A stretch of DNA of 27,729 bases from a virus: positions 1 through 27,729 of the IMG/VR virus record IMGVR_UViG_3300027844_001213, one strand, 5' to 3'. Within the stretch, counting starts at the first letter, position 1; each line of letters starts with the position of its first letter. Positions 1 to 27,729 of the stretch are shown here, in pieces. Under the pieces are notes generated by a model that saw only the letters and a program-made list of their open reading frames with translations, had not been told where the DNA came from and did not search any database. The position numbers and the translations under genes are program-made.

Positions 1-339
1 ACTGTGGCTGCGTCACAAACCAATCTTAATAAAATTGGTGATACCACAATGCAAAATTTGGGTAACGCAAATATGACGGCTTCAGGTAATCTAGGTGCAG
101 GAATGGATGAATTTACTTCAACACTAGATACTAATATGAAGAACTTGCCGTGGATGCCAGATTCAGGTGGTGGAGGTGGCGATAATCCAGTCGTAGCCGC
201 AAATTACTCTAATCAGAAAAGTAAGACCGGAAAAGGCGGTTCTGGAGGGAACAAATCTGGTGTACTGGCTGGAGGAGAAAAGGTAAAAAGAAATCAAGGA
301 AAACGAGCACTTTACGCAACCAAAAACAAAGCTAAATAG
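1..339 (+). CDS. Partial small Gly/Lys-rich protein in the T7 gene 7.3 position
   Basis: The reading frame is open from the first base of the window, so the true start may lie upstream; the first possible start inside is GTG at 4, with no visible ribosome site. The visible 111 residues are polar and of low complexity. A poly-glycine run (about residues 55-59) is followed by a Gly/Lys/Asn-rich C-terminal third ending in basic residues. There are no membrane segments or catalytic motifs. It ends six bases before the portal gene. T7 gene 7.3, a small virion protein needed for tail assembly and adsorption, sits just upstream of the portal gene and has a similar Gly/Lys-rich tail. The gp7.3-like assignment rests on position and composition, not on a sequence match I can demonstrate. 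Confidence 0.5.
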   Translation, partial: TVAASQTNLNKIGDTTMQNLGNANMTASGNLGAGMDEFTSTLDTNMKNLPWMPDSGGGGGDNPVVAANYSNQKSKTGKGGSGGNKSGVLAGGEKVKRNQGKRALYATKNKAK

Positions 340-345
340 GATTGC

Positions 346-1983
346 ATGGAAGATGAGAATGCCATAGGTTCCTCAAATCAAGTATCGAGTATGTATGATG
401 CTCTACTAGGAGAACGAGAAACCTATGTACAAAGAGCAAGAGAATGTGCAAAAGTAACAATACCTAGTTTAGTACCTCCAGAGGGTTCTACTTATGCAAG
501 TGTATTCCAAACTCCATTTCAATCGGTTGGTGCAAGAGGTGTAAACAATCTTGCAAGCAAACTTCTTCTTACTCTTCTTCCTCCAAATTCTCCGTTTTTT
601 AGACTTACCATAGATGACTTTGATATAGAAGAACTGGTTGGTCCTGATCAAAGGGGTCCAGTAGAAGAGGGATTTGCTAAGATAGAACGTGCTGCAATGG
701 CACAGATAGAATCTTCTGCATATCGGGTTCCAGTCTTTGAAGCACTAAAGCATCTAATTGTAACCGGTAATTGCCTTCTTTATCTTCCGGATACTGGAGG
801 GATGCGGGTGTTTCACTTGGATCGTTATGTAATAAAGAGAGACCCAATGGGTAACATGATCTACATGATTACCAAAGAGTCTCTTTCAGCAAAGTCACTT
901 ACACCTGAAGCACGAGAAGTTCTTGGGCTACCAAGTCCAGAAGAACTTAGTACTGAATCTACCGACAAACCCTATAACCTATTTACGTATGTATGTGACA
1001 AGGGTAAGTACTGGCATGTACACCAAGAAGTTAATAAAACAGTAATTCCAGAATCCTTTGGAAAATACCCAAAGGACAAGAATCCCTTTATTCCACTTAG
1101 GTTTTCTAGAGTTGATGGAGAATCTTATGGAAGAGGTCTGGTAGAAGAATATCTGGGTGACCTAAAATCTCTTGAATCGCTAACTCAAGCAATTGTAGAA
1201 GGATCAGCAGCAGCAGCAAAAGTTCTCTTTCTGGTAAGACCAAATGGAACCACAAAAATCAGCACCTTGGCAAAGTCTCCTTCTGGAGCAATTGTTCAAG
1301 GAGATGCAAATGATGTTTCAACACTTCAACTAGAAAAATATAATGACTTCCGAATTGCACTTGACACAATCACACAAATTCGGGATCGTCTTGCATTTGC
1401 TTTTCTTCTGAATAGTTCAGTACAACGAAATGCTGAACGAGTAACTGCTGAAGAAGTACGCTTTATGGCACAAGAACTTGAGTCTGCACTTGGTGGTGTT
1501 TACTCAGTACTGTCCCAAGAGTTTCAAGTTCCTTTGGTTAATCTTCTTCTTCAGAAGTTGGTTAAAGAAAAGAAGATGCCTAAGTTTCCAAAAGATAAAA
1601 TCAAACCTCAGATTGTTACCGGAATTGAAGCACTTGGTCGTGGACAAGACTTAAATAAACTTGCTCAATTCTTGGAATATCTGGCACCTCTTGGTCCTGA
1701 AGCAATCATGAATAACCTGAATCTTGATGATTACATTGATCGTCTTGGTGCTTCACTTGGCATTGATACAGGAGGACTGATTAAGTCACAAGAACAGAAG
1801 CAACAAGAACAAATGGCTCGACAACAACAACAAGAACAAATGGCCCAACAAGCAATGATGCAAGATGTGGTTAAAGGAGCAACTCCTCAACTAGCAAAAG
1901 GTATCACAGAAGCCGGTGCTCAAAATCCTGAAATGGTTCAGGAATTGACCCAACAAATGATGGGCAGTTTAAACGCAAACTAA
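346..1983 (+). CDS. Portal (head-tail connector) protein, T7 gp8 family
   Basis: This 545-residue protein is close in length to T7 gp8 (536). Family proteins form the twelve-subunit ring at the capsid vertex through which terminase pumps DNA and to which the tail attaches. The N-terminal part is recognisable: a YDALLGERETYVQRARECA helix, then a segment around SVGARGVNNLASKLLLTLLPP and PFFRLTIDDF, conserved in T7-like portals. The C-terminal tail (about residues 480-508) is very rich in Gln and Met, as in many portal C-termini facing the capsid interior. It starts with ATG seven bases after the previous stop, and the scaffold gene begins one base after its own stop, so head genes are translated together. 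Assignment is firm. Confidence 0.97.
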   Translation: MEDENAIGSSNQVSSMYDALLGERETYVQRARECAKVTIPSLVPPEGSTYASVFQTPFQSVGARGVNNLASKLLLTLLPPNSPFFRLTIDDFDIEELVGPDQRGPVEEGFAKIERAAMAQIESSAYRVPVFEALKHLIVTGNCLLYLPDTGGMRVFHLDRYVIKRDPMGNMIYMITKESLSAKSLTPEAREVLGLPSPEELSTESTDKPYNLFTYVCDKGKYWHVHQEVNKTVIPESFGKYPKDKNPFIPLRFSRVDGESYGRGLVEEYLGDLKSLESLTQAIVEGSAAAAKVLFLVRPNGTTKISTLAKSPSGAIVQGDANDVSTLQLEKYNDFRIALDTITQIRDRLAFAFLLNSSVQRNAERVTAEEVRFMAQELESALGGVYSVLSQEFQVPLVNLLLQKLVKEKKMPKFPKDKIKPQIVTGIEALGRGQDLNKLAQFLEYLAPLGPEAIMNNLNLDDYIDRLGASLGIDTGGLIKSQEQKQQEQMARQQQQEQMAQQAMMQDVVKGATPQLAKGITEAGAQNPEMVQELTQQMMGSLNAN

Positions 1984-1984
1984 A

Positions 1985-2818
1985 ATGGAAGAAATACAAT
2001 CTTTTCAAGGAGAAGGAGTAAATCAAGCAGGTTCACCTGAACACATCAATGAGATGCTTGCAAAAGTTGATGCACCAATTGATACTCATGATGCAGGTCT
2101 TGTAAAACAAGATACTCCAGTAACTTCAGAAGGAAGACCGGTCTGGCTTCCAGATAAGTTTGATTCTCCAGAAGAAATGGCAAGAGCATATTCTCAGCTA
2201 GAACAGAAATTTAGTTCAAGTAATGAACAACTTCAAGAGATCGAAAATACTGCACAACTAGAACAGCAGACAGCAGAGATTCAAGATACATCTGCACCAG
2301 AAGTTGCTCAACTGTTAGATAATAATGGTCTTGACTTCAGTGTCTTTCAACAAGAATATAACCAAACCGGAACTCTTTCTAAGGATGCTTATGAAGCACT
2401 CGAAGAAGCAGGTCTAGGTCCGGAAGTGGTCAACACTTGGATTCAAGGACAAGAGGCAGTTGCAGATCAACAGGTAAACAACATTTATGATATGGTTGGT
2501 GGTCAGGAATCTTATAATGAGATGATGGAGTGGGCTAACGATAATCTTGAACCTTGGGAAGTTGATGCCTACAATAGTCAGATTGGAAATCTTGATCCTA
2601 ACTCTCAGTTTGCAGTCTCTGGACTTCAAGCTCGATACATGAACTCAATTGGTAATCAGGCACCAACACTCTATCAAGGAGAACGTGCTTCTAGCGAAAT
2701 GCCAAAATATGAATCACTCGCAGAACTAACGACTGCAATGGGTGATCCACGATATGCTGCTGATCCTGCATTCAGGAGAACAGTAGAAAATAAGTTGAAT
2801 AATTCAGCTTTATTTTAG
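1985..2818 (+). CDS. Capsid assembly scaffolding protein, T7 gp9-like
   Basis: The protein has 277 residues (T7 gp9 has 307), is acidic, rich in Gln and Glu, and lacks membrane segments. It contains a short motif, VWLPDKFDSPEEMARAYSQLE at about residues 53-73, typical of phage scaffold proteins in this family; the following region (about 74-105) is a probable coiled coil. Scaffold proteins co-assemble with the capsid protein into the procapsid and leave before or during packaging. Its place between portal and major capsid genes matches T7. The ATG at 1985 follows the portal stop after one base. The C-terminus is basic and aromatic (ending near NKLNNSALF), as expected for a capsid-contacting helix. 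The assignment combines motif and synteny. Confidence 0.9.
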   Translation: MEEIQSFQGEGVNQAGSPEHINEMLAKVDAPIDTHDAGLVKQDTPVTSEGRPVWLPDKFDSPEEMARAYSQLEQKFSSSNEQLQEIENTAQLEQQTAEIQDTSAPEVAQLLDNNGLDFSVFQQEYNQTGTLSKDAYEALEEAGLGPEVVNTWIQGQEAVADQQVNNIYDMVGGQESYNEMMEWANDNLEPWEVDAYNSQIGNLDPNSQFAVSGLQARYMNSIGNQAPTLYQGERASSEMPKYESLAELTTAMGDPRYAADPAFRRTVENKLNNSALF

Positions 2819-2929
2819 GAAGAAGAGAACATCAAGTAGAACGTAGCCCTATGCGTGGGATAACTTGTTTGAGACTGGTATTATTCTCTTTTAAGAAAAT
2901 AACATTCACTTTTAAATAAGGAAAAACAA
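2819..2929 (+). promoter_or_regulatory. Leader of the major capsid gene with possible nested RNA hairpin
   Basis: This 111-base gap is the longest between the head genes. Bases 2821-2829 can pair with 2884-2892 (nine pairs, one G-U), and inside that CAAGT (2833-2837) can pair with ACTTG (2863-2867) and CCC (2847-2849) with GGG (2857-2859). No T-run follows, so it is not an intrinsic terminator. The capsid ATG at 2930 has an AAGGA-type ribosome site about eight bases upstream. The structure could stabilise or process the mRNA of the most abundant virion protein, but that is inference. No good bacterial promoter is visible. Confidence 0.3.
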
Positions 2930-4174
2930 ATGGCTGTAGATTATACTGGTCATAGAATGGGACAAAATAATGCTTCGGGTGATGCCCGTGCGTTATTCCT
3001 AAAACTGTATGCCGGAGAAGTTCTTACTGCATTCCAGAGTAAGAATATTATGATGGCTTTGCATCGTGTTCGTACCATCTCAAAAGGGAAATCTGCTCAA
3101 TTCCCGATGACAGGTAAGTACCGTGATGCTGGTTATCACACTCCCGGTAAAGAAATCATACCGACCGCTGCAAAGCACGGAGAACGTATTGTTTCTATTG
3201 ACGATCTCTTAATCAATGCTCAATTTATTCCGAACATTGATGAAGCAATGTCTCACTTTGACATTCGCTCTGTGTACACTCAGGAAGCAGGGTTTGGACT
3301 TTCAAAAGTTGCAGACCAAAACATCTTGAGGATGGCAATTAAAGCTGCACTCACTGAAAGTGCTACAATGGCAGCATTAACGGCTGGTGCTCCTATGATT
3401 CAAGGACCGTATACGGCCTTTGATGATGAAGACTTCACACAAAATATTGTGGTTGGAGAAACTAGTGGTGCTGGTTCTGATATATCGAAGGCGCGTGACT
3501 CTCAACATTTGTCACAAGCAATCATGGATGCAAAGCGTGTTCTTGATAATGCTAATGTTCCGGGTGATCCATTTGTGGTACTGTCAACCGATAGTTACTA
3601 TGATATGTTTAAGATTAGTGCAACGACTCCGTTGTCTAGTCTTGCAATCTTTAACCGTGACATTGGTGGTGCAGGAAGTGCAGTTGCAGGTGTTGTTCCA
3701 AACATTCTTGGAATGCCGGTTTATGTAACTAACCACTTGGGTAGCTACGCTACAACTGCTACTGACGCTGCTTGGAATAGCTCTCTTTGGACTATTTCCG
3801 GTTCTGATGTCGGTGAACATAAAACTGGTGTGACTGATTGGGGTGGAGAACAACCTCTTGCATCGAGTACTGGTTCAGGACGTACTACTCAGTATGACAC
3901 AGGAAGTACCAACCATGCTGCTTGGACGACCAACGTGACCAACAATAACGCAACTGCTGCTACCAGAATCACTGCAAAGATTTCTGCGGTAGCTAATCGT
4001 GTTATTGGTCTTGTGATGACTCAAGATGCTGTTGCTACGGCAAAATTGATGGATATGTCTGTTGAATCAGAATATCAAATCAATCGTCAGGGAACCCTTA
4101 TGGTTGCTAAGTACGCAATGGGTCATAACGTCTTGCGACCCGCTTGTGCGATAGCTTTGATCCGTGGTCTGTAA
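2930..4174 (+). CDS. Major capsid protein, T7 gp10 family (HK97 fold)
   Basis: This 414-residue protein forms the capsid shell. The N-terminal section (residues 1-80; ALFLKLYAGEVLTAF then GKSAQFPMTGK) and the C-terminal section (about 355-414; RVIGLVMTQDAVATAKL, then MVAKYAMGHNVLRP) are strongly like T7-type capsid proteins, whose C-terminus reads AKYAMGHGGLRPE. T7 gp10A has only 345 residues. Most of the extra length is a Thr/Ser/Asn/Gly-rich stretch at about residues 272-354 with little hydrophobic character, possibly a surface insertion. Flanking context supports high expression: a separate leader with a clear ribosome site upstream and a strong terminator 19 bases downstream. There is no sign of the T7 gp10A/10B frameshift. 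Confidence 0.97.
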   Translation: MAVDYTGHRMGQNNASGDARALFLKLYAGEVLTAFQSKNIMMALHRVRTISKGKSAQFPMTGKYRDAGYHTPGKEIIPTAAKHGERIVSIDDLLINAQFIPNIDEAMSHFDIRSVYTQEAGFGLSKVADQNILRMAIKAALTESATMAALTAGAPMIQGPYTAFDDEDFTQNIVVGETSGAGSDISKARDSQHLSQAIMDAKRVLDNANVPGDPFVVLSTDSYYDMFKISATTPLSSLAIFNRDIGGAGSAVAGVVPNILGMPVYVTNHLGSYATTATDAAWNSSLWTISGSDVGEHKTGVTDWGGEQPLASSTGSGRTTQYDTGSTNHAAWTTNVTNNNATAATRITAKISAVANRVIGLVMTQDAVATAKLMDMSVESEYQINRQGTLMVAKYAMGHNVLRPACAIALIRGL

Positions 4175-4192
4175 CAGATCAATGATGATGAT

Positions 4193-4226
4193 GGGGAACT
4201 CTTGAACTAGAGTTCCCCTTTTTTTT
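4193..4226 (+). terminator. Strong intrinsic terminator after the capsid gene
   Basis: A perfect ten-base-pair stem (GGGGAACTCT at 4193-4202 with AGAGTTCCCC at 4209-4218) encloses a six-base loop and is followed by eight T residues (4219-4226). It lies between the capsid gene and the tail tube genes. T7 has its major late terminator T-phi in the same place, after gene 10, so partial read-through here would set a high ratio of head to tail mRNA. It is the only convincing intrinsic terminator I found in the window. Confidence 0.95.
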
Positions 4227-4252
4227 AGAAAACAACAATAGATAAATCTTAT

Positions 4253-4894
4253 ATGAGTCTTAGTCCAACAACAGAATTAGAAGCTATCAATACAATGTTG
4301 ACCACTATTGGTGAGCAACCTGTACAATCGAAGGATAATCTTGCAGGACTTTCAGATGCCTCTATTGCTCAACAAATTCTTTTGAATGTATCAAGATCAG
4401 TACAATCAAGAGGATGGATATTTAATACTGATCTAGATGTTACACTTACACCCGGAATCAACTCTAAAATAGTACTTGATCCTTCAGTACTAAGAATTGA
4501 TACAACTTCAAGAACCCGTACTTCAACCGAAGATATTGTTGAACGAGGTCGAAGATTATGGGATCGCCAGAATAACACAGATGTCTTTACAACTAATGTA
4601 AAAGTTGATACTGTTAAACTGCTTTCTTTTGAAGACTTACCTGAACCTGCAAGACGCTTTATCGCACTTAGAAGTGCACGAATATTTCATGATCGTGTTG
4701 TTGGAAGTGATACTCTTCATAAATTCTTTCAAGAAGATGAACAACTAGCGTGGACCCAACTTCTCGACTATGAAGGAGATGTTGGTGATTACAATATATT
4801 CGACAATTATGATGTATTTCGTGTTCTTGATCGTGCTCCATTCCAAAGCTATGGACTCACAAAGAACTTTGTAGACTCAACAGAAACCGCCTGA
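4253..4894 (+). CDS. Tail tubular protein A, T7 gp11 family
   Basis: The protein has 213 residues (T7 gp11 has 196). It forms the ring joining the portal to the tail nozzle. The N-terminal segment, TELEAINTMLTTIGEQPV followed by QSRGWIFNTD, is the signature of this family: the AIN..L..IGE..V helix, then the W-x-F/Y-N strand. The C-terminal half contains LPEPARRFIALRSARIF, also typical. It follows the capsid terminator by 26 bases, has no strong ribosome site, and its TGA overlaps the ATG of the tail tube B gene by one base, so the two are probably translationally coupled, matching their joint use in tail assembly. Confidence 0.96.
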   Translation: MSLSPTTELEAINTMLTTIGEQPVQSKDNLAGLSDASIAQQILLNVSRSVQSRGWIFNTDLDVTLTPGINSKIVLDPSVLRIDTTSRTRTSTEDIVERGRRLWDRQNNTDVFTTNVKVDTVKLLSFEDLPEPARRFIALRSARIFHDRVVGSDTLHKFFQEDEQLAWTQLLDYEGDVGDYNIFDNYDVFRVLDRAPFQSYGLTKNFVDSTETA

Positions 4895-7875
4895 TGCCCT
4901 TAATCTCCGGAACGATACCTAGCCTAGTAAATGGTGTTTCACAGCAACCAGCATCGCTTAGAATGCCTACACAGGGAGAACTACAGGAGAACGCATTTTC
5001 GCATATCTCAAGAGGACTTGAAAAGAGACCCTGTACAGAACATGTTGCTGAAATAGCAGGAGTAGAATCGACCGATTCAAATGATGTATTTATTCACACA
5101 ATTCGGCGTAGTGAGGATGAAGCGTATGCACTTGTTGTTAAGGGTGGAGTAACTACAACCGACAGCAACATTAAAGTTAAACTGTTTGATCTTACTGGTT
5201 TTGCTACCGGAACTGCTGGAACCGAAGTATTTATTCATCCAACTGTACAGTCTGGAGAAGTAACAGCAAATGGCACTTTAGATACCGATGTTAAGGCGTA
5301 TCTTGGTAACTTTGTTGCTCTCACAAATCCCTTTAAACCTAGTAAGCTATCTGCAACAACTATTGCCGACTTTACTTTTCTCCTAAATAAGTCACAAAAG
5401 ATCAAAAAGGTTACAACAACTACCCACGATACCAGAAATTATGAAGCACTAATTCACTTTAGAATTGGAGACTATGATTCAACATATAATGTAGTTGTAA
5501 AAGAATATGATGTAGATTCTGATGGGGAAATAGATAAAGATTCAGCAGCATTAACCACAATAACCAGTACCTATGCAACTCCCGATAATGAGGTAGTGTC
5601 AAGAACTGTAGCTAATGTCACCAATTCTAATAATAACCAAGATGCAGTAGTTATTGCAAATATCGCAAAAACATTGACTTCCGGAGGTATAACCCATTTA
5701 ACTCAAGGAACTTGTACTGAGGCTTCTTATGTAAATGGAGTTGTAAATACAGGAACCTTCTCAGGAACTAAAATTGCAACTGCTGAGTATAATGCTGCAA
5801 CATCCGGTGCAAGCCCTTGGACAGTAACGTATGCTACAGGAGAAAGTGTAATCCATATAGAAAACAATAGAAAACCTTTTGTAGTCGAAATTACCGATGG
5901 CAAAGGAGATACGTATGTTCGTGCTCTTAATGGTAGTGATGAGGTAGCCAACTTCGCACTGTTACCGGCTACTAAAATTGACCTTGGTTTTGTAGCAAAA
6001 GTCAGTGGAGCCACAAAAAGTGGACAAGATGACTACTATGTAAAGTGGAATGGAACAGTATGGAAAGAAACCAATAAACCTAAGTATCCAAGTACTCTTG
6101 CAAAAAGCACTCGAAAATCAATTGATGCAACAACAATGCCAATGCAACTCTTCAAAGAGTTTGATGCAAGTGGTGATATTTATTTTGTTCTAAAGCCGGT
6201 AACTTGGGACTCACGAAAAGCAGGTGATGACACAACAAACCCATTTCCATCATTTGTAAACTATGATGAGACAAGTGCACCAAATGGACTATACACAATT
6301 AACGACATCTACTTTCATAGAAATAGACTTGGCTTTATCTCCGATGAAAACGTAATACTTTCTGAAGCAGCATCATACTTTAATTTCTTTGCAAACACTG
6401 TTCTTTCGGTGCTAGACACAGCAACCATTGATGTAGCAGTGTCAAATAATCAGGTTGCAATCTTGAATTCTGCTATTCCTTTTCAAGAGAATCTACTTCT
6501 ATTTTCTGATCTTCAACAGTTTAAACTAACATCTGATGAGTTTCTTACACCAACCACAGTTATGATTGATGTAGCATCAGGCTTTGAAACTTCTAGCTAT
6601 GCCAAACCGGTACCAGCCGGTAAAACAATATTCTTTCCATTTCAGCGTGGTTCTTATTCGGGTATTCGTGAGTACATGATAGATCAGAATACTCGTACAA
6701 ATGATGCAAATGAGGTTACCACCCATATTCCTGAATATATAGAAGGAACTGTACAGAAACTTGCAGTGTCTTCAAATGAAGAAACTCTCTTTGTTTTGTC
6801 AAATACCGACAGAAAAACACTGTTTATTTATAAGTACTACTATGCAGATCAAGAGAAACTACAATCTTCGTGGTCAAAGTGGGTCTTTGATGCCGACATC
6901 ATTGATATGCAGTTTATTGGTTCTATTGGATTCTTCTTGTTTAGAAGAGGTTCTAAGATTTATCTTGAAAAGATTAACTTGTCGGTAGATGCTGCAACCA
7001 CAATTATGGATGATAAGATTGGAGTTCGTCTAGATCGAAGAGTTAAACTAGAGTGGTCGGGGTCGGGTGCAGTACCGGCGTTATCAGATTACTATTCAGA
7101 TAATGATCATGACTCTGTTGGTGATTCTGTAACAACAAATGGAGCCGTTCCTCAAAGGGGAAACAAACTATCAATACAGGGACTAGCAAATCCACCACGT
7201 ATTGGACAAACATTTAAGATGTCTTCTCATGATGTGCTTGCAACATATACTGTTTTAAGTGTAGGTTTGATTACAGGTGGTGCTGGCGACATCGAAATCA
7301 CTCCCTCTATTGGAGCAACCAAAACAGAAAATGAAGCAGGACCGGTGGAAGATGGTGTTTCTCTGGTCTTCGCAGAAAGAGAACCGGTGTATGTATCAGA
7401 AACAGGAGAAGTAATTAAAGAGGCTGAAGTAGCAACTAAACTTCAGTATGGAACCCAGTATTCACAAACCACCGGTAATTCAACTCCTGTGATATTTGCT
7501 GGTATTCCTTATGAATTTAAATATAGATTTTCAGAACAGTTTGTGAAGAACGAAGATCAGTCGGTAAACTCTGGAAGACTACAAATCAGAAACTTTGAAA
7601 TTGCTTATGATAGAACAGGATACTTTAATGTTGAAGTCTCTCCAAAACCATTTGATAATCGACTACGCCTAATCCAAAACCGGTATTTCACCGGTCTAAG
7701 AATTGGTTCTGCTTTTCTAGGACAGAAAAAGCTAGACACCGGTGTATTCAGAGTACCGGTTTATGTCAATAGTCGAGATGTAAAGATTACTGTTAATTCT
7801 GATTCTTGGTATCCGGTTGCTCTTCAATCGGCTGACTGGGAAGCCTATCAAGTTCTGAGAAACCGAAGAATATGA
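4894..7875 (+). CDS. Tail tubular protein B (nozzle), T7 gp12 family
   Basis: This 993-residue protein is about 200 residues longer than T7 gp12 (794). The N-terminus is diagnostic: PLISGTIPSLVNGVSQQP, then LRMPTQGELQENAFS and GLEKRPCTEHVA. Family members form the hexameric nozzle of the short tail and bind the fibres. Another conserved patch is at about residues 480-520 (FHRNRLGFISDENVILSEA, then YFNFFANTV). The C-terminal region carries FKYRFSEQF and a beta-rich end with RLRIGSAFLG-like spacing. The extra length is mostly in the Thr/Ser-rich segment at about residues 200-400, probably added beta domains on the nozzle surface. It overlaps the upstream gene by one base and the downstream small gene by four (ATGA). 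Confidence 0.96.
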   Translation: MPLISGTIPSLVNGVSQQPASLRMPTQGELQENAFSHISRGLEKRPCTEHVAEIAGVESTDSNDVFIHTIRRSEDEAYALVVKGGVTTTDSNIKVKLFDLTGFATGTAGTEVFIHPTVQSGEVTANGTLDTDVKAYLGNFVALTNPFKPSKLSATTIADFTFLLNKSQKIKKVTTTTHDTRNYEALIHFRIGDYDSTYNVVVKEYDVDSDGEIDKDSAALTTITSTYATPDNEVVSRTVANVTNSNNNQDAVVIANIAKTLTSGGITHLTQGTCTEASYVNGVVNTGTFSGTKIATAEYNAATSGASPWTVTYATGESVIHIENNRKPFVVEITDGKGDTYVRALNGSDEVANFALLPATKIDLGFVAKVSGATKSGQDDYYVKWNGTVWKETNKPKYPSTLAKSTRKSIDATTMPMQLFKEFDASGDIYFVLKPVTWDSRKAGDDTTNPFPSFVNYDETSAPNGLYTINDIYFHRNRLGFISDENVILSEAASYFNFFANTVLSVLDTATIDVAVSNNQVAILNSAIPFQENLLLFSDLQQFKLTSDEFLTPTTVMIDVASGFETSSYAKPVPAGKTIFFPFQRGSYSGIREYMIDQNTRTNDANEVTTHIPEYIEGTVQKLAVSSNEETLFVLSNTDRKTLFIYKYYYADQEKLQSSWSKWVFDADIIDMQFIGSIGFFLFRRGSKIYLEKINLSVDAATTIMDDKIGVRLDRRVKLEWSGSGAVPALSDYYSDNDHDSVGDSVTTNGAVPQRGNKLSIQGLANPPRIGQTFKMSSHDVLATYTVLSVGLITGGAGDIEITPSIGATKTENEAGPVEDGVSLVFAEREPVYVSETGEVIKEAEVATKLQYGTQYSQTTGNSTPVIFAGIPYEFKYRFSEQFVKNEDQSVNSGRLQIRNFEIAYDRTGYFNVEVSPKPFDNRLRLIQNRYFTGLRIGSAFLGQKKLDTGVFRVPVYVNSRDVKITVNSDSWYPVALQSADWEAYQVLRNRRI

Positions 7876-8075
7876 CAAGTACTCCCTCAATAAAGAGTGA
7901 TCGTTTAGAAAAAATTCTATACTCACTTGATAAACAGTCTTCATACTTAGAATTTATTTTGAGCACACTTGATAACCAGATTGCTACTCTTCAAGAACAT
8001 CGTAAGCAGATCATCGCCTTTGGTACTTCATGGGACAATCAAACATTAGCCGCAGAAACAGATGAAAAAATATAA
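7872..8075 (+). CDS. Small coiled-coil protein of unknown function
   Basis: This is a 67-residue protein I do not recognise. It is mostly helical with heptad-like hydrophobic spacing (about residues 10-50, including LDKQSSYLEFILSTLDNQI), which suggests a short coiled coil. There is no signal peptide, membrane span or metal motif. Its ATG overlaps the nozzle gene stop (ATGA), and its own end overlaps the next gene by 14 bases. Such nested, coupled placement argues that it is expressed. Lying between tail tube B and the gp13-like gene, it may be a minor virion or assembly protein, but that is inference from position only. Confidence 0.75.
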   Translation: MTSTPSIKSDRLEKILYSLDKQSSYLEFILSTLDNQIATLQEHRKQIIAFGTSWDNQTLAAETDEKI

Positions 8076-8520
8076 TATTCGAGAAAGTAGAAGAGTAGAT
8101 TGCTATGAGTTATCTAAGTCCCTCAAAAAAGAAGATGTTCAAGAAATATTTGCATCAAGCGGAAACAATCCTATTCAAGTATTGCTTCGAGCTTACCTAT
8201 ATTCTGCTCGTTATTGCTATTCTGTTGTTCTTGATAACAAAGTAGTTGGAATGTTTGGAATCACCAAACTTAGAGATGGAGTCGGAATACCTTGGTTGCT
8301 TGGATCAAATGTGTTGACCCAGTTTCCACTTGCATTTCATAAAGAAACAAAAGAATATCTAGATAAATTTATGAAAGAATTTAAAGTTCTATTTAATTAT
8401 GTAGACCAACGTAACACAATAGCAATTAAGTGGTTAAAAATTCTTGGCTTTACATTTACTAGGTTAATCCATGAATTTGGATACCAAAAGAAACCCTTTT
8501 TTGAATTTGTGAAAGGATAA
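8062..8520 (+). CDS. GNAT-fold protein in the T7 gp13 position
   Basis: The 152-residue protein shows traces of the GNAT acetyltransferase fold: a central strand pair with a VVLDNKVVGMFGI pattern (about residues 52-66), and a later helix-turn NTIAIKWLKILGF (about 115-127) like the acetyl-CoA-adjacent helix in that superfamily. T7 gp13 (138 residues), a protein required for virion assembly and lying in the same place, is known to be acetyltransferase-like. I see no clear Q/RxxGxG/A pyrophosphate-binding loop, so catalysis is doubtful and a structural or chaperone role is more likely. It overlaps the small gene upstream by 14 bases, and the gp14-like gene starts one base after its stop. Confidence 0.72.
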   Translation: MKKYNIRESRRVDCYELSKSLKKEDVQEIFASSGNNPIQVLLRAYLYSARYCYSVVLDNKVVGMFGITKLRDGVGIPWLLGSNVLTQFPLAFHKETKEYLDKFMKEFKVLFNYVDQRNTIAIKWLKILGFTFTRLIHEFGYQKKPFFEFVKG

Positions 8521-8521
8521 T

Positions 8522-9145
8522 ATGTGTGATCCGGTGTCGATAGCATTTGCAGCAGTTTCGATGATTGCAAAGAACGCAGAAAATCAGGCAAGAAATGCAG
8601 CAGCAGATGCACATAATGCAGCAGTTACAGAAAATTCAGAGTTACAAAATGATGCGTATGCTTCTGATATGGAAAATTACTGGGAACAAGATATTCAATC
8701 TCAGAAACAACTATATCAAACAGCAGAAGATGGGGCTGCCGCTGGATTAGAACAAAAAATAGCAAATTCAAATAAAAATGCTGCGTGGAAAATGGCAAGT
8801 CTTGGTGGAGGGGGCGGTGGACTCTCCGCAGATCGAGGACTAGCAGTTCTGAAAAGACAAATGGCAACTGAAGCCTACGATCTTGACCAAAGACTTCAGA
8901 GAGGCTTAACCGCAACAAAAGATGAAGTGCGCTTCAGAGAGTACGATAAAGTCGGAAGATGGAACCAAGCAAAAGGACAAATAGCTTCTATGCGTGCAGA
9001 CCGCGGAATGTCCTCACATGAGCAATTCATGACTATAGGTGCTACTGGAGCGGCTAGTTATGCTAGTACGATGGGTAAAGGACCGGCTAAACCAAAGACT
9101 GGTTATGGTAAACTACCACCCATAACAGTTGGAGCGGCAAGTTAA
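8522..9145 (+). CDS. Internal virion protein, T7 gp14-like
   Basis: The protein has 207 residues (T7 gp14 has 196). The N-terminus carries a short hydrophobic helix (about residues 3-16, DPVSIAFAAVSMIA), followed by a long Ala/Asn/Gln-rich helical region, a glycine patch (about 95-100) and a polar helix with GLAVLKRQMATEAYDLDQRLQRG spacing. In T7, gp14 is ejected first and forms a channel in the outer membrane. Length, the N-terminal hydrophobic helix followed by alanine-rich helices, and the place immediately before two long core proteins all fit. It is one base after the gp13-like stop, and the next gene starts one base after its stop. The call relies partly on synteny. Confidence 0.85.
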   Translation: MCDPVSIAFAAVSMIAKNAENQARNAAADAHNAAVTENSELQNDAYASDMENYWEQDIQSQKQLYQTAEDGAAAGLEQKIANSNKNAAWKMASLGGGGGGLSADRGLAVLKRQMATEAYDLDQRLQRGLTATKDEVRFREYDKVGRWNQAKGQIASMRADRGMSSHEQFMTIGATGAASYASTMGKGPAKPKTGYGKLPPITVGAAS

Positions 9146-9146
9146 A

Positions 9147-10295
9147 ATGGCTACACGATCCGAACTACTTGCAATAAGAAACACAGATAAGCCACAAGGC
9201 ACTAGTGTTTACAAAAGAAATGTACCAAATTCAGGTGCTGCTCTAAGACCAAAGCAACCGGATGCTGGAGTTGGTAGTGGACATCAGGTACTAGCCGACT
9301 TTCTAAAGGAAATTGCTGGTCCTCTTAGTGATGCTGCTTTTAACAAACAAAAGGAAGACGCAGAAGAACAACGAAAAAAAGGAAGTGCAACATTCCTTAA
9401 TTCTACAAAGTCACAAAGACTGGCGTTTGTAAAAGCCATTAGAGATGGTGTAATCAATGAAAGTGAGTCTCCCTACTTTAGAGAAGGTGTTCAAAGAGCA
9501 TACGCATCAACTCTTCTAGAAAAATATAATTCCGAACTCTTTAGAAAGTATGAAGCAGATGGAATAAAAAACAAAAAAGAATCGGGTGCTTTAAATGATT
9601 GGCTTCATGACTTTAATGGAACCTTTAGTTCCGAATTAGGATTACTACATCCAGATGTTATTGCAGAAGAGTTTTCACCCGGACAACTAGGAATACGAAG
9701 ACAACTAACACAAAAACATTATGAACATCTGAATGCAGAGTATCGTGCGGATGCCAGAAGAACTAAGGAAGGACAATTATGGACTATACTGAGTAATCAT
9801 TTAGACCCAAACACTATGATAGCTACTAATCGAAAATCTATAGAGGCGTACTTACAGAGTAATAAAGTAGATCATGATAAACGAGCAATAGTGTTAGAGA
9901 AACTTAAACCTCTATTGGATACGTATGGTAAGTTGACTGATAATACTACTATACCAGAGTCCCTAAAAAGGGACTTACTAGCCCTAGGACCATTAGGGCG
10001 AACAATGTTAAAGAACATTCAAGATAAAATGAAAAAGCCATCCGAAAGAAAAGAAAGTCGAGTAACGGCTCTTCAGCACGGATATATACCCGCACAGAAG
10101 GATGAGGATACGGCTGCGGATGACGAGGAATTAAAGAGGATTGCTAAAGAGAGAATTGAGAAAACAGAAAACTACTATGGAAAGTATATTAAGAGGAAGG
10201 GTTCTAAAGCAGAGGCAGAAGCGTTTGCACGAGACTGGGGCGCACGTAGGTTTCATTTTGACGGCTCATGGCACACAATTCTAAATAAACAATAA
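9147..10295 (+). CDS. Internal virion (core/ejectosome) protein, probable first part of the gp15 function
   Basis: I place the start at ATG 9147, one base after the previous stop, giving 382 residues. An in-frame TTG at 9129 would add six residues but overlaps the upstream gene without a ribosome site. The protein is highly charged, mainly helical and soluble, with a low-complexity N-terminus (residues 1-45) and a C-terminal Lys/Glu-rich region. There are no enzymatic motifs. It occupies the T7 gene 15 position; T7 gp15 (747 residues) forms the periplasmic part of the ejection tube. Here two adjacent ORFs of 382 and 593 residues fill that place. The stop overlaps the next ATG (TAATG). The family assignment is by position and composition. 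Confidence 0.7.
   Translation: MATRSELLAIRNTDKPQGTSVYKRNVPNSGAALRPKQPDAGVGSGHQVLADFLKEIAGPLSDAAFNKQKEDAEEQRKKGSATFLNSTKSQRLAFVKAIRDGVINESESPYFREGVQRAYASTLLEKYNSELFRKYEADGIKNKKESGALNDWLHDFNGTFSSELGLLHPDVIAEEFSPGQLGIRRQLTQKHYEHLNAEYRADARRTKEGQLWTILSNHLDPNTMIATNRKSIEAYLQSNKVDHDKRAIVLEKLKPLLDTYGKLTDNTTIPESLKRDLLALGPLGRTMLKNIQDKMKKPSERKESRVTALQHGYIPAQKDEDTAADDEELKRIAKERIEKTENYYGKYIKRKGSKAEAEAFARDWGARRFHFDGSWHTILNKQ
9958..9999 (+). other. Twin perfect hairpins inside a core-protein gene
   Basis: Two perfect inverted repeats lie side by side: AGTCCCT (9958-9964) with AGGGACT (9969-9975) around a four-base A loop, and GCCCTA (9981-9986) with TAGGGC (9994-9999) around a seven-base loop. They are separated by five bases and sit in the middle of an open frame, so no T-run follows. 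They could be an RNA processing or stability element, as RNase III hairpins are in T7 transcripts, or chance. No function is shown. Confidence 0.4.
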
Positions 10296-12076
10296 TGGCA
10301 AAGAAAAAAGTAGTAACTGAAAGTAACAGACTAGGCATTGGAGCATTACTTGGTGAAGAATATGGTCGATTAACCAAGGAGCACTCAGAACCCTCTGCAT
10401 TTACTCTTAGTAACGAAATAAACAATTTCATTGATACGTCTTATGAAGAAGGGTTTCATAACAAAAGGGAACTGAATCAACTGGTTGCTGGACAAATAGC
10501 TAATCAGGCATATCTAAGAAAAGACAAAAAACTTTTGAATTTAATGTATTTGATGAAGACAGTACCAACAGGGAAAGATTCGACTTCCTACTTTAATTAC
10601 GGAAATACGCTGGATGGTCAACAGCTAATCAATAAAGTTTCCGATAAGTTAGATGCAGACCAAGAGTCCGAAGAACGAGCAGCAATGAACCATAATAAAT
10701 ATGTAAGGGACCGGAAAATTACAGAATATTCTATTCTTCTAGGAAAACTTAGAGAAGATAGAGGTCTACCAGAATATCAAGGAGAGGAGGGTCAAAAACT
10801 CTGGACTCTAAAAAGAGACAGAATTTTAGAAAGTGGAAATAGGGACGGCTTACTTAAATGGGTACAAGGGGAAAAGAAGTGGATCAGTGATAAACAGAAA
10901 ATTGCTATAGAAGCTCGTTTAATTAGGCCAAACACGACTGAAGCAGATAAACTACTAGAATTAGCTCTTGAATGGAACTATCCTTTGTATCAATTAGAAC
11001 TCTATGCTAGAAATACTTTTGAAGGTGCAGAAATAGACCCTAAATTATTTGCAACTCTAGGTCGAATAAAAAAAGAGTTTGTACCAATAAAGTCAGTACC
11101 ATTATATGATAAGGTAGAAAAGAATATTGCTGCTACCCTAGAACTTTCAATAAGAAAAAGATTGAAACTAGGACTTACAGATACACTTAGGGAAAAACTT
11201 GGTGAAAGTCACCTTGCAGATCAAGTTCCACACGACTTTTTCCCTACTTTAAATACATATCAGATTAATGTACTAACAAAAATAGACCGACTATACAAAA
11301 AAATAGTAGCCGGTGCAGTAGGGGCTAATCAATCACCAAATCCAGAGCAATGGGATACAACTTGGAATGATAAATTAACCAATCTACTAAAAGCTGTTGG
11401 AACAGAACCTTTGGATGCAAGCGATCCAATGACACCAGAGATACAAGAAATTAGAGAGATACTCACCGAAGGAGAAGAGAAACTGTCTGCACTTACAGAC
11501 TCCATTCTAACACCAGAGGAACCCAAAGAAGGAGAAAACACCGGTTCGGAAAAAAAGACCTTTACCGTAGACACCGCCGAGCCAGATGGTACTGTGTCAA
11601 AAAAAGAAGTATCCTTAGAAAATTCAATTGAAGTTCAAGAAGAAAAGCTGAGAAAAGCTAAAGAAGCAATGTTAGATATAGTCTTTGATGGGTGGGGTGA
11701 TAATAGAGGAACCTCTAGGAGTATGTCTGTATCAAATATTATCACACAGTATAAGAGGGTTCTTGAGGGTTTCCCAGAAGAAGCGTATTTAACTGTAGGT
11801 GGTTCTAACAAAATGGGTGCTCAGTTCTTTGATCGCTATCCCGGAATAATTAATGTAGAGAGTGGAGGTAAATTAGATGCGACAAAATGGGACGAAAGAA
11901 ACTTTATTGTTAGACACCTAGAAAAAACATTTCCCTTTTTCAAAGCTGGTAAACCTTTAAACGGTGATCACGCAAAGAAAGTAACGAATGAGTTAATAAG
12001 TATAAGAAGTGATTTGCTGCTTCTATTAGAAGCTGAAGCACACCTAACAAAAAGAAAGAAGGAGGATTCTAAATGA
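10295..12076 (+). CDS. Internal virion protein, probable second part of the gp15 function
   Basis: The 593-residue protein is hydrophilic, strongly charged and mostly helical. It starts Lys-rich (MAKKKVV), has long amphipathic helices in the middle, an acidic Glu/Pro/Thr-rich linker at about residues 400-430, and a Lys/Glu coiled-coil segment after it. There are no membrane segments, transglycosylase or protease motifs. The upstream TAATG overlap and the four-base ATGA overlap with the next gene suggest coupled translation of the whole core set. Between the gp14-like and gp16-like positions, it most likely contributes to the internal core and DNA ejection tube, with the 382-residue protein upstream. 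I cannot show sequence similarity to T7 gp15. Confidence 0.72.
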   Translation: MAKKKVVTESNRLGIGALLGEEYGRLTKEHSEPSAFTLSNEINNFIDTSYEEGFHNKRELNQLVAGQIANQAYLRKDKKLLNLMYLMKTVPTGKDSTSYFNYGNTLDGQQLINKVSDKLDADQESEERAAMNHNKYVRDRKITEYSILLGKLREDRGLPEYQGEEGQKLWTLKRDRILESGNRDGLLKWVQGEKKWISDKQKIAIEARLIRPNTTEADKLLELALEWNYPLYQLELYARNTFEGAEIDPKLFATLGRIKKEFVPIKSVPLYDKVEKNIAATLELSIRKRLKLGLTDTLREKLGESHLADQVPHDFFPTLNTYQINVLTKIDRLYKKIVAGAVGANQSPNPEQWDTTWNDKLTNLLKAVGTEPLDASDPMTPEIQEIREILTEGEEKLSALTDSILTPEEPKEGENTGSEKKTFTVDTAEPDGTVSKKEVSLENSIEVQEEKLRKAKEAMLDIVFDGWGDNRGTSRSMSVSNIITQYKRVLEGFPEEAYLTVGGSNKMGAQFFDRYPGIINVESGGKLDATKWDERNFIVRHLEKTFPFFKAGKPLNGDHAKKVTNELISIRSDLLLLLEAEAHLTKRKKEDSK

Positions 12077-15000
12077 GTAGCCACAGTAATAAAGGAGCAA
12101 AATCTTTTAATGATATAATGTCGAACTTTGAGCAAAATCAAGGTAACATGCAGTTACAAGAAGCTGTAGCTCAAAACGTAAGACCCTTTCCAAACCCAGA
12201 AAATAATGATGGAATCATAGATACAGCATGGAAACATGGGTCTGAGGCAGTGCTTGGTGTAGCTCAAGGTTGGTATGGTGATCTACCTGAAAATGTGATT
12301 ACCCAATCAGAAAGACATAGACCAGATTGGTTTGAGGAGGCAGGTAATTTGAATCCAAAGATCACAACACACAGTGGAGTAGAAGATACTCTTTGGAATA
12401 CAAAGGTCATTCTTAATGTTCCTCTCTTTCAAAACTATGATCCAGATAAACCTGCTGTGTTTACGATGGCGCATAGTGAATTCATGGCTCTCAAAGAAAA
12501 AAAGAAAATATCTTATCTTCCTCAAATTGTTGATCCAGATTCGGTTGCAGGAAATTTTACTAGAGAGTTTGCAAAAGTTGCACGAGGATATACTTTCGGA
12601 AGCAAAGTTATGGGTCTTATAAAGACATCCGGACTAACCGGAGGAGCACTAGCCGCTCGTAAGAGTGGTGACTTTATTGGAGCAAGTGCAATAGCATCTC
12701 AAATTGTTTTTGATCCCTACGAAAAACGTCTTGGTAACTATGCTAATGAGATATTAAGTGTAATACCGGCAGAAGGAGTAAGACCCTTTCTTGAGTGGAT
12801 TGCAGCAGACGAAAAAGATACAGAAGCAGAATCTCGATTCAAAATGTTTGTTGAAACAGTGGTCCTAGATGTTGCCTTTGAAGGAATCTGGCAGTCTTTT
12901 AAAGGATTAAGAGGTCTCATTAAACATAAGAACAAGAACAAGCAAAAAGAACAAGAAAGTTTAAAGGCACTTCATGAGGGAGATGAGCATGTATTACTTG
13001 AAGCCGACAAGCACTCTTCTAGACAAGGAAAGCCACCTAAAAAAAGCAGAAAAGCTAGTACTAGTGATACCATTCTAGGAGAGGCAGAGGTTGCTAAGAC
13101 TGTTAATGCGTATAATATTTTCCGAGACCCAACACAAATTAAGAGGCTTGTAAAAGATATATTAGAAGGAAAGCCTGAAAATGGTCCGGTTGCTTCTGGA
13201 GAACTGGTATTTAACACAAACTTTCTACATAACACCGAACCAAAAGCAGCACTTGAAATCTATGAGACTACAATAAATGCACAGTTACGAGATAAAAAAA
13301 CTGGTGGAACCAAAACTATTAAACAAATAACAGATGAAGCCCGTGTTCTTAGTGATGCAATTGATAGACGAATTAGAGACACCGCAGAACAACTAGATTT
13401 AGATGTTGATCCATTTCGTATTGCACTGCGAAAGGATGTAGATGATGTAGTAGGCATTGAGTCACGCATGTTAGCCTTTAGAAGTCTGATAGCACAACTA
13501 GGTTCTGATATGTATCACGTTGCCGATCTAGTTGCAAAGAATCCGGGTGATGTCGTAAGTCAAGCAAAATTACTAAATTTAGTGTCGTATACAGAAGATA
13601 CAATGATGCTTTATGGACGCTTGAGAGGATCGGTTGCAAGAGCTACAATGGCTCATCGAATACCAATTTATAAACCAAATAGAGATGGTTCTGTTAAGCA
13701 GATTGATCTTGATGCCTTTAATGAGGCAATGCTGGCTTCGGGTACTGATCCAAGTAAAATAAAGATACTTGCAGAAGCAATTAGACTTGGAGACAACTCT
13801 CTACAAAGAGCACGAAATGGTGTAAAGGGTTTTGAGGGTGTTAGACGAAGAGGAATGAGAGCCATCACAGAATTATATCGTTCAGTGCTACTAACGTCAA
13901 TTCCAACACATGTTACAAACACACTTTCAGGTGCTATTGAAACTGTGGTTGCACCAGCAAGTCATTTAATTGGAGGTATTCATGGTCGAGATATAGAGAC
14001 TATAAAGTATGCAGGAAGAGAAATGGTTGGCTTCTTTACAGCAGTGGGTCCAAGTTTTCGACACATGTTGACTGCAATTGTTGATGAACGGAATATCCTT
14101 GATCCAATGGGAACAAAAGTTGATGGTCTTTGGTCTCCTTTTGGTCCTGCAATTTCAAGAGCATATCACAATGATAGTAACTGGCATCCTAACAACTGGC
14201 TTTCACTCGCTATCAACACCACCGGTAAAATAGCAAGAGGTTCTATTAGAATCTTAGGAGGAGAAGACGAGTTCATTAAACAATTAAATTACAGAATGAG
14301 AGCCTATGCAGAAGTCACTGGAAACCTTCCCGACAAGTTATCGTCACTAAAGTATAATGCTCCAGAACGAAAAGAGTTTATTAGAACCGAAGTAAAAAAA
14401 TACTTTGATCAGGCTGGTATGGCAACAAATAAGAACTTGCTACAACATGCAAGAAGAGTTACATTTACTCAGTCTTTACAAAAGGGTACTCTTGCACACC
14501 TTGTACATGGTGGTCTTCAAAAGACCGGATACATGCCCTTCTCATTCTTTATGCCTTTTGTTCGTACTCCTGCAAATATATTTGATACATTTAAAATACG
14601 AACACCATTTCTTAATAAAGCAGTTAGGTCTCATCAGGCCATGCTAAAGAGTGAAGACCCAATTGAACGAGCACAAGCAGTTGGAAACACAGCAATCGGA
14701 ATGATGCTTTATGGTTCTACAATTGCAATGCTGATGAGTGGAAGAGTAACAGGATCAGGTCCAATTGATCCTAATAGAAATGCACTATGGAGAACAAAGA
14801 ACCAGCCTTACTCAATAAGGTCACCCGATGGTTCATGGCATTCCTACAATAGATTTGATCCACATGCAATGCCATTAGCGTACTTTTCTTCTGCATGGGA
14901 GAATATGTATACATATCAAGATGATCCTGATGATCTAACTCAAATTCTATCTCATGGACTTGCTGGCTTTCTTAAAGCAGCGGCAGATCGAACATACTTA

Positions 15001-15735
15001 CAAGGTATTAAACAGGTATTTGATATAGCTAATAATCTTCTTATGGGTAATTCAGATAGACCCATGAGAGAATTTGGTAAGTTAGGTGCCAATCTGATAC
15101 CACCAATTATAAATCAAGTATCGGATGTTACCGGTCATGTTCTTTATGGTGAGTCAGAAGGATTTAGAGAAGCCTTTACTTTTGTAGATCAAGTTAATAG
15201 AAGACTTGTTCCACTAAACCAGTATGGTGCAGTTAAACACAACTGGATCACCGGTGAACCTATGGTTACGCCATCTGGATTTAATTTTGGTCTATCAATG
15301 GGAAAAAATGATACAGAAGATGTGGTGATTAAAGAACTTCTTGCAACAGGAAGATCATTTAGTCCTCCATCTCCAGATATTAGAGGAGTACCCTTATCTG
15401 CCGATCAATACTCGGAACTAACCAAAATAATTGGTACAATGAAAGTAGAGGGTCTTAATCTTTATGAGAGACTAGAAAAGGAAATCAAGTCTAAAGAGTA
15501 TGACTATAATGAAGGTTGGTTGTTTGATCCTGAGATTGATGATCATAAAATAATGAGACTTAAATTTATTATTAATGAATTTAAAGCAGCAGGAAAAGAC
15601 ATCATGTTATCCAAAGACCCAACAATATTAAAAAAAGTAAAGGAACATGTTGATAATCAAATAGGTATTGCTGATCAAGGAGCACTTGGAAGACTCTTTG
15701 ATCTTCATGAAACTGAAAGTTCACCAGCATGGTAG
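12073..15735 (+). CDS. Large internal virion protein in the T7 gp16 position
   Basis: This 1220-residue protein is the largest gene in the window, close to T7 gp16 (1318). T7 gp16 has an N-terminal lytic transglycosylase domain and spans the inner membrane during ejection. Here I see no transglycosylase signature in the first 200 residues. Recognisable instead is a conserved segment at about residues 820-845 (YMPFSFFMPFVRTPANIF, then RTPFLNKA), which recurs in large structural proteins of marine phages. It is followed by a hydrophobic helix at about 868-892 (AIGMMLYGSTIAMLMSG) that could insert in a membrane. Residues 280-330 are very basic. The upstream overlap is ATGA; 42 bases separate it from the tail fibre gene. 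Function as the membrane-contacting ejection protein is inferred. Confidence 0.85.
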   Translation: MSSHSNKGAKSFNDIMSNFEQNQGNMQLQEAVAQNVRPFPNPENNDGIIDTAWKHGSEAVLGVAQGWYGDLPENVITQSERHRPDWFEEAGNLNPKITTHSGVEDTLWNTKVILNVPLFQNYDPDKPAVFTMAHSEFMALKEKKKISYLPQIVDPDSVAGNFTREFAKVARGYTFGSKVMGLIKTSGLTGGALAARKSGDFIGASAIASQIVFDPYEKRLGNYANEILSVIPAEGVRPFLEWIAADEKDTEAESRFKMFVETVVLDVAFEGIWQSFKGLRGLIKHKNKNKQKEQESLKALHEGDEHVLLEADKHSSRQGKPPKKSRKASTSDTILGEAEVAKTVNAYNIFRDPTQIKRLVKDILEGKPENGPVASGELVFNTNFLHNTEPKAALEIYETTINAQLRDKKTGGTKTIKQITDEARVLSDAIDRRIRDTAEQLDLDVDPFRIALRKDVDDVVGIESRMLAFRSLIAQLGSDMYHVADLVAKNPGDVVSQAKLLNLVSYTEDTMMLYGRLRGSVARATMAHRIPIYKPNRDGSVKQIDLDAFNEAMLASGTDPSKIKILAEAIRLGDNSLQRARNGVKGFEGVRRRGMRAITELYRSVLLTSIPTHVTNTLSGAIETVVAPASHLIGGIHGRDIETIKYAGREMVGFFTAVGPSFRHMLTAIVDERNILDPMGTKVDGLWSPFGPAISRAYHNDSNWHPNNWLSLAINTTGKIARGSIRILGGEDEFIKQLNYRMRAYAEVTGNLPDKLSSLKYNAPERKEFIRTEVKKYFDQAGMATNKNLLQHARRVTFTQSLQKGTLAHLVHGGLQKTGYMPFSFFMPFVRTPANIFDTFKIRTPFLNKAVRSHQAMLKSEDPIERAQAVGNTAIGMMLYGSTIAMLMSGRVTGSGPIDPNRNALWRTKNQPYSIRSPDGSWHSYNRFDPHAMPLAYFSSAWENMYTYQDDPDDLTQILSHGLAGFLKAAADRTYLQGIKQVFDIANNLLMGNSDRPMREFGKLGANLIPPIINQVSDVTGHVLYGESEGFREAFTFVDQVNRRLVPLNQYGAVKHNWITGEPMVTPSGFNFGLSMGKNDTEDVVIKELLATGRSFSPPSPDIRGVPLSADQYSELTKIIGTMKVEGLNLYERLEKEIKSKEYDYNEGWLFDPEIDDHKIMRLKFIINEFKAAGKDIMLSKDPTILKKVKEHVDNQIGIADQGALGRLFDLHETESSPAW

Positions 15736-15777
15736 TGATACTGGACATTTACGGATTAAAATTAATTAAAAAGAGTT

Positions 15778-17490
15778 ATGACTACTGATGTAACCTTAAC
15801 CAGCTATATCCTGAATCCTTGGGATGGCACATATACACCCGGTGGTAGTGATCTAATAGTATTATCTTATGCTAGTCTAGATTACACACCTTCTACTTCA
15901 GACTCCTATAAGTCAACTAGTGGTGATATATTTAAAGTTTATGTAGCTGGCACAAGAATTTACAGAGCATCCGATAATATTTATGCTTCAGGAAGCGGGT
16001 TTCTAGAATCTGGAGATGTTGCATCCTCAAGTTCAGCAACTACACTAAATGGTCTATCAACCATCAGTGGAAGTGCAATATCATGGGCTTCAACCGCAGA
16101 TAATGTGTGGACAATTGATACCACCAACCAAAGGATTACAATAGATGTCAGTAATATTGCAGCAACTGCACTGTATGGTGCAAGTGGAAAAGCTGTTGCC
16201 TTTGCGACTGACACAACGATTATTGAACTTAAACGTGCAGTTCAAGACCTTTCGACTCCAGCAGTAGACTTTAGTAATGCTTCTATTCTAACCGAACAAG
16301 ACCTAGATAACTCTGCAAAGAATATCTTTCATGTAGCACAGCAAGCAGTGATCTCAACCGATAATGCAATGCTGTATGAGTCAGGTACCGATACCTATCA
16401 ATCATTTCAACCGGGAACAACCACTTCAAAAAGAATTTCTGGAGTTGCAACTCCTACCGGAGCAAGTGATGCAGCAAATAAATCATACACAGATGGTAAC
16501 CTTGTAATAGCAGCAGCATCAGCTACAGCAGCAGGACTTTCAGCAGAGAGTGCCGAAGATTGGGCAACCAAAGATGATGGCGCAGTTTCCGGAAGTGACT
16601 TCAGCGCAAAAGCCCATGCAAGTGTTACTGGAACACATGCTCCTGCGGATGGATCAGCAAAGGAGTGGGCGACCACAATAACAAACACCCCTGTAACCAC
16701 AGGACCAGACGCATTCTCTGCATTACATCACTCTGCAAAAGCAGCACTAGAAGTTGGTCTTGCAGCAGCACAGGTTGGACTTGCCACAACCCAAGCAGGT
16801 CTAGCAACTACTAATGGAGCAGCACAAGTTACACTTGCAACGACACAAGCAGGTCTAGCAACTACTAATGGAGCAGCACAGGTTGCACTCGCAACAACTC
16901 AAGCAGAAGCAGCAGCAACAAGTGCAGCAAATGCAGCGACCTCTTATGATTCTTTTGATGACCGATATTTAGGAACATTCACTACTGCTGCGGAACCAAC
17001 TGTAGATAATGATGGTGCAACTTTGATCGCTGGTGCATTATATTTTAATACGACAAGCGGTTCGATGATGGTGTATTCTGGTGCAGCTTGGATTGCAGCA
17101 ACCAGTGCCGGAACATCGAGTATGGTTGTTCATAAATTCACTGCATCCGGTTCAGAAACACAGGTTTTAACCGGTTCTTTTTCTCCTGCACTTGCTTATA
17201 CTGTTAATAATATCATTGTCTTCTTAAATGGAGTCAAACTAGATGCAACAGATTACACAGCAGATAATGTTCCTTTAGGATCAATAGAAGGACTTACAGC
17301 ACTAGTCGCGCTCGATGAGTTGGTTGTTGTAGCATTTAAGGCATTCTCGGTAGCAACTGTTGAGGGAGATAATATACTCTCTACTACCATAACAGGAACG
17401 TCTAAGTTTCTTCGTGCAGATGGGGATTCAACGAGTAGTTGGCAGTCTCCAACAGGTACAGCAATCGCAATGGCACTAATTTTTGGCTAA
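15778..17490 (+). CDS. Tail fibre protein with T7 gp17-type N-terminus
   Basis: The 570-residue protein opens with the T7 fibre attachment domain (about residues 1-155): YVAGTRIYRASDNIY, then FSNASILTEQDLDNSAKNIF at about 163-182, which binds the tail nozzle. A rod region rich in Ala/Thr follows and contains a tandem repeat of 18 residues (331-376). FDDRYLG at 393-399 is a common trimeric fibre junction. About residues 450-540 form a module with FLNGVKLDATDYTADN, widespread in phage fibres. The C-terminus (FLRADGDSTSSWQSP) is an adaptor-like ending rather than a large receptor-binding tip, so the proteins encoded just downstream probably complete the adsorption apparatus. The start has an AAGAG ribosome site. 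Confidence 0.93.
   Translation: MTTDVTLTSYILNPWDGTYTPGGSDLIVLSYASLDYTPSTSDSYKSTSGDIFKVYVAGTRIYRASDNIYASGSGFLESGDVASSSSATTLNGLSTISGSAISWASTADNVWTIDTTNQRITIDVSNIAATALYGASGKAVAFATDTTIIELKRAVQDLSTPAVDFSNASILTEQDLDNSAKNIFHVAQQAVISTDNAMLYESGTDTYQSFQPGTTTSKRISGVATPTGASDAANKSYTDGNLVIAAASATAAGLSAESAEDWATKDDGAVSGSDFSAKAHASVTGTHAPADGSAKEWATTITNTPVTTGPDAFSALHHSAKAALEVGLAAAQVGLATTQAGLATTNGAAQVTLATTQAGLATTNGAAQVALATTQAEAAATSAANAATSYDSFDDRYLGTFTTAAEPTVDNDGATLIAGALYFNTTSGSMMVYSGAAWIAATSAGTSSMVVHKFTASGSETQVLTGSFSPALAYTVNNIIVFLNGVKLDATDYTADNVPLGSIEGLTALVALDELVVVAFKAFSVATVEGDNILSTTITGTSKFLRADGDSTSSWQSPTGTAIAMALIFG
16768..16905 (+). repeat. 54-bp in-frame tandem repeat in the fibre rod
   Basis: Two full units (16768-16821 and 16822-16875) and a partial third (16876-16905) encode AQV-x-LATTQAGLATTNGA, where x is Gly, Thr or Ala. 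The second half of the first two units is identical at base level (18 bp or more), so duplication is recent. The period is 18 residues, so copy number can change rod length without breaking the frame. Confidence 0.9.
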
Positions 17491-17505
17491 TAGAAAGGTA
17501 ACACA

Positions 17506-17868
17506 ATGGCAGCCCCAAATGTAGTAAATGTCACATCCATTTATGGAAAAACAAAAACACAGGCAGCAACGACTGGCGCAGTCACTTTGCTGGCAAATGC
17601 AGCATCGAGTCACAAACTTCTCAAAGTAAACACAGTGATTGCTGCGAATACTGACACAGTTGCAAATTATTGGGTTACTTTGACCTATAATGATGGAGCA
17701 ACTAATGTCGATATTGCTCAACAAATAGTGATACCTGCCAAGGCAAGTCTTATCATCATTGACAAGTCTTCTTCACTTTATATGGAAGAAGGACACACAA
17801 TACAGGTACTAGCCGAAAACGCTGATATTGAACTTACTATTTCCTATGAGGAGATTGACGATGCCTAG
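17506..17868 (+). CDS. Small beta-rich tail-associated protein, function unknown
   Basis: The 120-residue protein is mostly alternating hydrophobic and polar residues with Thr/Ser/Asn, indicating a single beta-sandwich domain. It has no signal peptide, cysteines or membrane span. The start has a good AAAGGT ribosome site. It sits 15 bases after the fibre gene, and its end overlaps the first glycine-rich adhesin gene by eight bases, so it is made together with adsorption proteins. Small proteins of this kind (MAAPNVVNVTSIYGKT start, IPAKASLIIIDKSS middle) are common beside fibre genes in marine phages. A fibre or adhesin accessory role is likely but inferred. Confidence 0.8.
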   Translation: MAAPNVVNVTSIYGKTKTQAATTGAVTLLANAASSHKLLKVNTVIAANTDTVANYWVTLTYNDGATNVDIAQQIVIPAKASLIIIDKSSSLYMEEGHTIQVLAENADIELTISYEEIDDA

Positions 17869-18997
17869 AGGAAAAGACGGATCAATCATTGGAGATGCAA
17901 CTGCTGTCTCGATTACTAGTGCATCAGGAATCTGGACAATGAGTGAGGTGCATAAGTATGAGACTGAAGGTACTTGGCCTGACCCCAAACCTATAGGTGG
18001 CACTACTAGCGACTATACTGATTTCAATATTCATACATACACCGATACTGGTGAAACACTTACATTCGTGGTTACTAATACTATTGTAGTAGATATTCTC
18101 GTTGTTGGAGGAGGAGGTTCTGGTGGTGGTAGATGGGCTGGTGGCGGTGGCGGTGGCGGCCTAATTTATCTTTCAGATGTAACGTTAGCGGCAGGTACAT
18201 ACACTGCGACTATAGGTGATGGAGGTGCATCGGTAGGTTACGGCTTTCCGGGGCTTGCTGGAGCCGAAACAACATTTATCCAAACAGCAGGAGGCACCAC
18301 TGTATCTCTCGCCGCAGATGGAGGCGGCGGTGGAGGATTATACCATGAGCCTTTGGCAGTGCTACAAGATGGTGGTAGTAGTGGAGGTTCGCCGGGCATG
18401 GATTCCACAGATATTTCTTCATCGCGCCCAGCTACGCAAGGGGCTGTGTCACCGTACATCACACACATATATCCTGCCACAGGCACTCCAGTTCTCACTC
18501 AGAAAGGATATGTAGGCGGCGATGGAGCAACTGGCTCCGGTGGAGGCGGAGGCGGAGGTGCCGGAGCAGCAGGTAGTGCTGCCGCAGCCGCTGGAGGAGC
18601 GACCACCGCAGGTACAGGAGCCTGTAAAGGAGGCATTGGGCATTCAATTGCGAACATGGGACCAAGTGGCGTTACATATTATTGGGCAGGTGGTGGTGGA
18701 GGTTCTATGTACGTTACATCATCCCCCGCTGTCGCGCACGGAGGAGCCGGTGGTTCTGGAGGTGGCGGGGGCGGTGCTACTTCTTCTGGCACCGGAGGCG
18801 TAGGAGGCATCGCAGGGCTTTTAGGTCTTGCTACTGGAGAAGCCGGAGAAAGTGGAGCCAATGGAGATGGTGGTGACGGTGGAGACAATACTGGTGGAGG
18901 TGGAGGAGGTGTTGGCGGCGAGCAGACAGGAAGCGATCCTAGGCCTACTTCCGGTGCTGGAGGATCAGGAATCGTAATAGTCAGATACGCAGCATGA
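17861..18997 (+). CDS. Glycine-rich adhesin-like tail protein (1 of 2)
   Basis: I choose ATG 17861, overlapping the previous stop by eight bases, over an upstream in-frame ATG at 17828 deep inside the previous gene; this gives 378 residues. Residues 1-50 form a short attachment part with SGIWTMSEVHKYETEGTWP, a motif found in many tail proteins. From about residue 55 comes a beta strand segment (DILVVGGGGSGG), then long runs of glycine interrupted by short strands (YTATIGDGG, FIQTAGGTT), ending in GIVIVRYAA. This is the phage glycine-rich domain. Comparable poly-glycine sandwiches form the receptor-binding tip of T2/S16-type gp38 adhesins. Receptor binding is inferred; tail-tip location is supported by position. 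Confidence 0.87.
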   Translation: MPRGKDGSIIGDATAVSITSASGIWTMSEVHKYETEGTWPDPKPIGGTTSDYTDFNIHTYTDTGETLTFVVTNTIVVDILVVGGGGSGGGRWAGGGGGGGLIYLSDVTLAAGTYTATIGDGGASVGYGFPGLAGAETTFIQTAGGTTVSLAADGGGGGGLYHEPLAVLQDGGSSGGSPGMDSTDISSSRPATQGAVSPYITHIYPATGTPVLTQKGYVGGDGATGSGGGGGGGAGAAGSAAAAAGGATTAGTGACKGGIGHSIANMGPSGVTYYWAGGGGGSMYVTSSPAVAHGGAGGSGGGGGGATSSGTGGVGGIAGLLGLATGEAGESGANGDGGDGGDNTGGGGGGVGGEQTGSDPRPTSGAGGSGIVIVRYAA

Positions 18998-19036
18998 ACC
19001 ACATCCTAGAGACAAACTCAAAACTAAAGAGGAACC

Positions 19037-20836
19037 ATGAGTAAAGCAAGAACTAGAGCAGCATCTTTTGCAGGAACAGCAACAGATGGCTACGTTTTAA
19101 CTTCAGATGCGGTTGGCGTAGGTTATTGGGAAGTCAATACAGTGGCTCCAATAATCACAAGTTTCCAGTATTCAGATGGTGCATCTGCAACGGCAGAGAA
19201 AACTGTAGTAGGACTTATCACAATTGCTTGTGGTACTACAATAAGCACTACAGTAACAGTAGCTGGTGACACACTTGGAATACAAATAGGAATGGTAGTA
19301 GCTGGAGTAGGAATCCCTGTTGGTGCAACTGTTGTATCCGTTGACGAAAATGTCTCTTTCGTTTTATCATCTGCCGCAACAATAGTAGATTCAGATGTAG
19401 ACCTAACATTCGGTGGAGCAGTACTCATCACAGGTACAGGCTATGATTCTGTTCTTGGAGGAGATACTGCAAACATTGCAGTAACTTTTGGTGGAACTTC
19501 TGCAACCTCAATTTCTGTCAATTCATTCGGGACCATAATTACTTGCACTCCTCCTGCTCATGCCGCAGGAACCGTTACATTGCAAATTACAAATGCTTCT
19601 GCATTAACTGCAAGCACGAACTTTATTTATGATATAGAACCAGTATTCACTACTGCCGCAGGATCATTAGGTGGATTTGTTGAAGCAACAACTTTTACAG
19701 ATGGAGCCGGTTCAGCTACACCCGGCCCAGTAATAGCAGGTACTGAAAGTGGAGTTGCACTTACAACTGGTTTCCAGAGAGTAACAAGTGCCACAGATGA
19801 TACTGTAATCACTACAGCACTACAAGGGTTGACTCTGCAAACGAGCGGATACCTCACAGGAACTTTAACTGCTGGTGCTAATGCTACAACCTACCCCTTC
19901 TATGCAACAGCAAAGGATAATGAGAATCAGAGAACTGCACCAAGGCTCTTCAATATAATTTCTTATAATTATCCGCTCAGGGGTGAAGACATCAGAGTAG
20001 ATCCGGGTGCTTATACAGGTGGGGGTTATCGTTCTCATACATTTACTTCTTCTGGATATTTATATGTCTTGCAAGCCGTAACTGCTGATATTTTACTAGT
20101 CGGTGGAGGAGGTGCTGGAGGAGCATCAGAAAATTCAGATTCAGGTGGAGCAGGAGGCGGTGGAGCAGGGGCAGTGAAGACATCAGCATCATATTCTTTA
20201 GGTATCGGGACCTACACAGTAACTATAGGAGAAGGAGGGATAGGTCAAGCGGTAAACTATACTTATTGGAAACCGGGAGGTGATAGCAATATTACACTAG
20301 ATGGTTCTTCAATACTACTTGCTGGTGGAGGGGGTGGAGGAGGAAATTGGTCGGGCACTAATAGCAACACCGCAGGCGAACCGGGTGCGGATGGAAGTTC
20401 TGGAGGAGGTGGGAATGGTTACAGTAGTCAGTCGGGTGGTGCTGGCGATGGTGATGGAGGTACTGGTGGTGCTGGTGGCAGCTATGGTGGTGGTGGTGGT
20501 GGTGGTGACAACGGTGATGGCGATGGTGGTGGTTCCGCTGGTGGAGGTGATGGTGGTACTGGAACAACAAATGTTTATAGACTTGGTTCTGATGTAACAT
20601 ACGCTTCAGGTGGAGGAGGAGGTGCTTATGGTGGGTCAAGCGGAGGAGCAGCAGGATATGCGGCACATGGTGGTGCAGGAGGTGCTACAAGGGTCACAGG
20701 TAATGCCGCAGCAGACAACACAGGTGCTGGAGGAGGAGCCGGTGGCGGCGGGCCTAACACTACCACTGGTCAGACTACCGGAGGTGGCGGGAGTGGAGGA
20801 AAAGGAATCGCAGTAATAAGATACGCAGCGACATAA
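19037..20836 (+). CDS. Glycine-rich adhesin-like tail protein (2 of 2) with IPT/TIG-like domains
   Basis: The 599-residue protein has a good GAGG ribosome site. After a short N-terminal motif (DGYVLTSDAVGVGYWEV) an IPT/TIG-type immunoglobulin fold runs from about residue 35 to 200. It is interrupted by a Val/Gly-rich module (GIQIGMVVAGVGIPVGATVV, about 85-105) and resumes with VLITGTGYDS and IITCTPPAHAAGTVTL. A second Ig-like unit follows (about 205-310). From about residue 330 the protein shares the glycine-rich domain of its neighbour: DILLVGGGGAGG, YTVTIGEGG, long poly-glycine, and the terminal GIAVIRYAAT. The two genes are thus paralogous at their C-terminal domains, with different N-terminal spacers. 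A role in recognising host surfaces is inferred. Confidence 0.87.
   Translation: MSKARTRAASFAGTATDGYVLTSDAVGVGYWEVNTVAPIITSFQYSDGASATAEKTVVGLITIACGTTISTTVTVAGDTLGIQIGMVVAGVGIPVGATVVSVDENVSFVLSSAATIVDSDVDLTFGGAVLITGTGYDSVLGGDTANIAVTFGGTSATSISVNSFGTIITCTPPAHAAGTVTLQITNASALTASTNFIYDIEPVFTTAAGSLGGFVEATTFTDGAGSATPGPVIAGTESGVALTTGFQRVTSATDDTVITTALQGLTLQTSGYLTGTLTAGANATTYPFYATAKDNENQRTAPRLFNIISYNYPLRGEDIRVDPGAYTGGGYRSHTFTSSGYLYVLQAVTADILLVGGGGAGGASENSDSGGAGGGGAGAVKTSASYSLGIGTYTVTIGEGGIGQAVNYTYWKPGGDSNITLDGSSILLAGGGGGGGNWSGTNSNTAGEPGADGSSGGGGNGYSSQSGGAGDGDGGTGGAGGSYGGGGGGGDNGDGDGGGSAGGGDGGTGTTNVYRLGSDVTYASGGGGGAYGGSSGGAAGYAAHGGAGGATRVTGNAAADNTGAGGGAGGGGPNTTTGQTTGGGGSGGKGIAVIRYAAT
20486..20506 (+). 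repeat. (GGT)7 trinucleotide repeat in the adhesin gene
   Basis: Seven consecutive GGT codons encode a heptaglycine run inside the second adhesin. Slippage would change glycine-run length in steps of one residue without a frameshift. Other glycine runs in both adhesins mix GGA, GGC and GGT and are less uniform. Confidence 0.85.
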
Positions 20837-20868
20837 TAGTCAACAACAATGGACACAAGCAATAACTA

Positions 20869-21003
20869 ATGACCGCAAACGAAAAAGCGAATCACTTTCT
20901 TGGAGGATACTGGAAGTGCGAGAACTGCGGATTACTGATTGAAGATGAACTCCATGTTTGTCCTGAGTGTTCTGAAAAACGACAAAACATGTCGCACTTA
21001 TAG
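20869..21003 (+). CDS. 44-residue zinc-ribbon peptide
   Basis: This short frame starts ATG at 20869 and ends TAG at 21001-21003. It contains two CxxC pairs, KCENCG (Cys17, Cys20) and VCPECS (Cys31, Cys34), separated by ten residues. That is the layout of a four-cysteine zinc ribbon. It fills an otherwise empty 212-base gap between the adhesin and the first membrane protein. No clear ribosome site precedes it, but a six-codon frame (ATG 20849) ends in TAA overlapping its ATG (TAATG), which would allow coupled initiation. A regulatory, nucleic-acid-binding or structural role is possible; nothing fixes which. The spaced cysteines make chance less likely. Confidence 0.6.
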   Translation: MTANEKANHFLGGYWKCENCGLLIEDELHVCPECSEKRQNMSHL

Positions 21004-21048
21004 GACTTATTGCGACACGAAATTGAAACATGTCTATAGAAAGTACTT

Positions 21049-21360
21049 ATGAGTGGCGAATTTTCACAGTACGACTTTCCAAGTCCTCCTTTTGCTGGTA
21101 GTACAGAAGGACCAACCGATATAATTCAGATGATCTTTTCGCAAGCCGGTGTTGCAGGACTTGCAGCATTTGGTCTTGGATTTGTTCTCTTTAAATTTAT
21201 TAATAAACAAACCGATAGACAAGATAGAACACAAAGTGCAATCTTTAAAAGACTTGATAAAATTGATGATGCCCTCATGGAATGTACAAAAACTCTTGCA
21301 AAAATGGATGGTCGTCTTGAAGGACTTGAAAGAGAAATAGAATTATATGGACGAAAATAG
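21049..21360 (+). CDS. Single-pass membrane protein with coiled coil, holin-like
   Basis: The 103-residue protein has a hydrophobic helix at about residues 31-51 (AGVAGLAAFGLGFVLFKF), then a charged coiled coil at about 58-100 (KRLDKIDDALMECTKTLAK and on). One N-terminal membrane span followed by a charged coiled coil is the layout of BhlA/UviB-type holin-like proteins. It lies at the start of the lysis block, two genes before the endolysin's immediate neighbour. T7 gp17.5, its holin, is placed just after the fibre gene, so position agrees. Its end overlaps the next membrane protein by 14 bases. Which of the two membrane proteins is the true holin cannot be decided here. Confidence 0.8.
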   Translation: MSGEFSQYDFPSPPFAGSTEGPTDIIQMIFSQAGVAGLAAFGLGFVLFKFINKQTDRQDRTQSAIFKRLDKIDDALMECTKTLAKMDGRLEGLEREIELYGRK

Positions 21361-21601
21361 TAGAATATTTATATTGAGATGGAGTACAAGAAGTTTACTT
21401 ACACTCATGGAAATTGGACTGATTGGGTATGTAGTCTATCTAATATTTGGAGGAGGAGAACTTGCAAAAGATATGCAAAACGCTCTTTCTGTGGTTCTTG
21501 GAGGTCTAATACTTAACTTTGGTAAATCTAGTTCCTACTGGTTTAGCAATGAATCTGAAACTAATAACGGAAATAACAATAATGGAAACAATACTACTTA
21601 A
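21347..21601 (+). CDS. Two-span membrane protein, holin candidate
   Basis: The 84-residue protein has two hydrophobic segments, about residues 15-34 (LLTLMEIGLIGYVVYLIF) and 45-59 (ALSVVLGGLILNFGK), separated by a short polar loop (GGGELAKDM). A hydrophilic tail made almost wholly of Asn, Gly, Thr and Ser follows. Two spans with a polar C-terminus is a class II holin layout. It overlaps the upstream coiled-coil membrane protein by 14 bases and the next small gene by 20 bases, so the three are probably made together. Holin or anti-holin is likely from position and topology; no family motif is recognised. Confidence 0.8.
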   Translation: MDENSRIFILRWSTRSLLTLMEIGLIGYVVYLIFGGGELAKDMQNALSVVLGGLILNFGKSSSYWFSNESETNNGNNNNGNNTT

Positions 21602-21767
21602 CCTATTTAAATCTTTGATTGTCTCGGAGGCACAAAGTCTAGCAAAAGAACATGTTGAAGAAGCAATTAATGATAATCTAGATGAGAATCAAAGAGAACT
21701 ACTAGATAGTGTAGTAGATATGATGCCAGATAACTCATTTAAAAGTCTTAAGGAATTCCTGAATTAG
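21582..21767 (+). CDS. Small acidic helical protein before the endolysin
   Basis: The start at ATG 21582 (METILLNLFKSLI) gives 61 residues; an in-frame ATG at 21519 would lie deep in the previous gene and add an unconvincing peptide. An N-terminal amphipathic or hydrophobic helix (about 3-14) is followed by an acidic helical part (EEAINDNLDENQRELLDSVV). The stop is one base before the endolysin ATG. Placement between a holin candidate and the endolysin suggests a part in lysis control, but I do not recognise the family. Confidence 0.65.
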   Translation: METILLNLFKSLIVSEAQSLAKEHVEEAINDNLDENQRELLDSVVDMMPDNSFKSLKEFLN

Positions 21768-21768
21768 A

Positions 21769-22233
21769 ATGAGACTCAGTAAAAACTTTAGTCTTAAGGA
21801 ACTAACCAAGTCAACTACTGCACTACGTCTTGGAATTGATAATAATCCAACCCAAGAACAACTGGTAAACCTGACTGCACTAACCAGTTGTGTTCTGCAA
21901 CCAATTAGGAATACTCATGGTTCGGTGATGATCAATTCAGGACTACGAGTCCAAGAGTTGAATCGTACTATTGGCTCCAAAGATAGTAGTCAGCACACTC
22001 TTGGTATGGCAGCCGACATTGAATGTCCTGCACTCGATAATCTTCTTCTTGCAAAGTGGATCATTGGTAATCTTGAGTTTGACCAATGTATCCTTGAGTT
22101 CTATACACCAAATAATCCAACTTCAGGTTGGGTTCATGTCTCTTATTGTCTTAGTGGAGTTAATCGTAAGAATATTTTAAGAGCAAGTCGTTCTCCTAAA
22201 AAGGGAGTTATCTATGAAAATGGACTACAATGA
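21769..22233 (+). CDS. Endolysin, zinc peptidase of the M15 (M15A) family
   Basis: The 154-residue protein carries the M15A zinc-site pattern: SSQHTLGMAADIE at residues 73-85, where His76 and Asp83 are the expected ligands (SxHxxGxAxD), and WVHVS at 121-125 with the third ligand, His123. The upstream VMINSGLRVQELNRTIG strand and loop are also typical. Enzymes of this family cut peptidoglycan peptide cross-links, as L-Ala-D-Glu or D-Ala-D-Ala peptidases. There is no signal peptide, so access to the wall requires a holin, and two candidates are just upstream. T7 uses an amidase encoded elsewhere (gene 3.5), so the lysis enzyme here is of another type and sits in the late block. It overlaps the next gene by four bases. 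Confidence 0.93.
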   Translation: MRLSKNFSLKELTKSTTALRLGIDNNPTQEQLVNLTALTSCVLQPIRNTHGSVMINSGLRVQELNRTIGSKDSSQHTLGMAADIECPALDNLLLAKWIIGNLEFDQCILEFYTPNNPTSGWVHVSYCLSGVNRKNILRASRSPKKGVIYENGLQ

Positions 22234-22553
22234 AAAAATCTAATATTTTAAAAATTCCAAAAAAATCTAGTAAGTCTAAAGAAAGTGAGTTGATAAAATG
22301 GCAGAATAAATTAAAAGAGTTACCGTGGAAACCGAATGCCTATCCTGCGCGTGGGAACCGTTTTACCCCCAGTGGTGGAGATAAACAGAAAATCCATGAA
22401 GCAGTACAAGAAAAAAAAGAAAATTATGGATTTGGTAAATATGTTTTAAATACAAAACGCCTTGGAACTTGGGGGAATTTAGGAAAGAAAATCACAAATA
22501 CTATAATTGGTGATCCAAAAAGTAAAACACGCCGCTATAAAAAACAACAATGA
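22230..22553 (+). CDS. Lysine-rich protein of unknown function (1 of 3)
   Basis: The 107-residue protein is very basic (Lys-rich N-terminus, C-terminal KTRRYKKQQ) and has an aromatic/proline patch LPWKPNAYPARGNRF at about residues 31-45. It has no cysteine motif, signal peptide or membrane helix. Its ATG overlaps the endolysin stop and its TGA overlaps the next ATG, four bases each. I do not recognise it. The charge suggests binding to DNA, RNA or a negatively charged surface. Being late and directly before packaging genes, it may be a virion or packaging component. Confidence 0.75.
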   Translation: MKKSNILKIPKKSSKSKESELIKWQNKLKELPWKPNAYPARGNRFTPSGGDKQKIHEAVQEKKENYGFGKYVLNTKRLGTWGNLGKKITNTIIGDPKSKTRRYKKQQ

Positions 22554-23269
22554 AAACAACCGATCCAGTAACCGGAAGACCGTGGACACTTAAAAACGAA
22601 CTCGCAGCAATGCGACCCGGTGGAGGTGGACCGGGACTATCTAGTTCTGTTAATAAAGCATTAACAGCAGTCCGAAAAGTTCATGCACCTACATATACAT
22701 GGCAAAACAGAAAAGGAGTCATCTCCTCAAAAAAAGGATGGCTAGGAAAAGCAAATGATGCTAAAAGTTCTCATGTAATTCAAAATCCAGACGCTCGCCT
22801 CCAATTAGGAAGACCAACTAAGGGAACACGAGCCGACCAACGAGGACAAGGAAAATATGGAGCATGGATTGATTCTGGATACAGTACAGTTGGAAAAGGT
22901 GGTGTAGTATCTAAATCCCGATTGGTTACAGCAGAACAAGGTGCTGCGGCTGCTGGTACTGCTATTGGTATCGTAGCCACACAATGGCCCCAATCAACCG
23001 ATAATTTAACCGCTGATAATGCAACGAAACCACAACAGAAAAAAGTAAAGAAGGTAACCTCTGTTAAAGTTCTTCAGAAAAGACAGAAAGATGCTGCTTC
23101 AATAGCAAAAATACGTAAGAGGTCAAGTCAGAAAAGAGAAATGATGAAAATTGGTGTTGCGAAAAATAGAAAAGAAGCTGGATTTTTACTTAAAGAAGGT
23201 GCTAGTAGAGTCAAGAAATCAGAACATATAACTGCTCGAAATACTTACTATAAAACTGCAAAGAGATAA
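22550..23269 (+). CDS. Basic protein of unknown function (2 of 3)
   Basis: The 239-residue protein has three parts. The N-terminal part (1-60) contains TDPVTGRPWTLKNELAAMRP and a glycine patch. The middle (about 60-145) is Gly/Lys/Arg-rich and ends in a weakly hydrophobic Ala/Gly stretch (GAAAAGTAIGIVATQW). The strongly basic C-terminal third contains KKVKKVTSVKVLQKRQK and RKRSSQKR. There are no catalytic motifs or cysteines. It overlaps the upstream gene by four bases and is two bases from the next. Function is unknown; an abundance of Lys/Arg in a long disordered C-terminus would fit nucleic-acid binding. It may also be a structural protein delivered with the DNA. Confidence 0.75.
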   Translation: MKTTDPVTGRPWTLKNELAAMRPGGGGPGLSSSVNKALTAVRKVHAPTYTWQNRKGVISSKKGWLGKANDAKSSHVIQNPDARLQLGRPTKGTRADQRGQGKYGAWIDSGYSTVGKGGVVSKSRLVTAEQGAAAAGTAIGIVATQWPQSTDNLTADNATKPQQKKVKKVTSVKVLQKRQKDAASIAKIRKRSSQKREMMKIGVAKNRKEAGFLLKEGASRVKKSEHITARNTYYKTAKR

Positions 23270-23271
23270 TA

Positions 23272-23784
23272 ATGGCATACCCAAAAAGTAAAGCTAAATA
23301 TTATGCAAAATCTTATAATAAGAACTTACTAGAAACTTTTTCTAATCCAGTAGTTCAAGAGGGTGCTCTTTCTGCACTACCGGGTGGCCCTCTTATAAAA
23401 AGTGGACTAAAGATTGTAAGTAAAGTTGCAAAACCTCTTGTAAAAGCAGCATCTAAAAAGATAAGAAATTGGTCGGATATACCAGCAAATAAAAGGGCTC
23501 TTGAAAGAATGAAGGCCGATTATATTGAAACGGCTCCAATGGTTAATAGACGTAACCAGAGGGATCATGCTGCTAATGAAGTTTTTATGTTGAAACAGTC
23601 AGCACTAAAAATAAAAGGAGCAGCAACCAAAGGGTACATTAATGCCTCTCTAACTAAGGGATCAGGACTTAGTGTGGCAGCAAATTCAGGAAAATTAACA
23701 AAACCTCCTAGTTACCGAACTCATGTTCCCGTAAAAACAAAACAAGTTAAGCCAAAACCCTCTGGACCCTATTCAAAGAAATGA
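23272..23784 (+). CDS. Basic protein of unknown function (3 of 3)
   Basis: The 170-residue protein is Lys/Ser/Ala-rich throughout. Residues 25-65 form an amphipathic helix region (PVVQEGALSALPGGPLIKSG, then IVSKVAKPLVKAASKKI), which could touch membranes. The C-terminus is Pro/Lys-rich (VPVKTKQVKPKPSGPYSKK). It starts two bases after the previous gene and overlaps the small terminase by four bases. No family is recognised. Like its two upstream neighbours it is basic and late; the three form an accessory block not found in this place in T7. Confidence 0.75.
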   Translation: MAYPKSKAKYYAKSYNKNLLETFSNPVVQEGALSALPGGPLIKSGLKIVSKVAKPLVKAASKKIRNWSDIPANKRALERMKADYIETAPMVNRRNQRDHAANEVFMLKQSALKIKGAATKGYINASLTKGSGLSVAANSGKLTKPPSYRTHVPVKTKQVKPKPSGPYSKK

Positions 23785-24011
23785 AAGCTACACAAGAAAT
23801 CCTAGAGAACCTTCATGGAGTTCTGGCAGAAGAACTGATGGCTAGAATTCAGTCGGGAACTGCACTACCCTCGGATATGGCAAATGCAATTAAGTTCTTA
23901 AAAGATAATCACATAGAAGGTCTTCCAGTGATTGGATCACCATTAGGAAACCTTGTGGAGTCGATGCCCTTTCCAACCCGAAGTAAACTAATTGAGAATT
24001 ATGCGAACTAA
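23781..24011 (+). CDS. terS: Terminase small subunit (DNA maturase A), T7 gp18-like
   Basis: The 76-residue protein is near the size of T7 gp18 (89). Residues 5-45 form helices with QEILENLHGVLAEELMARIQ, then GTALPSDMANAIKFLKDN, a pattern repeated in small terminases of T7-like and many marine phages. A proline-rich C-terminal arm follows (GLPVIGSPLGNLVESMPFP). The small subunit recognises concatemer DNA and regulates the large subunit. The four-base ATGA overlap upstream and the 11-base overlap downstream place it in the packaging block, as in T7 (genes 18, 18.5, 18.7, 19). Confidence 0.9.
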   Translation: MKATQEILENLHGVLAEELMARIQSGTALPSDMANAIKFLKDNHIEGLPVIGSPLGNLVESMPFPTRSKLIENYAN

Positions 24012-24363
24012 GAATTACTATATAGTAATACCAATTCTGTTCTTTCTTGGTATCAGTGTTTTTTTGACTACCTTTAGTAGGTTTGCATACGCAAAAGAAG
24101 AAAAAACTCTTAATTTTAATACTAAAAGCATAAGAATCCTTTGGATGGCATGTTTTAAAGGAGGTCACCAAGGTCAACAAAAGATTCCTAGTGATGCAGT
24201 TGCACTTGTGTGTGACTGTGTTATTGATAAAGCTAGAACTCAATTGTCTTTTGAGTATACTACTCGTAATGCAGGTCCAATAATGAAGAAAGTTTATAGG
24301 AGATACTTGCAACAATGTAAGGAAGAAGTTGACTTAACACCAAAACCCTCACTTAGTGCTTAA
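24001..24363 (+). CDS. Secreted or membrane-anchored four-cysteine protein between terS and terL
   Basis: I choose ATG 24001 over a TTG at 23992, giving 120 residues. Residues 1-31 look like a signal peptide: RTK, a hydrophobic core (YIVIPILFFLGISVFL), then FAYA before KEE, a good signal peptidase I site. The mature part has four cysteines: Cys51, the CDC pair Cys71/Cys73, and Cys106. It ends in a Pro/Lys tail. In T7 the spanin genes 18.5/18.7 lie between terS and terL, so position suggests a cell-envelope role at lysis. However, the fold looks compact and cysteine-linked, not the long coiled coil of Rz, so I do not call it a spanin. Forty-nine bases without a clear signal separate it from terL. 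Confidence 0.8.
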   Translation: MRTKNYYIVIPILFFLGISVFLTTFSRFAYAKEEKTLNFNTKSIRILWMACFKGGHQGQQKIPSDAVALVCDCVIDKARTQLSFEYTTRNAGPIMKKVYRRYLQQCKEEVDLTPKPSLSA

Positions 24364-24412
24364 AGAGGAATAAATATATAGTTATTCATACAATCGTCAC
24401 CACAGCTACTTT

Positions 24413-26092
24413 ATGATACAAGAGGAACTTAGAGACCTGCGAAACTTTCTGTACGTTGTATGGCACCATCTAGGCCTTCCTGAGCCTACTCCAGTACAGT
24501 ATGATATGGCTACCTACCTAAACTCCAGCGAGAAGCGTATTGTGGTCCAAGCATTTCGAGGTGCAGGGAAAAGCTATATCACTTCTGCCTTTGCTTGTCA
24601 CCAGTTGTATTTGAATCCCGAAATTAAGATTCTGGTGGTTAGTGCATCCAAGATTAGAGCAGATGACTTTTCTACGTTTACGATGAGACTGATCCAAGAA
24701 CTTCCTATTCTTCAACACCTTGTTCCGGGTGATGGTCAGCGATCCTCTAAAATCTCATTTGATGTAAGACCCGCTAAAGCGTCACACTCTCCCTCTGTTA
24801 AATCCGCTGGAATCACAGGACAACTTGCCGGTAGCCGAGCAGACATCGTTATTGCAGATGATGTAGAAATACCGAATAACTCCATGACCCAGACTATGAG
24901 AGATAAAATCTCTGAAGCAGTGAAAGAGTTTGACGCTATCTTGAAACCTGATGGACGAATCATTTATCTTGGGACTCCTCAAACAGAGATGTCCCTCTAT
25001 GAGTTACTTCCAGAAAGAGGATATAAAGTACGAATATGGCCAGCTAGGTACCCATCGAATCTAACCAAATATTCTAATAAGCTGAGTCCCTCTATATATA
25101 CTAGTATAGAAAAGGAACCAGATTTGGTTGGTAAACCTACTGATCCCCTGAGATTTGATGACCTTGATCTTATGGAACGTGAGCTTTCTTATGGAAGAAG
25201 TGGCTTTGCCCTTCAGTTTATGCTGGATACCTCACTGAGTGACCAAAATAGGTTTCCACTTAAGTTAAGTGATCTTGTGGTTATGGATGTTGATATAGAT
25301 AAGGCACCTGAAAAGGTTATTTGGGGTCGAGATAAAGATAACTATATTGATATTCCTAATGTTGGTCTACCCGGAGATTACTTCTATGGACCCATAAGTA
25401 CTGCTGGTGAATATATCGACTATACTGGATCGGTTCTTGCAGTTGACCCCTCTGGAAGAGGAAAAGATGAAACAGCATATTGTATTATCAAAATGCTGAA
25501 TGGTACTCTTTACTGTAGTGACTTTGGTGGAATAGAAGGAGGATATAGTAATGATGTTCTTGGAGTGCTTTCGGTTCTTGCAAGAAAACATAAAGTAAAT
25601 ATGATTCTGGTTGAGTCAAACTTTGGTGATGGAATGTTTAGTGAACTCCTGAAACCGGTGCTAACCAAGATTTATCCATGTAGCATTGAAGAAGTACGAC
25701 ATAGTACTCAAAAAGAAAAGAGAATAATTGATGTTCTGGAACCGGTTATGAACCAACATAGACTGGTTATGGATAGAACTGCACTTCAAAATGACTATAC
25801 CAGTGTTCAGAAGTATCCTCCAGAAGCACAACTTAAATATATGTTGGCACACCAGATGACCAGAATTACAAAAGATCGTGGTGCGTTGGTTCATGATGAC
25901 CGTCTTGATGTTCTTGCAATGGCAGTTCAATATTGGGTTGACCAAATGGCAGCAGATGTAGATACTGAAATGAAAGACCGTAAAAGTAATCTTCTTGATA
26001 AAGAGTTGGAACGGTTTGTTGAAAATGCGGTTACTCTTGGAATTGGAAATTCTATAGTAGGACCAGATTTGTCCGTACCAGTTTGGTCCTAA
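24413..26092 (+). CDS. terL: Terminase large subunit (DNA maturase B), T7 gp19 family
   Basis: The 559-residue protein (T7 gp19 has 586) is the packaging motor ATPase and nuclease. The ATPase domain shows Walker A QAFRGAGKS (residues 46-54; Lys53), then ISFDVRPAKASHSPSVKS, and Walker B ADIVIADDVE (143-152). A coupling motif IIYLGTPQTEM lies at 184-193. The nuclease domain has VLAVDPSGRGKDET (341-354; Asp345), ESNFGDGMF (401-409) and HDDRLDVLAM (494-503), giving the acidic metal ligands. These blocks match T7 gp19 in order and wording. No strong ribosome site is visible upstream. Two bases separate it from the first Fe-S carrier gene, so those genes are read through from the late operon. Confidence 0.98.
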   Translation: MIQEELRDLRNFLYVVWHHLGLPEPTPVQYDMATYLNSSEKRIVVQAFRGAGKSYITSAFACHQLYLNPEIKILVVSASKIRADDFSTFTMRLIQELPILQHLVPGDGQRSSKISFDVRPAKASHSPSVKSAGITGQLAGSRADIVIADDVEIPNNSMTQTMRDKISEAVKEFDAILKPDGRIIYLGTPQTEMSLYELLPERGYKVRIWPARYPSNLTKYSNKLSPSIYTSIEKEPDLVGKPTDPLRFDDLDLMERELSYGRSGFALQFMLDTSLSDQNRFPLKLSDLVVMDVDIDKAPEKVIWGRDKDNYIDIPNVGLPGDYFYGPISTAGEYIDYTGSVLAVDPSGRGKDETAYCIIKMLNGTLYCSDFGGIEGGYSNDVLGVLSVLARKHKVNMILVESNFGDGMFSELLKPVLTKIYPCSIEEVRHSTQKEKRIIDVLEPVMNQHRLVMDRTALQNDYTSVQKYPPEAQLKYMLAHQMTRITKDRGALVHDDRLDVLAMAVQYWVDQMAADVDTEMKDRKSNLLDKELERFVENAVTLGIGNSIVGPDLSVPVWS

Positions 26093-26094
26093 TA

Positions 26095-26463
26095 ATGATT
26101 CGTTTGACAGAAAAGGCCGCTAAAAAGATAGTGAGTATTATGAAAGAACAAAAAGTTTCTAATGATACAGTAGTACGAGTAGGTGTCAAGGGAGGTGGTT
26201 GTTCTGGATTTACGTATACAGTAGATTTTGAAAGCTATAAAGGAAAATTTGATTTGAAATTTAATTCATTTGGATTAGGTCTTGTAGTAGATAAGAAAAG
26301 TCATTTGTATATTAAAGATACAGAAATTGATTGGTCAGATACTTTAAATGATAGAGGATTAAAATTTAATAATCCGTCAGCAAAGGGTTCATGTGGTTGT
26401 CGGACTTCATTCATGTATGAACATTTGGAGATTAAAAATGAAACAGGTCCAAGCTGGATGTGA
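26095..26463 (+). CDS. A-type Fe-S carrier, IscA/SufA/HesB family (first copy)
   Basis: ATG 26095 is preferred to a TTG at 26083 inside terL; it yields 122 residues. A-type carriers bind and deliver Fe-S clusters through three cysteines, and all three are present at canonical spacing: Cys36 in GGGCSGFTY and Cys100/Cys102 in GSCGCRTSF (E. coli IscA uses 35, 99 and 101). The FNNPSAKGSCGC block is family-typical. The protein has a short extra C-terminal tail after the CGC motif (about 15 residues). It is two bases after terL and overlaps the second carrier gene by 26 bases. GC content is low (about 31% over 26101-26400 by hand count), like the phage around it. Confidence 0.95.
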   Translation: MIRLTEKAAKKIVSIMKEQKVSNDTVVRVGVKGGGCSGFTYTVDFESYKGKFDLKFNSFGLGLVVDKKSHLYIKDTEIDWSDTLNDRGLKFNNPSAKGSCGCRTSFMYEHLEIKNETGPSWM

Positions 26464-26842
26464 ACTTAAAATTTCTGAAAAGGCAGCAAATGTTTTTAAG
26501 GAAATGATTGAAGATGAAAATAAGAATATCGAAAATTCATATTTACGAGTAGGTGCAAATGCAGGTGGTTGTTCTGGATGGAAATATAGTTTAGATGTTG
26601 AAGATAAAGTTAAACCAGAAGATTTAGTTTTTACACAGAATAATATTAAATTGGTAGTAGATGGCTACATACTTAATGATATAATTGGAGATGTAGAAGT
26701 AGATTATAAAATAGGAAATTTAGTAGAACAAGGATTTGTTTTTAAAAGATTGAAGTATGAACATGTCTGTGGATGTGGAGAAAGTTTCACACCAATAAAG
26801 GATATTGTGGCAGATGGTAAACAATATTTAGGCTGGAAATAA
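26438..26842 (+). CDS. A-type Fe-S carrier, IscA/HesB family (second, divergent copy)
   Basis: ATG 26438 is chosen, inside the end of the first carrier; an earlier in-frame ATG at 26393 would overlap further and add 15 residues with no family likeness. The 134-residue protein keeps the three ligand cysteines: Cys45 in AGGCSGWKY and Cys111/Cys113 in VCGCGESF. It differs from the first copy in most other positions, lacks the NP motif before CGC, has an additional Cys8, and has a C-terminal extension ending YLGWK. The family assignment is firm. The two copies are too different to be a recent duplication; whether they form a heterodimer, as ISCA1/ISCA2 do in mitochondria, is open. It overlaps the iscU ATG by one base. 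Confidence 0.94.
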   Translation: MKQVQAGCELKISEKAANVFKEMIEDENKNIENSYLRVGANAGGCSGWKYSLDVEDKVKPEDLVFTQNNIKLVVDGYILNDIIGDVEVDYKIGNLVEQGFVFKRLKYEHVCGCGESFTPIKDIVADGKQYLGWK

Positions 26843-27225
26843 TGGCTTACAGCGAAAAGGTACTTGATCACTATGAAAAACCGAGAAATATTGGTAGTTT
26901 GGATAGTAGGAATGCTTCTGTTGGCACTGGTCTTGTCGGTGCTCCAGAATGTGGAGATGTTATGAAACTTCAGATCAAGGTTGAGAACAATCGGATCATA
27001 GATGCGAAATTCAAGACCTTTGGATGTGGTAGTGCTATTGCATCTTCTTCTCTTGCAACCGAGTGGGTGAAGGGCAAGACACTGAACGAGGCTATGACCA
27101 TTAGAAACACGGAGATTGTCGAAGAACTCTCGCTTCCACCCGTGAAAATACACTGCTCGGTGCTGGCAGAAGATGCGATTAAAGCAGCAATCACCGACTA
27201 TAAATCTAGGAGTCTTGATATTTAG
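26842..27225 (+). CDS. iscU: IscU Fe-S cluster assembly scaffold
   Basis: The 127-residue protein is nearly full length against E. coli IscU (128) and very similar throughout. It holds Cys37 and Asp39 in VGAPECGDVMKLQIKV, Cys62 in FGCGSAIASSSL, and His104-Cys105 after the LPPVK motif (98-102), the site recognised by the HscA chaperone. IscU builds 2Fe-2S clusters from sulfur supplied by the desulfurase IscS and passes them on with HscA/HscB. No desulfurase, ferredoxin or chaperone is in the window, so host partners would be needed. GC is about 46% over 26881-27180 by hand count, against 31% in the first carrier gene, suggesting a separate or later origin. Its ATG overlaps the previous stop (TAATG). 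Confidence 0.98.
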   Translation: MAYSEKVLDHYEKPRNIGSLDSRNASVGTGLVGAPECGDVMKLQIKVENNRIIDAKFKTFGCGSAIASSSLATEWVKGKTLNEAMTIRNTEIVEELSLPPVKIHCSVLAEDAIKAAITDYKSRSLDI

Positions 27226-27235
27226 GAGTAAAAAT

Positions 27236-27358
27236 ATGTTACCCTATCGCTATATGGATTTTAGAGGTTTCCCCCATAGGGGTTTTAAGGGCCGTCTCAC
27301 ACGCGCACATCACGCGGGGGTGTGGGGGGGTACCCGCGGGTCACGCAGGGACACGTAG
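27236..27358 (+). CDS. Possible 40-residue peptide with a strong ribosome site
   Basis: ATG 27236 follows AGGAG (27224-27228) by seven bases, one of the best ribosome sites in the window. The frame reads MLPYRYMDFRGFPHRGFKG, then enters the GC-rich zone and ends at TAG 27356-27358 within the first 32-bp spaced repeat. The second half (HHAGVWGGTRGSRRDT) looks like translated repeat DNA. It may be a real small gene, or the remnant of a longer gene cut by the GC-rich segment. No family is recognised. Confidence 0.3.
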   Translation: MLPYRYMDFRGFPHRGFKGRLTRAHHAGVWGGTRGSRRDT

Positions 27359-27401
27359 GCGAGCCACGTGGGTCACGCAGGGACACGTAGCCGCACACGA
27401 G
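27338..27401 (+). repeat. Two direct repeats spaced by 32 bp (left, degenerate group)
   Basis: A block containing TCACGCAGGGACACGTAG occurs at 27341-27358 and again at 27373-27390, exactly 32 bp apart; with three preceding G residues the match is 21 bp. A weaker relative (TCACGCGGGGGTGTG) lies at 27310-27324. The core CAGGGACAC is shared with the right-hand array, so these are diverged members of the same family. Confidence 0.85.
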
Positions 27402-27451
27402 GCAAACCGCTGCCATTGGGAGCCGTTTGTTACGTTAGTGAGGGCCATAAA

Positions 27452-27589
27452 ATGACGTTTGTTATCGTAAGTTTATTTCTGGTTTTATCTGTTTTTTTGT
27501 CACGTGCTATCGTAACATCTAGCCTCGCGTCACACGCGGGTACGTACAGGGACATGAGCGGACATGCAGAGACACATACAGGGACATGA
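27452..27589 (+). CDS. Doubtful 45-residue peptide with one hydrophobic helix
   Basis: The frame begins at ATG 27452 with a possible GAGG site about nine bases upstream. Its first 16 residues are strongly hydrophobic (FVIVSLFLVLSVFL), like a membrane anchor, but the second half runs into the 32-bp repeats (TYRDMSGHAETHTGT). It could be a tiny membrane peptide or a chance frame in the T-rich island. Confidence 0.2.
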   Translation: MTFVIVSLFLVLSVFLSRAIVTSSLASHAGTYRDMSGHAETHTGT

Positions 27590-27729
27590 GCGGACATGCA
27601 TGGACACATACAGGGACATGAGCGGACATGCAGGGACACATACTTGAGCAAGCAGGGACATGCAGGGACACATACTTGAGCAAGCAGGGACATGCAGGGA
27701 CACATACTTGAGCAAGCAGGGACATGCAG
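27546..27729 (+). repeat. 32-bp tandem repeat array running off the window edge
   Basis: Five full units and one cut unit lie head to tail with an exact 32-bp period: 27546-27577, 27578-27609, 27610-27641, 27642-27673, 27674-27705 and 27706-27729 (24 bp seen). The first three (type A) begin ACAGGGACATGAGC and differ from each other by one or two bases. The last three (type B) begin ACTTGAGCAAGCA and are identical over their visible length. Both types share the right half, GGACATGCAGGGACACAT. There is no spacer, so this is not a CRISPR array. Because 32 is not a multiple of three, frames through it change each unit. Confidence 0.98.

Follow-up and report, generated by a model that had tools for sequence, protein, structure and literature searches.

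A two-carrier and IscU iron-sulfur cassette of probable SAR324 ancestry beside the terminase gene of a T7-like phage

Directly behind the large terminase gene of a T7-like phage lie three genes encoding two distinct A-type iron-sulfur (Fe-S) carriers (IscA1 and IscA2) and a complete IscU scaffold protein, and the closest cellular relatives of all three, as judged by sequence comparison, are in the SAR324 phylum. We consider it likely that this cassette is a phage-borne ISC scaffold-and-delivery module put together from three SAR324 genes, its two carriers acting as a relay in a SAR324 host.

The cassette and its genomic setting

The window analyzed here is the whole of IMG/VR record IMGVR_UViG_3300027844_001213 (27,729 bp, IMG/VR linear class), which is likely a fragment of a phage genome. 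It appears to represent the late half of a T7-like genome, with genes for the portal, scaffold, capsid, tail tubes, internal virion proteins, fibre and endolysin as well as terS and terL. The T7-type TerL together with the portal, head and tail genes identifies a T7-like phage (Autographivirales); a T7-type RNA polymerase (PF00940) is present in relatives, the early region lying outside this fragment. TerL matches PF22530 (E=5.1e-41) and PHROG 38 (E=1.3e-112) and is 60% identical to DNA maturase B of Roseobacter phage CRP-227. Scans of the 27,729-bp record for tRNAs and Rfam families returned none. The cassette and its neighbor are laid out as follows:

24413 to 26092, plus strand: terL, T7-type terminase large subunit (DNA maturase B), directly 5' of the cassette
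26095 to 26463, plus strand: iscA1, first A-type carrier, 122 aa (PF01521; SAR324 carrier-1 lineage)
26438 to 26463, plus strand: 26-nt overlap of iscA1 and iscA2, kept in nearly all viral contigs with the pair
26438 to 26842, plus strand: iscA2, second A-type carrier, 134 aa (PF01521; SAR324 carrier-2 lineage)
26842 to 27225, plus strand: iscU, Fe-S scaffold, 127 aa (TIGR01999)

The three genes do overlap one another, as the initial annotation of this sequence had it: the iscA2 ATG (26438) lies 26 nt inside iscA1, and the iscU ATG (26842) makes a 1-nt overlap with iscA2. Its statement that they follow terL with no gap has to be adjusted slightly, as the terL stop codon occupies 26090-26092 and the iscA1 ATG is at 26095, leaving 2 nt between them. 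A search of viral genomes for the order terL-iscA-iscA-iscU, which that annotation had proposed as a check, found the junction again at 99.8-99.9% identity in two other IMG/VR records, one of which (L002) matches throughout and the other (L082) into iscU, within which it stops (the two have different metagenome ids, from samples that are possibly not fully independent). Because these two assembled records have the same junction, a chimeric assembly with host DNA is unlikely, and that explanation, along with contamination, was discarded. All three genes are intact and, judged by pN/pS, under purifying selection (medians of 0.25, 0.27 and 0.18, with every comparison <0.4). A promoter scan of the cassette gave as many matches as shuffled sequences and no terminator stood out in a scan around it; because neither signal stands out, we infer a late operon from position and spacing. 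One candidate terminator, CCCCAUAGGGG-UUUU near 27270, 3' of iscU, was rejected, having no support from the scan or from folding against shuffles.

The surroundings of the cassette have features of their own. An ORF at 23992-24363, between terS and terL, has a signal-like N-terminus and several cysteines and found no match in a family search (Pfam, PHROG); T7-like relatives have similar small exported-looking ORFs near IscU (e.g., L381:1458-1790). On the 3' side of iscU, positions 27226-27540 have a GC content of ~0.54 vs. 0.40 in the rest of the phage, and L002 is the sole match to this stretch among the loci compared. The record ends in a 32/64-bp tandem repeat (27545-27729, unit GGACATGCAGGGACACATACTTGAGCAAGCAG) that L002 has too; the repeat is perhaps near the genome terminus, or perhaps the cause of an assembly break.

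Family scores and ligand residues agree on two distinct carriers and a complete IscU beside terL, as had been proposed from the sequence at the outset. IscA1 and IscA2 match PF01521 (E=5.9e-16, 59.1 bits, and E=1.8e-11, 44.7 bits; cut-off 26.3) and score 103.2 and 83.9 bits against TIGR00049 (cut-off 58.8), and IscU matches PF01592 (E=9.4e-53) and passes the TIGR01999 IscU equivalog (213.1 bits vs. a cut-off of 192.4). Both carriers score well under the 150.6, 136.2 and 117 bits of TIGR02011, TIGR01997 and PRK13623, and because the IscA, SufA and ErpA equivalog cut-offs are not reached, we name both proteins A-type carriers only; the curated models likewise assign neither to ATC-I or ATC-II. 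The ligands listed in the initial annotation are all present and correctly numbered: Cys36, Cys100 and Cys102 of IscA1 are invariant in 53 viral homologues, Cys45, Cys111 and Cys113 of IscA2 in 39 (the last two cysteines forming C-G-C in each carrier), and Cys37, Asp39, Cys62, His104 and Cys105 of IscU, together with its LPPVK motif (98-102), in 101. IscU aligns over its length to the solved IscU 1q48/1r9p (E=2e-60), and both carriers align with IscA and SufA structures. The fold of IscA1 is read from its sequence alone; for IscA2, the predicted structure (mean pLDDT 78) has the IscA fold, its best PDB matches being IscA 1r94 and 1x0g (E ~2e-7) and including an IscA that holds a [2Fe-2S] cluster.

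SAR324 relatives of the three proteins

SAR324 viruses have been predicted computationally in earlier work (PMC10224230). Here, IscA1 finds matches in 38 of 52 SAR324-phylum genomes at up to 181 bits and is up to 70% identical to SAR324 proteins over all 122 residues, the PSWM tail included. IscA2 scores 97-138 bits in 36 of the 52, with up to 59% identity, and the best SAR324 match to IscU reaches 232 bits and 87% identity. Against the Gammaproteobacteria and Pseudomonadota samples, which may include few SAR86 genomes, the scores are lower throughout: none of 399 Pseudomonadota genomes matched IscA1 at E<=1e-32, the best match to IscA2 in the same 399 was 68 bits (39% identity at most), and the best match to IscU in 369 Gammaproteobacteria was 208.5 bits (80% identity). 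Seven further genomes gave IscA2 scores of <=58.6 bits.

In the carrier tree, IscA2 and SAR324 carrier 2 form one clade (support 100), and IscA1 and SAR324 carrier 1 form another (support 94). Because each carrier groups with its own SAR324 paralog, the pair is not the product of a duplication within phages, a possibility that was excluded on this ground. The IscU tree is poorly resolved, a single clade of virus and SAR324 being neither required nor rejected (p-AU 0.395), and with too few columns the IscU phylogeny was dropped as host evidence by itself.

The homologues of iscA1, iscA2 and iscU lie at separate loci in the SAR324 genomes inspected (gene names at these loci were read from translations, some of them backed by sequence matches). 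The isc operon in these genomes runs iscR-iscS-iscU-hscB-hscA, without iscA; carrier 1 adjoins a ferredoxin gene and carrier 2 adjoins a gene for a CGFS glutaredoxin-rhodanese fusion. Because the SAR324 homologues lie apart, the phage cluster appears to gather three scattered host genes. One SAR324 genome has a second iscU outside the isc operon (locus L419, G001:C76, 8042-8422), which might be a paralog or might stem from a binning error.

Taken together with their scores, the three genes make a SAR324 bacterium the most likely natural host. This reading is drawn from the three host-derived genes, and the present host could differ from SAR324, because such genes can pass between phages. A search for terL in the 52 SAR324 genomes found none.

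Spread and make-up of the carrier pair

Adjacent iscA1 and iscA2 genes occur in 71 viral loci, which amount to at least 57 contigs when loci of the same contig are merged, and extending the search with the IscA2 alignment added at least one more contig above 60% identity (L428). The 26-nt overlap is present in nearly all of the 57, and is shorter in one sub-lineage. In 33 of the 57, iscU lies no more than 220 nt downstream of the pair; in 15 others it lies 0.3-1.6 kb upstream. A T4-type gp23 capsid gene is found in four or more of the pair contigs, other pair contigs have different backgrounds with class II ribonucleotide reductase (RNR), ThyX and glutaredoxin genes nearby, and many T7-like relatives encode IscU near terS and terL either by itself or together with another type of carrier. 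Among named phage records, those with IscU matches at 71-72% are unclear or fragmentary, and none of them is a T7-like relative with the trio.

Several contigs have further content of note. A 177 kb T4-like contig (L154, IMGVR_UViG_3300020399_000132) holds the iscA pair, iscU and 15 radical-SAM matches, many of the latter clustered at 11-23 kb. A tryptophan-halogenase family gene comes right after iscA2 in L105 (10413-12068) and also in L097 and L106. Two short viral contigs (L042 and L048) have two IscU copies each, with a third type of carrier before one or both.

Within the cassette, GC3 is 0.41 for iscU vs. 0.20 and 0.16 for the carriers, and iscU and the carrier pair show unlike divergence from other viral copies. 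Because of these differences the trio looks mosaic, the pair probably coming from one pool and iscU from another. We lean toward a history in which two unlinked SAR324 paralogs were brought together a single time, were locked by the overlap and were then passed on as one piece among T4-like, T7-like and other SAR324 phages, joining a separately acquired iscU; the result would be an Fe-S delivery relay specific to phages, and would also provide a gene marker for phages of an uncultured phylum. The initial annotation was right that there are two distinct carriers and an IscU, and missed that all three genes point to SAR324, the mosaic look of the cassette and the conserved overlapping pair, which is common to T4-like phages as well.

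Proposed function and relation to known systems

Searches (tblastn) for IscS, IscR, HscA, HscB and ferredoxin found no match in any viral locus searched; as a positive control, the same five matched 34 to 77 of 80 cellular loci. A search for the glutaredoxin fusion, run without a cellular control, likewise found no match in the viral loci. With IscS, HscA, HscB and Fdx absent beside IscU, this is not a complete ISC system, and within the viral stretches searched the phages appear to carry only the scaffold and delivery part. The early remark that no desulfurase is present extends from the record to the cassette-bearing viral loci and to four 43-48 kb relatives; therefore, the module is most sensibly read as dependent on host IscS.

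We propose that the three proteins would be made together late in infection through translational coupling, and that phage IscU would accept sulfur from host IscS and build [2Fe-2S] clusters, served by host HscA and HscB, whose recognition motif (LPPVK, recognized by HscA) it has kept. IscU would then hand clusters to the two carriers, and these on to host or phage apo-enzymes. Because the carriers stem from distinct host paralogs, they may form a two-step relay rather than a redundant pair, by analogy with the order IscU, ATC-II, ATC-I, target drawn from E. coli carrier genetics (Vinella et al., 2009, PMC2682760). The phage would probably profit from this, as host respiration and other Fe-S enzymes would stay supplied during the shut-off of host protein synthesis.

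The clients themselves can be narrowed to some degree. It had been suggested that Fe-S enzymes be sought upstream in this genome and that RNR activase might be among them. Neither the record (that is, the late half) nor four T7-like relatives yielded an Fe-S client enzyme, and RNR activase is without support and was dropped, because the 43-48 kb T7-like relatives carry class II, B12-dependent RNR. Radical-SAM clients were also sought, and none was found in the four 43-48 kb T7-like relatives with IscU. Because these relatives have no radical-SAM match and a B12-type RNR, we hold with modest confidence that host enzymes (e.g., respiratory ones) are the main clients in this phage, and phage radical-SAM enzymes may be further clients where the pair is carried by T4-like phages.

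A cassette that serves phage-encoded Fe-S enzymes specifically, and not those of the host, would fit the 177 kb contig with its pair, IscU and 15 radical-SAM matches, and a similar 183 kb genome has been reported (PMC5332604); with the class of RNR in the relatives and the lack of a radical-SAM match in the four T7-like relatives or in most smaller contigs, we judge this unlikely. Somewhat less probable still is that the proteins bring no net new supply, recycling or protecting clusters or else cutting host flux by competing for IscS: only the acceptor half is present, IscS, HscA, HscB and ferredoxin being absent from the viral loci searched, but a decoy needs no Asp39 and would not need two full carriers of different host lineages, and the ligands and LPPVK are invariant in 101 viral IscU proteins.

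The origin of the genes might also be read otherwise. For a gammaproteobacterial host such as SAR86 speaks the placement of viral IscU with gammaproteobacterial and SAR86 sequences in PMC5332604, but each of the three proteins has higher scores in SAR324 than in the Gammaproteobacteria and Pseudomonadota samples, and the 80 best GTDB matches to IscU include no record named as SAR86, so that we regard such a host as improbable. It is scarcely credible that the cassette is recombination baggage (passing host fragments without a selected function) or a misassembly: the mosaic look given by a GC3 of 0.41 next to 0.20 and 0.16 and by the unlike divergence would suit it, but the junction is shared by two other records, the 26-nt overlap extends over 57 contigs and pN/pS stays below 0.4.

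If the cassette is indeed a SAR324-derived delivery module, it offers a sequence handle on SAR324 viruses, there being at least 57 contigs with the carrier pair, and the viral IscU copies earlier assigned to gammaproteobacteria or SAR86 look nearer to SAR324 once SAR324 genomes are included. Several phage lineages have retained the half of the pathway for scaffolding and delivery and rely on the host for chaperones and sulfur, a division suggesting that infection is limited by cluster delivery.

Our search of the open literature turned up no report that connects viral Fe-S genes with SAR324, none that describes an overlapping two-carrier pair and none that ties SAR324 to an isolated phage. The cassette resembles the bacterial ISC system (PMC2682760) in its families, ligands, LPPVK motif and combination of a scaffold with two carrier lineages, and differs from it in being phage-encoded, in having overlapping scaffold and carrier genes and in being without IscR, IscS, HscA, HscB and ferredoxin. 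HTVC019P-type pelagiphages and T7-like roseophages (Autographivirales) share a terminase 58-62% identical and the T7-like late gene order, but their named records have no match to IscU or the carriers. HMO-2011-type phages carry iscU and erpA (PMC9038755) and an OM43 phage group carries sufA (PMC10580990); as far as the consulted portions of these two reports go, these other phage groups have a scaffold and/or a single carrier and no two-carrier trio. Nishimura et al. (2017, PMC5332604) described marine phages, T4-like ones among others, that carry genes for ATC and/or IscU, with many radical-SAM genes in some of the genomes, and presented an IscU tree with 21 reference genomes; in the part of that paper at hand, the text has no SAR324, two-carrier pair, conserved overlap or T7-like terL-linked trio, and its assignment of viral IscU to gammaproteobacteria and SAR86 differs from the SAR324 assignment made here. 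Because earlier papers (PMC5332604, PMC9038755) already report iscU and A-type carrier genes in phages, the kind of system is known and combining a scaffold with a carrier has precedent; what is new here is the probable SAR324 origin and the build of the cassette.

Follow-up and report, generated by a model that had tools for sequence, protein, structure and literature searches.

A 32-bp tandem array at the predicted left genome end of a T7-type phage

The DNA analyzed here, a viral stretch of 27,729 nucleotides that we call the window, closes with a tandem array of 32-bp units that fills its last 183 bases (positions 27547 to 27729). The array raises two questions, namely whether the window edge on which it lies is an end of the virus genome, and whether its units serve a function there, such as the presentation of regularly spaced binding sites to a protein that processes DNA ends.

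Units of the array

Tandem Repeats Finder assigns to positions 27560 to 27729 a period of 32 bp with 5.3 copies and 92% matches, which bears out the tandem array that the initial annotation had placed at the right edge of the window. Identity at a lag of 32 nucleotides is 0.92 in the array and does not exceed 0.46 in any other 172-bp stretch sampled from the first 27.3 kb. On the plus strand, three type A units (27547–27642) are followed by about 2.7 type B units (27643–27729), comprising two complete units and 23 nucleotides of a third that goes on in two other contigs, L003 and L082. The order is thus A A A B B B (partial) with one switch, and the two unit types do not alternate as had been described. 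At this switch, the left 13 bp of the unit change from CAGGGACATGAGC in type A to CTTGAGCAAGCAG in type B, while the right 19 bp, GGACATGCAGGGACACATA, stay constant and the 32-bp period is exactly maintained, as the initial annotation had noted. Its description of the array as perfect holds for the type B units only, which are mutually identical, since the first two type A units carry one substitution each (A1, CAGAGACACATA; A2, CATGGACACATA).

Two features outside the array had been overlooked. The array core recurs in diverged form as GGGTCACGCAGGGACACGTA, two copies of which (here called type C) lie on the plus strand at 27338 to 27389 with a spacing of 32 bp; their filler is a different sequence of 12 bp that is not that of A or B. 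In addition, a degenerate copy of the core lies on the plus strand directly before the array (about 27526–27546) and is in the same 32-bp register. A core of 19 to 20 bp and a spacing of 32 bp are therefore maintained in types C, A, and B, each of which has its own filler. Within type A, GGACA-like submotifs are spaced 10, 10, and 12 bp apart, or approximately one helical turn.

We considered a coding repeat and rejected it; this origin is unlikely because a period of 32 is not divisible by 3, and the sole long ORF that spans the array is a Cys-rich frame on the minus strand. The predicted folds of 27226 to 27420 and 27540 to 27729 are not significantly better than those of shuffled sequences (z of −0.20 and −1.14, respectively), and an Rfam search of the array region gave no match at E values up to 1. 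No second copy of the array was found elsewhere in the window.

The window edge and the closed map

A search of IMG/VR with the unit pattern of the window returned only two further records, both from the same virus, and these reveal that the window edge is an assembly break and not the end of the virus genome. Record 3300009786_003834 (L003), which shows 9 differences from the window over 4,865 positions and has the same substitutions in its type A units, extends 17 nucleotides past the window edge and likewise ends within the array. Record 3300027847_000730 (L082, also listed as G001; 21,080 bp) opens on type B units, which fill 100 bp and are followed by an array with a 27/9-bp period, and the pattern GGGACACRTA is confined to its first 80 bp. 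L082 then continues into early genes and the genes for a T7-type RNA polymerase, single-strand binding protein (SSB), endonuclease I, amidase, helicase-primase, and DNA polymerase A. The array thus does not stop at the window edge, where it had been taken to end.

The right end of L082 overlaps the left end of the window by 3.28 kb, with a 1-nt length difference close to the start of the overlap; overall, the two sequences have 3,216 20-mers in common. Because L082 starts in the array and also overlaps the left end of the window, the map closes at approximately 45.5 kb, and the array is its sole gap. All three records extend 100 to 123 bp into the stretch of the array whose units are identical, a reach that would fit a short-read assembler meeting a repeat longer than its word. 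The array accounts for the contig breaks in this virus. It had been suggested that the left end of the genome be searched for the same array. The array is indeed present there, as one array common to two contigs and not as a second copy. It is found in independent records and joins the late arm of the genome (the window) to the early arm (L082). Host chromosome beyond the array was considered and rejected, since the prokaryote genomes scanned yielded no array and four isolated single matches in unrelated organisms.

The genome is of the T7 type (Autographiviridae-like), as it carries a gene for a single-subunit, T7-type RNA polymerase (L082 5764–8205; PF00940, E 1e-108). Other members of the T7-type gene set in the combined genome are SSB, endonuclease I, a gp3.5-like amidase, helicase-primase, DNA polymerase A, terminase, portal, and capsid. 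The terminase large subunit gene (DNA maturase B; 24413–26092, plus strand; Pfam PF22530, E 5e-41; PHROG 38, E 1e-112) is the last of the late/packaging block, and the best isolate matches of its product are 60% identical and all T7-like. The seven small ORFs upstream of this gene (21049–24363) have no PHROG match, and no small terminase subunit was recognized among them. The interval from the terminase gene to the predicted terminal repeat is occupied by two IscA-like genes and one IscU-like gene for Fe-S cluster proteins (26098–27225, plus strand; PF01521 twice, PF01592). IscU and IscA genes are already known from marine phages (PMC5332604). In several relatives (L017, L020, and L023), an IscU-like gene precedes the terminase gene.

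The array is non-coding and separates these late genes (terminase and Fe-S) from the early genes. Given that L082 leads from the array into early genes and that the map closes, the array resides in the late/early gene junction of a T7-like phage, and T7-type genomes have their ends at this junction.

Several other features of the two arms were observed. The G+C content of 27200 to 27729 is about 55%, compared with mostly 28 to 40% in the preceding 2 kb and 46 to 48% in the IscU-like gene. Long GGT/GGA-type repeats at 17828 to 20836 encode two large Gly-rich proteins that are probably tail fibre related. Four further arrays are present in L082 between 96 and 871, before and between the first early genes, with the 27/9-bp array at 96 to 169 and arrays of 18, 19, and 10 bp at 492 to 871; several are rich in GATC or GTAC palindromes (for example, GTGATCAC and GTGTACAC). 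By eye, L082 at about 4610 to 4685 looks like a tRNA gene with anticodon GTC.

Predicted genome ends and the junctions of relatives

To predict the ends of the genome, we used landmarks from isolates whose records carry exact terminal repeats. The terminal repeat ends within one base at ATCTGTT in T7 (160 bp), T3 (231 bp), SP6 (174 bp), and Syn5 (237 bp), and at close variants of this motif in K1F, gh-1, HTVC019P, and P-SSP7; LUZ100 and RHEph01 break the rule. All eight conforming isolates have a C-rich element, CCCC(A/G)TAG in most of them, that begins 25 to 29 nucleotides into the terminal repeat. ATCTGTT is the motif at which RNA polymerase pauses at the T7 concatemer junction (class II) (PMC11617373).

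These landmarks predict a direct terminal repeat of 240 bp at 27247 to 27486 (plus strand), present as a single copy in the concatemer and in the assembly. The palindrome CCCCCATAGGGG (27271–27282) starts 25 nucleotides into this predicted repeat, and the corresponding element of T7, CCCCCATAGGGGG, starts at 26. The 17 bases immediately before the predicted repeat, AAAAATATGTTACCCTA (27230–27246, plus strand), resemble by eye those that precede the terminal repeat at the right end of T7 (AAAAATCTGAGTGACTA) and of T3. A class II pause/termination motif, ATCTGTTTTTTT, occupies 27487 to 27498 on the plus strand, and the predicted concatemer junction thus falls between 27486 and 27487, with the right physical end at approximately 27486. 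Measured from this predicted boundary, the array would then start about 60 bp in from the left end, or 40 bp if the degenerate copy is included, compared with 14 bp in T7.

The arrangement resembles the T7 concatemer junction in that a sense-strand ATCTGTT, the single one in the combined map, ends a 240-bp stretch that begins near CCCCCATAGGGG, and in that genes for a single-subunit RNA polymerase and a gp3.5-like amidase are present. It differs in that the motif is followed by T residues, seven in all, whereas T7 has ATCTGTTACAG. The predicted pause motif adjoins the array and is not inside it. The minus strand of the combined map has seven copies of ATCTGTT, and the same bias is seen in P-SSP7 (0 on the plus strand versus 18 on the minus strand) and HTVC021P (2 versus 17), as though copies on the sense strand had been eliminated for halting the phage polymerase.

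Related junctions were compared in a set of 48 non-redundant viruses that includes that of the window. ATCT[AG]TTTT is present on the plus strand in 31 of the 48 junctions, but is absent from 201 kb of upstream control sequence and occurs once in 128 kb downstream; shuffled sequences had it in a mean of 1.1 junctions and a maximum of 6. Tandem arrays occur within 500 bp past the terminase gene in 38% of the viruses, compared with mostly 0 to 10%, and at most 20%, in other 500-bp bins, although part of this concentration is expected because junctions are gene-free. Where a relative has both an array and the junction element, the median distance between them is 33 bp (within 250 bp in 15 of 17), with the array on the left in 11 and on the right in 6. 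Restricting positions to the first 700 bp weakens this nearness (P 0.015). The units of these arrays are unrelated in sequence and have periods of 9 to 68 bp, and that of T7 is 13 bp, so the three-turn helical phasing that had been proposed from the 32-bp unit does not extend to a general rule. Even relatives whose terminase is 76% identical carry different arrays or none. Among isolates, arrays lie 14 to 180 bp to the right of the terminal repeat in T7, 45 to 144 bp in SP6, 27 to 145 bp in K1F, and 78 to 145 bp in HTVC019P.

The junctions of the relatives also contain promoter-like sequences. Perfect sigma-54-type promoters (TGGCAC-N5-TTGC, such as TTTGGCACGAACTTTGCAATTCC) occur on the plus strand in the junctions of 10 of the 48 viruses. 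There is none on either strand of the 329 kb compared elsewhere, nor was the motif found at a spacing of 4 or 6. Measured from the end of the terminase gene match, the sites are at 188 bp (L005, L007, and L009), 189 bp (L012), 116 and 308 bp (L015), 412 bp (L042), 413 bp (L081), 458 bp (L043), 668 and 778 bp (L062), 695 bp (L051), and 732 bp (L045). L009, which was excluded from the comparison as redundant, carries one more match 6.2 kb downstream. Where the junction element is found, the sites precede it by about 80 to 280 bp (mostly 115–165 bp), and they are sometimes within the array, as in L015 and L062. The virus of the window has no such site. This pattern suggests that marine T7-like phages may use host RpoN at their genome ends. 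In L034, an array of 68-bp units (2035–2240) has a sigma-70-type promoter in each unit (TTGACA, followed by a −10 box like TATGCTAGACT), and thus, judged by its sequence, is a tandem promoter array at a genome end.

Possible roles of the array

By position, the array belongs with the known short-repeat arrays beside T7 terminal repeats. The likeness to T7 that had been drawn earlier is therefore apt with respect to location, in the region of genome ends and to the right of the predicted junction, but not in treating the window edge as the end itself. As in T7, whose left-end CCTAAAG array was reportedly named SRL by Dunn and Studier in 1983, a non-coding tandem array lies directly right of the terminal repeat (here predicted) and ATCTGTT, before the early promoters, and related copies are present inside the terminal repeat (CCTAAAG at 17, 41, and 60 in T7; the type C pair here). 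Unlike in T7, the unit is 32 rather than about 13 bp long and the copies are nearly perfect. The initial annotation was correct that the unit is not that of T7, as its sequence is unrelated to CCTAAAG. This motif defines the array of T7 itself and not the kind of array, since the units of SP6, HTVC019P, and K1F differ as well. Yersinia T7-like phages that are 90 to 97% identical have 11 to 34 repeats between the left terminal repeat and the first phage promoter (PMC5923468). These fPS phages have several repeat types in the same place as the array described here, with copy number and unit shifting over short evolutionary time, although the sequences and unit lengths are different (PMC5923468). 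Literature searches gave nothing usable on what the T7 arrays do.

We therefore favor, with a probability of roughly 0.7, the interpretation that the array represents the short-repeat region at the left end of a T7-type phage genome and is mainly a hypervariable non-coding spacer. By comparison with the isolates, the phage RNA polymerase would pause at ATCTGTTTTTTT and terminase would cut the concatemer there, so that the array would come to flank the left end on its inner side. The cutting signal would not be the array itself; the conserved signals, CCCCCATAGGGG and ATCTGTTTTTTT, are its neighbors. The units may arise and be homogenized in gene-free DNA through slippage during replication or through unequal recombination. 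Such processes would account for the switch from A to B, the identical type B units, the adjoining arrays of 27, 18, 19, and 10 bp, and the absence of conserved sequence. The main role of the array would then be that of a variable spacer, keeping the terminal signals apart from the early promoters. Several points speak against this interpretation: LUZ100 and RHEph01 break the landmark rule, the arrays of relatives are more often to the left of the junction element than to its right, their concentration in gene-free junctions is partly expected, and plain slippage does not require a 32-bp spacing and a 19-bp core to be kept through three fillers.

That same regularity, along with the submotif spacing in type A and the proximity of the junction element, would suit an array that functions as a helically phased set of binding sites, whether for terminase, for phage RNA polymerase, or for some other protein, and that aids concatemer processing by the pause site. 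We consider this unlikely, as the unit is limited to this virus among IMG/VR contigs, close relatives manage with other arrays or none, and the periods of the relatives vary so widely. A position that is kept without a kept sequence points to a spacer or a by-product rather than to a specific binding site. Somewhat more doubtful is the specific version in which the array is a platform by the junction, with the 19-bp core, presented every three helical turns, recruiting terminase or holding the paused polymerase. Tandemly duplicated promoters or regulatory sites for the early genes have precedents in the arrays of L034, L015, and L062, but no promoter-like site was found inside the array of the window and a good sigma-70-type site lies beyond it (L082 1169), making such a role quite improbable.

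Two further explanations can be given very little credence. With its 32-bp direct repeats, its gene-free setting, and its position near a genome end, the array recalls an iteron-type replication origin; yet the replication genes are of the T7 type, the unit is not conserved in relatives, and no iteron-type initiator was recognized among the proteins tested. An assembly artefact would be in keeping with the contigs ending within the array and with the false repeats of about 79 bp reported near terminal repeats in T7-like phage assemblies (PMC10438801), but is hard to reconcile with the identical type A substitutions in the window and L003 and with the recurrence of the array in L082.

If the platform interpretation were nevertheless true, it would be general to T7-type genome ends, wherein position is fixed and sequence is free, with each array co-evolving with its own binding protein. 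Whether the arrays beside T7 terminal repeats do anything is an old question that can now be tested across many phages. The ends of uncultivated T7-like phages are predictable from sequence: an element of the CCCCCATAGGGG type marks where the terminal repeat starts, ATCTGTT or ATCTATTTT marks where it ends, and hypervariable arrays adjoin them. This rule for predicting ends and the sigma-54-type promoters, both by-products of the analysis, may prove to be of greater value than the array itself.
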